This document shows, in pieces, positions 1 to 64,000 of a DNA stretch of 64,000 bases. The DNA is taken from NCBI RefSeq assembly GCF_000423225.1, contig NZ_KE383991.1, positions 1,188,217 through 1,252,216 of the forward strand, in the 5' to 3' direction. Every line of letters begins with the position of its first letter. Position 1 is the first letter of the stretch. The notes beneath the pieces were generated by a model that worked only from the letters and a program-made list of their open reading frames with translations, did no database searches and was not told the DNA's origin. The translations under genes were made by a program, and so were the position numbers. Source of the stretch: Kaistia adipata DSM 17808. GTDB lineage: Bacteria; Pseudomonadota; Alphaproteobacteria; Rhizobiales; Kaistiaceae.

Positions 1-542
1 ATGATGCGCGGCGTCGACATGCCGATGATCTTGCAGGACTGCACATATTCCGTCTCGCGCACGCGCAGCACTTCGGCGCGGGTCAGGCGCGCCACCGGCG
101 GCCAGGACACCATGGCGATGGCGATGACGATGTTCTGCACCGAGGGCGACAGGATCGAGACCAGCACGATGGCGAACAGGAAGCCCGGAATGGTCTGGAA
201 CGCGTCGGTAATGCGCATCAGCACCGCATCGAAGCCGCGGCCGAAATAGCCGGCGACCGCGCCGACGGTGATGCCGATCGCGAGCGCGCAGACGGTGGCG
301 ACGAAGCCGACGAGGAGCGAGACTCGGGCGCCGTAGAAGATCGCCGCCAGAATATCGCGGCCGAGCGAATCCGTGCCGAACAGCAGCCCCGGCCGCTGGC
401 CCGGCCACATATAGGGCCGCGCCACCAGCGCCCAGGGCCCCTTCGGGAAGACATAGCCGGCCGACAGCGCCATGCCGACGATGACCAGCAGGAGCAGCAG
501 GCCGATCAGGCCGGAGGGAGAAAGCAGGATGCGGCGGAGCAT
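1..542 (-). CDS. Peptide/nickel-type ABC transporter permease (DppC/OppC-like), partial
   Basis: Inner-membrane permease of a peptide/nickel-type ABC importer, cut by the left edge so that only about the first 180 residues are present. The start is the ATG at 542. An N-terminal membrane segment rich in Leu and Ile is followed by the FGTDSLGRDI motif, which is the hallmark of the DppC/OppC subfamily, then further hydrophobic segments. It lies 15 bp after the other permease gene (558-1541) on the same strand and is clearly co-transcribed with it. ATP-binding subunits are not in the window and would lie further left. The substrate cannot be read from the sequence. Confidence 0.9.
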   Translation of the reverse strand, partial: MLRRILLSPSGLIGLLLLLVIVGMALSAGYVFPKGPWALVARPYMWPGQRPGLLFGTDSLGRDILAAIFYGARVSLLVGFVATVCALAIGITVGAVAGYFGRGFDAVLMRITDAFQTIPGFLFAIVLVSILSPSVQNIVIAIAMVSWPPVARLTRAEVLRVRETEYVQSCKIIGMSTPRI

Positions 543-557
543 GGTCGATCCTTGCGC

Positions 558-1541
558 TCAGCGACTGACTTCGACGCGCGGATCGAGCAGCGTGTAGACG
601 AAATCGATGATCAGGTTGACGAGGATGATCACGAACGAGCAGACCAGCAGCACGCCGAGGATCAGCGGGTAGTCGCGCTCGAACACGGCGTCATAGGCGA
701 GACGTCCGACGCCCGGCAGGCTGAAGATGGTCTCCGTCAGCACCGCGCCGCCGAACAGTTCGGCGATCTGCAGGCCGACCATGGTGACGACAGGCAGCAG
801 CGCGTTGCGCAGCGCATGGCCGATGATGACGTGGGTGGTGCCGAGGCCCTTGGCATAGGCGGTCCGGATATAGTCCTGGCTCAGCACCTGCAGCATCGAG
901 GCGCGGGCGAGGCGGGCATAGATCGCGATGTAGAAGAGCGACAGCGACAGCACCGGCAAGACCATGTGCTTGGCGACATTGGCGACGAGCTGCAGCGTCG
1001 TCATGTCGACGCCGGGCGTGAACAGGCCGCCAACGGGCAGGAGCTTCAACTTGACGCTAAAGACGATGACGAGGCCGAGGCCGGTCATGAAGACGGGCGT
1101 GGCGTAGAAGACCAGCACGACCATCGAGATGATGACGTCGATCGGCCGGTGCACGTGGCGCGCGGCGATGACGCCGGCCATGGTGCCGAGGAAGACGGCG
1201 ACGATGACGGAGCAGACGACCAGCAGGATCGTCGCCGGCAGGCGCTGCAGGATCAGCGACAGCACATCGGTCTGGTTGCGGTAGGAATAGCCGAGATCGC
1301 CCTGCAGAACCCCGGTGACATAGTGGAAGAGCTGCACCAGCATCGGCTGGTCGAGGCCGTAGCGGGCCCTAAGGATCGCCATCAGCTCGGCATCCATGTC
1401 GCCGCGCTGGCCGCCGAGAATGTCGACCATGTCGCCGGGCACCAGGTGCAGCAGCATGAAGCTGCCGACGATGACGATCGCGATCACCACCAGCGACTGC
1501 AACAGTCGCCACCCGAGATAGCGCAGCACGTGCCTGTTCAA
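558..1541 (-). CDS. Peptide/nickel-type ABC transporter permease (DppB/OppB-like)
   Basis: Integral membrane subunit of the same importer, 327 residues, normal length for the DppB family. Visible features are an N-terminal membrane helix, several further hydrophobic segments, and the cytoplasmic coupling region around DYIRTAYAKGLG, which contacts the ATPase in this family; the C-terminus LLDPRVEV is also typical. No ATG fits: the frame opens with TTG at 1541, preceded by AGGGA about 9 bases upstream, and an in-frame GTG at 1529 is the alternative. It sits between the binding-protein gene and the second permease, the usual order of such operons. Confidence 0.9.
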   Translation of the reverse strand: MNRHVLRYLGWRLLQSLVVIAIVIVGSFMLLHLVPGDMVDILGGQRGDMDAELMAILRARYGLDQPMLVQLFHYVTGVLQGDLGYSYRNQTDVLSLILQRLPATILLVVCSVIVAVFLGTMAGVIAARHVHRPIDVIISMVVLVFYATPVFMTGLGLVIVFSVKLKLLPVGGLFTPGVDMTTLQLVANVAKHMVLPVLSLSLFYIAIYARLARASMLQVLSQDYIRTAYAKGLGTTHVIIGHALRNALLPVVTMVGLQIAELFGGAVLTETIFSLPGVGRLAYDAVFERDYPLILGVLLVCSFVIILVNLIIDFVYTLLDPRVEVSR

Positions 1542-1576
1542 TGCGGGGCTTCCCTCACGGTGGCAAGACGGAACGA

Positions 1577-1599
1577 CCGGCCGCGTCGTCCGCGGCCGG
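1577..1599 (-). other. Intergenic stem-loop between binding-protein and permease genes
   Basis: Perfect 9-bp arms (CCGGCCGCG and CGCGGCCGG) separated by 5 bases. It lies between the stop of the binding-protein gene (1614) and the permease start. It is probably an mRNA 3'-end stabiliser or partial terminator that lowers permease expression relative to the binding protein; this role is inferred from position. Confidence 0.55.
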
Positions 1600-1613
1600 C
1601 CGGAGATGCAGCC

Positions 1614-3206
1614 TTACTCGGCCGGCGTCAGATAGACGTTGGCGAAGTTGCTATAGGTGCCGTTCGCGTCGATCGTATGGTTCTTCAGGCGCTTGCTGGC
1701 GATCGTCACGCTCTCCACCGCGACCAGCGGGAAGACCGGCAGGTCCTCCATGGCGAGCTTCTGGAAGTCGTGATACTCGGCCTTGCGCTTGGCGACGTCC
1801 ATTTCCGACGCGGCGGTCTCGAGCAGCTTGTCCATCGCCGGGTTCACATAGTGCGAGCCGTTGGAGAAGCCCACGCCCGGCTTGAAGCTCTGCGACCAGA
1901 AGGTGCGCTGCGTGCCGATGGTCGGATCCGAGCCGCCCGTCAGGAGGTTGACGGTGAACTGGAAGTCGCGGTCGGTGTAGACGCGCTTGACGAAGCCGGC
2001 GAAATCCTGCGCGCGGACGGTCAGGTCGATGCCGACCTCGCGGAAGGCTTCGCGCATATAGGCGGCGATGCTGGCCTGGTGCTCGCCATAGGGCAGCGGA
2101 TCGACGGTGAGCTTCAGGCGGATGCCGTTGGCATCCGGCTTGTAGCCGGCCTCGTCGAGCAGCGCCTTGGCCTTCTCGGGGTCAAAGGCGTATTGCGGCA
2201 CGTCGGTCGCATCGAACAGCTCGGTCAGCTGCTGGTGTAGCGGCGTCTCGGCCGACTTGCCGTAACCGAAGAAGATGTTCTCGACGATCCAGTCGCGGTC
2301 GATCGCGTGGGCGATCGCCTGGCGGACGCGCTTGTCCTTCATGACGGGATCATCGAGGTTGAACTCGATCATCTCCATCTCGTTCTGGAACTCGTAGCCC
2401 TTGGTGGTGATGTCGAACTCGCCGGTGGCGCCGAGGCGCTCGAGATCGGCCATCGGGACGAGGTTCTGCGGCGCGATCTGGGCCTCGCCGGACTCGATCG
2501 CCGAGGCGCGGGTGGCCGCGTCCGGGATGAAGCGGAAAATCAGCTTGTCGAGATAGGGCTTGCCATTGTCCCAGTAGTCGGGATTGCGCTCGAGCACGAG
2601 ATTGTCGCCGGGCGCGAAGGAGACGAACTTGAACGGGCCCGTGCCGATCGGCTTCAGATTGGCCGGATTGGTGGCGATGTCGGTGCCCTTGTAGAGATGC
2701 GCCGGCAGGATCTGAGCCTGCTGGGCGGCGAGGCTCTTCAGCATGCCGGGCGACGGCTTGGAGAGCACGAAGATGGCCGTGTACGGATCCGGCGTCTCGA
2801 CGGCGGTGACGTTGCCGAAGATGGTGCGGCCGCGGCCGTGCAGGACCTTCCAGACTTCCATCGTCGTGAAGGCGACGTCCTCGGAGGTGAACTCCTTGCC
2901 GTCATGCCACTTCACGCCCTTGCGCAGGTTGATGGTGACGCGCAGGCCGTCGTCGCTGACCGTGTAGCCCTCGGCCAGCAGCGGCTTCGGATTGAGGTCG
3001 TAGTCATAGGTGAACAGGCTGTCGGAGATCTTCGACGACACCACCTGCTCCGCGCCCGCCGTGGTAATGGCGGAGGTCAGGATCTGCGGCGCCGGCGACA
3101 TGATGAAGGTCGCGCTGCCGCCGCGAACCGGCTCCTCGGCCTGCGCCAGCGCCGTCATGGCGAGAAGCGCGGTGCCGATACCCGCTAGCAGTTTGCTTGG
3201 ACGCAT
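1614..3206 (-). CDS. ABC transporter substrate-binding protein, SBP family 5
   Basis: Periplasmic solute-binding protein of the peptide/opine/nickel class (SBP_bac_5), 530 residues. An N-terminal signal peptide ends near ALAQAEE. The body shows family blocks such as the region around DGLRVTINLRKGVKWHDGK and, later, AIDRDWIVENIFFGYG. The start is the ATG at 3206 with AAGGGAG about 10 bases upstream. It is the first gene of a binding protein-permease-permease operon and lies downstream of a TetR regulator on the same strand. The ligand (peptide, opine or oligosaccharide) cannot be assigned from sequence alone. Confidence 0.9.
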   Translation of the reverse strand: MRPSKLLAGIGTALLAMTALAQAEEPVRGGSATFIMSPAPQILTSAITTAGAEQVVSSKISDSLFTYDYDLNPKPLLAEGYTVSDDGLRVTINLRKGVKWHDGKEFTSEDVAFTTMEVWKVLHGRGRTIFGNVTAVETPDPYTAIFVLSKPSPGMLKSLAAQQAQILPAHLYKGTDIATNPANLKPIGTGPFKFVSFAPGDNLVLERNPDYWDNGKPYLDKLIFRFIPDAATRASAIESGEAQIAPQNLVPMADLERLGATGEFDITTKGYEFQNEMEMIEFNLDDPVMKDKRVRQAIAHAIDRDWIVENIFFGYGKSAETPLHQQLTELFDATDVPQYAFDPEKAKALLDEAGYKPDANGIRLKLTVDPLPYGEHQASIAAYMREAFREVGIDLTVRAQDFAGFVKRVYTDRDFQFTVNLLTGGSDPTIGTQRTFWSQSFKPGVGFSNGSHYVNPAMDKLLETAASEMDVAKRKAEYHDFQKLAMEDLPVFPLVAVESVTIASKRLKNHTIDANGTYSNFANVYLTPAE

Positions 3207-3654
3207 CTATTCAACTCCCTTGATCCAAAACGCATGGAACCCCGATGCGCGACCTGCGACGCGCCTGCAGTCCGATGCCCGCCATGGCGGGCACGCAGTC
3301 CCCGGCCGGTTCGATTGCTGACGGCGAGGCTCCCATTCCCCGCAATCTAGCAAGGGCATTCCCCTTTCCCGAGGCATGCCCGACCAACTCCGCTCTAGTA
3401 TGAAAAAATATGTTTCATACTCTCATTTCAAACGGATGTTTTCTTTCTGGTCAAGCGGATTCGGTAGGCAGGTTTTGCGCGGATATCGCAGGAAAAAGGC
3501 AGTCGATGACCGCGCCTTGGGCGACATGCGCGCCCGTTCGGCGATCATCATGCAGCCCCGCCGGCGACGCGGACGAGGACGGGCGCGTCGGCGCGATCGC
3601 GACACGCGCGAACGGGCGACAGACACGCTCGTCAGGGCTGAAGGCGGATGGCGG
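3207..3654. promoter_or_regulatory. Promoter and leader region between tetR-like gene and binding-protein gene
   Basis: A 448-bp stretch without a convincing gene. On the minus strand TTGACC (3454-3449) and TGAAAT (3430-3425), 18 bp apart, resemble a sigma-70 promoter. The inverted repeat at 3397-3421 lies immediately downstream. The leader also contains a perfect 18-bp palindrome, TGCCCGCCATGGCGGGCA, at 3276-3293, which would fold in the transcript about 70 bases before the start codon. The AT-rich core around 3397-3450 stands out against GC-rich surroundings. Confidence 0.55.
3397..3421. promoter_or_regulatory. Inverted repeat, probable TetR operator
   Basis: Perfect 9-bp arms AGTATGAAA and TTTCATACT separated by 7 bases. 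Spacing and size fit a dimeric TetR-family site. It covers the expected transcription start downstream of the candidate promoter at 3454-3425. The TetR gene at 3655-4323 is the obvious candidate ligand. Confidence 0.6.
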
Positions 3655-4323
3655 CTACTCGGTGCGGACAGGCAGCAGCGCCGGCGCGGTGAATCCGGCC
3701 GAGATGAAGGCGACGAGCAGGCGCACGATGCTCTCGTTGTCGAGGCCCGAATGCTTGATGCCGAGATCCGGCAGGTCGCGCGCGGCCGGATCGAGATCGC
3801 CGAGGATCTGCATGATCGCGCCACGCGCGAAATCGTAGCGCAGGCCGATCTCGGATCGGCTCAGTCCCGGCAGCGCCCTGGTCAGCGCCTCGAGGAAAGT
3901 GCGGTGGATGCGGTCGAACTGGTTGGCGAGGATGGTGTTGGTCATCGGCTGCGGCAGCGCCCTCACCTGCAGGATGAGCCGCACCGTCGAGCGCCCGCCA
4001 TATTCGTCGATGCTGTTCACCACCATCGGCCGCACCAGCGCTTCGATGATGTCGTCGAGCGGGATGGCGCCCTCGCCATGGCGGGCGACCAGCTCGTCGA
4101 GCTGACGCAGGCGGTTCTCGTTGATCGGGCGCAGGCAGGTCTCGAGCACGGTGCGGGTCAGCTCCTCCTTCGAGCGGAAGTAGTAATTGACCGCGGCGAC
4201 ATTGGCGCCGGCCTCCTCGGTGATCTCGCGCAGGGTCGCGGAGGCGATGCCGCGATCGGCGAAGACGCGCAGCGCGGCCTTGATCAGCCGCTCGCGGGTA
4301 TCCGCTTCCTTGCCGGCGGTCAT
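3655..4323 (-). CDS. TetR/AcrR family transcriptional regulator
   Basis: DNA-binding repressor of about 222 residues. The N-terminal helix-turn-helix is clear around residues 30-50, including EITEEAGANVAAVNYYF and the following RSKEEL, which is the classical TetR recognition-helix region. The C-terminal half is a helical ligand-binding domain of the CerR/YbiH-like type. I place the start at the ATG at 4323; the frame also opens with TTG at 4341, which has GGAGG 10 bases upstream, so a form six residues longer is possible. It lies upstream of, and in the same direction as, the peptide-type ABC operon and probably controls it through the repeat at 3397-3421. The effector is unknown. Confidence 0.9.
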   Translation of the reverse strand: MTAGKEADTRERLIKAALRVFADRGIASATLREITEEAGANVAAVNYYFRSKEELTRTVLETCLRPINENRLRQLDELVARHGEGAIPLDDIIEALVRPMVVNSIDEYGGRSTVRLILQVRALPQPMTNTILANQFDRIHRTFLEALTRALPGLSRSEIGLRYDFARGAIMQILGDLDPAARDLPDLGIKHSGLDNESIVRLLVAFISAGFTAPALLPVRTE

Positions 4324-4569
4324 GCTTTCCGAAACTGCCAAGGTAACCAGTCCTCCATCCAGCTCCGGCCGCGCGACATCGTCGCTGAACCGTGGCGGTC
4401 CATCACGACCCGAGCCGACAGGTTAGCCCCGGCCGCGCCCGCTTGGCCATGTCCGACACGCCCCCCGACCGGCCGATCGGATGCCCCAGACCAAGGTTGT
4501 CACCATCCTTTTTTCGCCTTCCCGACCGGATGGAGGCGACCAGCGGAGTCAAGACCGCCCTTGCCACCC

Positions 4570-6312
4570 CTATTCGGCGGCGACTTGTGACGTGGCGACG
4601 GCGGGCGTGGTGAGCGCGCGAACCGCCTCCATCTGGCTGAGGAACACCCGTCCCGTCAGCTTCGACAGGAAGTCGGACCGCTGCAGGCGGTCCATCACCG
4701 GCCCCTTCACCTCGGAAAGATGCAGGCTGACGCCGGCCTCGCCGAGCCGGCGGTTGATCTCGTCGAGCGTCTCCAGTGCGCTCGAATCGATCGAGTTGAC
4801 CGCCGGGCACATCAGCACGAGGTGGCGCACGGCCGGGCGTTCCGCCACCATCCTGAGGATCGTGTCCTCGAGATAGTGGCAATTGCCGAAATAGAGGCTC
4901 TCGTCGATGCGCAGCCCCAGCACGCTCGCGTCGGTGATCACCTGGTGGCGGGCCACGTTGCGGAAATGCTCGGTGCCCGGCATCTGGCCGACGATCGCCA
5001 TGTGCGGCCGGCTGGTGCGCTGGAGATGCAGCGCGAGCGAGACGACGACACCGGCGACGACGCCGATCTCGACGCCCCAGATCCACGTCACCAGGATGGT
5101 GGCGCAGATGGCGATGAAGTCGGGCCGCGAATAGGCGTAGACGCGGCGGATCGCGGCGATGTCGACCAGCGACAGCACGGCGATGATGATCGTGGCGGCG
5201 AGCGTCGCCTGCGGCAGATGCGCGAGAAAAGGCGTCAGGAACAGCGTCACCAGCGCGATGCCGATCGCCGTGTAGAAGCCGGCGGCGGGCGTCTCGGCGC
5301 CGGCGTCGAAATTCACCACCGAGCGGGCGAAGCCGCCCGTGACGGGATAGCCGGAGGAGAGCCCCGAGGCGAGGTTGGCGACGCCGAGGCCGATCAGCTC
5401 CTGGTTCGGCACGATCCGCTGCCGGCGCTTGGCGGCGAGCGTCTGGGCGATCGAGATGGATTCGACGAAGCCGACGACGCTCAGAAGCAGCGCCGGGCCG
5501 GCAAGCGTCGTCAGCGTGGCGAGCGACAGGTCGGGCAGCGCCAGCGGCGGCAGGCCCTGCGGGATGGCGCCGACGAGCGGCACGCCGCGCGCGCCGAGAT
5601 CGAAGACGACAGCGACGACAATGGTGACGACGATCGCCGCGATCGGGCCGAGCCGGACGAGAAGCTCCGCCAGCGACCGGCCGAGACCGAGCCGGAGCAA
5701 CAGACCCTTGAGGCGCGACCGCACGAACAGCAGGAAGGCGACCGTACCGACGCCGACGGCGAGCGCATACGGATTGACGCCATGGCGCGCGTGATAGAGG
5801 CCCGCGAGCATATCCGGCAGCGTGTTGCCGCCGGCCTGGACGCCGAGAATATGCTTCAGCTGGCTGACCGCGATCAGGATGCCGGACGCGGTGATGAAGC
5901 CGGAGATCACCGGCCGGCTCAGCAGGCCGGCGAGGAAGCCGAGGCGGAACACGCCCATCAGCACCAGCATCAGCCCGGAGAGGAAGGCGAGCGCCGCCGC
6001 CATCGCGACGAATTCGGGCGAGCCGGGCTCCGCGATCTGGCTGATCGCCGCCGCCGTCATCAGCGAGATGACGGCGACCGGCCCGACCGCGAGCGTGCGG
6101 CTGGTGCCGAACAGCATGTAGGCGACGAGCGGCAGCATCGACGCGTAGAGGCCGATCTGCGGCGGCAGGCCGGCGAGCATCGCATAGGCAAGCGACTGCG
6201 GCACCAGCATGACGGTGACGATCACTGCCGCGATCAGGTCGTTGGTCAGCGTGGCGCGGTCATAGCGGCGCCCCCATTCGAGAATGGGGAGAGTGCGTCG
6301 GAGGAGACTCAC
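4570..6312 (-). CDS. SulP family anion permease with STAS domain
   Basis: Inner-membrane anion transporter of the SLC26/SulP family, 580 residues. The N-terminal three quarters hold 12-14 hydrophobic segments beginning with the family block VPQSLAYAMLAGLPP and GLYAS. A cytoplasmic STAS domain occupies roughly residues 440-560 and contains the conserved NSIDSSALETL stretch. Members carry sulfate, bicarbonate or related anions. Here it sits 63 bp after a persulfide-dioxygenase-like gene and a desulfurase-like gene, so movement of sulfate, sulfite or thiosulfate is the likely role (inference). The frame opens with GTG at 6312 without a strong ribosome-binding site. Confidence 0.9.
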   Translation of the reverse strand: MSLLRRTLPILEWGRRYDRATLTNDLIAAVIVTVMLVPQSLAYAMLAGLPPQIGLYASMLPLVAYMLFGTSRTLAVGPVAVISLMTAAAISQIAEPGSPEFVAMAAALAFLSGLMLVLMGVFRLGFLAGLLSRPVISGFITASGILIAVSQLKHILGVQAGGNTLPDMLAGLYHARHGVNPYALAVGVGTVAFLLFVRSRLKGLLLRLGLGRSLAELLVRLGPIAAIVVTIVVAVVFDLGARGVPLVGAIPQGLPPLALPDLSLATLTTLAGPALLLSVVGFVESISIAQTLAAKRRQRIVPNQELIGLGVANLASGLSSGYPVTGGFARSVVNFDAGAETPAAGFYTAIGIALVTLFLTPFLAHLPQATLAATIIIAVLSLVDIAAIRRVYAYSRPDFIAICATILVTWIWGVEIGVVAGVVVSLALHLQRTSRPHMAIVGQMPGTEHFRNVARHQVITDASVLGLRIDESLYFGNCHYLEDTILRMVAERPAVRHLVLMCPAVNSIDSSALETLDEINRRLGEAGVSLHLSEVKGPVMDRLQRSDFLSKLTGRVFLSQMEAVRALTTPAVATSQVAAE

Positions 6313-6375
6313 CGGATGGGGCTCTGCTGGCTGGAGGGTTCAGTCAAACGCACGTGCACATTCAAGGACAGGCCG

Positions 6376-7296
6376 TCACCACGCGACGCCGTCGAAGGCG
6401 TCGATCGGGATCTTCAGGTAGCGCCGCCCGTTGGCCTCCGGCTCGGGCAGCCGCCCGCCATTGGTGTTGATCTGCAGCGCATGCAGGATCAGCTTCGGCA
6501 TCGGCAAGGTCGCGTCGCGCGCCTGCCGCAGCGCCACGAACTCCGCCTCGCTGCGGCCGCTGCCGACATGCGTGTTTCTGGCCTTCTGCTCGGCCACCGT
6601 ACTCTCATAGGCGAGCGGCCGACCGCCGGGCTGGTAGTCGTGGCCGGTGAAGAGCCGGGTCTCGTCCGGCAATGCCAGGATCGCCTGGATCGAACGCCAG
6701 AGATCGGCAGCCGAGCCGCCGGGAAAATCCGCCCGCGCCGTGCCGCTGTCGGGCATGAACAGCGTATCGTGCACGAAGGCCGCGTCGCCGATCACATAGG
6801 TGATCGAGGCCAGCGTGTGGCCGGGCGAAAACATCACCCGCGCCTCGAGCTCGCCGATCCGAAAGCGATCGCCATCGGCGAATAGCCGGTCCCAGGGACG
6901 CCCGTCGGCGGGACGGTCGGGCCAGTTGTAGATGCCGTTCCAGAGCTTCTGGACGCCACGCACCTTCTCGCCGATCGCGGTCGGCGCACCGGTCTTCGCC
7001 TTCAGATAGGCGGCGGCGGAGAAATGGTCGGCATGCGGATGGGTGTCGAGGATCCAGTCGAGCGTCAGGCGCTCGGCGGCGATGAAGGCGAGCAGTTGGT
7101 CGGCATGCGTCGTCGCCACCGAGCCCGACTTCTCGTCATAGTCGAGCACCGGGTCGATGATGGCGCAGCGCCGCGTCGCCGGATCGGCGACGACATACTG
7201 GATCGAGAAGGTGCGCGGATCGAAGAAACCGGTCACGACCGGCTTCCGGATGGCGGCGGTCTCCGCTCGCGGTTCCGACAAGGTGTCCCGAGACAT
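6376..7296 (-). CDS. MBL-fold metallo-hydrolase, persulfide dioxygenase (ETHE1/Blh)-like
   Basis: Metallo-beta-lactamase-fold protein of 306 residues. The metal site motif THPHADH is at residues 85-91, a further ligand His160 is in SPGH, and the SGTARADFPGG block and GHDY (about 218-221) are those of the ETHE1/Blh persulfide dioxygenases, which oxidise glutathione persulfide to sulfite. No rhodanese domain is fused. Start is ATG 7296 with AAGGGGG upstream. The gene lies between a cysteine-desulfurase-like gene and a SulP permease, a context that supports sulfane-sulfur oxidation rather than glyoxalase II activity. The subfamily call rests on motifs only. Confidence 0.85.
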   Translation of the reverse strand: MSRDTLSEPRAETAAIRKPVVTGFFDPRTFSIQYVVADPATRRCAIIDPVLDYDEKSGSVATTHADQLLAFIAAERLTLDWILDTHPHADHFSAAAYLKAKTGAPTAIGEKVRGVQKLWNGIYNWPDRPADGRPWDRLFADGDRFRIGELEARVMFSPGHTLASITYVIGDAAFVHDTLFMPDSGTARADFPGGSAADLWRSIQAILALPDETRLFTGHDYQPGGRPLAYESTVAEQKARNTHVGSGRSEAEFVALRQARDATLPMPKLILHALQINTNGGRLPEPEANGRRYLKIPIDAFDGVAW

Positions 7297-7314
7297 GGGC
7301 AGCCCCCTTCCCGC

Positions 7315-8802
7315 TCAGGCCGCGCGACCGGCGGCGGGGCGGAATTTCGCCGTCGCCACATCCGCCTGATAGGCCGAGGCCGCCGAGGGATCGCGGGCCA
7401 GCGCATCGACGGCCCGGATCAGGAAATCCGCCTTCGCATCGTCCATCAGGAAGCTGAAGTTGAGCCGGACCCAGCCGGGCTTCTCGATCTCCTGGCCGGC
7501 GCCGAGGCTGGCGCGGATCGCGTTGGAGGCGTCCTCGTCGATGCCGAGCAGCCGGTGCGCATAGGGCCCGGCGCAGGCGCAGCCGCCGCGGGCCTGGACG
7601 CCGAAGCAATCGCTCAGCATGCGGGTGAAGAGCTGGTGATGCACGTATCCACCCTCGCCATTGAGGATCCGCATCGAGAATATCGGCAGCCGCGGCCCCT
7701 TGTCGACGCCGAGCAGCATCAGGCGTGGATTGTCGCGCCAGACCGCGAGCGCCCGGGCATTGAGCTCGTCATGACGACGATCGATGAAGTCCTGCCCGAC
7801 GGCTTCCTTGACCAGGAAGGCGAGCGCCGCGCGGATGTCGCCGACGACGTTCGGCGTGCCGCCCTCCTCGCGCGCGGCGAGGTCCTTCGAATAGTCGTGC
7901 CCCCAGGGCGAGACGAAGGAGACGGTGCCGCCGCCCGGCCAGCTCGGCGCGGTCCGCGCCACGGCGGCCTTGCGCACGACCAGCAGGCCCGAGGCGCCGG
8001 GGCCGCCAGCGAACTTGTGCGGCGAGAGGACGATCGCGTCCTTCGCCATCGCCGTGCCGGACTGCATGTCCATGGCGAGATAGGGGCCGCCGCCGGCATA
8101 GTCCCAGACGGCGAGCGCGCCGTGGCGCTTCAGGATCGCGGTGACGGCGTCGGTGTCGGTGGTGATGCCGGTGACGTTGGAGGCGGCCGAGAAGGCGCCG
8201 ACCCGGAGCGTCCTGCCGGCCGTCCGCGCCAGCACGTCTTCCAGCTCGACCAGGTCGGGACCGCCCTCGGCGGCCTCGCCGATCTCGATCACCTCGGCGC
8301 CGCTCTCGCGCCAGGGCAGGATGTTCGAATGATGCTCATAGGGGCCAACGAGGACGAGCGGGGTCTCGCCGCGCTGCGCCGCCTCGGCAACGCCGAGCAG
8401 CGACACCAGCCGGTTGATGCCGGCAGTGGCGCCCGAGCCGGTGAAGATCACCGCGCAGTCGTCGCCGGCGCCGACGAGCCGGCCGATGATGGCGCGCGCC
8501 TCGCGGCGCATCCGCGTCATCGCCGAGCCGCAATAGGACGCCTCGGTGTGGCTGTTGGCGTAGAAGGGCAGGATCTCATCCATGACGAAATCCTCGACCT
8601 GGCGCAGCGCCCGGCCCGAGGCGACGTAATCGGCATAGAGCAGCGGCTTCGGCCCGAACGGCCCCTCGATCGGCTTGCCCTCGCCGATCAGGCCGGCGCG
8701 GAGTTCCCGCACGATGTCGGGTCCGCCCAGGCTGGCGCGAAAACGCTGCAGCGGCGTGACGTTGACGGTTTCGATCGTGTCGCGGACGGCATCCATGCCC
8801 AT
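7315..8802 (-). CDS. Class V aminotransferase-fold PLP enzyme, cysteine desulfurase-like
   Basis: PLP enzyme of 495 residues, longer than NifS/IscS (about 400). Lys263 in SPHKF is the expected Schiff-base lysine, Asp234 in VWDYAG binds the pyridine nitrogen, and EHHSN (156-160) matches the family stacking-histidine region. Near residues 405-413 the motif RGGCACAGP places Cys408/Cys410 where cysteine desulfurases carry their catalytic loop Cys. The likely reaction is removal of sulfur from cysteine or a related thiol. It is the first gene of the operon, divergent from a cysteine-type Lrp regulator at 8943. The exact substrate is inferred from context. Start is ATG 8802, with a second ATG at 8796. 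Confidence 0.85.
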   Translation of the reverse strand: MGMDAVRDTIETVNVTPLQRFRASLGGPDIVRELRAGLIGEGKPIEGPFGPKPLLYADYVASGRALRQVEDFVMDEILPFYANSHTEASYCGSAMTRMRREARAIIGRLVGAGDDCAVIFTGSGATAGINRLVSLLGVAEAAQRGETPLVLVGPYEHHSNILPWRESGAEVIEIGEAAEGGPDLVELEDVLARTAGRTLRVGAFSAASNVTGITTDTDAVTAILKRHGALAVWDYAGGGPYLAMDMQSGTAMAKDAIVLSPHKFAGGPGASGLLVVRKAAVARTAPSWPGGGTVSFVSPWGHDYSKDLAAREEGGTPNVVGDIRAALAFLVKEAVGQDFIDRRHDELNARALAVWRDNPRLMLLGVDKGPRLPIFSMRILNGEGGYVHHQLFTRMLSDCFGVQARGGCACAGPYAHRLLGIDEDASNAIRASLGAGQEIEKPGWVRLNFSFLMDDAKADFLIRAVDALARDPSAASAYQADVATAKFRPAAGRAA

Positions 8803-8942
8803 GCGCCTCTCAACGGGATTGTCGCGCCCATCGATGGTTCGTCCGGGCGGTCATGATGCCGGGCATCCTTCCACCTTCAAATCGCGAAAATCATACCAAT
8901 CTCATTGACGCAGGAGTCCATATCGGTTCATTTGATCCAATC

Positions 8943-9419
8943 ATGGCGCCAAAATTCGATCATATGGACTTGCGCATCCTGCGCGCCCTGCAGAACGATT
9001 CCTCGCTTTCCCAGCGCGAGCTGGCGGAGACGGTCAACCTGTCGCAGAACGCCTGCTGGCGGCGGCTGCAGGCGATCCGCGAGAGCGGCGTCATCAAGGG
9101 CTATTCGATCCGGCTGAACCGCGCCGTGATCGACATGAACGTCGTCGTCTTCGTGATGATCCGCACCCGCCACCATTCCAAGGCCTGGCTGGAAACCTTC
9201 CGCCAGCATGTGCAGGCGATGCCCGAAGTGGTGGATTTCTACCGGATCGGCGGCGACTACGACTACATGCTGAAGATCGTCACGCATGACCTCGCCAGCT
9301 ATGACCGCTTCTACCAGCGGCTGATCGAGAAGGTGGAGCTCGACACCGTCACCTCCTATTTTGCCATGGAGGCGATCGCCGAGCAGCGGCCCTACCCCCT
9401 GCGCGACGGCGGCGGATAA
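8943..9419 (+). CDS. Lrp/AsnC family regulator, DecR/CyuR-like
   Basis: Regulator of 158 residues with an N-terminal HTH (SQRELAETVNLSQNACWRRL) and a RAM ligand-binding domain. Several stretches resemble the E. coli cysteine-responsive regulator DecR (CyuR) as I remember it: a CW-RL recognition helix end, a histidine pair in RTRHHSKAW, and GGDYDYMLKIV followed by a YDRFYQRLI-like segment. It is divergent from the desulfurase-like gene, so it probably activates that sulfur operon when cysteine is in excess. The reading frame is open upstream to an ATG at 8853; I prefer ATG 8943 because the earlier residues are unlike the family and overlap the promoter region. Confidence 0.85.
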   Translation: MAPKFDHMDLRILRALQNDSSLSQRELAETVNLSQNACWRRLQAIRESGVIKGYSIRLNRAVIDMNVVVFVMIRTRHHSKAWLETFRQHVQAMPEVVDFYRIGGDYDYMLKIVTHDLASYDRFYQRLIEKVELDTVTSYFAMEAIAEQRPYPLRDGGG

Positions 9420-9434
9420 CGATCGCGTTGACGA

Positions 9435-9450
9435 TCTCCTATAGTGGAAT
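9435..9450. promoter_or_regulatory. 16-bp motif copy 1, GMC oxidoreductase promoter
   Basis: TCTCCTATAGTGGAAT, directly after a TTGACG at 9428-9433. On the opposite strand it reads ATTCCACTATAGGAGA, matching the copies at 17188-17203 and 20666-20681. It fills the spacer between the -35 hexamer and where a -10 would fall (9451-9456), so it is probably an operator. Confidence 0.6.
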
Positions 9451-9495
9451 TAAGACCGAGAGAGTTGATTTCCCCCACTCGATCTCGGAAGCGCG

Positions 9496-11205
9496 ATGTT
9501 CTTCGACCATATCATCGTCGGCGGTGGCTCCGCCGGTTGCGTGCTCGCCAACCGGCTTTCCGCCGATCCGAAGCGTCGCGTCCTGCTGATCGAAGCCGGG
9601 CCGGACACGCCGCCGGAGGCGGTGCCGCAGGCCATCTATGGCGACGCGTTCCTGCCGGACTATTTCCAGCCCAACCGCTACTGGACCGAGCTCACCGCCT
9701 ATACCGACCCGATCGGCAACCGTTCGCCGAAGGAGCTGAAGGCGGAGACGACGGCGCGCCGCTACGAGCAGGCCCGCGTCATGGGCGGCGGCTCCTCGGT
9801 CAACGGCCAGGTCTACATCCGAGGTCTCGCCGCCGATTATGACGAATGGCAGCAGATGGGCGCCGCCGGCTGGTCCTGGCAGGACTGCCTGCCCTATTTC
9901 AAGAAGATCGAGAAGGACCTCGATTTCCAGACGCCGCTGAGCGGCACGGACGGCCGCATCCCGATCCGCCGTACCTTCCCGGAATTCTGGAGCCCGTTCG
10001 CGCACGCCTTCCGCGACGCCGTCGGCGAGGTCGGCATTCCCTATATCGACGACAGCCACCAGCAGACCGGCGACGCCTGCTTCCCGTTCGGCCGCAACAA
10101 CGCCTACAACCACCGCGTCTCGTCGGCGGCCGGCTATCTCGACCAGTCGACCCGCCGCCGCCCGAACCTCGAGATCCGGGGCGATACGGTCCTGCAGGGC
10201 CTCACCTTCGCCGGCAAGCGCGTCACCGGCGTGACCGTCCGGCGCGGCGGCAAGACCGAGACGATCGAGGGCGGCGAGATCATCATCTCGACTGGCGCGC
10301 TGCATTCGCCGGCAGTGCTGATGCGCGCCGGCATCGGCCGCGGCGAGCACCTGGCCGAGCACGGCATCGCGGTTGTCGCCGACCGCCGCGGCGTCGGCGA
10401 GAACCTGCTCGACCACCCGCTGATCGGCTTCGGCGTGCACCTGAAGCCGGAAGGCCAGCTGTCGCGGCAGACCAAGAACGGCTTCCTGATGCACATGCGC
10501 TGGAGCTCCGGCCATCCGCAGTCATCGCCGGTCGACATGAAGCTGACCGTCTCCGGCCGCTTCTCCGCCACCCGCCTCGGCGAGCGCCTCGGCACCGTCA
10601 ATTTCGGGCCCAACAAGGCCTATTCGAAGGGCATCATCCGCCTGAACGACGCGGCGGCCGAATCCGAGCCCTTCGTCGCCTTCAACTACCTCTCCGACAG
10701 CCGCGACCTCGAGCGCTTCGTCTCCACGGCGCGGCAGGTGGCCGGCTTCCTGTCGCGCGCGCCGGTCTCCAACTATGTCAACGCGTTCTGGCCGGGCATC
10801 TACGCCGCCTCGCTGCGCAACCTCTCGGCGCCGACCGCGCTCAACAAGGTCATCACCAACCTCGCCGCCGGCCTGCTCGACCTCGGCGGCCCGGCCCGCC
10901 AGCTGGTGCTCGGCGCCGCCGTCGACAAGCGTTTTCCCCTCGACAAGACGCTCGCCGACGACAAGGTGATGGAAGAATGGATCCGCGCCGGCGTGCAGGG
11001 CGACTGGCACCCCTGCGGCACCAACAAGATGGGCCGCGCCGACGACCCGCTGGCCGTCGTGGACGCGCATGGCTCGGTCTATGGCGTGGAAGGACTGCGC
11101 GTCGTCGACGCCTCGATCATGCCGTCGATCCCGTCCGCCAACATCAACGCGACGGCGATGATGATCGGCGAGAAGATCGCCGACGACATCCTCGCCGGCC
11201 GCTAG
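9496..11205 (+). CDS. GMC family FAD-dependent oxidoreductase
   Basis: Flavoenzyme of 569 residues. The FAD-binding GGGSAGCVLANRL is at residues 9-21, and the second GMC signature is around GGGSSVNGQVYIRG. The C-terminal block HPCGTNKMGRAD carries the conserved active-site histidine, and the protein ends with the family VVDASIMPSIPSANINAT segment. Relatives oxidise alcohols such as choline or long-chain and polyol alcohols. Its promoter shares a 16-bp motif with two promoters of the neighbouring amino-acid module, which suggests joint control. The substrate is not deducible. Start is ATG 9496; it is convergent with livF. Confidence 0.88.
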   Translation: MFFDHIIVGGGSAGCVLANRLSADPKRRVLLIEAGPDTPPEAVPQAIYGDAFLPDYFQPNRYWTELTAYTDPIGNRSPKELKAETTARRYEQARVMGGGSSVNGQVYIRGLAADYDEWQQMGAAGWSWQDCLPYFKKIEKDLDFQTPLSGTDGRIPIRRTFPEFWSPFAHAFRDAVGEVGIPYIDDSHQQTGDACFPFGRNNAYNHRVSSAAGYLDQSTRRRPNLEIRGDTVLQGLTFAGKRVTGVTVRRGGKTETIEGGEIIISTGALHSPAVLMRAGIGRGEHLAEHGIAVVADRRGVGENLLDHPLIGFGVHLKPEGQLSRQTKNGFLMHMRWSSGHPQSSPVDMKLTVSGRFSATRLGERLGTVNFGPNKAYSKGIIRLNDAAAESEPFVAFNYLSDSRDLERFVSTARQVAGFLSRAPVSNYVNAFWPGIYAASLRNLSAPTALNKVITNLAAGLLDLGGPARQLVLGAAVDKRFPLDKTLADDKVMEEWIRAGVQGDWHPCGTNKMGRADDPLAVVDAHGSVYGVEGLRVVDASIMPSIPSANINATAMMIGEKIADDILAGR

Positions 11206-11238
11206 ATCAAAATCCATCTGCCTTGAAGCTGGGCTTCC

Positions 11239-11265
11239 CTCATCTCTCCCGCCGGGAGAGGTGAG
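11239..11265. repeat. Short copy of the GGGAGAGGTGA intergenic palindrome
   Basis: Arms CTCATCTCTCCC and GGGAGAGGTGAG (one G-T wobble) around a 3-base loop. The same hairpin core recurs in the larger repeats at 42015-42143 and 52321-52453. Confidence 0.55.
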
Positions 11266-11303
11266 AGGTAGCTTCCGCCAATATGGATCCTGCTGAGACG
11301 ACA

Positions 11304-11328
11304 GCGCCGGACGGTCTCCGTCCGGCGC
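11304..11328 (+). terminator. Terminator between convergent GMC and livF genes
   Basis: Perfect 11-bp stem (GCGCCGGACGG with CCGTCCGGCGC), 3-base loop, followed by GTTTCGAT on the plus strand. It lies between the two stop codons. Confidence 0.7.
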
Positions 11329-11335
11329 GTTTCGA

Positions 11336-12029
<694 letters not shown>

Positions 12030-12040
<11 letters not shown>

Positions 12041-12878
12041 GCGCCCCACTCCCCTCACCCTGCGCCAGCTCCCGCTCGATCGTCTGCGCTGCCTGCTCGC
12101 TGCGCGCGCCGGAGCCGAGATAGGCCTTGATCACGGCCGGATCGCGCTGGACGTCGGCCGGCACGCCGTCGGCGATCTTGACGCCGTGGTCGAGCACGAC
12201 GACCTGATCGGACAGTCCCATCACCATCTTGATCTGGTGCTCGATGAGCAGGATCGTGATGCCGAGCTCGTCCCTGAGCCGGCGAATGAAATCCGCCATC
12301 TCGGTCGTCTCGCTCGGATTCATGCCGGCGACCGGCTCGTCCAGCAGCAGCAGCCTGGGTCGTGTCGCGAGCGCGCGCGCCACTTCCAGCCGACGCTGCG
12401 CGCCATAGGACAGGTGGTCCGCGACCATCTCGCCCTGGCCGCCCAGCCCGACGAAGGCGAGCAGCCGTTTCGCCTCGGCGATCGCCTCGCGCTCGCTGTC
12501 GCGCGTCGTGCGCGTGTTGAGGATCGAGCCCCACCAGCTCGACCGCTTCAGATGCATGTGCATGCCGACCAGCACGTTCTCGCGCGCCGTCATCTTCTTG
12601 AACAGGCGGATGGTCTGGTAGGTGCGGCTGATGCCGGAAGCCGCCACCATGTCCGGCAGCAGGCCGTCGATGCGCTCGCCGGCGAAATAGACGGCGCCCG
12701 AGCTCGGCGTGATCAGCTGTGTCAGGCAATTGAAGGCCGTCGTCTTGCCGGCGCCGTTCGGCCCAATGACGCTGCAGATCGTGTTGGCCCGAACCTCGAG
12801 GTCGAGTGACTTGATCGCCACCAGGCCGCCGAAGCGCTTGCCCATGCCGTCGGCGCGGAGAAGGATGTCGCCGCTCAT
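12030..12878 (-). CDS. livG: Branched-chain amino-acid-type ABC transporter ATPase LivG
   Basis: ATP-binding subunit of 282 residues. Walker A GPNGAGKT is at residues 39-46. The LivG-specific insertion is present between Walker A and the signature (TVR-like region near KMTARENVLVGMHMHLK), followed by LSYGAQRRLEVARAL and LLLDEPVAGMNP. Start ATG 12878 overlaps the stop of livM by 4 bases. The open frame continues upstream into livM sequence, but that part is only a shadow of the livM gene. Confidence 0.9.
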
Positions 12879-14602
12879 GCCCGGTTGGCTCCGAGCGCGG
12901 TGCCCTCGCCTTCCGGCTCGACGAGCACCGGCGCGCGCCGACTGCGGCGGGCGGGCCATAGACCGTCCGGCATCAGCCGCATCGTCAGGATCAGCGCCAC
13001 TCCGTAGAACAGATAGCGGAACTCGCCGAACTCGCGCAGCGCCTCCGGCAGGCCGATCAGCACCAGCGCGCCGAGCGCCACGCCGGGCAGGCTGCCGAGG
13101 CCGCCGACGACGATCAGCGCGAGAACGTTGATCGACATCAGGAGCTGGAAGCTCGACGGGAAGACCGAGTTGACCATCACGGCGAAGATCGAGCCGGCGA
13201 GCCCGGCGAAGGCCGCGCCAAAGGCGTAGGCGAGCAGCTTGCACTGGACGAGATTGATGCCCATCGCCTGCGCGACGTCCTCGTCTTCGCGCAGCGCGAT
13301 CCAGGCGCGCCCGAGCCGCGAGCGCTCCAGCCGCCAGGCGCAATAGGCGGCGAAGCCGGCCGCGACCAGCGTCAGGTAGAACAGCGAGACCGGGCCGCTG
13401 AACTCGAAGCCGCCGAGCGTCGGCTTCGGGATCTGCAGGATGCCCTGCGCGCCGCCGAGTACCGGCGCGGCGGCATCCGACAGCACAACGATGCGCACGA
13501 TCTCGCCGAGGCCGAGGGTCGCGACCGCGAGATAGTCGCCGCGCACGCCCAGCACCGGCACGCCGAACAGGATGCCGACGGCGACCGCCGCCAGCACGGC
13601 GAGCGGCATGGCCGCCCAGAAGGAGAGCGACGGGATCATCGTGTAGCTGGCGAGCGCCAGCGGGCTGTCGGCGGTCAAGAGCGCCGTCACATAGGCGCCG
13701 GTGGCGAAGAAGGCGACGAAGCCGAGGTCGAGCAGGCCGGCGAGGCCAAGCTCGAGATTGAGCCCCATGCCCATCAACACATAGAGGCCGACAAGCAGGA
13801 AGACCTGCGCGACATAGGGGCCACCCGCGAGCGGCACCAGGATGAGGGCGACGAGGAGGACGAGCGCCGGCGCGAACCGCGCGACGCCGGTACGCGGCGC
13901 GGCGGCCCTGCCGCGCGCGACACGCGGAATGGCGGCGAGGACCAGCGCGATCGCGAAGACCGTCAGCGCGCCGCGCGGGCTGAGCCCGTCCCAGCCATAG
14001 AACCAGGACGCGACGCTGCGGAACACCGGGTTGCTCTGCAGGATGACCTTGATGAAGTCCTGGAAGACGCCGGCGACCAGCACCGTCGTCACGGCCGGCA
14101 GGATCAGCCGCCGCAAGCTGCGCGGCGCCCGCTGCAGCAGGCCGCCAGCCAGCGCCAGCACCATCGCAGCGGCGACGAACAGGCCCGCGCCGCCGAGCGA
14201 TTTCACCTGGCCGAAGGAGATCAGCCGCGCCAGCGGCGGCGTCAGCGCGATGAAGATCGAGCGCAGATTGACGGCGAGGATCAAATTGGCGAAGGCGAGC
14301 ACCACGAGCGCCGCGACCAATCCGGCGAGCGGGCTCGTCCAGAGCGCCGGCTGCGCGCCATGACGCGCCCGGCGCTGCGCCAGCACGCCGGCCACCAGGG
14401 CAATACCACCCAGCGCGACCTGCGCCAGCGTCACCATGCCGGCGACGACGGGTCGGTCGTTCATCATCAGCAGCAGGCCGACCGCGCCGAGATAGGCGGC
14501 GACCAGCGCGCCGCCAAGCCCGGCGCCGACGCCGCGACGGAAGTCCGAAGTCCAGGACGCGACGGTCTCGCCCGCCGCGCTGCGCTCCACCAGCGTGCTC
14601 AT
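12875..14602 (-). CDS. livM: Branched-chain amino-acid-type ABC transporter permease LivM, extended form
   Basis: Inner-membrane permease of 575 residues, well above the 300-430 usual for LivM. The C-terminal half (from about residue 250) is ordinary LivM, with GLYVLMGMGLNLELGLAGLLD and the LGVRGDYLAVATLGLGEIVR block. The N-terminal 240 residues carry extra hydrophobic segments and no other recognisable domain; similar long forms are known where LivM has added N-terminal helices. Start is ATG 14602, overlapping the livH stop (ATGA type). A longer open frame to 15613 overlaps livH and is not coding. Confidence 0.85.
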   Translation of the reverse strand: MSTLVERSAAGETVASWTSDFRRGVGAGLGGALVAAYLGAVGLLLMMNDRPVVAGMVTLAQVALGGIALVAGVLAQRRARHGAQPALWTSPLAGLVAALVVLAFANLILAVNLRSIFIALTPPLARLISFGQVKSLGGAGLFVAAAMVLALAGGLLQRAPRSLRRLILPAVTTVLVAGVFQDFIKVILQSNPVFRSVASWFYGWDGLSPRGALTVFAIALVLAAIPRVARGRAAAPRTGVARFAPALVLLVALILVPLAGGPYVAQVFLLVGLYVLMGMGLNLELGLAGLLDLGFVAFFATGAYVTALLTADSPLALASYTMIPSLSFWAAMPLAVLAAVAVGILFGVPVLGVRGDYLAVATLGLGEIVRIVVLSDAAAPVLGGAQGILQIPKPTLGGFEFSGPVSLFYLTLVAAGFAAYCAWRLERSRLGRAWIALREDEDVAQAMGINLVQCKLLAYAFGAAFAGLAGSIFAVMVNSVFPSSFQLLMSINVLALIVVGGLGSLPGVALGALVLIGLPEALREFGEFRYLFYGVALILTMRLMPDGLWPARRSRRAPVLVEPEGEGTALGANRA

Positions 14603-15690
14603 GCGCGCCTCTTCGCCATGGCTTCGCCGAACAGGCCCTGCGGCCGGAAGATCAGCACCATCAGCAGCACCAGGAAACCGATCACGTCGCGCAGCTGGTA
14701 CGGCGCCGGAATGCCGAGCCCGTCGAGGAACAGCGCCGGCCCCATCGCCTCGATCAGCCCGAGGAACATGCCGCCGATCATCGCGCCGGGGATGCTGCCG
14801 ATGCCGCCCAGCACCGCCGCGCCGAACGCCTTGATGCCCGGCGCAAAGCCCATGAAGAAATGCACCTGCTGGTAGATCAGCGCGTAGCAGACGCTGGCGA
14901 CGCCGGCCATCGCGCCGCCGAGCGTGAAGGCGAAGACGATGACCCGGTCGACGTCGACGCCCATCAGCGAGGCGGCGTTCTTGTCTTCCGACACCGCGCG
15001 CATCGCCATGCCCATGCGGGTGCGGTGGACGATCCAATAGAGGCCGACCATGGCGACGATGGCGCAGCCCATGACGAAAAGGTTCACCACCGGCACGCGG
15101 ACGCCGCCAAATTCGAGCACGACGTCGTGCCAGGAGAGCGTCGGATAGGACTTCACGCCGGAACCGAACATGCCGCGCACGGTCTGCTGCAGCACGAAGG
15201 AGACGCCGATGGCGCAGATCAGCGGCGCCTGGCCGAGGCTGTGGCGGAACGGCCGGTAGGCGTAGCGCTCGGTCAATAGCGCGATGGTGATGCAGGCCAG
15301 CATCGCGACAGCGAAGACGGCCAGCATGGCAAAGCCGGGATGGCTTTCGAAATAGCCGTTCCGCGCCATGGACGAGGCCATGAAATAGCCGGCGAAGGCG
15401 CCGGTCATGGTGATGTCGCCATGCGCGAAATTGATCATGCGCAGGACGCCGTAGACCATGGTGTAGCCGAGCGCGATCAGGGCGTAGACGCTGCCGAGCG
15501 TCAGTCCGAACATCGCGAAATCGAACCATTGCGACAGCGAATAGCGCCCGGTGAACAGCGTCGCCACCACGCCGATCAGGGCGATTGCCGCGACGATGAC
15601 GCGGAGCCCCCACATGAACACGTCGATGCCATTGACGCGTCTGCGGGCGCGCGGCATTGGTCGCCCCGCCGAAAGTCCAGTTTCGCTCAT
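14599..15690 (-). CDS. livH: Branched-chain amino-acid-type ABC transporter permease LivH
   Basis: Inner-membrane permease of 363 residues, somewhat long for LivH because of about 70 N-terminal residues that include one membrane segment before the core. The core shows the family blocks LGLTLGSVYALIALGYTMVYG-like (from about residue 60), INFAHGDITMTGAF and, near the end, FGAAVLGGIGSIPGAM. Start is ATG 15690. It overlaps livM by 4 bases and follows the binding-protein gene by about 58 bp. Confidence 0.9.
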   Translation of the reverse strand: MSETGLSAGRPMPRARRRVNGIDVFMWGLRVIVAAIALIGVVATLFTGRYSLSQWFDFAMFGLTLGSVYALIALGYTMVYGVLRMINFAHGDITMTGAFAGYFMASSMARNGYFESHPGFAMLAVFAVAMLACITIALLTERYAYRPFRHSLGQAPLICAIGVSFVLQQTVRGMFGSGVKSYPTLSWHDVVLEFGGVRVPVVNLFVMGCAIVAMVGLYWIVHRTRMGMAMRAVSEDKNAASLMGVDVDRVIVFAFTLGGAMAGVASVCYALIYQQVHFFMGFAPGIKAFGAAVLGGIGSIPGAMIGGMFLGLIEAMGPALFLDGLGIPAPYQLRDVIGFLVLLMVLIFRPQGLFGEAMAKRRA

Positions 15691-15748
15691 TCGATGTCCA
15701 ACGGCTCAGAGCGAGGGCGACTGAAGGCGCCGCCCCCGCATCCCTGGA

Positions 15749-16975
15749 TCAGGGATAGATCTTCTTCGGGTTCGTGCCGATTGCGAAGCTGGCACGGTCG
15801 GCGTTCTCGTAGCGATAGATCGCCGGCTTGAAGTTCGAGCACTGGCCATTCGCGTCGCAGGCGATCGGACCGCTCATGCCGTCGAACTGGACCGCGAACA
15901 GCGCATCGCGCAGCGCCGCCTTGTCGATGACGAGCGCGCCATCCGGCTCCTGCTTGGCCGCCTTCTCCAGCGCCAGCTTCAGCATGGTCATCCCGTCATA
16001 GGCGTTGGCGACGAAGCCGGAGGTCGGCGCCTCGCCATATTCGTCCTGATAGGCCTGGAGCAGGCGCGGATAGTCCTGGCCCTGCGCTTCCGGCGTCACG
16101 TCCGGGAAGGCGCCGTAGAAACCGACCACCGCGTCGCCGGCCGCATCCATGATGTCGGGCGTCATGATGCCGCCGCCGCCGATGAAGGGCACGTTCTCCA
16201 GGCCCTGCGTCTGCTTGGCCTGCTTCAGGATCTGCGCCGTCGCCGGCACGAAGATCGGCACATAGACCGCATCGGGCTTCTCGCTGGCGATCTTGGCGAG
16301 CACCGGGCGCATGTCGACGTCGGTCGGCGCGACGGCCTCCTGCGACGCGACCTTGCCGCCGAGACCGGTGAAGGTCTTCGCCATCTCGCTGGTCAGCTGC
16401 TGCGTGTAGGGGCTGCCGTCGTGAATGGTGACGATGTTCTTGGCCTTCAGCGCCTCGAACACCCATTTGGCATCGGCCGGTCCCTGGTCGGCATCGCTGA
16501 ACACGACGCGCAGGAAGCCGTCATAGTCCGGCTTGCGATCAGCCGCGGTCAGCGACGGCGAGGTCGCGGAGGTGCCGATCGAGACGAGGCCCGACTTCCA
16601 GAGGATGGGCGCGGCGGCGGTGGCCTCGCTCGAACAGGACGGGCCGAGCACGGCGACGATCGCCGGATTGGCCGCGAGCTTGGTCGCCGCGGTCTGGCCG
16701 CCTTCGGCGCTGCACTGGCTGTCTTCGGCGAGGAAGCGGATCGGATGGCCGAGGATCTCGCCGCCGAAATCCTTGATGGCGAGCTCGACGCCACGCCTCT
16801 GGTCATTGCCGAGCGCCGCGTCGCCGCCCGAGAGCACCCAGTAGCCGCCGACGACGATCGGCGCGCCGGGCTCGACCCGGATTTCATTGGATTGCGCGAC
16901 GGCTGCACCCGTGCTCAGGAGCCCCGACAACACGGCTCCCAAGGCAGCATTTCGCGCCCGAACAGACACATCCAT
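15749..16975 (-). CDS. Branched-chain amino-acid-type ABC transporter substrate-binding protein
   Basis: Periplasmic binding protein of the Leu/Ile/Val family (peripla_BP_6), 408 residues. The signal peptide ends near GAAVAQS. The opening of the mature part, GAPIVVGGYWVLSGGDAALG, and VLGPSCSSEATAAAPI are typical ligand-binding blocks. I choose ATG 16975 because GGGGAGG lies 8 bases upstream; the frame is open to 17023. First gene of the liv operon and divergent from the XRE-cupin regulator. Nearby oxidase, racemase and dehydrogenase genes suggest that the cargo is a non-branched amino acid (inference). Confidence 0.9.
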   Translation of the reverse strand: MDVSVRARNAALGAVLSGLLSTGAAVAQSNEIRVEPGAPIVVGGYWVLSGGDAALGNDQRRGVELAIKDFGGEILGHPIRFLAEDSQCSAEGGQTAATKLAANPAIVAVLGPSCSSEATAAAPILWKSGLVSIGTSATSPSLTAADRKPDYDGFLRVVFSDADQGPADAKWVFEALKAKNIVTIHDGSPYTQQLTSEMAKTFTGLGGKVASQEAVAPTDVDMRPVLAKIASEKPDAVYVPIFVPATAQILKQAKQTQGLENVPFIGGGGIMTPDIMDAAGDAVVGFYGAFPDVTPEAQGQDYPRLLQAYQDEYGEAPTSGFVANAYDGMTMLKLALEKAAKQEPDGALVIDKAALRDALFAVQFDGMSGPIACDANGQCSNFKPAIYRYENADRASFAIGTNPKKIYP

Positions 16976-17304
16976 GACAAAACCTCCCCGCGCCGGGACG
17001 CGCCGCTCCCGGATACAGACCAAAAATCGAATTTTCGCGTTAAATGCCTGCGACAGCCGACGATCTGGATTGAATAATACTTCGTCACGTCCGAATGAAA
17101 CGGACGATCTGTACTATTTCATTGCCCAGCGAATTTTTTCGGCTATGATATCGATAGACATTATTCCCCTATATTTTGGGAAACCGTATTCCACGATAGG
17201 AGAAACGTCAATCGCATTTTGTCGCGAATGACACAGCGGCTTGCAATTGCCCCGCTCGCCGACGAAGCAAGGGAAGGTTGCAGCCGCCAATTCACGCAGG
17301 GCCC
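16976..17304. promoter_or_regulatory. Divergent promoter region, liv operon / XRE-cupin regulator
   Basis: 329 bp between divergent genes, AT-rich between 17060 and 17220. It holds the 16-bp motif at 17188-17203, a TTGACG on the minus strand at 17211-17206 abutting the motif, and a small inverted repeat CGTCCG/CGGACG (17088-17106, 7-base spacer). No coding sequence is evident. Confidence 0.55.
17188..17203. promoter_or_regulatory. 16-bp motif copy 2, liv/XRE divergent promoter
   Basis: ATTCCACGATAGGAGA, differing by one base from the reverse complement of copy 1. On the minus strand it follows TTGACG with 2 intervening bases, the same arrangement as at 9428-9450 (1 base). It probably controls the liv operon and the regulator gene itself. 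Confidence 0.6.
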
Positions 17305-17913
17305 ATGAACCAGACCAGCCAGGCAATTCCGGACACTACCTCCGGCACCGAGCCGTCCCGCGTCCTCGCCGCCCGCATCCGCGCGCTCCGCGACGAGCGC
17401 GGCTGGACCCTCGACGTCACCAGCGAGCATACCGGCCTGTCGCGCTCGGCGCTGTCGAAGATCGAGCGGCACGAGATGTCACCGACCTTCAACGCGCTGA
17501 ACAAGCTGGCCGCCGGCTTCGGCATCAGCATGATCCAGCTGATGGAAGGATCGGCGCCGGAGAAGTCCGACGACATCCTGTTCACGCCGCGCGGCGAAGG
17601 CGCGATCTACTCCACCTCGCTCTACGACATCCGCTTCCTGAAGGCGGCGCTCTATCCGAACTCGCCGCTGGTGGTGACCGAGTTCACGGTCGAGGCGGAC
17701 GACATCAAGATGCTCGAGCGATGGGACCGGCACGAGGACGAGAATTTCGTCTACGTGCTCGACGGCCCCATGCTGTTCCACAGCGAGACCCGCGACGGCC
17801 CGATGCGGCTCGAGACCGGCGACAGCATCTGCTTCGACGCCCGCACCGGCCATGCCTTCACTTCCCCCTCCGGCCGCCCGGCACGCGCACTATCCGTCAC
17901 GGTCCGCAACTGA
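17305..17913 (+). CDS. XRE family regulator with C-terminal cupin domain
   Basis: DNA-binding protein of 202 residues. The HTH at about residues 20-75 contains LRDERGWTLDVTSEHTGLSRSALSKIE, and a small-molecule-binding cupin follows (DRHEDENFVYVLDGP, then ETGDSICFDARTGHAF). This architecture is that of PuuR/SutR-like regulators, which control amine, amino-acid or sulfur genes. I use ATG 17305; TTG 17278 would add nine residues. It lies beside, and is probably the ligand of, the motif at 17188-17203 that also recurs at 9435 and 20666. Convergent with the DadA-like gene, with only 19 bp between stops. Confidence 0.88.
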   Translation: MNQTSQAIPDTTSGTEPSRVLAARIRALRDERGWTLDVTSEHTGLSRSALSKIERHEMSPTFNALNKLAAGFGISMIQLMEGSAPEKSDDILFTPRGEGAIYSTSLYDIRFLKAALYPNSPLVVTEFTVEADDIKMLERWDRHEDENFVYVLDGPMLFHSETRDGPMRLETGDSICFDARTGHAFTSPSGRPARALSVTVRN

Positions 17914-17932
17914 CGAAGCGCCGCCCGCAGGC

Positions 17933-19195
17933 TTAGAGGAAGCGGCGCGCGTCGAAGGGCGCGATCGGCAGGGTCTGCGGCTCGTTGCAGATCAGCCGCG
18001 CGACGATCTCGCCCGTCACCGGCCCGGTCGAAAGGCCGATATGGCCGTGACCGAAGGCGAAGACGACACGGTCGTGGCGCGGCGCGACGCCGATCACCGG
18101 CAGGCTGTCCGGCGTCGACGGCCGGTTGCCGAACCAGTTCTCGCCGACCTGCTCGCCGAGCGGCAGCATGCGCCGCGCGTTTTCGACGGCGAGCGCCAGC
18201 TGGCGGAAATCCGGCGCATCGTCGGGGTCGCAGAGCTCGACCCCGGTCAGCACGCGCACCGTGTCACCCATCGGCGCGACGACGACGCCGGCGCCGGTGT
18301 CGTTGACCGCACGGCCGAGCACCGCACCATCCCGGAGGCGGAAATGCGCGTGATGGCCCCGCTCCGAGGCGAGCGGAATGGCATAGCCGAGCGCCCGCGC
18401 CAGCTTGCCGCTCCAGGCGCCGGCGCTCAGCACCGCATGGCCGGCGCGGACCGTCCGTCCGCCGACCTGCAAAGCGACACCGCCCTCTTCCTGCCGCAGC
18501 CCCTGTGCCGTGCCGACGATCGCTACGCCGCCCCGGGCGCGGAACGCCGCCTCGAAACGGTTCACCACCTCGCCCGGCGTGATCACCGAGCCGGTCTGCG
18601 GGAACATCAGCCCATGCGGGAACATCCTGGAGAGCGATGGCTCGAGGTCATAGACCGCCTCACCGCTCAGGAGATCGGCCTTCACGCCATGCTCGGCGAG
18701 CAGCGCCCGCTCGAGCGCCGCGCCGGCGAGGCTCGCGTCGCTGCGATAGAGACGAAACCAGCCGTCGCGGCGGATCAGCGGCAGCGTGCCGGCGATGGCG
18801 CCGAGCGCCAGATGGCGATCGATCGAGGCGGCGACGAGCGGGTTGAGCGCCGCCGCCGCGTTCCGCACGCCGGCCTCGTTGGCGCGGCCGAGGAAGCGGC
18901 GATACCAGCCGATGAGGGTCGGGATCGAGGCATGGCGCAGGCGGACGCCGGGATCGGCGCCGCGCGCGTAGCGGACGAGGTTCATCCAGAGGCCCGGCCC
19001 CGCGATCGGCAGGATCGAACCACGGCTCAGGACGCCGGCATTACCATAGGACGCTCGCCTTAGCGGATCGCCGGGATCGACGATCGCGACGCTGCGACCG
19101 CGCGACTGCAGCTCAAGACCGGCCGAAAGGCCGACGATGCCGCCACCGATGATGACGACGTCGGCGTCCCGCCCGCCAGCGTCAGCCGGCGACAT
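17933..19195 (-). CDS. FAD-dependent oxidoreductase, D-amino-acid dehydrogenase (DadA)-like
   Basis: Flavoenzyme of the DAO/DadA superfamily, 420 residues. The Rossmann motif VVIIGGGIVGLSAGLELQSRG is near residue 12, followed by SYGNAGVLS, a block typical of DadA-like enzymes, and a C-terminal FGHGHIGLSTGPVTG. Relatives oxidise D-amino acids or related secondary amines to keto acids or imines. Start ATG 19195 overlaps the stop of the aldehyde dehydrogenase gene by 14 bp, so the two are translated from one message. With the divergent racemase-like gene this suggests D/L-amino-acid breakdown. Confidence 0.87.
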   Translation of the reverse strand: MSPADAGGRDADVVIIGGGIVGLSAGLELQSRGRSVAIVDPGDPLRRASYGNAGVLSRGSILPIAGPGLWMNLVRYARGADPGVRLRHASIPTLIGWYRRFLGRANEAGVRNAAAALNPLVAASIDRHLALGAIAGTLPLIRRDGWFRLYRSDASLAGAALERALLAEHGVKADLLSGEAVYDLEPSLSRMFPHGLMFPQTGSVITPGEVVNRFEAAFRARGGVAIVGTAQGLRQEEGGVALQVGGRTVRAGHAVLSAGAWSGKLARALGYAIPLASERGHHAHFRLRDGAVLGRAVNDTGAGVVVAPMGDTVRVLTGVELCDPDDAPDFRQLALAVENARRMLPLGEQVGENWFGNRPSTPDSLPVIGVAPRHDRVVFAFGHGHIGLSTGPVTGEIVARLICNEPQTLPIAPFDARRFL

Positions 19196-20618
19196 GGACG
19201 AACTTCTTGACCAGGTAGGGCTCCAGCCCTTCGGCGCCGCCCTCATGACCGACGCCGCTCTCCTTGATGCCGCCGAACGGCGTCTCGGGGAAGCTGACCG
19301 TGAAGGTGTTGACGCCGACGAGGCCGGCCTGGATGCCGTCGATCATGCGGCGCTGGCGCCGCGCGCTCTCGGTGAAGACGAAGGACGACAGGCCGACATT
19401 GCTGTCATTGGCGCGGGCGATCGCCTCTTCCTCGCTGTCGACCGGCGCGACGAGCGCCAACGGCCCGAATGGCTCGATGTGATAGGCGGCGGCCGCCGGA
19501 TCGAGGTCGTGCAGGATCGTCGGCTGGAAGAAATTGCCGATATTGCCGATCCGCTCGCCGCCGACGATGCCGCCGCCGCGCTTGCGGGCATCGGCGACGA
19601 AGCCCTCCATCGCCGTGACCCGGCGGTCGTTCGCGAGCGGCCCCATCTGGGTGCCGTCGACGCGGCCGTCGCCGACGACCACCCGACCCGCCTTCTCCGA
19701 GAAGGCGCCGAGGAAGCGGTCATAGATGCCGCGCTGGACATAGAAGCGCGTCGCGCCGTTGCAGACCTGGCCGGCATTGCGGAACTTGCCGGCGGCCGCC
19801 AGCGTCGCGACCTGGTCGACGTCGATGTCGTCGAGGATGATGACCGGGGCGTGACCGCCGAGCTCCATCGTCGCGCGCTTGCCATGCCGGCCGGCGAGCG
19901 CCGCCAGCGACTGGCCGACCGAAACGGAGCCGGTGAACGAGACCTTGCGGATTTCCGGCGCCTGGATCAGCGCGTCCGAGATCTGCGCCGGCTCGCCATA
20001 GAGCACGTTGACGACGCCGGCCGGCAGGCCGGCCTCGCGCAGGCAGTCGATCGCGATCATCGTCGCGCCCGGCGTCTCCTCGGCCGGCTTCAGCACCACC
20101 GTGCAACCGGCGGCGAGCGCCGGCGCGACCTTGCGCAGGCCGTTGATGAGCGGGAAATTCCACGGCGCGAAGGCGGCCACCGGGCCGACCGGCTCGATCT
20201 CGACCAGCTGGCGATGGCCGGCGAAGCGCGAGGGGATGATGCGGCCATAGGCGCGGCGCGCCTCGTCGGCGAACCATTCGAGCGTCTCGGCCGAGGCGTC
20301 GACCTCGCCGCGCGCTTCGGCGAGCGGCTTGCCCTGCTCGGTGGTGATCGTCCAGGCGGCTTCCTCGCGCCGCTCGCGCAGCCTGGCAGCGGCGGCGCGC
20401 AGGATCGCCTGGCGCTGATGGCTCGAGGTCTTGCGCCAATCCGGATAGGCGGCGGCCGCCGCCTCGGCGGCGGCGCGGATATCGGCGTCGGTGGCGATCG
20501 GCAGCTCGGCGATCACCTTGCCCGCGGCGGGGTCGATGACGGATCGGGTCTTGCGCGCGTCGGCGCCGATGCGCGCTTCACCGATGACGAGGCAGAGCTC
20601 AGGATATACGTACGCCAT
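19182..20618 (-). CDS. NAD(P)-dependent aldehyde dehydrogenase, SSADH-like
   Basis: Aldehyde dehydrogenase of 478 residues, full length. The cofactor region AFAPWNFPLINGLRKVAPALA, the glutamate motif MELGGHAP and the catalytic cysteine in NAGQVCNGATRFYV are all present. The family includes succinate-semialdehyde, aminoadipate-semialdehyde and other omega-semialdehyde dehydrogenases. Start is ATG 20618 with GAGGG 5 bases upstream; the open frame runs to 20654. First gene of a two-gene operon with the DadA-like enzyme. A semialdehyde from amino-acid or diamine breakdown is the likely substrate (inference). Confidence 0.9.
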   Translation of the reverse strand: MAYVYPELCLVIGEARIGADARKTRSVIDPAAGKVIAELPIATDADIRAAAEAAAAAYPDWRKTSSHQRQAILRAAAARLRERREEAAWTITTEQGKPLAEARGEVDASAETLEWFADEARRAYGRIIPSRFAGHRQLVEIEPVGPVAAFAPWNFPLINGLRKVAPALAAGCTVVLKPAEETPGATMIAIDCLREAGLPAGVVNVLYGEPAQISDALIQAPEIRKVSFTGSVSVGQSLAALAGRHGKRATMELGGHAPVIILDDIDVDQVATLAAAGKFRNAGQVCNGATRFYVQRGIYDRFLGAFSEKAGRVVVGDGRVDGTQMGPLANDRRVTAMEGFVADARKRGGGIVGGERIGNIGNFFQPTILHDLDPAAAAYHIEPFGPLALVAPVDSEEEAIARANDSNVGLSSFVFTESARRQRRMIDGIQAGLVGVNTFTVSFPETPFGGIKESGVGHEGGAEGLEPYLVKKFVHVAG

Positions 20619-20665
20619 GAAACCCTCTGGGATTGGACCGACCGCGGATGACACCGATAGGCGAT

Positions 20666-20681
20666 TCTCCTATAGTGGATT
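20666..20681. promoter_or_regulatory. 16-bp motif copy 3, ALDH/racemase divergent promoter
   Basis: TCTCCTATAGTGGATT, one mismatch to copy 1. On the plus strand ATGACA (20648-20653), 17 bp, and TATAGT (20671-20676) form a good sigma-70-type promoter for the racemase-like gene, with the -10 inside the motif. Repression by occlusion is the simplest reading. Confidence 0.6.
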
Positions 20682-20742
20682 CCTTCTTTTGAGGCGAGCC
20701 TCATTTTTCCGAGACACCGGGCAGGCATAAGGGAGTATTGGC

Positions 20743-21480
20743 GTGGGAATCTATCGTGTTCGTCCGGACGCCCAAAGCTATGGTCATGAAATCGGCATCC
20801 TACTGATCGCCTGCTCCAATCCATTTCCGCCCGGCGACGTCGGCAATGCCTGGAGCTACAACTATCCGGTCCTGTACGAGACGATCTATGACGTTACGAT
20901 CGACAGCCTGATCAACGAGGGCGATCGCTCGATGGCGCCTTCCGTGGTCGCGGCGGCGAAAAAGCTCGAGGCGATGGGCGTCAAGGCGATCACCAGCGAT
21001 TGCGGCTACATGCTCTACTTCCAGCAGGAAGTCGCCGCCGCGCTCAGCATCCCGGTGATGCTGTCGAGCCTGCTGCAGCTGCCCTTCATCGCGTCGACGC
21101 TGGCGCCGGATGCCTCGATCGGCGTCATCTGCGCCAACAAGGACAGGCTGACCCCGGAGCTGCTCTCCTTCGCCTATCCGAATCCGACCCGCGCGCTGCA
21201 TGTCGCCGGCCTGCAGGACGCTCCGGCCTTCCGCTATGCGATCCTCGACGAGAAGGGCGCGCTCGATACCGAGGCGGTCGAGAAGGAGGTGGTCGACCGC
21301 GCCGTGCAGCTCGTCACCGAGCATCCGGAAATCGGTGCGATCCTGCTGGAATGCTCCAACCTTCCCCTCTACGCTCATGCCGTGCAAAAGGCGACGGGAC
21401 GGCACGTGTTCGACTTCCTGACCATGATCGATTTCGTGCAGGGAGCGGGCCGGCGCCGGACCTATCAGGGAGGCTACTGA
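20743..21480 (+). CDS. Aspartate/glutamate racemase family protein
   Basis: Protein of 245 residues with the two-cysteine active-site pattern of the Asp/Glu/hydantoin racemase superfamily: Cys in ITSDCGYM (about residue 87) and Cys in LLECSNLP (about 204). Members include amino-acid and hydantoin racemases and maleate isomerase. Start is GTG 20743, with GGGAG 8 bases upstream. It is divergent from the ALDH/DadA operon, shares the motif-bearing promoter region, and is followed 3 bp later by an Lrp regulator. Conversion of an amino-acid enantiomer for the DadA-like oxidase is plausible but unproven. Confidence 0.85.
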   Translation: MGIYRVRPDAQSYGHEIGILLIACSNPFPPGDVGNAWSYNYPVLYETIYDVTIDSLINEGDRSMAPSVVAAAKKLEAMGVKAITSDCGYMLYFQQEVAAALSIPVMLSSLLQLPFIASTLAPDASIGVICANKDRLTPELLSFAYPNPTRALHVAGLQDAPAFRYAILDEKGALDTEAVEKEVVDRAVQLVTEHPEIGAILLECSNLPLYAHAVQKATGRHVFDFLTMIDFVQGAGRRRTYQGGY

Positions 21481-21483
21481 CGC

Positions 21484-21972
21484 ATGGGGATTCCCGGGGC
21501 CGGGCCAAAATCGCCGGGCGACGCGGCCAAGGAGGCGGCGCCGCTCGACGCGACCGATCGCAAGCTGGTCGCGTTGCTGCAGGAAAACGCCCGCGCCTCC
21601 GTCGCCGAACTGGCACGCAAGCTGAAGCTCGGCCGGACGACGGTGCATGACCGCATCGCCCGGCTCGAACGGAACGGCGTGATCCTCGGCTACACGCCGA
21701 TCCTCGCCCGCACCCTGCGCAGCCAGGCCAGCCGGGCGATCGTCATGCTGAGCCTGGTCCAGCGCATGCAGCCGGCGGTGATGGACCGTCTCCGGATGCT
21801 GCCCGAGGTCCTCACCTGCCACACGGTGAGCGGCGATTTCGATCTCGCGCTGATGGTGGAGGCGCCACAGATGGACGATCTCGACGCCGTGCTCGACGAG
21901 ATCATCAACATGCCCGGCGTCGAACGCTGCCGCAGCTCGATCATCATGACGACGAACTTCCACAAGGGTTGA
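21484..21972 (+). CDS. Lrp/AsnC family transcriptional regulator
   Basis: Regulator of 162 residues. A 19-residue extension precedes the HTH (DRKLVALLQENARASVAEL, then LKLGRTTVHDRIARLE), and the RAM domain follows with TVSGDFDLALMVE. Start is ATG 21484, 3 bp after the racemase-like stop, so the genes are co-transcribed. It is clearly different from the cysteine-type Lrp at 8943. An amino-acid effector linked to this catabolic cluster is likely. It may bind the inverted repeat at 21975-22010 just downstream. Confidence 0.87.
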   Translation: MGIPGAGPKSPGDAAKEAAPLDATDRKLVALLQENARASVAELARKLKLGRTTVHDRIARLERNGVILGYTPILARTLRSQASRAIVMLSLVQRMQPAVMDRLRMLPEVLTCHTVSGDFDLALMVEAPQMDDLDAVLDEIINMPGVERCRSSIIMTTNFHKG

Positions 21973-21974
21973 GG

Positions 21975-22010
21975 CCGACGAAGCGTCGACGCGGCCCGAC
22001 GATTCGTCGG
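21975..22010. promoter_or_regulatory. Inverted repeat upstream of saccharopine-dehydrogenase-like gene
   Basis: Arms CCGACGAA (21975-21982) and TTCGTCGG (22003-22010), 20 bases apart, in the 122-bp gap after the Lrp gene. The spacing is wide for a terminator and there is no T-run, so a regulator site is the better guess. Confidence 0.35.
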
Positions 22011-22094
22011 AATGATGCCGGGGCGGCAGCGTTTCATCGCTGGCGACCGGCGAGTCCGGACAGGACAATCCCCTTGAACAAGGGGCACCCTGTC

Positions 22095-23174
22095 ATGAAA
22101 CAGATCACCGTCGTCGGAGCCGGCAAGATCGGCAGCACCATCGCCGCGATGCTGGCGGCAACCGGAGACTACACGGTCAGCCTGGTCGACCGCAGCGAGA
22201 CGATCCTGAACGCCCTGCCGAAGCGGGCCGGCGTCACGCCCCGCAAGGCGGAGATTGGCGCCGACGGCGCCCTCGCCCCCCTGATCGCCGACAGCTTCGC
22301 GGTGCTGAGCGCGGTCCCCTTCCACATGACGACCTCCGTCGCGTCGGCCGCGGTGGCGAATGGGGTGCATTATCTCGACCTGACCGAGGATGTCGCCAGC
22401 ACCCGCTTCGTCAAGAGCATGGCGGCGACGGCGCGCGCCGCGCTGATCCCGCAATGCGGGCTGGCGCCCGGCTTCATCTCGATCGTCGCGAACGACATCG
22501 CCAGCCAGTTCGACAGCCTCGACAGCATCCGCATGCGCGTCGGCGCGCTGCCGCAGTTTCCCTCGAACGGGCTTAACTACAGCCTGACCTGGAGCACGGA
22601 CGGCGTCATCAACGAATATTGCGAGCCCTGCGAGGCGATCTCCGACGGCCAGCTCGTCTCCGTACCGCCGCTGGAGGAACGCGAGGAGTTCTCGCTCGAC
22701 GGCGTGCTCTACGAAGCGTTCAACACGTCGGGCGGCCTCGGCACCCTTTGCGAGACACTCGCCGACAAGGTGCGGCGCCTGAACTACAAGACCGTGCGCT
22801 ATCCCGGCCATGCGGCGATCATGAAACTTCTGCTGCATGACCTGCGCCTTCGCGCCCGGCGCGACCTCCTGAAGGACATTCTGGAGCAGGCCCTGCCGGT
22901 CACGCGCCAGGACGTCGTCGTCATCTTCGTCACCGTCAGCGGCATGAAGGGCGGGCGGCTGGTCGAGGAGATCTACGCCAAGAAGATCTACAACCGCACG
23001 GCGGATGGCATTGATTGCAGCGCCATCCAGCTCACCACGGCCTCGGCCGCCTGCGCCGTGCTCGATCTTCTCGCCGAGGGCCAACTGCCGCAGCAGGGGC
23101 TCATCAAGCAGGAAGCGATCCCGCTCGCGACCTTCCTGGAAAACCGCTTCGGGGCCGTGTACCGGCCCGCATGA
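22095..23174 (+). CDS. Saccharopine dehydrogenase family protein (possible lysine 6-dehydrogenase)
   Basis: NAD(P)-dependent enzyme of 359 residues. The N-terminal Rossmann motif VVGAGKIGSTIAAMLAATG is at residues 5-23, followed by the Sacchrp_dh_NADP pattern including CGLAPGFISIVAND. The length fits single-domain lysine 6-dehydrogenase or carboxyspermidine-type enzymes rather than the long AASS form. With a nearby semialdehyde dehydrogenase this would give lysine to aminoadipate, but that is inference. Start is ATG 22095; no strong Shine-Dalgarno is seen. It follows the Lrp regulator in the same direction. Confidence 0.83.
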   Translation: MKQITVVGAGKIGSTIAAMLAATGDYTVSLVDRSETILNALPKRAGVTPRKAEIGADGALAPLIADSFAVLSAVPFHMTTSVASAAVANGVHYLDLTEDVASTRFVKSMAATARAALIPQCGLAPGFISIVANDIASQFDSLDSIRMRVGALPQFPSNGLNYSLTWSTDGVINEYCEPCEAISDGQLVSVPPLEEREEFSLDGVLYEAFNTSGGLGTLCETLADKVRRLNYKTVRYPGHAAIMKLLLHDLRLRARRDLLKDILEQALPVTRQDVVVIFVTVSGMKGGRLVEEIYAKKIYNRTADGIDCSAIQLTTASAACAVLDLLAEGQLPQQGLIKQEAIPLATFLENRFGAVYRPA

Positions 23175-23230
23175 CCGCCGCACCAGGGGAGCAGGGACAG
23201 ACGGCACAAGCCGCGGCCCTGCAGGACGCG

Positions 23231-23256
23231 CCCGCCGCCCCTCGCGGGGCGGCGGG
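23231..23256 (+). terminator. GC-rich hairpin after saccharopine-dehydrogenase-like gene
   Basis: Perfect 11-bp arms CCCGCCGCCCC and GGGGCGGCGGG with a 4-base loop, 56 bp after the stop codon. There is no T-run, so it is a terminator or 3'-end stabiliser. Confidence 0.55.
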
Positions 23257-23261
23257 GCCTC

Positions 23262-23328
23262 CCGGAGCGCTTTCGAGCGAAGCGGATACCGGTTCGCGTG
23301 AAGAAACCGCGATCGAACAAAGAGCCGG
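23262..23328. repeat. Rhizobiales-type intergenic repeat element (probable)
   Basis: Sequence from GGAGCGCTTTCGAGCGAAGC through GGTTCGCGTGAAGAAAC to the run ending AACAAAGAGC. I recognise this pattern as common between genes in Hyphomicrobiales genomes. It contains CGCT-TTCG-AGCG, a small stem with a TTCG loop. Only one copy was seen in the window. The rest of the gap 23175-23481 shows no gene. Confidence 0.5.
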
Positions 23329-23481
23329 AACCGAGACGGCGCTCGCGGGTTGCCTTCCCGATGCAGCGCGCGTCAACCGGACGTGGCGGTATGGGGAACA
23401 GGGTGGTTTTTCCGGTTTCCCGCCCTGGCCAACGCAAGGGCAGACGAGCCCCTCCCCCGCCCGCGCCGCATCATGTGCGCT

Positions 23482-24198
23482 TCATGCGGTGCGCGCCGAA
23501 GCAAGCACCCGACAATGCTCGGCATTCGCCGCCAGCGTCATCGCCGTACGGCGGATCTCCCGGAGATGGACCGGCCAGTCCGCCGCCGCGACGGCCTCGC
23601 CGCCGGCGGTGACAAAGGCGCGCTGGCCCGGCAACGACCGGCGGAGGGCGAGATAGCGCGCAGCCGCCGCGCCGAGCGCCTCGGATTCGCCCGCCTGACG
23701 CTCGAGATCCGCGATCGACCAATCGGCCGCCAGTATTGCCACCGGCTTCGAGAGCGCTGCGAGCACGGCATGCTGGCGGGCCAGGAAGGCCTTTTCCAGA
23801 AAGGTCTGCCGGAGATCGTCCAGCTCGGCCTCGGCCTTCTGCGGAAACGCCGCGACGAAGGAGAGATCCTGCCCGACCGCCTCGTTGATGCGGCGGGCGG
23901 CGAAATGCTCCAGAAGCACGATCTCGACCGATGCGACCCAGGGCAGCGCTGCGACGGCCGCCTTCATGTCGACCGCCATGAGATAGGCGAAATTGGCCGC
24001 GCACCACGCCGTCGGCAGTTGGAACATCACGCGGACGTCGTCTCCGGCGATCTCGATCGCCTGGATGAAGCCCATGGCGGTCACGGGCTCGTCGAGCTCG
24101 GGATCGCGGATCTGGTCGAGCCGGGCCCGCACATCGCCGATCCGGGCCGCCTTCGTCGCCGCGGCGATCCCGCCGCCCGCCGCTGCGGGGTCGGTCAT
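23482..24198 (-). CDS. MIP18 family (DUF59) iron-sulfur assembly-like protein
   Basis: Protein of 238 residues. The N-terminal 100 residues form a MIP18/DUF59 domain (RARLDQIRDPELDEPVTAMG, then AWCAANFAYLMAVDM with one cysteine), related to PaaD and SufT, which help build metal centres. The C-terminal 130 residues have no domain I recognise. Start is ATG 24198, downstream of GGACGGGG. It follows an amidohydrolase gene by 16 bp on the same strand and surely shares its message. I remember the same pair beside binuclear-iron monooxygenase operons in actinobacteria, but no monooxygenase is present here. Confidence 0.8.
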   Translation of the reverse strand: MTDPAAAGGGIAAATKAARIGDVRARLDQIRDPELDEPVTAMGFIQAIEIAGDDVRVMFQLPTAWCAANFAYLMAVDMKAAVAALPWVASVEIVLLEHFAARRINEAVGQDLSFVAAFPQKAEAELDDLRQTFLEKAFLARQHAVLAALSKPVAILAADWSIADLERQAGESEALGAAAARYLALRRSLPGQRAFVTAGGEAVAAADWPVHLREIRRTAMTLAANAEHCRVLASARTA

Positions 24199-24214
24199 AC
24201 CCCGTCCGACCGGC

Positions 24215-25249
24215 TCACTCGGCCGCATCGCGCGCCTGCCCTGCCGGCACAGTCACCGGCGGGAGCGCGAGAAGCGCGTCGACGTCGAGGCCATAGAGCT
24301 TCGCCGCGTTCAGGCCGAGGATCTTGCGCTTCGCCGCGAGATCGAGCGCATGGCCGGCCTCGGTCGTTTCCGCTTCGTCCAGCTCGAACGCCATGAAGGC
24401 CTCGACGATCCAGTCCGGGCTGGTGATCGCATAGTCCGACCCGAAGATCAGCCGATCCGGCCCGACACCCCAGAGAAGGTCGATGAGCATCTGCTTGAAA
24501 TGGCGCGGCCGGGCGCGGATGAACGAGGTGACCAGCGCCAGCCCGCCATAGACGTTCGGCTCCTGGCCGGCGACAGCGCAGAAATCGTCAATGCGCGGCA
24601 TGCCGCAATGATCGATGACGAATTTCAAATCCGGGAAGCTGGTCGCCACCTGATCGACGTCGCGGACATCGAAGGCGTCGTAGTCGAGCGGATGCGTCGT
24701 CGGCCCCTTGTGGACATGGAGGATGCCGATGCCGAGCTCGCGGCATTTCTCGAGATAGGGCCGGACGAAATCGTCCGAGAGGCGGTAGCCACGCGAATTG
24801 CCGTTCCACTCACCGGTGTAGAGCTTGACGCCCTTGAAGCGGAAACGGTCGTGATCCCGCTCGAGCCGGGCGAGGCCGCGCGCGCCCTCGCGCGGATCGA
24901 TGCGCCCGTTCAGAACGACGCGGTCCGGGCAGAGCGCCTTCAGCGCGCTGCACTGCTCGGTGGTATTGAAGCCCTCGTTGTAGAACTCGCGCAGATCGAC
25001 CGGCAACATGATAGCGGCGTCGCAATAGCCGTCGACGAACAGGTCGCGCGCCGATTTCTCGACGCCGTAGTAGCGGAAATTGTCCTGGTTCCAGCGCTTG
25101 TCGGGCGGCGTGAAGCCGACATGGCCGCTCCAGAACGTATCGATGAAGGTCCGGCCGTAATCGTTGCGCCAGTTCGTCGGACGCCCGTCCCAAAGATGGG
25201 TGTGGCCGTCGACGATCAGCACGCGTTCGCCCTCGGGCGTCACGAACAT
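24215..25249 (-). CDS. Amidohydrolase family protein (TIM-barrel metal-dependent hydrolase)
   Basis: Enzyme of 344 residues of the amidohydrolase_2 family (related to ACMSD and resorcylate decarboxylases). Metal-ligand motifs are visible in order: VDGHTHLWDG (near residue 14), GILHVHKG with a mid-chain histidine, VIDHCGMPR, and GSDYAITSPDW near residue 275. Decarboxylase or hydrolase chemistry cannot be separated by sequence. Start is ATG 25249 at the left edge of a 189-bp gap. It forms a two-gene unit with the MIP18-family protein, which may supply or repair its metal site. Confidence 0.85.
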   Translation of the reverse strand: MFVTPEGERVLIVDGHTHLWDGRPTNWRNDYGRTFIDTFWSGHVGFTPPDKRWNQDNFRYYGVEKSARDLFVDGYCDAAIMLPVDLREFYNEGFNTTEQCSALKALCPDRVVLNGRIDPREGARGLARLERDHDRFRFKGVKLYTGEWNGNSRGYRLSDDFVRPYLEKCRELGIGILHVHKGPTTHPLDYDAFDVRDVDQVATSFPDLKFVIDHCGMPRIDDFCAVAGQEPNVYGGLALVTSFIRARPRHFKQMLIDLLWGVGPDRLIFGSDYAITSPDWIVEAFMAFELDEAETTEAGHALDLAAKRKILGLNAAKLYGLDVDALLALPPVTVPAGQARDAAE

Positions 25250-25368
25250 GCAATCCTCCCCTCTCTCCCCGGATCGAGACTACGCCACGGCCTGCCGTTC
25301 CGCACAACTCCGTCTCGCCAGGCCGGCGCCCCGCGCACCTTTTGGTCTTCTGCGGGGCAAGGATAGCC

Positions 25369-25399
25369 GGAAGGCGGCGCCGCCAGGCTGCCGCCTTCC
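25369..25399 (-). terminator. Hairpin after first ribose-type ABC operon
   Basis: Perfect 10-bp arms GGAAGGCGGC and GCCGCCTTCC with an 11-base loop, 40 bp past the permease stop. No T-run follows on the minus strand. It probably marks the end of the operon. Confidence 0.5.
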
Positions 25400-25438
25400 T
25401 GAATGGTCAGGCGCCGCGGCGAACCGCGACGCCGGTGG

Positions 25439-26440
25439 TCAGCTGAAATAGCGGACGCGGATCGCGTCGATCGCGACCGCGACGAAGATCATGAAGCCGC
25501 CGATCATGCCGACATAGAAGGACGGCACCGAGATGATGGCGAGACCGACCTGGATGACGGTAAGGAGCAGCACGCCGCCCAGCACGCCGATCACATTGCC
25601 ACGGCCGCCGAACACGCTGACGCCGCCGATGATCGGCGCGGCAATGGCGTAGAGCAGATAGCTCGAGCCCTGGTTCGAGGTGATCGCCATCTGCCAGGAG
25701 GCCAGCAGGAAGCCGGCGATGCCCGCCAGGAAGCCGGCCAGCGTGTAGGTCAGGATCTTGACGGTATCGACGCGGATGCCGGCCGAGTTGGAGGCGACCG
25801 GATTGCCGCCGACGGCGTAGACGCGGCGTCCGAACACGGTCCGCGTCAGCAGGATGCCGACCCCGACCAGTGCGACGACGAAGATGAACGGCATGATCGG
25901 CCAGCCGCCGATGGTCGCCTGCCCGATCCAGATATAGCCGTCCGACAGATTGGTGATGGTCCGGCCCTGGGTCAGCGCCAGCAGCGCGCCCTGCAGGATG
26001 ATCATCATCGACAGCGTCTGGATCAGCGACACCATCCGGAGCTTGGTGATGCAGAGGCCGTTGAAGAAGCCGATGAAGGTGGCGACGCCGACGCCGATCA
26101 GCATGCCGGGGAACCACGGCACGCCCCAGTCGGAATAGGCCATGGCGCCGATCGCCGACGAGAAGCCGAGATTGGCCGGCAGCGACAGATCGATCTCGGC
26201 GACCAAAAGCGGCAGCGCCACCGCCAGGCCCAGCATGCCGAGCACGGTGGCCTGCACCATGATGTTCTGCATGTTGTTGACGGTGAAGAAGAACTGGTTG
26301 AACAGGCCGAAGATCACGACGAGCGCGATCAGCCAGATCCAGACGACATTGTGCAGGACCCAGCCGAGCACCGAGCGGTCGCCCGCCTTCTGGCTCGCCG
26401 GGGACGTAGTCTTGGCGGCAACGGTCATCGTGCGGCTCAT
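25439..26440 (-). CDS. Ribose-type sugar ABC transporter permease (RbsC-like)
   Basis: Inner-membrane permease of 333 residues with about 8-10 hydrophobic segments and the BPD_transp_2 blocks LLVAEIDLSLPANLGFSSA and YLLYAIAAPIIGGVSVFGGRG. Two ATGs abut (26443 and 26440); GAGGAA immediately upstream favours 26440 or a later in-frame ATG at 26428. Last gene of a binding protein-ATPase-permease operon. The sugar is unknown; the neighbouring rpiA and xylulokinase suggest a pentose or pentitol. Confidence 0.9.
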   Translation of the reverse strand: MSRTMTVAAKTTSPASQKAGDRSVLGWVLHNVVWIWLIALVVIFGLFNQFFFTVNNMQNIMVQATVLGMLGLAVALPLLVAEIDLSLPANLGFSSAIGAMAYSDWGVPWFPGMLIGVGVATFIGFFNGLCITKLRMVSLIQTLSMMIILQGALLALTQGRTITNLSDGYIWIGQATIGGWPIMPFIFVVALVGVGILLTRTVFGRRVYAVGGNPVASNSAGIRVDTVKILTYTLAGFLAGIAGFLLASWQMAITSNQGSSYLLYAIAAPIIGGVSVFGGRGNVIGVLGGVLLLTVIQVGLAIISVPSFYVGMIGGFMIFVAVAIDAIRVRYFS

Positions 26441-26500
26441 CATTTCCTCGCTCTCAACAGGGCATCCATGGCCGCCGGCCGGGGGACCGCAATCCGGTCC

Positions 26501-28021
26501 CTAGCTCGACGGGAGGCCACGGAGCCTGTCATTGGTTATTGCGTCGCCCGTCAGTTCGCGGGCGATCGTGCCATTCTCGAAAATGCAGACCCGGTCGACG
26601 GCGCGGGTGATCTCGTCCGTATCCGTCGACACGATGATCACCGCCACGCCGGTCCGGCTCAGTTCGTCGACGATGCGCAGCACGTCCTGCTTGACGCCGA
26701 CATCGATGCCGCGCGTCGGCTCGTCGAGGATCAGCAGTCGCGGCTTGGTCGCCAGAACGCGGCCGAGGCAGACCTTCTGCTGGTTGCCGCCGGAGAGCGT
26801 GTCGACCGCGACGGCGGGTGACGGCGCCTTGATGCCCATGGCGGCGAAATAGCGTTCCGAAAGCGCCAGTTCGGCGTCCTTGCTCAGGAAGCCGGAACGG
26901 GCGACGGCATCGAGCGACGAGAGCGAGATGTTGGCGCCGATCGACATCTGGCCGATCGCGCCATCGCGGCGGCGATCGTCGGAGAGGAAGGCGATGCCCG
27001 AGGCGAACGCGTCGCGCGGCGAGGCCGGCAGCGCCTGCGGCGCGGCGCCGTCGGCGAAGCGGATGGTCCCGGATTCGACCGGCACCAGCCCGAAGATGCA
27101 GCGCGCCAGTTCCTTGGCGCCGGCGCCGGGCAGGCCGGTGAAGCCGACCACCTCGCCGGGCCGGAGGTCGAGCGCCGGCACGCGCACGCCGGAGCCGGCG
27201 ATGTCGCGCAGCTCGACGGCGGGCGCATCGGCCGGGAAGCTCCGCCGCTCGCGCTGGAACAGCACGAGCCCGCGCCCCAGCACCAGTTCGGACAATTGCG
27301 CCGAACTCAGGCTGCCGACATCCTCCGAGCCGCCAGCGAGCGCGCCGTCGCGCAGCACCGAGACGGCGTCGCAGATGTCGAGGATCTCGTCATTGTAGTG
27401 CGAGATGAAGATGAAGGTGACGCCGTCGGCCTTCAGCCGGCGCATGAAATCGAAGAGCTGGACGCGGTCCTCGACGGTCAGCGCGGCCGTCGGCTCGTCG
27501 AGGATGATGACCTTGCCGCCGCTGAACATGGCGCGCAGGATATTGAGCTTGCGCCGCGCAACAGCGTCGAGCGCGCCGGCGCGCATCGCGCCATCGATGC
27601 CGGTACCTTCCAGCATGCGGGCGGCGTCGGCCTTGAGCTTGCGCCAGTTCACGAAGCCGAAGCGGCGGGGCCAGATGCCCAGCATCAGGTTCTCGGCCGC
27701 GCTCAGGTGATCGATGATCATCGGCTCCTGGGTGACCAGGAAGACCCCCGCCTCCTCCATCTTCTGGACGTCGGAATGGGCAAGCGGCTCGCCGTTCAGA
27801 TAGATCGTGCCCGAGCTCGGCTGGCGCTGCCCGGAAATCAGGCCGACCAGCGTGCTCTTGCCGGCGCCGTTCTCGCCGAGCAGGCCATGGATGGTTCCGC
27901 GCCGGATGGCGAGGCTGACATCACGCAGCGCGATCGCGCCGCCATAGACCTTGCCGAGATTCTCCACCCGGAGGACGTAGTCGTCCGCGGCCTGCGATCC
28001 GGCTGTCATCGGCACCGTCAC
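26501..28021 (-). CDS. Ribose-type sugar ABC transporter ATPase (RbsA/MglA-like)
   Basis: ATPase of about 506 residues with two nucleotide-binding domains in tandem. The first has Walker A GENGAGKST and ILDEPTAALT. The second has a degenerate Walker A (GLPGAGAKEL) but a good signature, LSGGNQQKVCLG, and LLILDEPTRGIDVG; this asymmetry is usual for the family. I prefer GTG 28021 because AGGAG lies 6 bases upstream; ATG 28009 would shorten it by four residues. It lies between the binding-protein and permease genes. Confidence 0.9.
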   Translation of the reverse strand: MTVPMTAGSQAADDYVLRVENLGKVYGGAIALRDVSLAIRRGTIHGLLGENGAGKSTLVGLISGQRQPSSGTIYLNGEPLAHSDVQKMEEAGVFLVTQEPMIIDHLSAAENLMLGIWPRRFGFVNWRKLKADAARMLEGTGIDGAMRAGALDAVARRKLNILRAMFSGGKVIILDEPTAALTVEDRVQLFDFMRRLKADGVTFIFISHYNDEILDICDAVSVLRDGALAGGSEDVGSLSSAQLSELVLGRGLVLFQRERRSFPADAPAVELRDIAGSGVRVPALDLRPGEVVGFTGLPGAGAKELARCIFGLVPVESGTIRFADGAAPQALPASPRDAFASGIAFLSDDRRRDGAIGQMSIGANISLSSLDAVARSGFLSKDAELALSERYFAAMGIKAPSPAVAVDTLSGGNQQKVCLGRVLATKPRLLILDEPTRGIDVGVKQDVLRIVDELSRTGVAVIIVSTDTDEITRAVDRVCIFENGTIARELTGDAITNDRLRGLPSS

Positions 28022-28077
28022 GCGCGTCTCCTGTCTTGATCGGATCCTCCGCGCCTCGGCGCGGCGCGGCATCGGGC

Positions 28078-28105
28078 GGCGTCGCACCCGGAAGGGCGCG
28101 ACGCC
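28078..28105 (-). other. Stem-loop between sugar-binding-protein and ATPase genes
   Basis: Arms GGCGTCGC and GCGACGCC, extended inward by CCC/GGG after one mismatch, closing on a GGAA tetraloop. It lies 8 bp past the binding-protein stop and fits an mRNA stabiliser that raises binding-protein yield. Confidence 0.55.
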
Positions 28106-28113
28106 AGCTTTGC

Positions 28114-29199
28114 CTAGGTGTAGGGGATCTTCCAGTCGATTTCCGCGATCGCGCCCCAATGGCGCGGATCGGCGGCGTTGGACTGGTCAATCACGAAGGG
28201 CGGAATGATGAGCGTCGGACCGGTCTTGCCGGCGACGATCTCGCCCTTTTCCCAGAAGTACTTCTTGTTCTCGTAGGGGCCGATCGGCACCGGCTGGCCC
28301 TTCATCGCGTAGGTGCCGAGCATCTCGACCGCGATCTGGCCATAGGCGATCGGATCCTGCGAGACGCAGGCGTCCATGTAGCCGTCCTGGATCCACTTCA
28401 GCGCGACCGGCTCGCCGTCGATGTTGACGAAGATGACGTGGCCTTCCTCGCCGACCTTCTTCCAGCGGCCCTTCTGCTGCAGCGCCGTGACGATGCCGCG
28501 CGAGGGCGAGTCGGACGGGGCGTGAACGGCGTCGAGATCGGGGAATTCCGACAGGGTCGACAGCGTCACCGCCAGCATCTGGTCGAGCGCGCCCTCGGTC
28601 GGGCGGGCCAGGTACTTGATCTCCGGATACTTGGCGAACTCGGCGTCCATGCCTTCCTTGCGCAGGCGCCAGGCGACGCTCTGCAGCGCGCCGAAGCAGT
28701 TCAGCACCGTACCCTTCGGGCTGCCATACTTGGCGGTCAGGCGCTTGATGATCTCCTGCGCCGCCATCTGGCCGCCGATGTAGTTGTCGAAGGAAACGGT
28801 GATGGCGACGTCGCCGCCATCGGCCGGCGTGTCGATGATGCCGACCGGAATGCCCTTCTGGTTGTAGCGGCGGATCGCGCTGACGATCGCCTGGCTGTCG
28901 ATCGGGTCGCTGATGATTGCGGAGGGGTCGGAGAGCATCAGGCTCTGCCACTGCTCCAGCTGGCGCGTATTGTCGAAATTGGCGTTGGTTGCCTGGAACT
29001 CCCAGGAATTCGCCTGTACAGCGCGCTTCACTGCTTCTTCCTGGATGACGAAGAAGTAGTAATCGAGGCTCTTGTTACTGTAGGGCACGAAGACGCGGTC
29101 GGCCGCCATGGCGGCGCCGCCGCCCAACATCGTGCCGACACCGAGCGCCGCGCCGGCCTTGAGCAGGCCGCGGCGGCTGAGATTGTTCACACTGGTCAC
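28114..29199 (-). CDS. Sugar ABC transporter substrate-binding protein, Tat signal
   Basis: Periplasmic sugar-binding protein of the peripla_BP_4 family, 361 residues. The N-terminus carries a twin-arginine motif (SRRGLLKAG) and a hydrophobic stretch ending at AAMAAD, so it is probably exported folded. Ligand-domain blocks include SDPSAIISDPIDSQAIVSAI and TPADGGDVAITVSFDN. Start is GTG 29199 with GGGAGG 5 bases upstream. First gene of the operon; its promoter region holds two RpiR-type sites (29253-29267 and 29449-29463). Confidence 0.9.
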   Translation of the reverse strand: MTSVNNLSRRGLLKAGAALGVGTMLGGGAAMAADRVFVPYSNKSLDYYFFVIQEEAVKRAVQANSWEFQATNANFDNTRQLEQWQSLMLSDPSAIISDPIDSQAIVSAIRRYNQKGIPVGIIDTPADGGDVAITVSFDNYIGGQMAAQEIIKRLTAKYGSPKGTVLNCFGALQSVAWRLRKEGMDAEFAKYPEIKYLARPTEGALDQMLAVTLSTLSEFPDLDAVHAPSDSPSRGIVTALQQKGRWKKVGEEGHVIFVNIDGEPVALKWIQDGYMDACVSQDPIAYGQIAVEMLGTYAMKGQPVPIGPYENKKYFWEKGEIVAGKTGPTLIIPPFVIDQSNAADPRHWGAIAEIDWKIPYT

Positions 29200-29252
29200 T
29201 TGATCCTCCCAATTCCCATTCGGCTCCCGTGTCCCTGCCGATTGGAATGCAA

Positions 29253-29267
29253 TCTAGTTTCACTACA
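29253..29267. promoter_or_regulatory. RpiR-type site A over the promoter of the first sugar ABC operon
   Basis: CTAGTTTCACTACAT, with the palindromic core TAGT-TTC-ACTA at 29255-29265. On the minus strand a perfect TTGACA lies at 29284-29279 and the site falls where the -10 should be, so binding would block transcription. Related to sites at 29449, 34810 and 35001. Confidence 0.55.
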
Positions 29268-29448
29268 TCGGCATCGACTGTCAATGCCACGCCGCCGGTC
29301 ATTCCTGGCCCGACTGCTCGTAAAACACACAGAATTCATGAATAGCCGACGTTCGAACCAAGAATTAATTCAAATATCGGCAGCTCCCGCCCCGCTCGCG
29401 GCGGGACGGATGAAACGGCACGGCGATACCTCCCGCCGGCCGGAATGT

Positions 29449-29463
29449 TTGTTTTACTACATC
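29449..29463. promoter_or_regulatory. RpiR-type site B
   Basis: TTGTTTTACTACATC at the end of rpiA. It shares GTTT-Y-ACTACATC with site A. Lying about 190 bp upstream of site A, it could act by looping, or be a chance partial match. Confidence 0.4.
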
Positions 29464-30166
29464 ACCGCATGGCGACATAGGCGGTGCCGTCGAAGCAGCC
29501 CACCACCATGCCCTGCGACTCGCGCGTGAACAGGCCGTTCTCGACCACGCCCGGGATGCGATTGAGCTCGATCTCGAGCGATTCCGGAGCGGGAATGGCA
29601 ACGCAGCGGCAATCGAGGATGAAGTTGCCGGAATCGGTGACGATCGGCTGGCCGTCATGCATCCGGCGAGTGATCACCGCACCCTCGATGCCCTGCTCTA
29701 CGAGCAGGCCGGCGACCATCCGCTCGGTCTGCTTCCAGGCGAACTGCACCACTTCGATCGGCAGCGGAAAGCCGCCGAGCTGATCGACGATCTTGGTCTC
29801 GTCGCAGACGGTGATCATCCGCTTCGAAGCATGGGCGACGATCTTCTCCCAGAGCAGGCAGGCGCCGCCGCCCTTGATCATGCGGAACTGGCGGTCGATC
29901 TCGTCCGGACCGTCGACGGTCAGGTCGATCTCGCCGATCTCGTTCGGATCGGTGATCTTGATGCCGACCTCGCGGGCGACGTCGTTGGTGGCGCGCGACG
30001 TCGTCGTGCAGGTGACGCGCAGCCCCTCTGCGACATGCTTGCCAAGCTCGCGCACGAAGAAGTGGGAGGTGGTGCCGGAGCCGAGGCCGAGCTTCATGCC
30101 GTCGCGCACGAACTCCTCGATCACGCGGCGGCCGGCAAGCTTCTTGGCTTCATTCTGGGCGGTCAT
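29462..30166 (-). CDS. rpiA: Ribose-5-phosphate isomerase A
   Basis: Cytosolic enzyme of 234 residues interconverting ribose-5-phosphate and ribulose-5-phosphate. Signature blocks are LGLGSGTTSHFFVRELG near residue 33, DLTVDGPDEIDRQFRMIKGGG, and WEKIVAHASK. Start is ATG 30166. It is the last gene of a six-gene series (ALDH, xylulokinase, HAD, RpiR, rpiA) on the minus strand. Its presence points to pentose phosphate as the product of this catabolic region. Confidence 0.95.
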   Translation of the reverse strand: MTAQNEAKKLAGRRVIEEFVRDGMKLGLGSGTTSHFFVRELGKHVAEGLRVTCTTTSRATNDVAREVGIKITDPNEIGEIDLTVDGPDEIDRQFRMIKGGGACLLWEKIVAHASKRMITVCDETKIVDQLGGFPLPIEVVQFAWKQTERMVAGLLVEQGIEGAVITRRMHDGQPIVTDSGNFILDCRCVAIPAPESLEIELNRIPGVVENGLFTRESQGMVVGCFDGTAYVAMR

Positions 30167-30197
30167 TGCATGTCCTCGAAACGCGGGAAAAAGGGCA

Positions 30198-31040
30198 TCA
30201 GATCTTGTCGGTCTGCCAGGAATCGAGCGCCGGCAGCTGGTCCGGGAACTCGCTGCCGCTGGTGACGGCGATCGAGGTCACCAGCATGTTGATCACCAGA
30301 TGGTGGTTGAGGCGCGAGGCGAGCGGCGTCAGCAGTTCGGTGCGGTCATAAGGCGTCACGGCGATCAGCACGTCGGAGACGCGGGCGAGCGGGCTGTCGG
30401 CGGCGGTGATCGAGACGACGCGGGCGCCGCCCGAGCGGGCGGCGATGGCGAGCTCGATCATCTGCTTGGTGTGGCCAGACTGCGAGAAGATCAGCGCCAC
30501 CTCGTTGGGGCGCGAGGCCTCCGCGTGCAGCCATTGCTTCTTGCGGCCGATGACTGCCGCGCAGCGCATGCCGAGGCGCTGGAACTTGTGCTCGGCGTCG
30601 ATCGCCGTCACCTCGGAAATGCCGGTCGCGTAGATGCCGATCCAGCTCGCCTCCTGCAGCAGCTTGGCGCCCTCCTCGATCTGCTGCGGCAGCAGATCCT
30701 CGAGCGCCCGCTGGATGGCGTTCAGCGAGTTGCGCGCCGTCTTGCGGACGATGCTCTCGATCGAGTCGCCCGGCACGATCTGCTCATAGGCAAAGGGCGC
30801 CGAGGGAACGAGGCTCTGCGCCAGATTGAGCTTGAAGTCCTGGTAGCCCTCGAAGCCGAAGCGCCGGCAGAAGCGCATCACGGTGGGGTCGCTGACATCG
30901 CACTCCTGCGACAGCCGCGCCATGCTCATGTGGATGACCTTGCCGGGATGGGCCTTGACGAAGTCGCCGAGCCGCTGCTCGGCCGGCCCCATCCGGTCAT
31001 GTTCCTGGAGAATGCGCTGCAGCAGGCTGTTGGTCGACAT
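30198..31040 (-). CDS. MurR/RpiR family regulator with SIS domain
   Basis: Regulator of 280 residues. The N-terminal HTH_6 domain contains MARLSQECDVSDPTVMRFCRRFGFEGY, and a SIS sugar-phosphate-binding domain follows from about residue 130 (WIGIYATGISEVTAIDAEHKF). Proteins of this group sense phosphorylated sugars. The gene lies inside the pentose operon, between the HAD phosphatase (2-base gap) and rpiA. The TAGT-N3-ACTA sites near the two transporter promoters resemble sites of the HexR branch of this family and are the likely targets. Confidence 0.9.
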   Translation of the reverse strand: MSTNSLLQRILQEHDRMGPAEQRLGDFVKAHPGKVIHMSMARLSQECDVSDPTVMRFCRRFGFEGYQDFKLNLAQSLVPSAPFAYEQIVPGDSIESIVRKTARNSLNAIQRALEDLLPQQIEEGAKLLQEASWIGIYATGISEVTAIDAEHKFQRLGMRCAAVIGRKKQWLHAEASRPNEVALIFSQSGHTKQMIELAIAARSGGARVVSITAADSPLARVSDVLIAVTPYDRTELLTPLASRLNHHLVINMLVTSIAVTSGSEFPDQLPALDSWQTDKI

Positions 31041-31041
31041 G

Positions 31042-31722
31042 TCAGCTTTCCTGGTGGATCCGCCGATATGCCAGCAGGTCGGCGAGCCGGGTCAAGCGCT
31101 GTTCGGGCGCCGCCGGCACCAACGAGCCGCCGCCCCAGGGCACGACGAAGAACGGCGCCCCGGCGCCGACCGCTGTCGCCTGATCGACCGTCGTGTCGCC
31201 GACATAGGCCCAGTCGCCTTCGGCGAGCCCCATTTGCCGCGCGACGGCCAGGAGATGCCCCGGATCGGGCTTGCAGGCCGGCACGGCGTCGGCGCCGAGC
31301 ACGGCGTCGAACAGCGGCGCGATGCCGAGAAGGCCGAGAATCCGGAGCGTCAGCTCATGCGGCTTGTTGGTGCAGATGCCGAGCCGGAAGCCGGCGTCGC
31401 GGAGCGCCGCCAGATCCTCGCGGACATGAGGATAGAATTTCGTCAGCCTTGCCGGCGCCTCGGCGTAGTTGGCGAGATAGGCGGCATGGGCCGCCGTCAC
31501 CGTCGCGTCGTCGCTGGGCAGGCCGAGTTCGACGAACATGTCGAGCAGCAGCCGGCGCGGGCCATTGCCGATGAAGCGCTCGACGAAGGCGGTCTCCTGC
31601 GTCGGCCAGCCCTGCGCCGCGAGATAGGCGTTCACGGCGGCGGCGATGTCGGGCGCGCTGTCGATCAGCGTGCCGTCGAGATCGAAGATGAGCGCCCTGT
31701 AGACGGGCGGCGAATTCGTCAT
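31042..31722 (-). CDS. HAD family phosphatase (phosphoglycolate phosphatase-like)
   Basis: Haloacid-dehalogenase-type hydrolase of 226 residues. Motif I is FDLDGTLIDSAPDIA with the nucleophilic aspartate, motif II falls in GICTNKP, and motif IV in YVGDTTVD. The helical cap between motifs I and II is of the Gph type. Start is ATG 31722, with AAGAGG upstream. Located between xylulokinase and the RpiR regulator, it could remove phosphate from a sugar phosphate or from phosphoglycolate formed in the pathway. Confidence 0.88.
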   Translation of the reverse strand: MTNSPPVYRALIFDLDGTLIDSAPDIAAAVNAYLAAQGWPTQETAFVERFIGNGPRRLLLDMFVELGLPSDDATVTAAHAAYLANYAEAPARLTKFYPHVREDLAALRDAGFRLGICTNKPHELTLRILGLLGIAPLFDAVLGADAVPACKPDPGHLLAVARQMGLAEGDWAYVGDTTVDQATAVGAGAPFFVVPWGGGSLVPAAPEQRLTRLADLLAYRRIHQES

Positions 31723-31741
31723 GTCGGCCTCTTTGCCGCTG

Positions 31742-33265
31742 TCACCGATCGAGCGCCGCATCCGAGATCGCCGCGAAGCTCTGCGACAATGCCGGATAGA
31801 GGCCCTCGAAGATTGCAAATGCCTGGCGGAGCGTTTCGCCGGCGGCGGCATCCGGCGCCTGCCGGGTCAACGGCTTGCAGACCAGCGCCGCCGACCGCGC
31901 ATCCGGCCAAACACCGATGCCGACGCCGGCGACCAGCGCCGCGCCGAACGCGCCGCCCTCGGCCGCACCCTCGGTCGTCACCACCTCGCAGTCGAACAGG
32001 TCGGCCTGCATCTGACGCCAGAGCGCCGAGCGCGCGCCACCGCCCGATGCCTTGATCACGCTGTGCCGCAGGCCGGCCTTCTGCATCAGGCCGTGAATGT
32101 CGCGCAGCGCATGGGTGACGCCCTCCATGACGCCGCGCGCCATGTCGCCGGGATCGTGCCGGGCGGTCAGGCCGACGAAAGCGCCGCGCGCCAAGGGATC
32201 GGGATGCGGGCAGCGTTCGCCATAGAGGTACGGCACGAAAAACAGCCCCTTCGCCCCGGCCGGGCTCCGCTCCGCCCGCGCCACGATCTCGTCGAAGGAG
32301 AGCGCGCCGGCATCGCGCGAAAAACCGGCCACGAGATCGCGGAACCACGACATCGCGCCGCCGGCATTGAGCGAGACGCCCATGCAGTGCCAGCTCTCCG
32401 GCGCCACGTTGCAGAACACCTGCAGCCGACCGTCCGGATTGTCCATCGGCGTTTCGAGCGCGCTGGCGACGATGCCGGCGGTGCCGATCGTCGTCTGCAG
32501 CTCGCCAGGCCGCATCACGCCGGAGCCGAGCGTCTGGATCACGCTGTCGCCACCGCCGCCGACGACGGGCACGCCCTCCGGCAGGCCGAAGAGTTCCGCG
32601 CCCACGCGGCTGATCCGGCCGGTGACGACCTGCGATTCATTGCAGTCGGGCAAGAGCGCCGGATCGATGTCGAGCCGCTCGAGCAGCGGCGCCGACCAGG
32701 CCCGCTTGCGGACATCGAACAGGCCGGTGCCGGACGCATCCGAGACCTCGGTGGCGAGCTCGCCCGTCAGCACCAGGCGCAGATAGTCCTTCGGGTTGAG
32801 GATATGGCGGACGCGGCCGTAGAGGTCCGGCTCGTGATTGCGCATCCAGAGGATCTTGCCGCCGGTATAGCCGACCAGCATGCGGTTGTTGGTGAGCCGC
32901 AGCAGCCCCTCCAGCCCGCCGGCCCGCTCGGTGATCTCGGCGCATTCGGCGCCGTTGCGCTGATCGTTCCAGAGCAGCGCCGGCCGCAGCACGCGATGCG
33001 CCTCGTCGAGCGGCGTCAGGCCGTGCATCTGGCCGGAGAGGCCGATCGCCGCCAGCTCGACATCCGGCCGTGCGGCCAGGACGCCGGCGACGGCCTGCCG
33101 CGCGCCCTCGATCCAGAGCGCCGGATCCTGCTCGGTCCAGCCGGGCCGCGGCTGCGCCAGGCCATAGGTCGCGGTGTGGCTGGCCAGCACGGCGCCGGCC
33201 GCGTCGATCAGCAGCGCCTTGCAGCCGGAGGTGCCGATATCGATCCCGAGAAGGGCGAGTGCCAT
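31742..33265 (-). CDS. xylB: Xylulokinase
   Basis: FGGY-family kinase of 507 residues. The N-terminal phosphate-binding block GIDIGTSGCKALLID, the xylulokinase-type GLSGQMHGLTPLD and ALLWNDQR, and the C-terminal ASGGGARSALWRQMQADLF are all present. It should phosphorylate D-xylulose or a close ketose using ATP, feeding xylulose-5-phosphate to the pentose phosphate pathway together with RpiA. Start is ATG 33265, 3 bp after the aldehyde dehydrogenase stop. No xylose isomerase is nearby, so the ketose may come from a polyol through the SDR at 40088. Confidence 0.92.
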   Translation of the reverse strand: MALALLGIDIGTSGCKALLIDAAGAVLASHTATYGLAQPRPGWTEQDPALWIEGARQAVAGVLAARPDVELAAIGLSGQMHGLTPLDEAHRVLRPALLWNDQRNGAECAEITERAGGLEGLLRLTNNRMLVGYTGGKILWMRNHEPDLYGRVRHILNPKDYLRLVLTGELATEVSDASGTGLFDVRKRAWSAPLLERLDIDPALLPDCNESQVVTGRISRVGAELFGLPEGVPVVGGGGDSVIQTLGSGVMRPGELQTTIGTAGIVASALETPMDNPDGRLQVFCNVAPESWHCMGVSLNAGGAMSWFRDLVAGFSRDAGALSFDEIVARAERSPAGAKGLFFVPYLYGERCPHPDPLARGAFVGLTARHDPGDMARGVMEGVTHALRDIHGLMQKAGLRHSVIKASGGGARSALWRQMQADLFDCEVVTTEGAAEGGAFGAALVAGVGIGVWPDARSAALVCKPLTRQAPDAAAGETLRQAFAIFEGLYPALSQSFAAISDAALDR

Positions 33266-33268
33266 GGC

Positions 33269-34741
33269 CTAGCGCCCCTTGGGATCGTCGGTGCGGACGC
33301 GGATATGCTTGAAGTTCATGTACTCCAGCATGCCCTCGCGGCCGTGCTCGTAGCCGACGCCGCTCTGCTTGCGGCCGCCATAGGGCGCGTTCATCACGCC
33401 GGCATCGACATTGTTGACGGCGACATTGCCGTAGTCGAGGCGCGTCGTCAGGTAGCGCACCTCGTCCATGTCCTTGGCGTAGACATAGGAGGCGAGACCA
33501 TAGGGCGTGTCGTTGGCGTGGGTGATCGCCTCGTCGAGCCCGTCGAACGGCATCACGCCGATCAGTGGCCCGAACGTCTCCTCGGTCATCACCTTCATGG
33601 CATGCGTGCAATCCGCGACCACCGTCGGCCGGAAGAAATGGCCGCGCGCGAACGCCTCGCCTTCCGGCGCCGCGCCGCCGGCCACCAGCCTGGCGCCCTT
33701 GGCGAGCGCATCGGCGAGATGCTCGCGCGTCTTGGCGAGCGGAGCGGCCGACGCCATGGCGCCGAGATCGGCGTCCGGCTTGTCGATGCCGTTGCCGATG
33801 GTCAGCGCCTCGGCCGCGACCTTCAGCTTGGCGAGGAAGGCGTCGTAGAGCGGACGGGCGACATAGACGCGGTTAATGGCGATGCAGATCTGGCCCATGT
33901 TGCGGAAGGAGCGCCGCGCCGCGCCCTTCACCGCCGCGTCGAGATCGGCCGAGGCGGTGACGATCAGCGGGCAGTTGCCGCCGAGCTCAAGCGACATGCG
34001 CTTCACCGTGGTGGCCGATTGCTGGATCTGCAGGCCGACCTTGCTGGAGCCGGTAAAGGCGATCTTGTCGACGCCGGGGTGCTCGACCAGCGCCTGGCCG
34101 ACGACCGAGCCGGGGCCGGTGACGACATTGACGACGCCGGCCGGAATGCCGGCCTCCTCGACCTTCTGGGCGGTCGCCAGCGCCGTGAACGGCGTCAGAT
34201 CGGCCGGCTTGATGACGATGGTGCAGCCGGCGGCGATCGAGGCGCACAGCTTCCAGCCGACCAGTTCGGCCGGATAGTTCCACGGCGTGATGGCGCCGAC
34301 GACGCCGATCGGCTCGCGGATCACCAGGCTCTGATGATCGTTGGTGTCGTTCGGGATGATCTCGCCATGCACGCGGACCGCTTCTTCCGCGTAGAAATGA
34401 CAGGCCTCGCCGAGCTTCAGGATCTCGCCACGCGCCTCATTGAGCGGCTTGCCCTGCTCGAGCGTCATGATCCGCGCCATGCGGTCGGCATCGGCCGCGA
34501 TCAGCGTGCCGAGGCGCTTCAGCGCCGCCGCCCGCTGGCGCGGCGCGAGGTCGGCCCAGCCCCGGAACGCCTTGCGGGCCGCGGCGACGGCGGCATTGAC
34601 CTCGGCGGCGGTCGACGACGCGATATGGCCGACCACCTCGCCGGTCGCCGGGTTCTCGACCGGGATCCGCGCGCCCGCGCCATCCAGCCAGGCGCCGTCG
34701 ATGAACAGCCTACCGCTCAATTCCGAGATCATTCCATCCAT
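33269..34741 (-). CDS. NAD-dependent aldehyde dehydrogenase
   Basis: Aldehyde dehydrogenase of 490 residues. The cofactor block GAITPWNYPAELVGWKLC, catalytic glutamate in SLELGGNCP and catalytic cysteine in NMGQICIAINRVYV are present. Start may be ATG 34741 or ATG 34732; AGGGA suits the second slightly better. First gene of the operon with xylulokinase, HAD, RpiR and rpiA. Oxidation of a sugar-derived aldehyde such as glycolaldehyde is a reasonable guess. RpiR-type site C sits over its promoter. Confidence 0.9.
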   Translation of the reverse strand: MDGMISELSGRLFIDGAWLDGAGARIPVENPATGEVVGHIASSTAAEVNAAVAAARKAFRGWADLAPRQRAAALKRLGTLIAADADRMARIMTLEQGKPLNEARGEILKLGEACHFYAEEAVRVHGEIIPNDTNDHQSLVIREPIGVVGAITPWNYPAELVGWKLCASIAAGCTIVIKPADLTPFTALATAQKVEEAGIPAGVVNVVTGPGSVVGQALVEHPGVDKIAFTGSSKVGLQIQQSATTVKRMSLELGGNCPLIVTASADLDAAVKGAARRSFRNMGQICIAINRVYVARPLYDAFLAKLKVAAEALTIGNGIDKPDADLGAMASAAPLAKTREHLADALAKGARLVAGGAAPEGEAFARGHFFRPTVVADCTHAMKVMTEETFGPLIGVMPFDGLDEAITHANDTPYGLASYVYAKDMDEVRYLTTRLDYGNVAVNNVDAGVMNAPYGGRKQSGVGYEHGREGMLEYMNFKHIRVRTDDPKGR

Positions 34742-34809
34742 CCCTGCAGCCCGGCGACGTCGCAACACCCCGCCGGGTCCCTCGAAAGCTCGAACTGACG
34801 GGCAGGATA

Positions 34810-34822
34810 TAGCATTACTACA
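34810..34822. promoter_or_regulatory. RpiR-type site C at the ALDH operon promoter
   Basis: TAGCATTACTACA. It shares TAG-N4-ACTACA with site A. It overlaps the predicted minus-strand -10 of the aldehyde dehydrogenase/xylulokinase operon, about 70 bp before the start codon. Confidence 0.5.
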
Positions 34823-35000
34823 CAACCGCAAGAGAGCGTCCGACCGACCGCCTCCGGCCCCGAGGCTCGATGGATGTCGATCGATATCTCGCTGTATTCC
34901 CTTCGGAATCAGCACAAAGCCTACATCCATCGCGACGCGCATCCGATGCGCCCGCGATGGCGTCACAGCCGGAAACTCGACGGGATTTTCAACAGAAAAG

Positions 35001-35011
35001 TAGTTTTACTA
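35001..35011. promoter_or_regulatory. RpiR-type site D
   Basis: TAGTTTTACTA, one base different from the core of site A (TAGTTTCACTA). It lies 47 bp upstream of the -35 of the second sugar ABC operon. Confidence 0.5.
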
Positions 35012-35057
35012 TTTCCCGATCACGGCCGCTCCACAGCGACCCCCGGTGCACCGCCGA

Positions 35058-35093
35058 TTGACAGGAAAAAGGGTGCGTGCATAGCTATGCACG
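35058..35093 (+). promoter_or_regulatory. Sigma-70-type promoter with 18-bp palindromic operator
   Basis: TTGACA at 35058-35063, a 17-bp spacer, and ATAGCT at 35081-35086. A perfect palindrome, CGTGCATAGCTATGCACG (35076-35093), covers the -10. It should drive the binding-protein operon at 35290. The LacI-type regulator at 40966, at the end of this operon, is the likely ligand. Confidence 0.6.
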
Positions 35094-35289
35094 GCCAATA
35101 AACACAGCAGGTCGCTGCGGAAGGTCCGGAAACGGAACCGCCAGCTTGTTTCCGGCCGGACAGCGCGCCAACGCCGTCACGCCGGGGCGGATTTCAACAG
35201 GTGAGCACAGGGAAGACGGACGGACGGACGGCGACGACCTCGAGAACAGGCGCACCTCGGCCCGGGCGCTAAACAGGGAGGAGTGGTCA

Positions 35290-36387
35290 ATGGCGAATAA
35301 GTTCATCTCCAGTCCGCTTGGCGTTCAGATCAAGCGGCGCGATCTCCTGAAGGGCGCCGGCGTCCTCGGCGCGGCGAGCGTCTTTCCCGCCATCATCACC
35401 CGGCGCGCCTTCGCCGCCGACAAGCCGACCGTCGTCAACTCGATCCGGTCGCTCTCGAACCCCTATCACGCCACCTGGAACAAGGGCGGCGCGGCCTTCG
35501 CCAAGTCGGTCGGCGCCGACTATGTGACGCTGGTGACCGAGGGCAACAGCGAGAAGGGCATCGCCGACATCAAGGCGATCCTCGCCAAGACCGGCGGCAA
35601 TTGCGTCATCAACGTCGACCCGAACGACAGCCCCGACGCGCGCCCGATCGTCGAGGCGGCCAAGGCGGCAGGCGCCTATGTCGTAACGCAGTGGAACAAG
35701 CCGGCCGACCTGCATCCCTGGGATTTCGATCCCAACTATGTCGCGCACATCTCGTTCAGCGGCGTGCCCTACGGCAAGGCGATGGCCGAGACGCTGATCA
35801 AGAAGATCGGCGGCAAGGGCGGCATCGTCGCGCTCGGCGGCATCGAATCCAACGTGCCCGCCATCGAGCGCAAGAAGGGCCTCGAGGAGGCGCTCGCCGC
35901 CAATCCGGACGTCAAGCTGCTCGACTACCAGGTCGCCAACTGGTCGGCGACCGAGGCGCTTGAGAAGACCAACGCCTGGCTCACCCAGTTCGGCGACCAG
36001 ATCAACGCGATCTGGGCGGCGAATGACGACATGGCGCTCGCCGCCGTCGAGGCGCTACGCGCCGATGGCCGCGCCGGCAAGGTGGCGGTGACTGGCATCG
36101 ACGGCATCCAGCTCGCCGTCGAGGCGATCCAGAAGGGCGAGCTCGCCGGCACCGTCGCCTGGGATCCGTACTGGCAGGGCGGCATGGGCCTTTCCATCGG
36201 CTACCAGGCGAAGACGGGCGGCTTCGATCCGTCGAAGGAGCCGAAGGACCATCGCGAGTTCTACGGCAAGGGCGTCATCATCACCGCCGACAACGCCAAC
36301 GCCTTCTACGAGGAGAACATCGCCTCGGAGCCCAAGATGGACTGGAACGACATCTGGGGCCGGGTGACCGGGCAGATCCAGTACTGA
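35290..36387 (+). CDS. Sugar ABC transporter substrate-binding protein, Tat signal
   Basis: Periplasmic sugar-binding protein of 365 residues. A twin-arginine-type signal (IKRRDLLKGAG) is followed by a hydrophobic run ending at RAFAAD. Peripla_BP_4 blocks include GGNCVINVDPNDSPDARPIV and VTGIDGIQLAVEAIQKGELAG. Start is ATG 35290 with GGGAGGAG 7 bases upstream. It heads a second complete ribose-type importer that differs clearly from the one at 25439-29199, so the two probably carry different sugars or polyols. Confidence 0.92.
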   Translation: MANKFISSPLGVQIKRRDLLKGAGVLGAASVFPAIITRRAFAADKPTVVNSIRSLSNPYHATWNKGGAAFAKSVGADYVTLVTEGNSEKGIADIKAILAKTGGNCVINVDPNDSPDARPIVEAAKAAGAYVVTQWNKPADLHPWDFDPNYVAHISFSGVPYGKAMAETLIKKIGGKGGIVALGGIESNVPAIERKKGLEEALAANPDVKLLDYQVANWSATEALEKTNAWLTQFGDQINAIWAANDDMALAAVEALRADGRAGKVAVTGIDGIQLAVEAIQKGELAGTVAWDPYWQGGMGLSIGYQAKTGGFDPSKEPKDHREFYGKGVIITADNANAFYEENIASEPKMDWNDIWGRVTGQIQY

Positions 36388-36394
36388 CCTGATC

Positions 36395-36482
36395 CGGAGG
36401 GGCACGCCGCCCCTCCGCCGGCGCCGCGACCCGGCGCCGGCGATCCACGCGATGCCGGGAGGCCGCAGCCGCCGCCTCCCGG
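36395..36482 (+). other. Three tandem stem-loops after sugar-binding-protein gene
   Basis: Hairpin 1 has arms CGGAGGGGC/GCCCCTCCG (36395-36417). Hairpin 2 has GCCGGCGCCG/CGGCGCCGGC (36417-36441). Hairpin 3 has CCGGGAGGC/GCCTCCCGG (36455-36482). All arms are perfect. They fill the 131-bp gap before the permease gene and probably protect the upstream message. Confidence 0.6.
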
Positions 36483-36518
36483 ACGCTTCCGATCGAACCG
36501 CATGAGGCGATCAGGCCA

Positions 36519-37520
36519 ATGACTTCAGACGCATCCATCAATCCCGGACCGGTCGCCATGCCGGCGGCCCGGCGCCGGTGGCGCATCGCCTCCTGGGCGC
36601 CGCTGATCGTGCTGGTGCTGCTCTGCGGCATCATCACGCTGATCAATCCGAACTTCCTGACCTTCGGCAATCTGGTACGCATCAGCCAGGCGGCGATGAT
36701 CCCGCTGGTGCTGGGCATGGGCGCGACCTTCATCATCCTGATGGGTTCGATCGACCTGTCGGTCGAGGGCGGACTGACGCTCTCCGCCGTCATCCTGTCG
36801 ATGCTGGTGATCAACGGCGCCAACGAGAACGCCTTCGGCCTCTTCGGCGTGCTGATCGTTCTCCTCGTCGGCGCCGGCGTCGGCTTCACCAACGGCGTCA
36901 TCCATGTGCGGCTGAAGATCCCCTCCTTCATGGTGACGCTCGGCATGTGGTTCGTCGGCGTCGGCGCGGCCAACGCGCTGCTCGGCGGCATGGCGATCCG
37001 CATCAACGATCCGATGATCCGCGGCCTCGCGATCGAGCGCTTCCTCGGCTTTCCCTGGGGTGTCTGGGTGGCGCTCGGCTGCCTGCTGGTCGCGCTCGTG
37101 ATCCAGAACTACACGCGGCTCGGCCGCTACATCTACGCGCTCGGCGGCGGCGAGGAGCTGGCGGCGCTCTCCGGCATCCCGGTCGGCCGCGTCCGCATCC
37201 TCGCCTTCACGCTGGCCGGTGTCTTCTACGCCGTCGGTGGCGTGCTCGCCGCCGCCCAGCTCGGCCTCGGCAACGCCCAGATCGGCACGGGCCGGCTGTT
37301 CACCACCATCACGGCCGTGGTGGTCGGCGGCACGGCGCTCTCCGGCGGCCAGGGCAGCGTGCTGCAGACGCTGGTCGGCGTGCTGATCGTCGTGGTGCTG
37401 GCGAACGGCATGGTGCTGATGGGCGTGCCGCCCAGCGTGCAGATCGGCGTGCAGGGCCTGATGATCATCGCGGCGGTCGCGCTGTCGATCGACCGCAAGC
37501 GCATGCGGATCGTCAAATGA
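36519..37520 (+). CDS. Ribose-type sugar ABC transporter permease
   Basis: Inner-membrane permease of 333 residues, BPD_transp_2 family. The blocks FIILMGSIDLSVEGGLTLSA and FTTITAVVVGGTALSGGQG are typical of RbsC-like subunits. Its stop overlaps the ATPase start (ATGA) by 4 bases. Start is ATG 36519. A second permease follows the ATPase, so the importer probably uses a permease heterodimer. Confidence 0.9.
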   Translation: MTSDASINPGPVAMPAARRRWRIASWAPLIVLVLLCGIITLINPNFLTFGNLVRISQAAMIPLVLGMGATFIILMGSIDLSVEGGLTLSAVILSMLVINGANENAFGLFGVLIVLLVGAGVGFTNGVIHVRLKIPSFMVTLGMWFVGVGAANALLGGMAIRINDPMIRGLAIERFLGFPWGVWVALGCLLVALVIQNYTRLGRYIYALGGGEELAALSGIPVGRVRILAFTLAGVFYAVGGVLAAAQLGLGNAQIGTGRLFTTITAVVVGGTALSGGQGSVLQTLVGVLIVVVLANGMVLMGVPPSVQIGVQGLMIIAAVALSIDRKRMRIVK

Positions 37521-39082
37521 GCGCGCCCCTCACCCCTGCCCCCTCCGCCACCGCGACCGCCACCGCCGCATCGCCGCCCGCCCTCGCCCTCGTGCATGTC
37601 GACAAGCGCTTCCCCGGCGTGCACGCGCTGAAGGACGTCTCGATCGAGATCCGCCCCGGCGAAGTGGTCGGCCTCGTCGGCGAGAACGGCGCCGGCAAGT
37701 CGACGCTGATGAAGATCCTGAGCGGCGTCTACCAGCCCGATTCCGGCGACATCCTGCTCGATGGCCGCAAGACCCGCTTCGTCAGCGCCTCCGACGCCAT
37801 GAGCCAGGGCATCGGCATGGTGTTCCAGGAACAGTCGCTGCTGACCAACCTGACGGTGGGCGAGAACATCTATCTCGGCAACGAGAAGCAGTTCACCCGC
37901 TTCGGCATCGTCGACTGGCGCGCGCTCTATGCCGCCGCGAGCCGCCAGCTCGCCAAGGTGCAGATCGACGCCGACCCGCGCACCCGCGCCGACGACCTCG
38001 ACTTCGCCGCGCGCCAGATGGTCGAGCTCGCCAAGGCGCTGACGCTGGAGGAGAACGCGCCCGGTCATCTCGTCATCCTGCTCGACGAGCCGACCTCGGT
38101 GCTGGAACGGGCCGAGATCGACATCCTGTTCGCCCGCGTCCGGGCGCTGCGCGCGCGTGCCTCCTTCATCTTCGTCTCGCACCGGCTCGACGAGGTGCTC
38201 GAGCTCTCCGACCGCATCTATGTGATGAAGGATGGCGCCGTCGTCGCGGAACTCGCGGCGGCCGAGGCCGACGTCACGCAGCTGCATCATCTGATGGTCG
38301 GGCGCAGCCTGCAGGCGGAATATTACCGCGAGCCGCTACAGCAGTCCTATCGCGACGAGGTCGTGCTGGAACTGGACGGGCTCCGCCTCGGCGGTGCCTA
38401 TCGCGACATCTCGTTCAAGCTGCATGCCGGCGAGATCCTCGGCATTGCCGGCGTGGTCGGCTCGGGCCGCGAGGAACTGACCCGCACGCTCGCCGGATTC
38501 GCGCCGCATGACGGCGGCCGGCTGCTGGCGCACGGGCACGAGGTCCGGCTGCGCACGCCGGCCGAGGCGGTCGATGTCGGCGTCGGCTACGTGCCGCGCG
38601 AACGGCGCGTCGAGGGGCTGGTGCTGTTCCTCCCCGTCGCCGCCAACATCACGCTCGCCGATCTCGGCGGCCTCACCCGCGCCGGACTAATCGACACCCG
38701 CGAGGAAAGGCGGCTCGCCGAGGACTGGGTCAAGCGCCTCAAGGTGCGCACGCCCGGCATCAACACGCTCTGCCTCAACCTCTCGGGCGGCAACCAGCAG
38801 AAGGTGGTGCTGGCGAAATGGCTGAACGCCCAGTCTCGGATCCTGATCCTCGACCATCCGACGCGCGGCCTCGACGTCGGCGCCAAGGAGGAGGTCTACG
38901 AGCTGATCCGCGCCGTCACCGCCGAGGGCGTCGCCGTCATCCTCACCTCCGACACGCTCGAGGAGACGATCGGCCTCAGCCACACCGTGCTGGTGATGCG
39001 CGACGGCGCGATCACCCACCGGACCGACGCCAGCCCCGGCCACAAGCCGAAGCAGGTCGACCTCATTGGACACATGGTCTAG
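37517..39082 (+). CDS. Ribose-type sugar ABC transporter ATPase
   Basis: ATPase of 521 residues with two nucleotide-binding domains. The first has GENGAGKSTLMKIL and ILLDEPTSVLE. The second has a degenerate P-loop, GVVGSGREELT, with LSGGNQQKVVLAKWL and ILDHPTRGLDVG, where His replaces the usual Glu after the Walker B Asp. A Pro/Ala/Thr-rich N-terminal tail of about 20 residues precedes the first domain. Start is ATG 37517, overlapping the upstream permease. Confidence 0.9.
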   Translation: MSAPLTPAPSATATATAASPPALALVHVDKRFPGVHALKDVSIEIRPGEVVGLVGENGAGKSTLMKILSGVYQPDSGDILLDGRKTRFVSASDAMSQGIGMVFQEQSLLTNLTVGENIYLGNEKQFTRFGIVDWRALYAAASRQLAKVQIDADPRTRADDLDFAARQMVELAKALTLEENAPGHLVILLDEPTSVLERAEIDILFARVRALRARASFIFVSHRLDEVLELSDRIYVMKDGAVVAELAAAEADVTQLHHLMVGRSLQAEYYREPLQQSYRDEVVLELDGLRLGGAYRDISFKLHAGEILGIAGVVGSGREELTRTLAGFAPHDGGRLLAHGHEVRLRTPAEAVDVGVGYVPRERRVEGLVLFLPVAANITLADLGGLTRAGLIDTREERRLAEDWVKRLKVRTPGINTLCLNLSGGNQQKVVLAKWLNAQSRILILDHPTRGLDVGAKEEVYELIRAVTAEGVAVILTSDTLEETIGLSHTVLVMRDGAITHRTDASPGHKPKQVDLIGHMV

Positions 39083-39086
39083 CGCG

Positions 39087-40046
39087 ATGAACACGATGCT
39101 CGACACGCTCCGCTCCGACGGCGTCCGCCAGTGGCTGCCGCTCGTGACGCTGGTCATCCTCGTGATCCTGGTCGGCACGTTCCAGCCGGCCTTCCTCGAC
39201 GTGAACACGCTGCTGCAGCTCGCGAGCGACACCGCCGTGCTGTTCATCCTCGCGACCGGCGTCACCTTCGTCATCATGCTGGGCGGCATCGATCTGTCGA
39301 TCCAGTCGATGGCCTCGCTTTCCAGCGTCGTGGTGGCGCTGACGCTCGCCCGCTACGGCTATGCCGCCTTCGTCTTCGCCTTCGGGCTCGGTGTGCTGGC
39401 GGGCCTGCTCTCCGGCATCGCGCATGTCCGCCTGCGCATCCCCTCCTTTATCGCGACTCTGGCGATGGGCGGCGTGCTCTACAGCGCCGCGCTCGTCACC
39501 TCGCGCGAGCGCTCGATCACGCTCGGCGAAAGCGAGCGCGCCTATCTCGGCTGGATCACCGGCACCCTCTTCGGCATCCCGAACGTCGTCATCATCGCGC
39601 TCATCGTGCTCGCCATCGCGCATGTGCTGCAGAGCCGCACGCCGTTCGGCCGCTACAGCGCCGCGATCGGCGCCGGCGAGCCGGCCGCCTACGCCTCCGG
39701 CGTCAAGGTCGACCGGCAGAAGATCTTCGCCTTCGTGCTCTCCGCGAGCTGCGCGGCGCTGGCCGGCATCGTGCTGGTCGGCCGCCTTGCCAGCGGCTCG
39801 CCGACGCTCGCCAGCGAGCTGCTGCTGCCCTCGATCGCCGCGGTCGTCGTCGGCGGCACCTCGATCACCGGCGGCGTCGGCTCGATCTGGCGGACTCTGG
39901 TCGGCGCGCTGATCATCTCGGTCGTACGCATCGGCATGACCTTCCTTGGCGTCAACATCTTCGCCCAGAACATCGTCTTCGGCGTCGTGCTGGTCGCGGC
40001 CGTCGCCATCACCATCGACCGATCGAAGATCCCGATCGTCAAATAA
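39087..40046 (+). CDS. Ribose-type sugar ABC transporter permease (second)
   Basis: Inner-membrane permease of 319 residues with BPD_transp_2 blocks FVIMLGGIDLSIQSMASLS and LLLPSIAAVVVGGTSITGG. Start is ATG 39087, 4 bp after the ATPase stop; a TTG at 39066 would overlap the ATPase. It ends about 40 bp before the SDR gene. With the permease at 36519 it makes a two-permease importer. Confidence 0.9.
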   Translation: MNTMLDTLRSDGVRQWLPLVTLVILVILVGTFQPAFLDVNTLLQLASDTAVLFILATGVTFVIMLGGIDLSIQSMASLSSVVVALTLARYGYAAFVFAFGLGVLAGLLSGIAHVRLRIPSFIATLAMGGVLYSAALVTSRERSITLGESERAYLGWITGTLFGIPNVVIIALIVLAIAHVLQSRTPFGRYSAAIGAGEPAAYASGVKVDRQKIFAFVLSASCAALAGIVLVGRLASGSPTLASELLLPSIAAVVVGGTSITGGVGSIWRTLVGALIISVVRIGMTFLGVNIFAQNIVFGVVLVAAVAITIDRSKIPIVK

Positions 40047-40087
40047 CCTTCACCATCACCTCTGCCTGAAGAACAAGGAGCAAAAGC

Positions 40088-40879
40088 ATGGATCTCGGAT
40101 TGCGCGACAAGGTCGCCGTCATCACCGGGGGCAGCATCGGCATCGGCCTCGCCGTCGCGAAAGGCTTCGCGGCCGAGGGTACCCATGTCGTCCTCGCGGC
40201 CCGCAACGCGGAGCGGCTCGAGGCGGCGCGCGCCGAGATCGTCGCCGCGCATCCGGTCACCGTCCTCGCCGTCGATTGCGACGTCTCGACCGCGGTCGGC
40301 TGCGACCGGGTGATCGCCGCGACGGAGGAAGCGTTCGGCGGCGCCGACATTCTCGTCAACAATGCCGGCACCGGCAGCAACGAGACGATCATGGAGGCGC
40401 CGGACGACAAGTGGCAGTTCTACTGGGACCTGCACGTAATGGCGGCGATCCGGCTGGCGCGTGGGCTGGTGCCCTCGATGAAGCGGCGCGGCGGCGGCGT
40501 CATCCTCAACAACGCCTCGATCTGCGCCTCGCAGCCGCTCTGGTACGAGCCGATCTACAACGTCACCAAGGCGGCGCTCGTCATGGCGTCGAAGACGATG
40601 TCGACCGAGTTCATCAAGGACAATATCCGCGTCAACGCCGTCAATCCGGGCTTCGTGCTGACGCCCGACTGGATCAAGACGGCGACGCAGCTGACCGCCG
40701 ACAAGGGCGGCGACTGGAAGGGCTATCTCGACGACCTCGCCCGCGCCAACGCGCCGATCGGCCGCTTCGCCTCGCCCGAGGAGGTCGCCGACTTCTTCGT
40801 CTTCCTCTGCTCCGAGCGGGCGAGCTATTCGGTCGGCTCGACCTACTTCATCGACGGCGGCATGCTGAAGACGATCTGA
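40088..40879 (+). CDS. SDR family NAD(P)-dependent oxidoreductase
   Basis: Classical short-chain dehydrogenase of 263 residues. The cofactor motif TGGSIGIG is at residues 14-21, NNAGTG near 90, the catalytic serine in NNASICAS, and YNVTK supplies the Tyr and Lys. Start is ATG 40088 with AAGGAG upstream. Being co-transcribed with a sugar/polyol importer and near xylulokinase, it may oxidise a pentitol to a ketopentose (inference). Confidence 0.9.
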   Translation: MDLGLRDKVAVITGGSIGIGLAVAKGFAAEGTHVVLAARNAERLEAARAEIVAAHPVTVLAVDCDVSTAVGCDRVIAATEEAFGGADILVNNAGTGSNETIMEAPDDKWQFYWDLHVMAAIRLARGLVPSMKRRGGGVILNNASICASQPLWYEPIYNVTKAALVMASKTMSTEFIKDNIRVNAVNPGFVLTPDWIKTATQLTADKGGDWKGYLDDLARANAPIGRFASPEEVADFFVFLCSERASYSVGSTYFIDGGMLKTI

Positions 40880-40915
40880 TCCCGCCGCCCAGGATCGTTT
40901 CGATTGAACCGAGGG

Positions 40916-40944
40916 CCGGCGGGCGCTAGGCAGGCGCCCGTCGG
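40916..40944 (+). terminator. Terminator-like hairpin between SDR and lacI-type genes
   Basis: 11-bp stem (CCGGCGGGCGC with GCGCCCGTCGG, one G-T wobble), 7-base loop, followed by TTCCTC. It probably attenuates transcription into the regulator gene. Confidence 0.5.
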
Positions 40945-40965
40945 TTCCTCCCACGGTCACCCATC

Positions 40966-41979
40966 ATGAAAGCGTCGCGCAGATATCCGTCGTCAACCGA
41001 CGTGGCCCGGCTTGCCGGCGTCTCGCAGTCGGCCGTCTCGCGCGCCTTCAACAAGGGCACCAGCGTCTCGGAAGAGACCAGCCGCAAGGTGTTCGAGGCG
41101 GCGAAGCAGCTCGGCTACAGCCCGAACTTCCTGCCGCGCATGCTGCGCAAGCATCGCTCCGACCTCGTCGCCATCGTCATCAGCGACACGGCCAACGCCT
41201 TCTATGCGGCATCGGTCGACGCCTTCTCGAAGGCGCTGCAGGAGACCGGCCACCAGGTGCTGCTGTTCAGCGTCGGCGGCGGCAATGCGCTCGACGGCGT
41301 GCTGCCGCGCCTCGCCAGCTACCGTGTCGACGCCATCGTCAGCGCGCTCCCCGTCGTCACCAAGGAAGCGGCCGAGGCCTTTGCCCGCATCCGCATCCCG
41401 ACCGTCTCCTTCAACACCCCGGCGCGCAACCAGTGGGTCTCCTCCGTCTGCTCCGACAATGCCGGCGGCGGCGCGCTGGTCGCCGATCTCTTCGTCCGGC
41501 GCGGCGCCCGCTCGTTCGGCTTCATCGGCGGCATGCGCGGCGATTATGCCAGCGACGAGCGCCTGCGCGGCTTTCGTGAGCGGCTGGCCGCGCATGGCTT
41601 CGACGAGGTGCAGACGGCGCGCGGCGACTATCTCTATGAGGGCGGCCTCGCCGCCGCGCAGGCCATGACCGAGCAGCGCATGGTCCCCGACGCGCTGTTC
41701 TGCGCCAACGACATGATGGCCTTCGGCGCCCTCGACGCGCTGCGACGCGCGGGATGGCGGGTGCCGGACGACGTGCTGGTCGCCGGCTATGACGATGTTC
41801 CGGCCGCCACCTGGGGCTCGTTCGACCTCACGACCGTCGTGCATGGCCACCAGGCCATGGTCGCCGCCGCGATCGCCATCCTGCACGCGCGCATGGCCGA
41901 TGCCGGCCCGGAACCCGCCGACGGCGTCACCACCATGGTGCCGGTCCGCCTAGCGGAGCGGGCGACGACAAGGCGCTGA
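40966..41979 (+). CDS. LacI family transcriptional regulator
   Basis: Repressor of 337 residues. The N-terminal HTH contains SSTDVARLAGVSQSAVSRAFN and the hinge region NFLPRMLRKHRSDLVAIV, followed by a periplasmic-binding-protein-like sensor domain (CANDMMAFGALDALRRAGW near residue 245). Start is ATG 40966. It closes the second sugar ABC operon and probably binds the palindrome at 35076-35093. The ligand is probably the imported sugar or polyol. Confidence 0.9.
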   Translation: MKASRRYPSSTDVARLAGVSQSAVSRAFNKGTSVSEETSRKVFEAAKQLGYSPNFLPRMLRKHRSDLVAIVISDTANAFYAASVDAFSKALQETGHQVLLFSVGGGNALDGVLPRLASYRVDAIVSALPVVTKEAAEAFARIRIPTVSFNTPARNQWVSSVCSDNAGGGALVADLFVRRGARSFGFIGGMRGDYASDERLRGFRERLAAHGFDEVQTARGDYLYEGGLAAAQAMTEQRMVPDALFCANDMMAFGALDALRRAGWRVPDDVLVAGYDDVPAATWGSFDLTTVVHGHQAMVAAAIAILHARMADAGPEPADGVTTMVPVRLAERATTRR

Positions 41980-42014
41980 GGCGCCGGGAGGGCTCGCCTT
42001 GACATGGCGGGCTC

Positions 42015-42143
42015 ATCACCTCTCCCTGAGGAAGAGGTCGACGGCCGCAGGCCGGCGGGTGAGGGGTTCCGGCCTCACCTGATGGTTCCCTATCCCCTCA
42101 CCCGGCTCTTCGAGCCGACCTCTCCCCATGGGAGAGGTGAAGG
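42015..42143 (+). repeat. Bipartite intergenic repeat, copy 1 (about 130 bp)
   Basis: It begins with CACCTCTCCCTGAGGAAGAG and GGTCGACGGCCGCAGGCCGG, and ends with CCTCACCCGGCTCTTCGAGC and GGGAGAGGTGAAGG. The reverse complement of 52321-52453 follows it from end to end with few differences. It fills the gap between two convergent genes, where its hairpins may terminate transcription. Confidence 0.75.
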
Positions 42144-42152
42144 TATGCCGGT

Positions 42153-43778
42153 TCACACCGCCGCCACCTCGTCGCGCTCCTGCTGCCGCGCGCCGGCCCG
42201 ATTGCCTCGCACCAGATCCGACGCCCTCTCGCCGATCATCACCGTCGGCGCATTCGTGTTGGAGGAAACGAGGCGCGGCATGATCGAGCTGTCGCAGACG
42301 CGCAATCCGTCGATGCCGTGCACGCGGAGTTCCGGATCGACGACCGCGTCCTCGCCATGCCCCATCCGGCAGGTACCGGCCGGATGATACGCGGTGCGCG
42401 CCGCCTGTCGGGCGAAGTCCTGGTATTCGGCGAGCGAGCGCACGCCGGGGCCGGGAATATGCTCACGGCGGATGAAGCGGCGCATGGCGTCCTGCGCCAT
42501 GATCTCCTGGCTGATCTTCACCCCGTCGACGGCGCGCGCCAGGTCATAGGGCTCGGCGAAGACATTGGGATCGATCCGCGGCGCGTCGTTCGGATCGGCC
42601 GAGCGCAGCGTGACCGAGCCGCGCGAGCGCGGCCGCAGATGGTAGGAGTTCAGCGTGCAGCCATTGCCGCCGGGCACGCTGCCGACGCCCTTCTCGACAC
42701 CGGCGCCGGGCAGGAAATGGAACTGCAGGTCGGGCGTCTTCTCCGACCGGTCACCCCACCAGAACGCGCCGCCCTCGACGAGGTTGGAAGCCACGGGCCC
42801 CTTGCCGAAGGCGAGATATTCGAGGCCGGCGAGCAGCTTCCAGTGCGGCTTCTTGTACTTGTCGTAGCTGTAGGGGCCCGTCAGCTCGAAGACGACGTCG
42901 ATATTGGTGTGGTCCTGCAGGTTCTGCCCGACCCCCGGCAGGTCATGGATGACGGCTATGCCGTGCTCGGCGAGGTGCGCCGCCGGGCCGATGCCGGAGA
43001 GCATCAGGAGCTTCGGCGAGCCGATCGCGCCGGCGCAGACCAGCACTTCGCGCTCGGCCCGCACCACCTCGCCTGCTCCGTCCCCGGACACGATCTCGAC
43101 GCCGACCGCGCGGCCGTTTTCGATCACGATACGCCGCGTCATCACGCCGGTGCGCACCGTGAGGTTGGGCCGGCCGAGCACCGGCTTCAGGTATCCGACC
43201 GCCGTGCTGCAGCGCCGGCCGCCGCGCGTCGTCGTCTGGTAGTAGCCGGTGCCGGCCTGGCGCAAGCCGTTGAAATCGGGCGTGAACGGCAGCCCCGCCT
43301 CCTGCGCCGCCTGCACGAAGGCGCGTGTCAGCGGATGCGGCGTGCCGCTCGAAACGCCGAGCGGGCCGCCATGGCCGTGAAAGGGCCCGGCGAAGGTGTC
43401 GTTGTCCTCGGAACGGATGAAGAGCGGCAGGATCTCGCGGAACGACCAGCCGGAGCAGCCCTCCTCCTCGGCCCAGGCGTCGTAGTCTTCCGGGCAGCCG
43501 CGGGTGAAGACCTGCGCGTTGATCGAACTGCCGCCGCCGAGAACGCGGCCCTGCGGATAGGGAATGCTGTGCCCGGTGACGCGGCCGGGCTCCGTCTCGT
43601 AGCCCCAGGACAGCGGACCGGCCGAGATCTTGAAGAAGCCGACCGGCATGTGGATGTAGCGGTCGGTGTCGCGCGGACCCGCCTCGAGCAGCAGCACAGA
43701 GACATCCGGGTCCTCGGTCAGCCGGGCGGCCAGGACACAGCCGGCCGATCCCGCGCCGACGATGATGTAGTCGGGCAT
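42153..43778 (-). CDS. GMC family FAD-dependent oxidoreductase, choline dehydrogenase-like
   Basis: Flavoenzyme of 541 residues. The FAD motif IVGAGSAGCVLAARL is at residues 5-19, GRVLGGGSSINAQVFTRG follows near 80, and the active-site region YHPAGTCRMGHGEDAVVDP carries the conserved histidine. It resembles the choline/alcohol dehydrogenase branch and differs from the GMC enzyme at 9496 at that site. Start is ATG 43778 with GGAGGGG upstream; a longer open frame to 43922 lacks family sequence. No betaine-aldehyde dehydrogenase is adjacent. Confidence 0.9.
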   Translation of the reverse strand: MPDYIIVGAGSAGCVLAARLTEDPDVSVLLLEAGPRDTDRYIHMPVGFFKISAGPLSWGYETEPGRVTGHSIPYPQGRVLGGGSSINAQVFTRGCPEDYDAWAEEEGCSGWSFREILPLFIRSEDNDTFAGPFHGHGGPLGVSSGTPHPLTRAFVQAAQEAGLPFTPDFNGLRQAGTGYYQTTTRGGRRCSTAVGYLKPVLGRPNLTVRTGVMTRRIVIENGRAVGVEIVSGDGAGEVVRAEREVLVCAGAIGSPKLLMLSGIGPAAHLAEHGIAVIHDLPGVGQNLQDHTNIDVVFELTGPYSYDKYKKPHWKLLAGLEYLAFGKGPVASNLVEGGAFWWGDRSEKTPDLQFHFLPGAGVEKGVGSVPGGNGCTLNSYHLRPRSRGSVTLRSADPNDAPRIDPNVFAEPYDLARAVDGVKISQEIMAQDAMRRFIRREHIPGPGVRSLAEYQDFARQAARTAYHPAGTCRMGHGEDAVVDPELRVHGIDGLRVCDSSIMPRLVSSNTNAPTVMIGERASDLVRGNRAGARQQERDEVAAV

Positions 43779-43934
43779 CCGTCCCCTCCCCTTGGCGACA
43801 TGCGCCACGGAAGGTCGCTGCCCTCCGCGTCGCGGATCGCTGGCCGCACCTCCATACGACCGACGAACCGGGCCAGATGCTAGCGCATGACAAGCCCCCT
43901 CGCGCGCATCAAAGCATGGCAATGACCGTAAAAA

Positions 43935-46900
43935 TCAGCCGGCCTTCGGCGGTTCGCCCGCCGCGGCTCCGGTCGCCTCGCCCGCATCCTTCGGCTTGCG
44001 CGAGAACCAGGCCAGGACCTCCTCGACGATCGCGAACAGGTTCGGGATGATGAACAGGCCGATGGTCGACGCGGCCAGCATGCCGCCGACGATGGTCACG
44101 CCGACCGCCTGGCGCGCGCCGGCGCCGGCGCCCGTCGAAATGGCCAGCGGCAGGACGCCGAAGATGAAGGCGAGCGCCGTCATCAGCACGGCGCGGAAGC
44201 GCTGCTCCGCCCCCATCCGCGCCGCATCGGCGATGCTGTGCCCGGCCTCGTGCTGCTCCTTGGCGAACTCGACGATCAGGATGGCGTTCTTGGATGCCAG
44301 GCCGATCAGAAGCACGATCGCGACCTGCGTGTAGAGGCTGTTCTGGATGCCGACGAGCGTGAGCGCCGCGGTGGCGCCGAAGGCCGCCGCGCCGAGCGAC
44401 AGGATGATGGAGATCGGCAGCGTCCAGCTCTCGTACTGGGCGACCAGGAAGAGATAGGCGAACAGCAGCGCCAGCCCGAAGACGATCGGCGCCTGGCCGC
44501 TGCTCTGCGTCTCCTGATACGACAGGCCGGACCATTCGAAGCCATAGCCGGCCGGCAGCGTTTCGGCGGCGACCCGCTCGACCGCCGCGATCGCCTCGCC
44601 GGAACTGCTGCCGGGCGCCGCCGCGCCATTGATCTGCGCCGCCGGCAGCAGGTTGTAGCGCGAGATGACATAGGGCCCGAGGATGGTTGTGAGCGACACC
44701 ACGGTGCGCAGCGGAACCATGTCGCCACTGGCATTGCGGACATAGATGTTCAGCACGTCGTCCGGATTGGCCCGGAACGAGGCGTCGGCCTGCATGTTGA
44801 CCTGGTAGACGCGGCCCTGATGCGTGAAGTCGTTGACGTAGAGCGAGCCGAAATTGGCGCCGAGCGTCGCATAGATGGCGTCGACGCTGAGGCCGAGCGC
44901 CTCGGCCCGCGTCCGGTCGACGTTGATGTAGATCTGCGGCACGTCGGGATTGAAGGTGGTCGAGAGTCCGCCGATCGCCGGCTCCTTGTTCGCCGCGCTG
45001 ATCAGCGAGCGCGCCACCTGCGCGATCTCGATCGGCGGCTGCCCGCGCAGCGCCTGCAGGCGGAGGTCGAGGCCGCCGACCGTGCCGATGCCGGGAATGG
45101 GCGGCGGCGCGAAGATCGCGACATTGGCGCCGGGGATGGTCGTGAACCGTGCGCGCAGCTTGGCGAGCAGCGCATTGATCTGCAGGGCTGGCGTCTCGCG
45201 CTCGCTCCAGGGCTCGAGCGAGGCGAGCGCGAAGCCGCCATTCGGCAGGTTCGCCCCTTGCAGGATACTGAAGCCGGCGACCGACAGAACGTTCGCGACG
45301 CCCTCCGTCCCCTTCAGGATGCCCTCGACCTCCGCCATGATCTGGCGGGTCCGGTCGAGCGAGGCCGCGTTCGGAAGCTGGATGTCGAGGAACAGCGCGC
45401 CCTGGTCCTCGTCCGGCAGGAAGGTCGACGGCAGCTTGACGAACAGGGTCGCCGCGCCGGCGAAGAGCGCGACCAGGACGACAATCACGATCAGCGCGCG
45501 ATGGACGAAATAGGCCACCAGATGGCCATAGGCCGCGCGGGTCGCGTCGAGGAAGCGGGCGAACCAGCCGAGCGGGCCGCGTCGGTAGCCGGAGTGTCCC
45601 CGCTTGAGCAGGACGACGCTGAGCGCCGGGCTGAGGGTGAGCGCGACGATGGCCGATACGACGAGCGCCGACGAGATCGTCACGGCGAACTGGCGATAGA
45701 GCTGTCCGTCGATTCCCGGCAGGAACCCCGTCGGCGCGACGACTGCGAGCAGCACGAAGGTCGTCGCGATGATCGGCCCGGTGATCTGGCCCATCGCCAT
45801 CCGCGTCGCCTCCGCCGTATCGAGGTCGGGATGCTGCTCCATCACGTGCTGGACGTTCTCGACCACCAGAATGGCGTCGTCGACGACGAGGCCGATCGCC
45901 AGGATCAGGGCCAGCAGCGAGATGGTGTTGGCCGAATAGCCAAAGGCATAGAGCGCCGCCAGCGCGCCCAGCAGCGAGACGGGGATCGCCAATGCCGAGA
46001 TGACGGTCGCGCGCCACTCCTGCAGGAAGACGTAGGTGATGACGAGGACGATGACGAAGGCCTCGATCAGGATCTCCACGATCGAGGCGATGCTGGCGCG
46101 CACGAACTGGGTGGCGTCATAGACGATCTTGTAGTCGAGCCCGGGCGGGAAGGTCGGCCGCAGCCGCTCCAGTTCGGCCTCGACGGCGTCTGCCGTGTTG
46201 ATCGCGTTGGCGCCGGGCGATTGCGAGATTGTCAGCATCGCGGTCGGCGAACTGTTGAGCTGCGAGCTCGTCGAGTAGCTCTGCGCCCCGAGCTCGATGC
46301 GGGCGACGTCGCGCAGGCGGACGATCGCGCCATCGGCGCCGGTGCGCAGCACGATGTTGCCGAACTCCTCCGCCGTCTGGAGCCGGCCCTGCGCCACGAG
46401 CGTATATTCGATTTCCGTCCCCGGCGGCGCCGGCTGGCCGCCCGTCTGGCCGAGCGAGGCCTGGATGTTCTGGGCCTTGATCGCCGCCGCGATGTCCTGC
46501 GGCGTCAGGCTGAGCGCCAGCATGCGCGTCGGGTTGGTCCAGATGCGGATCGAATACTCCGTCGAGCCGATCACCGAGGCCTCGCCGACACCGTTCACGC
46601 GCACCAGCGCGTCGACGACGGAGGTCGTGACGAAATTATTGATCTCCAGCGGCGGGACCGAGTTGTCGGGCGAATAGAAGCCGAGCGCGAGCACGAAATC
46701 GGGCGAACGCGAGGAAACGCTGACGCCCTGCGCCTGCACCTCGGACGGCAGCTTGGCGATCGCGAGCTGCGCGCGGTTCTGCACATTGACCTGCGCGATA
46801 TCGGGGTTCGTGCCGATGTTGAAGGTGATGGACAGCGAGTACTGGCCCGAGTTCGAGCTGGTCGACGACATGTACATCATGTCGTCGACGCCGTTGATCG

Positions 46901-47105
46901 CCTCCTCCAGCGGCCCGCCCACGACGTCGGCGATCACGTCGGCGCTCGCGCCGGGATAGAAGGCCGAGAGATTGACGGTCGGCGGCGAGATCTCGGGATA
47001 TTGCTGCACCGGCAGCAAGCGGATCGAGATCAGTCCCGCGATCGCGATGATGATCGAGATCACCATGGCGAAGCGCGGACGGCTGATGAAGAGGCTCGAG
47101 ATCAT
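43935..47105 (-). CDS. RND efflux transporter, HAE1 (AcrB/MexB-like) family
   Basis: Inner-membrane proton-driven drug efflux pump of 1056 residues, full length. The proton-relay pair is visible in [17 protein letters not shown], just past residue 400. The N-terminus [20 protein letters not shown] and the pore-domain text are of the hydrophobe/amphiphile efflux type. Start is ATG 47105, overlapping the adaptor stop by 4 bases. No outer-membrane TolC-type gene is in the operon, so a channel encoded elsewhere must be used. Confidence 0.93.
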
Positions 47106-48229
47106 GGAGTGTCACCGGCCGGCACGGCTTCCGTCGGCTGGACCTTGATCCCCTCTCGCAACCGCTGCACGCCCTGCACGACGACCTGGTCGCCGGCGCT
47201 CAGCCCCTTCTTGACCGCCCAACCCGTGGAGATCCGCGTGCCCAGATCGATCCGTCGCATCGAGACCGTGTCATCGGCGCCGAGCAGGTAGACATAGGGG
47301 CCGTCCTTGTCCCGGAGCACGGCGATCTGCGGCACCACCGGCAGGCGTGGCGCTTCCTGCTCCCTGGCGATCAGCGTGACGAACTGGCCGGGCACGAGCA
47401 CATGATCGGGATTGTCGAAGATCGCCCGCACGGTCACCGTGCCGGTCTGCGGGTTGACCTCGCTGTCGACATATTCGATACGGCCGGTGCCCTTGAAGAT
47501 CGTGCCGTTGGCGAGCCGCAGCGCCAGGTCCAGCTTGGGCGGCATCTCGAAGCGCTGTTCCTGGCGGAAGGTGATCAGCGTGCCCTCGGCCAGCGAAAAC
47601 GCGACGCGCAGCGGATCGAGGCTGACGATCCGCGTCAGAGGACCGGAACTGGGATTGATCAGGCTGCCGACTGAAAAATTGGACTTGCTGATAACGCCCG
47701 CGATCGGCGCCTTGATGCGGGTATAGGAAACATTGAGTTCGGCCAGGCTGACCGTCGCCTTCGCCGCGGTGACATTGGCGGAGGCGATGTCGAAGTCCTC
47801 GGTCGCCTTGTCCATCGCCGCCTGCGAGATGGTCCGGGTTCCGAACAGCTCCTTGGTCCGCTGCAGCGCCTGCGACGCCGTCGTCAGGGTCGCCTCCGCG
47901 CGGGCGAGCTCCGCCTGGGCCGAGGCCAACTGCGCCTGGAACTGGTTCGGTTCGATCGTGAACAAGAGGTCATTGGCCTTGACCTGCTGCCCGGGCTGGA
48001 AATCGATGGACTGGAGGAAACCCTCGACGCGCGCCCGGATATCGACGGAATCGATCGCCTCGACCCGGGCCGTGAAGTCCTCCGGTCTGGCGATCTCCTC
48101 GACCTGGATCCGCTCGACCACGACCGCCGGCGCGGGCTGCTGGGCCGGCGCCTGCGCGAAGGCAGCCGGGCTGAGCAGCAGGAAGACGGCGATGGCCTTC
48201 GTTCGCAGGTAGACGGAGCCTCTGGCCAT
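47102..48229 (-). CDS. RND efflux periplasmic adaptor subunit (membrane fusion protein)
   Basis: Adaptor of 375 residues. The signal peptide ends near PAAFAQAP. A lipoyl-like half motif is seen in [20 protein letters not shown], a coiled-coil hairpin lies at about residues 95-160 ([20 protein letters not shown]), and the second half lipoyl and beta-barrel regions follow ([19 protein letters not shown]). No lipobox cysteine was seen, so it is probably not a lipoprotein. Start is ATG 48229. First gene of the two-gene efflux operon. Confidence 0.9.
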
Positions 48230-48316
48230 GCCGCATTCCCTGTGTGCAAGCACATGCGAATGCGAGTACAACCCCGGTTCGCGGGCCGGTCAAGGGCTAT
48301 GTCGCGCGCTCCGCCC

Positions 48317-49012
48317 TCAGGCCGAGCGCGCCGCCGGCCGCAATCCGGCGCGCCGCAGGATCAACCCGCCATCCGCACCGACAGCGGCGTCGAGGCCGGC
48401 ATAGTCGTCGACGCCCGGGTTCGGGCCCTCCAGCGGCGCCGTATGGGTCGCGCGGATGACAAGGACCTCCGCGCCGGCCCGCTCGGCGGCCAGGATGCCG
48501 GCCGGCGCATCCTCGAAGATCAGGCAATCCGTAGCCGCAACGCCGAGCCAGCTCGCCGCGAGCAGGTAGCAATCCGGCGCGGGCTTGCCGATCGCGACGT
48601 CGTCGGCGGTGACGAAGACGGCAGGCGCCGTGAGGCCGGCGGCCTCGAGCCTCGCCAGCGCCAGAACGCGCGGCGCGGAGGTGACGATCGCCCAGCGATC
48701 CGGCGGCAGGCTGGCAAGGAACGCTCCGGCGCCGCCGATTTCGCGCACGCCCTCGACATCGGCGATCTCGGCTTCGGTGACCCTGTCCGCCTCGGCGACG
48801 GGATCAACGCCCGGAAGGCCGAGCTGCCGGATCGTGTCGACGGCGCGCTTGCCGTGCAGGGTCGGCAGGAAGGCGGCAACGTCGAGCCCGTGTCCCGCCG
48901 CCCAGAGCGACCAGACTCGCTCGGCCGCCTCGATCGAGGTCAGCAGCGTTCCGTCCATGTCGAACAGGAAGGCGGCGAAGGCGCGCCCGCCGAACTCCAC
49001 GTCAATCGTCAT
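48317..49012 (-). CDS. HAD family sugar-phosphatase-like hydrolase
   Basis: Hydrolase of 231 residues. Motif I is FLFDMDGTLLTSIEAAERVW, motif II is in AIVTSAP, and motif IV is in LIFEDAPAGILAAERAGAEV. The GMP-like order and length match YfbT/GPP-type sugar-phosphate phosphatases. Start is ATG 49012 with AGGGG upstream. It is divergent from the aldo/keto reductase gene and may belong to the sugar-acid cluster on its right. Confidence 0.87.
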   Translation of the reverse strand: MTIDVEFGGRAFAAFLFDMDGTLLTSIEAAERVWSLWAAGHGLDVAAFLPTLHGKRAVDTIRQLGLPGVDPVAEADRVTEAEIADVEGVREIGGAGAFLASLPPDRWAIVTSAPRVLALARLEAAGLTAPAVFVTADDVAIGKPAPDCYLLAASWLGVAATDCLIFEDAPAGILAAERAGAEVLVIRATHTAPLEGPNPGVDDYAGLDAAVGADGGLILRRAGLRPAARSA

Positions 49013-49212
49013 CAAAACCCCTTCAGGCCTGCGCCGGAATCCGCATCGGCCAGACCCCATAGACCCATGCGGCGCGCCTGTCAGCCCCGGACTTGGCGGC
49101 CGGGACGCGGCATCCGCCTTTGCCACCCACCCGCCGGACGGAGTATGGTCGCGCCGTTCGCGCCGGCGCCTGCGCCGGAGCGATCCCGTTATTTCCATCC
49201 AGGATCGATCCA

Positions 49213-50184
49213 ATGTTCGAAAAGCGCCCCGTCGGGCACACCTCGCTGGCCGTCGGCAGCCTGTCCTTCGGCTGTGCCTCCATCGGCAATCTCGGCTCCG
49301 CCATCAGCGACGCCCAGGCCACCGAGGTGCTCAACCGAGCCTGGGATACCGGCATCCGCTATTTCGACACGGCGCCGCACTACGGCCGCGGCCGGTCGGA
49401 GCAGCGCCTCGGCCGCTTCCTGGCCGGCAAGCCGCGCGGCGAACACGCCATCTCGACCAAGGTCGGACGGGTGCTGCGCCCGGGTGAACAGCTCACCGAG
49501 GCCGACGGCTTCGCCGATCCGCTGCCCAACGCCGTGCACTACGACTACACCGAGGCCGGCTTCGCCGAGAGCCTGGAGAGCAGCCGCGCACGGCTCGGCG
49601 TCGATTATATCGACATCGTCTTCGTGCACGACATCGGCCCCTACACGCACGGCCCAGCCGGCGAGCACCATGTCGAGGACCTGCTGTCGAGCGGCCTGCC
49701 CTACCTCGCCCGCCTGAAGGCCGAGGGCAAGATCGGCGCTTACGGCCTCGGCGTGAACGAGACCGAGATCTGCCTGCGCGTGCTGCGCCAGCATCCGCTC
49801 GACGTCATCCTGATGGCCGGCCGCTGGACGCTGCTCGACCGCGACGCGGAGGCCGAGCTGGCGCCGCTCTGCCGCGAGCGCGGCACCAGCTTCGTGCTGG
49901 GCGGAATCTTCAATTCCGGCATCCTCGCAACCGGCGCCAAGCCCGGCGCCTGGTTCAACTACGAACCGGCGAGCGAGGAAATCCTCGGCAAGGTGCGCGA
50001 TCTCGAGACGCGCTGCGCCGCGCATGGCGTGACGCTGCCGCATGCGGCGCTGCAGTTCGCGCTGACGCGCCCGGGCGTCGCCAGCGTGCTGCTCGGCACC
50101 AGCAAGACCAGCTCGCTCGACCGCAACCTGGCGATGGCAGCCGAGCCGCTGTCGCCCGAGGCAGCCGCCGCGCTGTTCGACTGA
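49213..50184 (+). CDS. Aldo/keto reductase (sugar 1-dehydrogenase-like)
   Basis: NAD(P)-dependent oxidoreductase of 323 residues. The TIM-barrel opening (SLSFGCASIGNLG) is followed by YFDTAPHYGRGRSEQRLG with the catalytic Asp and Tyr, STKVGRVL with the catalytic Lys, and IVFVHDIGPYTHG. This pattern is that of L-fucose or D-threo-aldose 1-dehydrogenases, which yield a lactone. The adjacent lactonase and acid-sugar dehydratase genes agree with such a pathway. Start is ATG 49213. Confidence 0.88.
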   Translation: MFEKRPVGHTSLAVGSLSFGCASIGNLGSAISDAQATEVLNRAWDTGIRYFDTAPHYGRGRSEQRLGRFLAGKPRGEHAISTKVGRVLRPGEQLTEADGFADPLPNAVHYDYTEAGFAESLESSRARLGVDYIDIVFVHDIGPYTHGPAGEHHVEDLLSSGLPYLARLKAEGKIGAYGLGVNETEICLRVLRQHPLDVILMAGRWTLLDRDAEAELAPLCRERGTSFVLGGIFNSGILATGAKPGAWFNYEPASEEILGKVRDLETRCAAHGVTLPHAALQFALTRPGVASVLLGTSKTSSLDRNLAMAAEPLSPEAAAALFD

Positions 50185-50193
50185 GGGTCCTAC

Positions 50194-50218
50194 CCGGCCG
50201 CCGCGACGCGGCGGCCGG
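50194..50218. terminator. Bidirectional terminator between AKR and lactonase genes
   Basis: Perfect 11-bp stem CCGGCCGCCGC/GCGGCGGCCGG with a 3-base loop in the 37-bp gap between two convergent stop codons. Confidence 0.65.
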
Positions 50219-50221
50219 TTC

Positions 50222-51148
50222 TCAGGGCGCTGCGCCGCGCGCGTTGACCCGACAGAGATAGACGGACGTGGTCGCCGTCATCATCAGCACATCACGTTCC
50301 GCTCCGCCGAACGTCAGATTGGCCGCCCGCTCCGGCAGCAGCACCTGGCCGATCCGCGTGCCGTCCGGCAGGTAGCAATGGACGCCGTCCTCGGCGCCCA
50401 TCCAGAGCCGGCCTTCCGTATCCACCCGCAGCCCGTCGAACTGTTTCGCCGGATTGTCGGCCAGCACCTCCCCGCCCGTGAGATCGCCATCCGGCCCGAC
50501 CCGGAAGCGACGGACATGGTTGGGCCCGTCCGGCGCGTGGGTGCTGCCGGTGTCGACGATGTAGAGCAGGCTTTCGTCCGGCGAGAAGGCGAGCCCGTTC
50601 GGCATGACGAAATCCTCGGTCATCTGGCGGACACTGCCAGTCGCCGGATCGAAGCGATAGACATGACAGCCTTCGACATCGGGTCCGTCCGGCCGGTCCG
50701 CCGCGCGGCCATAGGTCGGGTCGGTGAACCACACCGTGCCATCCGATTTCACCACGACGTCGTTGGGCGAATGGAAACGCCGGCCGCCGATGCCGTCGAC
50801 CAGCGCCGTCAGGCTGCCATCCGGCTCCTGGCGCACGATCCGGTGCGTCGTCTGCTCGCAGGTCACGAGCCGGCCGGCGCGATCGACCGTGCTGCCGTTC
50901 GGGCTGTTCGCAGGATGGCGGAAGGTCGCGACCATGCCGGTTGCCGGCGCGTAGCTCAACATGCGGTCGCCGGGAATGTCCGACCACACGAGCAGGCCTC
51001 TCTCGGGCAGCCAGGCGGGTCCCTCGACCCAGCGCCCGCCCGTCCAGACGCGCTCTACCTGCGCGTCCGGCACCACGCAGGCAACGAAACGGGGATCGAG
51101 GACCGCGAAGGCGGGAACGCCGAGCGGGCCGAGCCCCGCCGCTACCAA
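50222..51148 (-). CDS. SMP-30/gluconolactonase family protein
   Basis: Six-bladed propeller lactonase of about 308 residues. Family blocks are WVEGPAWLPERGLLVWSDIPGDR, NSPNGSTVDRAGRLVTCEQ, RFHSPNDVVVKSDGTVWFTD (metal-binding Asn), and NGLAFSPDESLLYIVDTG. It should hydrolyse a sugar lactone such as one made by the aldo/keto reductase. No ATG or GTG fits the normal N-terminus; TTG 51148, overlapping the end of the upstream dehydratase gene, gives the usual length, and coupled translation is likely. GTG codons near 51085 would remove conserved residues. Confidence 0.85.
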   Translation of the reverse strand: MVAAGLGPLGVPAFAVLDPRFVACVVPDAQVERVWTGGRWVEGPAWLPERGLLVWSDIPGDRMLSYAPATGMVATFRHPANSPNGSTVDRAGRLVTCEQTTHRIVRQEPDGSLTALVDGIGGRRFHSPNDVVVKSDGTVWFTDPTYGRAADRPDGPDVEGCHVYRFDPATGSVRQMTEDFVMPNGLAFSPDESLLYIVDTGSTHAPDGPNHVRRFRVGPDGDLTGGEVLADNPAKQFDGLRVDTEGRLWMGAEDGVHCYLPDGTRIGQVLLPERAANLTFGGAERDVLMMTATTSVYLCRVNARGAAP

Positions 51149-52293
51149 TTCGTCACCGATCCGTCGCGGCGCTTCAGATGCGGCGCTTCCCAGAACTTGA
51201 AGCTCTGCTTCTTGATCAGTTCCTCGTTGACCTCGACGCCCAGGCCCGGCGTATCGAGAACCGGATAATGCGCCTTGTCGATGCGCGGCTGGACGGGGAA
51301 GAACTCGGAATTGTCGAAGCCGAGCTGCTCGGCCGTCGAGGTGCGCGTCTCGAGCCAGGAGAAGTTCGGCACGGCCGCCGCGAAGTGCACCGTCGCCGCC
51401 GTGCAGACCGGCCCGAGCGGATTGTGCGGCATCATGTCGACATAGTGCGCCTCGCTCCAGCCGGCGACCTTCATCGACTCGGTCAAACCGCCGACATTGC
51501 AGACGTCGATGCGGTTGAACTGGTGGATGTCGCGCTCGATGTAGGGCAGGAACTGCCATTTCGAGGCGAATTCCTCGCCGATGGCGAAGGGCACATCGAC
51601 CATCCGCCTAAGCGCCTCATAGGCTTCCGGCGTCTCGTCGCGGATCGGCTCCTCGAGGAAGTCGAGCGTGCCGGACGGCATCTTCTGGCAGAAGCTCGCG
51701 GCTTCGGCGACCGAGAGGCGGTGATGGTAGTCGATGCCGAGCACCACTTCCTCGCCCAGCGCCTCGCGCGCCTTGACGCACCATTTCGCCGTTGCCGCGA
51801 TGTGCTCGCGCGGTTCGTAGATCGTGCTGTCGCCATGTCCCGAGGGCGACAGGCGCATCGCCGTCCAGCCAGCCTCGATCAGCGCCCTCGCCTGCTCGAT
51901 CATCTTCTCGCCGGGCGGCGCCGAGGTGGTGGCGAAGGTCGGGATGCGGTCGCGCTGCTTGCCGCCGAGCAGCTGGTAGACCGGCACGCCGAGCGCCTTG
52001 CCGAGAATGTCGTAGAGCGCGATGTCGATCGCCGAGATCGCCGCCTGCAGCACGCGGCCGCCCTCGAAATACTGGCTACGATACATCTCCTGCCAGAGCG
52101 CGCCGATCTGGCGGGGATCGCGGCCGATCAGGAATTCCCGGTAGTGGTCGATCGCGCCGACGACGGCCTTCTCGCGGCCGGAGAGGCCGCTTTCGCCCCA
52201 TCCATAGATGCCTTCGTCCGTCTCGACCTTGACGAGCAGCTGGTTGCGGATGCCGACCCAGACCGGATAGGCGAGAATGGCGGTGATCTTCAT
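51142..52293 (-). CDS. Enolase-superfamily (mandelate racemase/MLE) sugar-acid dehydratase
   Basis: Enzyme of 383 residues, full length for the MR subgroup. The N-terminal capping domain ends near LGGKQRDRIPTF. Barrel motifs include VVLGIDYHHRLSVAEAASF (metal Asp and base), LDFLEEPIRDETPEAY, AIGEEFASKW and MMPHNPLGPVCTAA with the catalytic His. The last resembles galactonate-dehydratase-type members. Start is ATG 52293. It lies between the lactonase and a ManD-like gene, separated from the latter by a 130-bp repeat. Confidence 0.87.
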   Translation of the reverse strand: MKITAILAYPVWVGIRNQLLVKVETDEGIYGWGESGLSGREKAVVGAIDHYREFLIGRDPRQIGALWQEMYRSQYFEGGRVLQAAISAIDIALYDILGKALGVPVYQLLGGKQRDRIPTFATTSAPPGEKMIEQARALIEAGWTAMRLSPSGHGDSTIYEPREHIAATAKWCVKAREALGEEVVLGIDYHHRLSVAEAASFCQKMPSGTLDFLEEPIRDETPEAYEALRRMVDVPFAIGEEFASKWQFLPYIERDIHQFNRIDVCNVGGLTESMKVAGWSEAHYVDMMPHNPLGPVCTAATVHFAAAVPNFSWLETRTSTAEQLGFDNSEFFPVQPRIDKAHYPVLDTPGLGVEVNEELIKKQSFKFWEAPHLKRRDGSVTNW

Positions 52294-52320
52294 GATGGGA
52301 ATATCCGGGCTCTGATCTGA

Positions 52321-52453
52321 CTTTCACCTCTCGCCTCAAGGGAGAGGTCGGAGCGAAGCTCCGGGTGAGGGTTTAGGGAACTATCCGGGTGAGGCAGTAA
52401 ACCCTCACCCGCCGGCCTTCGGCCGTCGACCTCTCCCTCAGGGAGAGGTGAAG
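52321..52453 (-). repeat. Bipartite intergenic repeat, copy 2 (about 130 bp)
   Basis: Reverse-oriented copy of 42015-42143; shared blocks include ACCCTCACCCG, GTCGACCTCTCCCTCAGGG and the AGAGGTGAAG end. It sits between two genes of the same operon, an unusual place, and could attenuate or process the transcript there. Confidence 0.75.
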
Positions 52454-52462
52454 ATCGGCGGC

Positions 52463-53674
52463 TCACCAGTGCCAGAGCGTGCCGTCCTCGAGCCGGTTCA
52501 CCGGCAGGTAAGCGCGCTCATAGGGGTATTTGGCGGCCAGCGCCTCGTCGATGTCGACGCCGTGCCCGGGCGCCTCGCCCGGATGCAGATAGCCGCCGTC
52601 CTGGCGCCAGGCATGCGGGAAGACCTCGTGCATCAGCGGCGTGTAGCCGGAGAATTCCTGGATGCCGAAATTGGGCACCCAGAGGTCGATATGCACGTTG
52701 GCGCCCATCGCCACCGGCGACACGTCCATCGGCCCGTGGGAGGCGGTGCGCACATGGTAGATCGAGGCGAAGTCGAAGATCCGCCGGAGCCCCGTCACGC
52801 CGCCGGCATGCACCGAGGTGGTGCGGATGTAGTCGATCAGCTGTTCCTCGATCAGAAGCCGCGCGTCCCAGATCGTGTTGAAGATCTCGCCAAGCGCGAT
52901 CGGCGTCGTCGTGTGCTGGCGGATCAGGCGGTAGCCCTCCTGCAGCTCGGCCGGCACCGGATCCTCCAGCCAGAACAGGCGGAAGGGCTCGAGGTCCTTG
53001 CCGAGGCGCGCCGCCTCGATCGGGGTCAGGCGGTGATGCGTGTCGTGCAGCAGGTGCAGGTCGTCGCCATAGGTGTCGCGCAGCTTCGAGAACAGCTTCG
53101 GGATGTGCGTCATGTATTTGGAGGTCGACCAGACCTCCTCGTGCGGCAGCGCCTCGACCATGCCTCCGGTCGCCTGGTTCGAGCCCTTGCCGGTGCCGTA
53201 GATGGCGGGCAGGCCGGGAATGCCGACCTGGGCGCGGATCGCGACATAGCCCTGCTCACGCTTCTCGCCGACCGCCTCGACCGCTTCCTCGATCGTCAGG
53301 CCTTGCGCGTGCGAATAGACCATCACCTTCTCGCGCGAGGCGCCGCCGAGCAGCTGGTAGAGCGGCATGTTCGCCGCCTTGGCTTTGATATCCCAGAGCG
53401 CCATGTCGACGGCCGAGATCGCCGCCATGGTGATCGGGCCGCGCCGCCAATAGGCGCCGCGATAGAGATACTGCCAGATGTCCTCGATCTGCCCGGCGTC
53501 GCGGCCGATCAGGAGCGGCGCCACGTGATCCTGCAGATAGCTGACGACCGAGAGCTCGCGCCCGTTCACCGTCGCGTCGCCGATGCCGTAAAGGCCCTGG
53601 TCGGTGACGATCTTGACCGTGACGAAGTTCCGTCCGGGCGAGCAGACGATGACCTTGACGTCGGTGATTTTCAT
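52463..53674 (-). CDS. D-mannonate dehydratase family protein (ManD/RspA-like, enolase superfamily)
   Basis: Enolase-superfamily enzyme of 403 residues, the usual ManD length. Telling blocks are [70 protein letters not shown] and [16 protein letters not shown]. The C-terminus [21 protein letters not shown]-like segment is also typical of this group. It dehydrates mannonate or gluconate-type acids. Start is ATG 53674. A UxuA-like protein in the same operon could catalyse the same reaction by a different fold. Confidence 0.9.
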
Positions 53675-53728
53675 GGGGTGTTGCCTTGGATGACCTGAAG
53701 CTTGGCGAGGGGAGTGGATGCGGCGCGA

Positions 53729-54559
53729 TCAGTTCGGGCCGTGTCGCCAGCCGAGCAGCCGCTCGGCCTTGGCGGAGGAGAAGAAGCTCTTGTTGCCGTC
53801 GAGCGGGGTGCGGAACGGCACGTCCGGATAGAAGCGCGCCGCGAGTTCCGCCGTCGGGATCTCCATCACCGAGTCCGGCTCGATGATGTAGAACACCTCG
53901 TGGCCGAACCAGGGGGCCTCGAGCGCCAGCAGGCAGGCGCGCGCCGCCGCGTCATAGAGCGTGTAGGCCCAAAGATGCTTCGACCGGTCCACATCGGCGA
54001 CGCCATAAGCCTCGGCCGCCTTCCGCCGGTCGTCGACGACGAGATGGAAGCGCATGCTGGCGATGCGCAGATTCTCGTGGCGGCGGGCGAAGCAGTCGGC
54101 CTGCTGCTCGCAGATCCATTTCGACAGGCTGTACGGTTCTTCGCTGTAGTTCGGGTGTTCCTCATCGACCGGGAAATAGTCGAAATGGCCCTTGCGGCTG
54201 AACGAGAGGCCGATGGCGTTGACGCTCGACGCCTGCACGATCCGCGTGATGCCGACTTCGACCGCCGCGCGGAGCGCGTTGTAGCTGCCGACGACATTGT
54301 TGTTGTGCACGACGTGGTCGGCATACCCGATCGGTGCCGGGATCGCCGCCATGTGGATGAGCGCGTCGCAGCCGGAAAACGCCGCGACCAGCGCGTCATA
54401 GTCGCCGATGTCGGCCTCGACGAAGCGGATGTTCGGCCTTGTGTCCGGTTCGGCCGGCGCCACGCGGTCGATGCTGACGACCTCGTGGCCTTGGCGCAGC
54501 GCCTCGGTGGCGATGGCGCGACCGATCCGCCCGGTTCCGCCGGTAAGGGCAATCTTCAT
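53729..54559 (-). CDS. NAD-dependent epimerase/dehydratase family protein, uronate dehydrogenase-like
   Basis: Extended short-chain dehydrogenase of 276 residues. TGGTGRIG is at residues 6-13, HMAAIPAP near 70, the Ser in QASSVNAIG, and YSLSKW gives the catalytic Tyr and Lys. The size and text match uronate dehydrogenase (Udh)-type enzymes, which oxidise galacturonate or glucuronate to the aldaro-lactone. Start is ATG 54559. It lies between the ManD-like and UxuA-like genes. Confidence 0.85.
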   Translation of the reverse strand: MKIALTGGTGRIGRAIATEALRQGHEVVSIDRVAPAEPDTRPNIRFVEADIGDYDALVAAFSGCDALIHMAAIPAPIGYADHVVHNNNVVGSYNALRAAVEVGITRIVQASSVNAIGLSFSRKGHFDYFPVDEEHPNYSEEPYSLSKWICEQQADCFARRHENLRIASMRFHLVVDDRRKAAEAYGVADVDRSKHLWAYTLYDAAARACLLALEAPWFGHEVFYIIEPDSVMEIPTAELAARFYPDVPFRTPLDGNKSFFSSAKAERLLGWRHGPN

Positions 54560-54583
54560 GGCAGCTGTCCTGTCTCGCGGTCA

Positions 54584-54621
54584 CGCCTTCGAGCGACGCG
54601 GATCCCGGTCGCTCGAAGGCG
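54584..54621 (-). other. Long perfect stem-loop between uxuA-like and udh-like genes
   Basis: 14-bp perfect arms CGCCTTCGAGCGAC and GTCGCTCGAAGGCG with a 10-base loop, 16 bp past the uxuA-like stop and 24 bp before the next start. It could be an attenuator or a processing site. Confidence 0.6.
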
Positions 54622-54636
54622 CAGCAACACAAAGGG

Positions 54637-55596
54637 TTAGGCGTAGACGGCCTGGTGCAGGCCGCGGATGTAGCCGATGGCGTAGAGGCGTCCGAAGGCC
54701 GAGTAGCCGGCGTTCTCGTTGCTGTCGCCTTCGACCGTCGGCACATGGTCCGGGCGCAGAACGCCGTCGAAGCCGATGTCGCGATAGGCCTTCATGCATT
54801 CGAGCATGTTGGTCTTGCCGGCGTCGTGCCACGCTTCCTCGAAATGCGTCGGCGTACCGATCACGTCGCGGAAATGCACGAAGGAGATCTTCTTGCCGAA
54901 CTTGCGGATGGCGGCCGGCAGGTCGTCGGTCATCAGCGTGAAATTGCCCTGGCAGAGCGTGATCGTGCTCATCGGGCTGTCGACCAGCTCGATCAGGCGC
55001 TGGTAGTTGTCGATCGAGCGCATGATGCGGCCGACACCCCGGATCGGCGACAGTGGCGGATCGTCGGGATGCATCGAGATCTTGACGCCAGCCTTCTCGG
55101 CGACGGGCAGGACCTTCTTCAGGAAGTAATCGAGGTTGGTCCAGAGCGCTTCCTCGTCGATCGGCGGATTGCTGGTCAGGTCGGCCGGCACGTCGTTGAC
55201 GTCGAAGCTCGTCACGACCGAACCGCCGCGCGACGGCTTGGCGAGGTTGGTGCGCACCCAGTTGAAGTCGGTCATCCACTCGTAGCACCAGACCGGGATG
55301 CCGAGCTTGCCCATGTTCTCGAGCAGCGTGCAGACGGTGGCGATCTCCTCGTCGCGGCCCGGCAGCCCGCGCTTCGCCTTGTTGAGCGGCGGCCGCGCCT
55401 CGATCACCCGCAGCTCGAAGCCGCCGGCCTCGTAGTTCTCCTTCATGCGCTTCAGCGGCGCGTAGTCCCAGGGTGCCTCGCCGGCCCGGAGGTCGTCGGA
55501 CGGCAGGCCGCCGACCGCCAGGTCGACGCCCGCCTGCTTGGCGAGTCGCCAGACCGGCGTCACGTTGGGGCTGATGAATTCGGCAATCTCGAGCAT
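54637..55596 (-). CDS. Mannonate dehydratase (UxuA)-like TIM-barrel protein
   Basis: Protein of 319 residues related to UxuA but shorter than the E. coli enzyme (394). The family signature is clear: ISMHPDDPPLSPIRGVGRIM, preceded by IPVWCYEWMTDFNW and followed by FVHFRDVIGTPTHFEEAWHD and the closing AYRDIGFDGVLRPDHVPTVE. Mannonate dehydratase makes 2-keto-3-deoxygluconate. Start is ATG 55596 with AGGAAC 9 bases upstream. The missing segment and the presence of ManD mean a different acid substrate is possible. Confidence 0.87.
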   Translation of the reverse strand: MLEIAEFISPNVTPVWRLAKQAGVDLAVGGLPSDDLRAGEAPWDYAPLKRMKENYEAGGFELRVIEARPPLNKAKRGLPGRDEEIATVCTLLENMGKLGIPVWCYEWMTDFNWVRTNLAKPSRGGSVVTSFDVNDVPADLTSNPPIDEEALWTNLDYFLKKVLPVAEKAGVKISMHPDDPPLSPIRGVGRIMRSIDNYQRLIELVDSPMSTITLCQGNFTLMTDDLPAAIRKFGKKISFVHFRDVIGTPTHFEEAWHDAGKTNMLECMKAYRDIGFDGVLRPDHVPTVEGDSNENAGYSAFGRLYAIGYIRGLHQAVYA

Positions 55597-55621
55597 CGTT
55601 GCAAAGTTCCTGTATTTCCAA

Positions 55622-55637
55622 CCGGTCGCGCGACCGG
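55622..55637 (-). other. Perfect 16-bp palindrome CCGGTCGCGCGACCGG
   Basis: It lies in the 79-bp gap between the oppF-like stop and the uxuA-like start. It could be a 3'-end hairpin of the ABC operon or an operator. Nothing separates the two readings. Confidence 0.35.
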
Positions 55638-55675
55638 CCTCTTCGAACGGGTGGACGTTGGGGGGAGGAAGAGCT

Positions 55676-56680
55676 TCAGGCGGGCAGAAGCTCCGACAGG
55701 TTCTCCCGCGCGACCAGCGGCTGCCGGTCGTAGCGGAAGCAGGAGGCGGTGTGGCTGTCGCCGAGCCGGTAGAGCGGCGGGTCGGTGGCGCAGATGTCCA
55801 TCGCGACCGGGCAACGCGAGCGGAAGCGGCAACCTTCGCCGCCACCGCCGGCCTCGCGCACCTTGATCGGCTGCGCGCCCCAGCGCTGGTCGAGATTGGG
55901 CCAGGGGATCGAGTCGACCAAAAGCTGCGTATAGGGATGCTGCGGATCCTTGATCACCGCGTCGACGTCGCCCGCTTCCATCACCGCGCCGCGATAGAGC
56001 ACGACGATCGATTTCGCGATGTGATAGGCGGTGGTCAGGTCGTGCGTGATGTAGATGATCGAGACCCCATGGTCGCGCTGCAGGTTGCGCAGCGTCTCCA
56101 GGATCGTTGCGCGCAGCGACGCATCCACCATCGACACCGGCTCGTCGGCGATCAGCAGGCGCGGCTTCAGGAGCAGCGCGCGGGCAACGTTGATGCGCTG
56201 ACGCTGGCCTCCGGAAAGCTGGTGCGGGAAGCGGCCGAGGATATCCTCCGGCCGGAGGCCCACCGCCGTCAGCGCCCCCTCCATCTTGTCGCGGGCGTCG
56301 GCCTTCGACTTCGCCAGCTTGAAGTTCTTGATCGGCACCGAGAGCAGGTGGTCGACCGTGTAGAACGGGTTGAAGACGGCGAACGGATCCTGGAACACCG
56401 CCTGCACCTCGCGGCGATAGGCGAGCCGCTCCTTGCCCTGCAGGCTGGCGACGTTCTTGCCGCGATAGATGATCTGGCCGGCCGACGGCGAGATGAAGCC
56501 GAGCAGCAGCATGGCGAGCGTGGTCTTGCCGCTGCCGCTCTCGCCGGCGACGGTCAGGATGGTCGGCTCATCCTCCTTCAGCGTCATCGAGAAGTTGCGC
56601 AGCGCGATGGTCGAACGCCCGCCGGTGAGGCCGCCCGTATAGGCCTTGGAGACGTTTTCGAGGCGCAGAAGATCGGCCAT
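55676..56680 (-). CDS. Oligopeptide-type ABC transporter ATPase (OppF/DppF-like)
   Basis: ATP-binding subunit of 334 residues. Walker A GESGSGKTT, signature LSGGQRQRINVARALL and LLIADEPVSMVDASLR are present, and the C-terminal oligopeptide-type extension has a cysteine set (CRFRSRCPVAMDICATDPP) like that of OppD/F proteins that bind an iron-sulfur cluster. Start is ATG 56680 with GGAGAGGG upstream. It follows oppD-like directly. Confidence 0.92.
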   Translation of the reverse strand: MADLLRLENVSKAYTGGLTGGRSTIALRNFSMTLKEDEPTILTVAGESGSGKTTLAMLLLGFISPSAGQIIYRGKNVASLQGKERLAYRREVQAVFQDPFAVFNPFYTVDHLLSVPIKNFKLAKSKADARDKMEGALTAVGLRPEDILGRFPHQLSGGQRQRINVARALLLKPRLLIADEPVSMVDASLRATILETLRNLQRDHGVSIIYITHDLTTAYHIAKSIVVLYRGAVMEAGDVDAVIKDPQHPYTQLLVDSIPWPNLDQRWGAQPIKVREAGGGGEGCRFRSRCPVAMDICATDPPLYRLGDSHTASCFRYDRQPLVARENLSELLPA

Positions 56681-56681
56681 G

Positions 56682-57713
<1,032 letters not shown>

Positions 57714-57718
57714 GGCGG

Positions 57719-58627
57719 TCACTCCGTCCTCCGGACGCGGGGATTGGCGAGTTCGTCGAGCCCCATGTTGATGAGGGCGAGCGACCCCAGGATCAGGATC
57801 ATCGCGACCGAGGGGATGATCGGCCACCACCACCAGCCGTTGAAGAAGGCGCCCTGCGACTGCGCCGCCCAGATCAAATTGCCGAGCAGCGGCTCGCGCA
57901 GCGGTCCGAGGCCGAGCACGGCGAGATAGAACGAGGCGAACACCGCCGCGAACACCTGCGCCACGAAGGCGGCCGCGATGAACGGCAGCAGACAGGGCAT
58001 GATCTCCTTGAAGATGATGCCGAGGTCGCTGACGCCGGAAAGCTTGGCGACGGCGACGAACTGCCTCTCCTTCATCGTCAGCACCTGGGAGCGGATCACC
58101 AGCGTCGGCCCCATCCAGGCGAGCAGGACGACGATCATCGCCATCGTCAGGATGGTGACGTCGCGCTTGTCGAGCGAGCCGGCGATGACGACCTGGATCA
58201 TCAGCACCGGGATCGGCGTCAGGATCTGGCAGACGGTGCGGATCGAGGCGTCGATCTTGCCGCTGAAATAGGCCGAGATGAAGCCGAAGATGACGCCGAC
58301 AAGGGTACCGATGCCGCCGGCGAGCAGGCCGATCACGGCCGTCTGCCACATGCCCACCACCATGGCGGCATAGAGGTCGCGGCCGAAGAAGTCGGTGCCG
58401 AACGGATAGCGCCAGCTCGGCGGCTTCTTGAGCGCGGCCGAGAGCGGATAGGCGTGTTTCGGATTGATCGTCATCAGGCCGATGACGGTGAAGGCCGTCA
58501 GTCCGAACAGGATCAGGATGCCGATCGCCAGGCCCTTGTTGCGGCGCATATAGCGCATCACGCGGACGGCGCGTCCCGGCTGTTCGATGCGGGTGGTCTC
58601 GGCTGGCGGCAGCGCGATGGTCGACAT
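57719..58627 (-). CDS. Oligopeptide-type ABC transporter permease (OppC/DppC-like)
   Basis: Inner-membrane permease of 302 residues. The motif PFGTDFFGRDLYAAMVVG identifies the OppC branch, and the family coupling region around RSQVLTMKERQFVAVAKLSG follows near the middle. Start is ATG 58627. It lies between the other permease and the ATPases. Confidence 0.92.
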   Translation of the reverse strand: MSTIALPPAETTRIEQPGRAVRVMRYMRRNKGLAIGILILFGLTAFTVIGLMTINPKHAYPLSAALKKPPSWRYPFGTDFFGRDLYAAMVVGMWQTAVIGLLAGGIGTLVGVIFGFISAYFSGKIDASIRTVCQILTPIPVLMIQVVIAGSLDKRDVTILTMAMIVVLLAWMGPTLVIRSQVLTMKERQFVAVAKLSGVSDLGIIFKEIMPCLLPFIAAAFVAQVFAAVFASFYLAVLGLGPLREPLLGNLIWAAQSQGAFFNGWWWWPIIPSVAMILILGSLALINMGLDELANPRVRRTE

Positions 58628-58637
58628 GCTGGCGCTC

Positions 58638-59636
58638 CTACGAGTTCTTGATACGGGGATCGAGCAGCGGATAGATGAACTCCACCAGGGTCATCAGCAG
58701 CGCGACCGCGATCGTGATGAAGAGCACGATGCCGTAGATGGTCGGGAAGTCGTTGGCGCGGATGGCGAGGTTCAGCATGTTGCCGATCCCCGGCAGGCCG
58801 AACAGGCCCTCGACGATGATGGCGGAGCCGATCACCGTGCCGAGCGCCAGCGCCAGGCCGGTGATCTGCGGCAGCAGAGCGTTGCGGAGATAGTAGTCGC
58901 GGAAGATGCGGCCGCCGGTCAGCCCCTTGTGCTCCGCGAAGTTCACATAGTCCTCGCCCTGGATGGTGATGCCCATGCCGCGCATCGACAGAACCCAGCC
59001 GCCGACCGAGCCGAAGATCAGCGCCAGCGCCGGCAGGATCTGGTGCTTCAGCATGTCGAGCGCGAAGCTCCACGACCAGGTCGGCACGATGCCGACCGAA
59101 TAGGCGCCGCCGAGCGGCAGCCATTTCAGGCGGAAGCCGATGAAGAAGATCAGAAGGATGGCCATGATCACCGGCGGCACGCCGGTCAGCAGGATGAAGG
59201 GCGTGGCGGTCAGGCGCAGCCAGCGCGGGGCGCGCGGCCAGGCGGCGACGGCGCCGAGCAGATTGCCGATGATGAAGCTCAGGATCGTGGTGACCAGCAG
59301 CAGGCCGATCGTCCAGGGCAATGACTGCGCGATCAGCTCCGACACGGTCGAAGGATAGCGGTAGAGCGAATAGCCGAAGTCCATCCGCACGATGTTGCCC
59401 AGATAGGTCCAGTATTGATGCAGCAACGGCTGGTCGAGGCCGAATTGCTGCTGCATCGAGGCGATGATCTTTTCGAGATCCTGCGGCGAGAAACCGCCGG
59501 TACGGGCCAGTTCGCCGAAGCGCTCGCGGAGCGCGTTGCGGTTCGACAGGCGCGGAATGAAGAAGACGATGGTCGACGCGGCCCAGATAACCAGGACGAG
59601 GAAGAGCAGGCGTCGGATTGCAAGCTTGAGGGTCAC
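58638..59636 (-). CDS. Oligopeptide-type ABC transporter permease (OppB/DppB-like)
   Basis: Inner-membrane permease of 332 residues with an N-terminal helix (FLVLVIWAASTIVFFIPRL) and the GEDYVNFAEHKGL coupling region. A loop of about 40 residues after the first helix is longer than in peptide systems and is seen in oligosaccharide-type members. Start is GTG 59636 with AGGAAC 8 bases upstream. Confidence 0.9.
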   Translation of the reverse strand: MTLKLAIRRLLFLVLVIWAASTIVFFIPRLSNRNALRERFGELARTGGFSPQDLEKIIASMQQQFGLDQPLLHQYWTYLGNIVRMDFGYSLYRYPSTVSELIAQSLPWTIGLLLVTTILSFIIGNLLGAVAAWPRAPRWLRLTATPFILLTGVPPVIMAILLIFFIGFRLKWLPLGGAYSVGIVPTWSWSFALDMLKHQILPALALIFGSVGGWVLSMRGMGITIQGEDYVNFAEHKGLTGGRIFRDYYLRNALLPQITGLALALGTVIGSAIIVEGLFGLPGIGNMLNLAIRANDFPTIYGIVLFITIAVALLMTLVEFIYPLLDPRIKNS

Positions 59637-59666
59637 TGGTACGTTCCTGGGGTCTCTTGCCAGCGG

Positions 59667-59696
59667 GGGGACGCGCGCCCGAGGGGACGCGCGCCC
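59667..59696 (-). repeat. Tandem 14-bp GC repeat after opp binding-protein gene
   Basis: GGGGACGCGCGCCC occurs twice with a 16-bp period (59667-59680 and 59683-59696). Each copy can fold on itself. It lies between the binding-protein stop (59712) and the permease start, the same position as stem-loops in the other ABC operons here. Confidence 0.55.
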
Positions 59697-59711
59697 TTGT
59701 GTTGCAAGCGG

Positions 59712-61508
59712 TTACTTCGCGCCAGTCGGCTGAAGCCCCGTGATCACCAGAAGGCCGGTGTGCGCCCAGAACGCGCCGTTGGTACCGTCGGCGATGTTGG
59801 TCGAGCTCGGCCAGTTCGTCCAATAGTGGTTGTTGTAGGGAATACGGTGCAGCCACTGGATGACCGGAACGTCGATCGTGTCGCGCCAGTAGATGCCGAG
59901 AGCCTTCGCGGCGCCTTCCTGGAACTTCGGATCGTCGGAATCGAGCGGCGAGATCTCGTCGAGGATCTTGTCGTATTCCTCGTTCTTGTAGCGCGAGAAG
60001 CGGTTGTTGCCGGCAGCGGAACCGATGGTGCTGCTGTACTTGCCGTGGAATAGGTTCAGAGCCTCGAACGGGTCGTACAGGCTGGCGCCGTGGCCGAACA
60101 GGTAGAAGCCCGGCTTGCCGTCGACCATGTTCTGGAAGGCGTCGGTACCGAAGTTGACGTTGGAATCGAAGCCCGCCTGCCGCAGCATCTCGGCCAGAAC
60201 CGGCGCGAGGTCGCCATGGATGGTATCGAAGGCCTGGATGGTGGCGTCGAACGTCTTGCCGTCCTTCTCCCAGAGCTCGTCGGAGTTCCTGGTGAAGCCC
60301 GCCTCTTCCATGAGCTTGGCGCTCGCCTCGGGATCGAACTTGCCGGGCTCGTACTTCGCCTCCTCCGCCTTCACCGCTTCCGAATCCGCGAATTTCTGCA
60401 GGTTCGGATAGAGCGGGAACGGATAGATCGTCGCGATCTTGGCGCCGTCATAGAGCACCTCGTTGATGAGATCGCGGTTGATGGCGAGGCTGACGGCCTT
60501 GCGGACGCGCGGGTCGTCATAGCCGGGCAGCTGCGTGTTCATCCAGAGCGAGTTGGGCCACCAGTCGAGATAGCCATAGGGCGACTCGGTGCCGGTCCAG
60601 GACTTGATGTCCTTGTTCTGCTCGAGGATGTTGCCGATCACCTGGGCGCGCATGTCGACCGAGGAGTCGAACTCGTTGTTCACCAGGCGCTGGGCGACGG
60701 TGTCGATCGGCTGGTTCAGGATGTTGGCGACGATGACGCGCTTGACCGCCGGCTCCGCCTTGACGCGGCCGGCCTTGACCGCCCACCAGTCCGGACGCAG
60801 GTCGAGGATCTTCTGGGTGGCGTTCCAGGCGACGATCCGGTACGGGCCGGAGCTCGGCATCTCGTCGAGGCCGACGGCGGCGACCGGATCGGGCTGAGCC
60901 GACATCCATTCCGCCGGCACGATCGGCAGACCGGTGTCGAACTTCTCCGTCAGCACCTCGAACTTGAAGCGCGGCGCGGGCTGCTTGAACTTCATCTCGA
61001 CGGTGAGATCATCCTTGGCCGTCACGCTCTCGACGAACTGCTGGAAGTGGGCGTGATACGGCAGCGACGGCCGCTGCATCTGGCCTTCGAACGTATAGAC
61101 GACGTCCTTGGAAGTAACCGGCTTGCCGTCACTCCACTTCGCGTCCTTGTTGAGCTTGATCTCTAGCGAGGTGAAGTCCGGGCTGGTATATTCCATGCTG
61201 TCGGCCAGCCACGGAATGAACTCGCTCTTGAAGATGCCATAATACATCAGCGGCTCGAACAGGAGGTTGTTGCCCTCCTGGTGCGTATAGCCGGGCAGCA
61301 CCCACGGATTGGTGGTGCCGACCGACGTGCCGCCGGACACGCCCCAGCCGAGAACCAGCGACTGGTTGCGCGGCACTTCCGGCAGCGGGCTCTTGGGCTT
61401 GATCTCCTGCGCCGCGGGCAGGCCCGCATTCTGCGCGAAGGACGCGGCTGGCACCAGCAGTGCCGCCGCTGCCAGCATGGCGCCGGCAAGTCTCTTCAGA
61501 TTGACCAT
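59712..61508 (-). CDS. Oligopeptide-type ABC transporter substrate-binding protein (SBP family 5)
   Basis: Periplasmic binding protein of 598 residues, longer than typical peptide-binding members. The signal peptide ends at PAASFAQNA. Blocks include LEIKLNKDAKWSDGKPVTSKD and RKAVSLAINRDLINEVLYDG. Start is ATG 61508 with GGGAGGAG upstream. The long form and the neighbouring uronate genes suggest an oligosaccharide ligand, as in some plant-polysaccharide systems; this is inference. Its 673-bp upstream region has several palindromes. Confidence 0.92.
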   Translation of the reverse strand: MVNLKRLAGAMLAAAALLVPAASFAQNAGLPAAQEIKPKSPLPEVPRNQSLVLGWGVSGGTSVGTTNPWVLPGYTHQEGNNLLFEPLMYYGIFKSEFIPWLADSMEYTSPDFTSLEIKLNKDAKWSDGKPVTSKDVVYTFEGQMQRPSLPYHAHFQQFVESVTAKDDLTVEMKFKQPAPRFKFEVLTEKFDTGLPIVPAEWMSAQPDPVAAVGLDEMPSSGPYRIVAWNATQKILDLRPDWWAVKAGRVKAEPAVKRVIVANILNQPIDTVAQRLVNNEFDSSVDMRAQVIGNILEQNKDIKSWTGTESPYGYLDWWPNSLWMNTQLPGYDDPRVRKAVSLAINRDLINEVLYDGAKIATIYPFPLYPNLQKFADSEAVKAEEAKYEPGKFDPEASAKLMEEAGFTRNSDELWEKDGKTFDATIQAFDTIHGDLAPVLAEMLRQAGFDSNVNFGTDAFQNMVDGKPGFYLFGHGASLYDPFEALNLFHGKYSSTIGSAAGNNRFSRYKNEEYDKILDEISPLDSDDPKFQEGAAKALGIYWRDTIDVPVIQWLHRIPYNNHYWTNWPSSTNIADGTNGAFWAHTGLLVITGLQPTGAK

Positions 61509-62181
61509 ATGACAGAACTCCTCCCTTTACTGTCGAATGGAGTAGAGGTCTTCACTTAAACCTGAACGGCACTTTCCAATGCCGAACGTCATTCCTTTCG
61601 GAATTGCTTCCGAAGCTACGAGATTCCGATACGGGCGGCGGCATTGCTTTGTCTTCTCGCCGCGTGAACCGAAATCCGTTCCTCCTGCGGGGCCGACGCC
61701 GGCATGTGCCGATGGCCCTCGAAATCGACCGCGCAGGGCCGACCGGAAACACGTAGTTCTTCTGGCGCCACCCTAGGTGACGGAATTTCAGGCAAGCATA
61801 GTCACGTCGATCCGGATCGATCGACCAGTCAAACGTGCCGATTCACAGAATCATGATTCGGACTTGTAAACGAATGCATCATCTCCCCCTCGTGATTCTG
61901 CTTATCCGAATAGCAGATCACGCTTATATATTGCCATTCTTAGCATTAGGTCATTTTTCAGACCTGTCAATCACGAAGACGACTCAAGCGACCCGAATTA
62001 ATGCTTTCCCTCCGCTGCGGCAACCGAGAACGCGGACAGGCACCATCCCACGCCGACCACCGCGGGAGCGGCAACTCGGCATTATCGGAGGGGCCGGAAC
62101 CGCGCCGCGACAGCCGCACCGGTCAGGAATCCGTCTGAGTCGCGATCGTCATGGTTCCTCCCCTTGTACCGCCGACGGTGG
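61509..62181. promoter_or_regulatory. Promoter region of the opp-type operon, with several palindromes
   Basis: 673 bp with no full gene. It becomes AT-rich at 61840-61990. It holds CGATCCGGATCG within a GTCGATC/GATCGAC repeat (61806-61825), the perfect 12-bp palindrome GAATCATGATTC (61848-61859) and the arms TCTGCT/AGCAGA (61897-61917). These are candidates for the GntR or another regulator. A nine-codon open frame lies at 62123-62152. Confidence 0.45.
62123..62152 (-). CDS. Nine-codon open frame with strong ribosome-binding site
   Basis: ATG at 62152 encodes MTIATQTDS then TGA. AAGGGGAGGAACC precedes the ATG, giving GGAGG with 5-base spacing, better than most genes here. It starts 30 bp after the GntR stop. 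It could be a leader peptide or the surviving start of a lost gene. I do not know of a family for it. Confidence 0.3.
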   Translation of the reverse strand: MTIATQTDS

Positions 62182-62886
62182 TTAGGCCACCTTGTTCGGA
62201 TCGTTGTTGCGGCGCATCGCGCGCATCTGTTCGATGATGTGGCGGCCCGAGCCCTCGACATGGCGGGCGATCGTCGCCGCGGCCCTGTCGGCATCCTGAG
62301 CCTTGATCGCGTCGAGCGCTTCCTGGTGTTCGCGCATCACGGCGGCCTGCCGCCCGACCGAGATCGGCAGGCGGCGGCTGATGGCGCGCAGGATCTCGCG
62401 ATGCTTCCACCAAAGATCGACCGCGTGGCGGTTGTAGTGGCGCGCGTACATGGTGTGGTGGAACTGCGTATCGAGCAGGCCATGCCGCGCCAGATCGGTG
62501 TAGTTGATGCGCTGCATCTCGGCATGCAGCGCCTCCAGCGCCGCGATGTCGACACCGCTGGCGATGCCGACGAACCAGCGCGTCAGCGCCGGCTCGATCA
62601 GCACCTCGATCTCGTAGATGTCGCGGATGAACTCCTCGTCGATCGGCCGGACGCGGGCGCCGCGGTTCGGCGCCATGACGACGAAGCCCTCGCCGCGCAG
62701 TTGCTGCAGCGCCTCGCGGATCGGATTGGTCGAGGTACCGTGCCGTTCGGCGAGTTCGGCGACGACGAGGCGGGCATTGGCCGGAAGCCGGCCGGAGATG
62801 ATGTCCTCGCGGATCGCCTCATAGACGGGCCCGCCGCGATGAGGCGCCTCCAGTTCCGCTATGTCGAGGGTCGAAACGATGTTCAT
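62182..62886 (-). CDS. GntR family regulator, FCD (FadR-type) domain
   Basis: Regulator of about 234 residues. The winged HTH includes VYEAIREDIISGRLPANARL and ERHGTSTNPIREALQQLRGEG; an all-helical FCD ligand domain follows (IDEEFIRDIYEIEVLIEPAL, then TQFHHTMYARHYN with metal-type histidines). This subgroup often senses uronates or organic acids. I choose ATG 62886; ATGs at 62919 and 62913 are possible. It lies upstream of the opp-type operon on the same strand and is its likely regulator. Confidence 0.87.
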   Translation of the reverse strand: MNIVSTLDIAELEAPHRGGPVYEAIREDIISGRLPANARLVVAELAERHGTSTNPIREALQQLRGEGFVVMAPNRGARVRPIDEEFIRDIYEIEVLIEPALTRWFVGIASGVDIAALEALHAEMQRINYTDLARHGLLDTQFHHTMYARHYNRHAVDLWWKHREILRAISRRLPISVGRQAAVMREHQEALDAIKAQDADRAAATIARHVEGSGRHIIEQMRAMRRNNDPNKVA

Positions 62887-62960
62887 CGCGCCCGCCACAC
62901 CATCCGTCCTCATGCCCATCGAGACCGGATCGCGGGTCCGTAATGCGCAATCTTCCGAAA

Positions 62961-62972
62961 ATCGTGTACGAT
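62961..62972. promoter_or_regulatory. Candidate GntR operator
   Basis: ATCGTGTACGAT: arms ATCGT/ACGAT around 2 bases. It fits the T-N-GT-N-TAC-N-A pattern of UxuR/ExuR-like FCD regulators and lies about 75 bp upstream of the GntR start. It is probably autoregulatory. The rest of 62887-63202 shows no gene. Confidence 0.5.
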
Positions 62973-63202
62973 CCTGTCGCAATTAAACAGCGCTGTCCAG
63001 CCCGTCCTACCGCGATCGTCGCGGCAGTCGCCCACGCAGAGGCAACCCATCCTCATCGCCGCCCGGAACAAGACCGCCATAGCGCGCGGGCGAACAGCGC
63101 CAGCGACCCGGGCACGGCAGAATCCGTCCACGCCCCGGAACCCACTCGACGCCCCGCCGCCGCAATGGCAGACTGGAATCCCTAGAGTAAGGAGGGCTGA
63201 GA

Positions 63203-63295
63203 ATGAAGAAGACTTACGAGAAGCCGGCGCTCGAGAAGCGCGCGCTGGTGCAGGCCATTGCGGCCGCCCCCGGCAGTGGTGGCAACGAGACCTAG
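63203..63295 (+). CDS. 30-residue RiPP-precursor-like small peptide
   Basis: A short gene encoding 30 residues: N-terminal half MKKTYEKPALEKRALVQ, C-terminal half AIAAAPGSGGNET. GGAGGG lies 7 bases before the ATG. The Tyr-x2-Pro-x-Leu pattern (Tyr5, Pro8, Leu10) is that of lasso-type leader peptides; small proteins beginning with such text are often labelled putative RiPP precursors in Hyphomicrobiales. The Gly usual after that motif is missing, and the tail after the leader is too short for a normal lasso core. No maturation enzyme lies in the window. A terminator follows 15 bp later. Confidence 0.6.
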   Translation: MKKTYEKPALEKRALVQAIAAAPGSGGNET

Positions 63296-63309
63296 TCGAC
63301 CGAGCATCA

Positions 63310-63335
63310 CCGCTGGCAGGACCTCCTGCCGGCGG
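63310..63335 (+). terminator. Rho-independent terminator after the small-peptide gene
   Basis: 11-bp stem CCGCTGGCAGG/CCTGCCGGCGG with one G-T wobble and a 4-base loop, followed by TTTCGTTT. It supports a separate short transcript for the 30-residue peptide. Confidence 0.75.
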
Positions 63336-63665
63336 TTTCGTTTGAAGCCGCGAGGGCCTCCCTCCGCCCGCCCGGCGTTTCCCGGCAGAGGCGCTAGCCG
63401 CCCTCCTCCGCGCTGGCTCCGCGTGCGGCCAAGAGGCACCGGACAGGTCGCCCCCCCGGATTGCCAACCGATCTCCGCCTGGGCCTTCGCGCCGGCCCGT
63501 AGGGACAGCGAGCAGCGGACCCTATTCGCGCCCAGCCGGCCTCGCGGCTGCCCCCTGCGGCAGACACCGGCCCGCCCCCCTCCTGACGCCCCCGGAACAC
63601 CGACTCCGTCCTCTCTCGACGCCGAATGGGTGGCGCGGAATCCATTTGACTCCGAAAGCGAGCCA
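63336..63665. other. Gap with no recognised gene
   Basis: About 330 bp of GC-rich sequence between the terminator and the LacI-type operator. No reading frame here has a ribosome-binding site or family-like sequence. Confidence 0.5.
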
Positions 63666-63692
63666 CTTATACGTATAAATAATACGTATAAG
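63666..63692. promoter_or_regulatory. 27-bp inverted repeat upstream of LacI-type gene
   Basis: Perfect 11-bp arms CTTATACGTAT and ATACGTATAAG, 5 bases apart, each with a central TACGTA. It ends 10 bp before the GTG start. Very AT-rich in a GC-rich setting. It is probably both promoter and autoregulatory operator. Confidence 0.65.
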
Positions 63693-63702
63693 GAAACGAC
63701 GC

Positions 63703-64000
63703 GTGTCGAGCAGACCGACCCAAAAGGATGTTGCCATCCGCGCTGGCGTCTCGCAGGCGACGGTATCGATGGTGCTGGGTGGCGCCAGCACGGCGTCCGT
63801 CTCCGCCGAGACCGTGCAGCGCATCCGCGCCGTCGCCGAGGAACTCGGCTATGTGCCGAACCGCTTCGCCCAGGCGCTGAAGACGCGGCGGACGATGACG
63901 ATCGCCTGCATCGTTCCCGACATCACCAACCCGTTCTATCCGGGCCTGATCCGCGGCGTTCAGAAGATCGCCCAGGAGCGCGACTACGACGTCATCGCCG
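63703..64000 (+). CDS. LacI family transcriptional regulator, partial (right edge)
   Basis: Start is GTG 63703 with AAGGAAAC upstream. About 99 residues are visible: the HTH (KDVAIRAGVSQATVSMVLGG), the hinge (LGYVPNRFAQALKTRRTMTI) and the start of the sensor domain (CIVPDITNPFYPGLIRG). The rest lies beyond the window. It is preceded directly by its likely operator at 63666-63692. Its regulon should lie to the right. Confidence 0.9.
   Translation, partial: MSSRPTQKDVAIRAGVSQATVSMVLGGASTASVSAETVQRIRAVAEELGYVPNRFAQALKTRRTMTIACIVPDITNPFYPGLIRGVQKIAQERDYDVIA

What the first reader, a model, noticed from the sequence alone, without database searches (positions are those of the whole stretch)
9435..20681. 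A 16-bp motif shared by three promoters of the amino-acid module
Read in one direction the copies are ATTCCACTATAGGAGA (9450-9435), ATTCCACGATAGGAGA (17188-17203) and AATCCACTATAGGAGA (20681-20666). They lie before the GMC oxidoreductase, between the liv operon and the XRE-cupin gene, and between the ALDH and racemase genes. Two copies abut a TTGACG and the third contains the -10. This is good evidence for one local regulon, and the XRE-cupin protein is the best candidate regulator.
Basis: partly seen in the sequence, partly recalled or inferred. Interest (0 to 1): 0.75.

Follow-up and report, generated by a model that had tools for sequence, protein, structure and literature searches.

The report
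Local operator of an XRE-cupin regulator
Three gene switches of an amino-acid-type breakdown cluster in a soil bacterium share one DNA landing site, which comparison with relatives ties to a repressor-type protein encoded in the same cluster; it is a solid new case of a known kind of local control circuit.

Summary
The three 16-bp copies are at the stated coordinates and are the only places in the 4.84-Mb genome (genus Kaistia) that match the 14-bp core with at most one mismatch. Two Mesorhizobium genomes carry the same cluster (GMC, livFGMHJ, XRE-cupin, ALDH, racemase, Lrp2) with a copy at all three promoters; Kaistia terrae, without the liv operon, has copies at the other two. A 25-bp block is identical across the genera in the diverged livJ-xre spacer.

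The copies are variants of the palindrome ATTCCAC-TATA-GTGGAAT. Two fill the spacer of a TTGACG promoter (GMC, livJ); one covers the racemase -10.

Of three regulators in the cluster, only XRE-cupin tracks the site. Two Kaistia genomes keep both Lrp genes but lack XRE-cupin and have only a degenerate site. A 44% XRE-cupin relative in another neighbourhood has the site before its own gene. XRE-cupins with helix SR[SA][AS]L have similar palindromes upstream in 7 of 8 loci, against 4 of 24 lacking SR.

Best reading: operators of a local XRE-cupin repressor. Binding, repression and inducer are untested. New member of a known kind.

The parts
9428..9456 (+). GMC promoter: -35 TTGACG (9428-9433), 17-bp spacer, -10-like TAAGAC (9451-9456)
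   Evidence: Read; TTGACG, 17-bp spacing and a hexamer beginning TA line up in 6 of 6 genomes of 2 genera. Start point not measured.
9435..9450 (-). Operator copy 1, inside the spacer of the GMC promoter
   Evidence: conserved in K. terrae and two Mesorhizobium; degenerate in two Kaistia without XRE-cupin
17183..17211 (-). livJ promoter: -35 TTGACG (17211-17206), 17-bp spacer, weak -10 TACGGT (17188-17183; TATCAT or TATGAT in Mesorhizobium)
   Evidence: Read; 25-bp block 17187-17211 identical in window, G404 and G405
17188..17203 (+). Operator copy 2, in the spacer of the livJ promoter (overlaps the -10 by one base), in the livJ-xre intergenic region
20648..20676 (+). Racemase promoter: -35-like ATGACA (20648-20653), 17-bp spacer, -10 TATAGT (20671-20676)
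   Evidence: Read; aligned in 4 genomes (spacer 16 in Mesorhizobium)
20666..20681 (-). Operator copy 3, covering the -10 of the racemase promoter, in the divergent ALDH/racemase region
17305..17913 (+). XRE-cupin regulator, 202 aa, HTH_3 + Cupin_2; helix LSRSALSKIER (taken as recognition helix, from knowledge of the fold); proposed binder of the three copies
   Evidence: co-occurrence and helix-operator match
9496..11205 (+). GMC-family FAD oxidoreductase (choline-dehydrogenase-like, below cut-off), proposed target
11336..16975 (-). livFGMHJ-type ABC transporter operon, proposed target (livJ start taken as 16975; inner gene borders approximate)
17933..19246 (-). FAD amino-acid dehydrogenase (DAO domain), following ALDH in the same direction
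19182..20618 (-). Aldehyde dehydrogenase (succinate-semialdehyde type scores best, below cut-off), divergent from the racemase gene
20743..21480 (+). Asp/Glu-racemase-like protein (NCBIfam PRK07475, above cut-off; Pfam Asp_Glu_race below cut-off), proposed target, followed by Lrp2 and a saccharopine-dehydrogenase-like gene
8853..9419 (+). Lrp1 (Lrp/AsnC), rival regulator; no match above 47% in the two Mesorhizobium
21484..21972 (+). Lrp2 (Lrp/AsnC), rival regulator; present also where the canonical site is missing

Best explanation
The 16-bp copies are operators of the XRE-cupin protein encoded at 17305-17913. It binds as a dimer to variants of the palindrome ATTCCAC-TATA-GTGGAAT. At the GMC and livJ promoters it would sit between -35 and -10, and at the racemase promoter on the -10, so bound protein would keep RNA polymerase out. 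When the cupin domain binds a pathway-related small molecule the protein would let go, and the transporter, the GMC oxidoreductase and the racemase-Lrp2 operon (and probably the divergent ALDH-DAO pair) would be expressed together. Shown: the sites, their confinement in the own genome, cross-genus conservation, promoter geometry as sequence, co-occurrence with XRE-cupin, and the match of helix type to palindrome type. Inferred: binding, repression rather than activation, inducer, control of ALDH-DAO, autoregulation.
For: The only places in the genome at 1 mismatch or fewer. All three sites at the same promoters in two Mesorhizobium genomes, two of two possible in K. terrae; 25-bp identical block, against at most 12 in 200 shuffles. 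XRE-cupin is present in the 5 genomes found with the site beside the cluster or beside an xre gene (window, G026, G404, G405, G816) and its ortholog is absent from G016 and G017 (best E 6e-9 and 2e-8), which keep Lrp1 (81-84%) and Lrp2 (79-80%) but have only a degenerate site. In 19.5 kb of G816 none of the other 14 query genes is found, yet TATCTACTATAGTGGATT lies about 88 bp before its 44% XRE-cupin gene. Helix SR[SA][AS]L: 7 of 8 loci have an upstream match of 12 or more of 18 to the palindrome, against 4 of 24 lacking SR. Published XRE-cupin proteins are mostly local repressors of neighbouring metabolic genes with palindromic sites (PMC7901475, passages), and DbuR protects a 20-bp palindrome with a -10 (PMC12724383, passages) that agrees at 13 of 18 positions with the one proposed here (my count).
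Against: No binding or expression data. Few independent cases: 5 genomes with the site, the two Mesorhizobium being near relatives. The GMC promoter of G016 and G017 keeps a degenerate dyad (TCCGCGATCGGGCA, TCCACGATCGGGCA), so something may still use it without XRE-cupin, or it is a remnant. Confinement is less clean in relatives: K. terrae has a second place at 1 mismatch, 158 kb away; G404 has 1 and G405 4 further places at 1 mismatch to a relaxed pattern (controls 2 and 3 matches), and XRE-less G017 has an exact one away from the cluster (control 3). Exact cores also occur in G253 and G351 without an XRE-cupin in the stretch read. The window copies are imperfect palindromes with one good half. 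K. terrae has no site directly before xre. SR-type L028, L039 and L042 have no good palindrome, and L029 and L034-L036 reach 12-14 without SR; the loci are related, and the yardstick palindrome was composed after seeing the sites.
Confidence: 0.76

Rival explanations
1. XRE-cupin binds these sites but activates the promoters.
For: An XRE family activator, NceR, is described (title in the listing; called XRE-cupin in a passage of PMC12724383).
Against: Sites within the spacer or on the -10 normally block polymerase (general knowledge); the Pseudomonas XRE-cupin proteins studied were inhibitors (PMC7901475, passages).
Confidence: 0.08
2. The sites are operators of Lrp2 (21484-21972), the AsnC-type regulator encoded behind the racemase gene; XRE-cupin merely travels with the cluster.
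For: Lrp2 is present (67% or more) in all four genomes that have the cluster and the sites. Lrp proteins bind palindromes with AT-rich centres (recalled).
Against: G016 and G017 keep Lrp2 with only a degenerate site. G816 has the site beside XRE-cupin, and its best Lrp2 match is 42%, the level of paralogs in G404 and G405 (45-46%). XRE-cupins in other contexts have similar palindromes.
Confidence: 0.07
3. The sites are operators of Lrp1 (8853-9419), encoded just before the GMC promoter.
For: Lrp1 adjoins copy 1 in Kaistia, and the GMC promoter of G016 and G017, which have Lrp1 but no XRE-cupin ortholog, keeps a degenerate dyad.
Against: In both Mesorhizobium all three sites are present without a neighbouring Lrp1; best matches there are 47%, close to the 40% paralog in the window's own genome.
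Confidence: 0.04
4. The copies are not operators but shared core-promoter sequence (for example -10 and spacer for a particular sigma factor).
For: All three lie in promoter-like sequence, and read as TCTCCTATAGTGGAAT they point toward GMC, livJ and racemase.
Against: The copy lies between -35 and -10 at two promoters but on the -10 at the third. A sigma-factor element should recur in the genome, yet only these three places exist at 1 mismatch or fewer. The sequence is degenerate in two genomes that keep the GMC promoter.
Confidence: 0.04

Closest known systems
Pseudomonas aeruginosa XRE-cupin inhibitors (PauR, PsdR, ErfA, PA0535 and others; PMC7901475 and, for PsdR, PMC10965056, passages of both seen)
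   Same: XRE HTH plus cupin; one to 12 sites, mostly next to the regulator gene; targets are enzymes and uptake systems; palindromic sites in promoters
   Different: Different cluster and host; operator sequence differs (PsdR TTAAGxxxxxCTTAA). PsdR also binds a non-palindromic site at lasR, so the family is not strictly local. Nothing measured here
DbuR of Pseudomonas putida (XRE-cupin repressor of the D-amino-acid dbu operon; PMC12724383, passages seen)
   Same: XRE-cupin beside amino-acid oxidation genes; AATTCTCATATATTAGAATT has the same layout ATTC-N3-TATA-N3-GAAT, and the protected stretch includes the predicted -10
   Different: One promoter, different genes; the DbuR protein sequence was not compared here
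Predicted palindromes upstream of XRE regulator genes (PMC12565409, passages seen)
   Same: Same approach: palindromes found upstream of XRE genes, 5622 motifs in 223 clusters
   Different: Whether the palindrome proposed here is among them could not be checked; figures are not held
PuuR of Escherichia coli
   Same: NCBIfam's best hit for the protein, HTH part only (37.3 bits, cut-off 211)
   Different: Far below the PuuR cut-off

Membership tests
XRE-cupin transcription factors | N-terminal Cro/CI-type HTH and C-terminal cupin domain in one protein | tested here: met
   PF01381 HTH_3 40.0 bits (cut-off 23) at 25-76 and PF07883 Cupin_2 42.0 bits (cut-off 27.2) at 140-198
XRE-cupin transcription factors | Few binding sites, mostly in promoters next to the regulator gene | tested here: inconclusive
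   Three candidate sites, all within 8 kb of the gene, none elsewhere in the own genome at 1 mismatch or fewer; but these are candidate sites, not measured binding
XRE-cupin transcription factors | Palindromic site bound by a dimer | tested here: inconclusive
   Sites are imperfect palindromes in the window, better in K. terrae, Mesorhizobium and L180; dimer binding not testable
XRE-cupin transcription factors | Repression of neighbouring metabolic genes relieved by a small molecule | not testable with these tools
   Position within spacer or on -10 is consistent; needs an experiment
PuuR | Score above the NCBIfam PuuR equivalog cut-off | tested here: not met
   37.3 bits against 211
Lrp/AsnC regulon | Cognate Lrp present wherever the canonical site is present at the cluster, and site present wherever the regulator and targets are | tested here: not met
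   Lrp1 ortholog not found in G404 and G405 (best 47%); Lrp1 and Lrp2 present with only a degenerate site in G016 and G017

The most novel reading that the evidence does not exclude
The cluster is a transferable repressor-operator-enzyme cassette, and it reveals a readable code: XRE-cupin proteins whose recognition helix reads SR[SA][AS]L bind ATTC(C/T)AC-TATA-(G/A)T(G/A)GAAT and near variants, so operators of many uncharacterised alphaproteobacterial XRE-cupins could be predicted from a few helix residues.
Probability: 0.5. Interest if true: 0.5.

Novelty: new member of a known kind. Interest (0 to 1): 0.42.

Why it matters
It gives an uncharacterised catabolic cluster a likely regulator, three operators and a testable mode of action, and ties operator sequence to recognition-helix sequence in a large regulator family. 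The regulon links a liv-type transporter, a GMC oxidoreductase and a racemase-like enzyme into one pathway, which helps in finding the substrate.

Tried and rejected
The exact core in the order: WTCCACTATAGGRGA has 4 matches in 3 of 397 genomes; two are in the own genome. Around those in G253 (3.0 kb read of a 4.8-kb contig) and G351 (19 kb read) no query gene is found except generic ABC-transporter matches in G351, so I treat them as chance. The 12 weaker places in the own genome were not followed beyond. Lrp1, Lrp2 and a sigma-factor element: considered and ranked low (see rivals). The degenerate GATC-centred dyad in the Kaistia without XRE-cupin first looked like evidence for Lrp1; the Mesorhizobium loci without Lrp1 reversed that. 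One search scored upstream regions without turning minus-strand genes; one search corrected it. In one search, 2 of 33 loci (L027, L032) were dropped as truncated. In one search L045 had no aligned helix and was counted as not SR, and the upstream stretch of the truncated locus L027 was misplaced; both score 10 and count as misses. The relaxed pattern was widened after seeing the Mesorhizobium racemase sites, which have 2 mismatches to the earlier pattern. No structure prediction was run. Literature: 'Kaistia' with 'cupin' 0 papers; 'XRE, cupin, rhizobi, palindrom' 1 paper, on Pseudomonas aeruginosa; the string TCCACTATAG 14 papers, 10 listed, no listed title about this system.
Full report
Observation. 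The three copies are at the stated places and strands. In the own genome, TTCCACKATAGGAG with up to 2 mismatches has 15 places; the only 3 with 0-1 mismatch are these copies. The reversed control has 39 at the same limit. Base composition predicts 0.07 places for the 16-mer at 1 mismatch or fewer. The window lies in a Kaistia genome: genomes called 'same genus' have contigs whose lengths and positions match Kaistia terrae DSM 21341 (G026) and Kaistia defluvii JCM 18034 (G016) (identification inferred).

Promoter anatomy. Read toward the genes, copy 1 lies in TTGACG-17-TAAGAC before GMC, copy 2 in TTGACG-17-TACGGT before livJ, and copy 3 covers the TATAGT of ATGACA-17-TATAGT before the racemase gene. 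The geometry recurs in relatives: TTGACG, 17 bp and a hexamer beginning TA at GMC in 6 of 6 genomes aligned; TTGACG-17-TATCAT or TATGAT at livJ in both Mesorhizobium; ATGACA, ATTACA or GTGACA with 16-17 bp and TATAGT or TATAAT at the racemase gene in 4 of 4. No start point was measured, and the window's livJ -10 is weak.

Conservation across genera. Of 80 racemase-like loci kept (144 found) I compared the best 21 gene by gene. Three of the 21 hold the XRE-cupin (L077, L079, L080), and all three have sites at the cluster promoters. Of the other 18, none has a match with 0-1 mismatch to the pattern of that call; 2-mismatch matches occur in seven (L076, L078, L082, L085, L086, L090, L095), of which the one in L076 (K. 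defluvii) is the degenerate site before GMC and the one in L095 lies about 460 bp before the racemase gene. The two Mesorhizobium genomes (G404 = B2-7-1, G405 = B2-3-4) have the order GMC, livFGMHJ, XRE-cupin, ALDH, racemase, Lrp2, with DAO seen in G404 only, and a site at each of the three promoters: G404 at 18538, 10893, 6447; G405 at 16676 (one mismatch), 9046, 4599. The livJ-xre spacer shares a 25-bp block with the window, identical in both, against a maximum of 12 in 200 shuffles. K. terrae has no liv operon of this kind in the 36 kb read and only short pieces of DAO; it keeps the sites before GMC and between ALDH and racemase, and its xre gene follows GMC directly without a site of its own. 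The middle copy therefore goes with the liv operon.

Confinement in relatives is less strict than in the window's genome. K. terrae has 13 places with up to 2 mismatches (control 59), of which two have 1 mismatch: the GMC site and one 158 kb away. With a relaxed pattern and up to 1 mismatch, G404 has 3 cluster places and 1 other (control 2 matches), G405 3 cluster places and 4 others (control 3), G017 4 matches away from the cluster, one of them exact (control 3), and G016 none (control 0).

Which regulator. Three candidates are encoded in the cluster. Close XRE-cupin relatives are rare: E at most 1e-45 in 1 of 397 order genomes (the own one), at most 1e-40 in 2 of 146 Mesorhizobium, at most 1e-35 in 2 of 394 of the Mesorhizobium family sample (G404 and G816); among 28 Kaistia-family genomes 24 have some match at 1e-3, but only the own one and K. 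terrae reach 77% identity or more. G016 and G017 keep Lrp1, GMC, racemase, Lrp2 and the saccharopine-dehydrogenase-like gene at 79-93% protein identity, lack the XRE-cupin ortholog, and at the GMC promoter carry CCCGATCGCGGA or CCCGATCGTGGA where the window and K. terrae have CTCCTATAGTGGA or CCCCTATAGTGGA. Lrp1 has no match above 47% in the two Mesorhizobium and 53% in G816 (own-genome paralog 40%), and Lrp2 in G816 is at paralog level (42%). Only XRE-cupin fits all seven genomes. Pairwise DNA identities show the GMC gene of K. terrae closer to the window's (88.3%) than to those of G016 and G017 (86.5-86.6%), while Lrp1, racemase, Lrp2 and the saccharopine-dehydrogenase-like gene are closer to G016 and G017. 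The GMC-xre part may thus have been exchanged as a unit; loss in G016/G017 and gain in K. terrae cannot be told apart.

Independent link between protein and site. G816 has an XRE-cupin of 44% identity with the same helix LSRSALSKIER; none of the other 14 query genes is found in the 19.5 kb fetched, but TATCTACTATAGTGGATT lies about 88 bp before its start. Four further relatives from a class sample (5 of 385 genomes at E at most 1e-31, own included) split the same way: L180 ATTCTACTATAATAGAAT, L179 ATTCTCTTATAATAGAAT and, more weakly, L182 GTGATACTATAGTGTTAT have SR[SA][AS]L helices; L181 has AP at the SR place and no palindrome. Over all 37 loci scored, 7 of 8 with SR[SA][AS]L have an upstream match of 12 or more of 18 to ATTCCACTATAGTGGAAT (the miss is K. 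terrae), 2 of 5 with another SR helix, and 4 of 24 without SR (three of these four share one helix and one site). A rank test of SR against not SR gives 0.0017, but the loci are related. In 133 tiles away from the upstream regions, 3 reach 12; those tiles are mostly coding and richer in G+C, so this control is lenient. The yardstick was derived from the sites, so the window and Mesorhizobium rows are not independent support; without them and K. terrae, 4 of 4 SR[SA][AS]L loci (L177, L179, L180, L182) reach 12.

Mechanism. Published XRE-cupin proteins of P. aeruginosa are local inhibitors of metabolic genes with palindromic sites (PMC7901475, passages), though PsdR also reaches lasR through a non-palindromic site (PMC10965056, passages). 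DbuR, an XRE-cupin repressor beside a D-amino-acid oxidase operon, protects AATTCTCATATATTAGAATT together with the predicted -10 (PMC12724383, passages); 13 of 18 positions agree with the palindrome proposed here by my count. Spacer and -10 positions fit repression by keeping polymerase off. The inducer is unknown. GMC oxidoreductase, ALDH, DAO-type dehydrogenase, racemase-like enzyme and liv-type transporter suggest an amino-acid-like substrate; of the ten proteins given to NCBIfam only the racemase-like one passes a cut-off (PRK07475, 'hypothetical protein').

Verdict. It is a new member of a known kind; the helix-operator match is the most interesting part. Large-scale prediction of palindromes before XRE genes has been published (PMC12565409, passages), and whether it includes this one could not be checked.

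Noticed in passing
window 17164-17182: A second inverted repeat, TTCCCCTATATTTTGGGAA, lies just downstream of the livJ -10 region, 5 bp from copy 2; not evidently conserved in Mesorhizobium.
   Followed up: partly
window 20690-20703: Inverted repeat TGAGGC-GA-GCCTCA downstream of the racemase -10; its GAGGCGAGC part is conserved in all four genomes aligned, perhaps a second regulatory site.
   Followed up: no
L171 18505-18560 (G404): In Mesorhizobium the GMC start codon lies only about 6 bp after the putative -10, suggesting a leaderless or nearly leaderless transcript; in Kaistia the leader is about 40 bp.
   Followed up: no
L058 16281-16457 (K. terrae): Short matches to the two ends of the DAO protein (53% and 68% identical) lie at the end of the ALDH gene, as if a DAO gene had once stood there.
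   Followed up: no
L034-L036, L029, L031, L044 (upstream of XRE-cupin genes): Other XRE-cupin types show related palindromes with different outer bases, e.g. TTTTAGCTATGGTGAAAT with helix LSIGFLSQVER and ATTCCAATATAATGGAAA with helix VSRAMLSRIER.
   Followed up: partly
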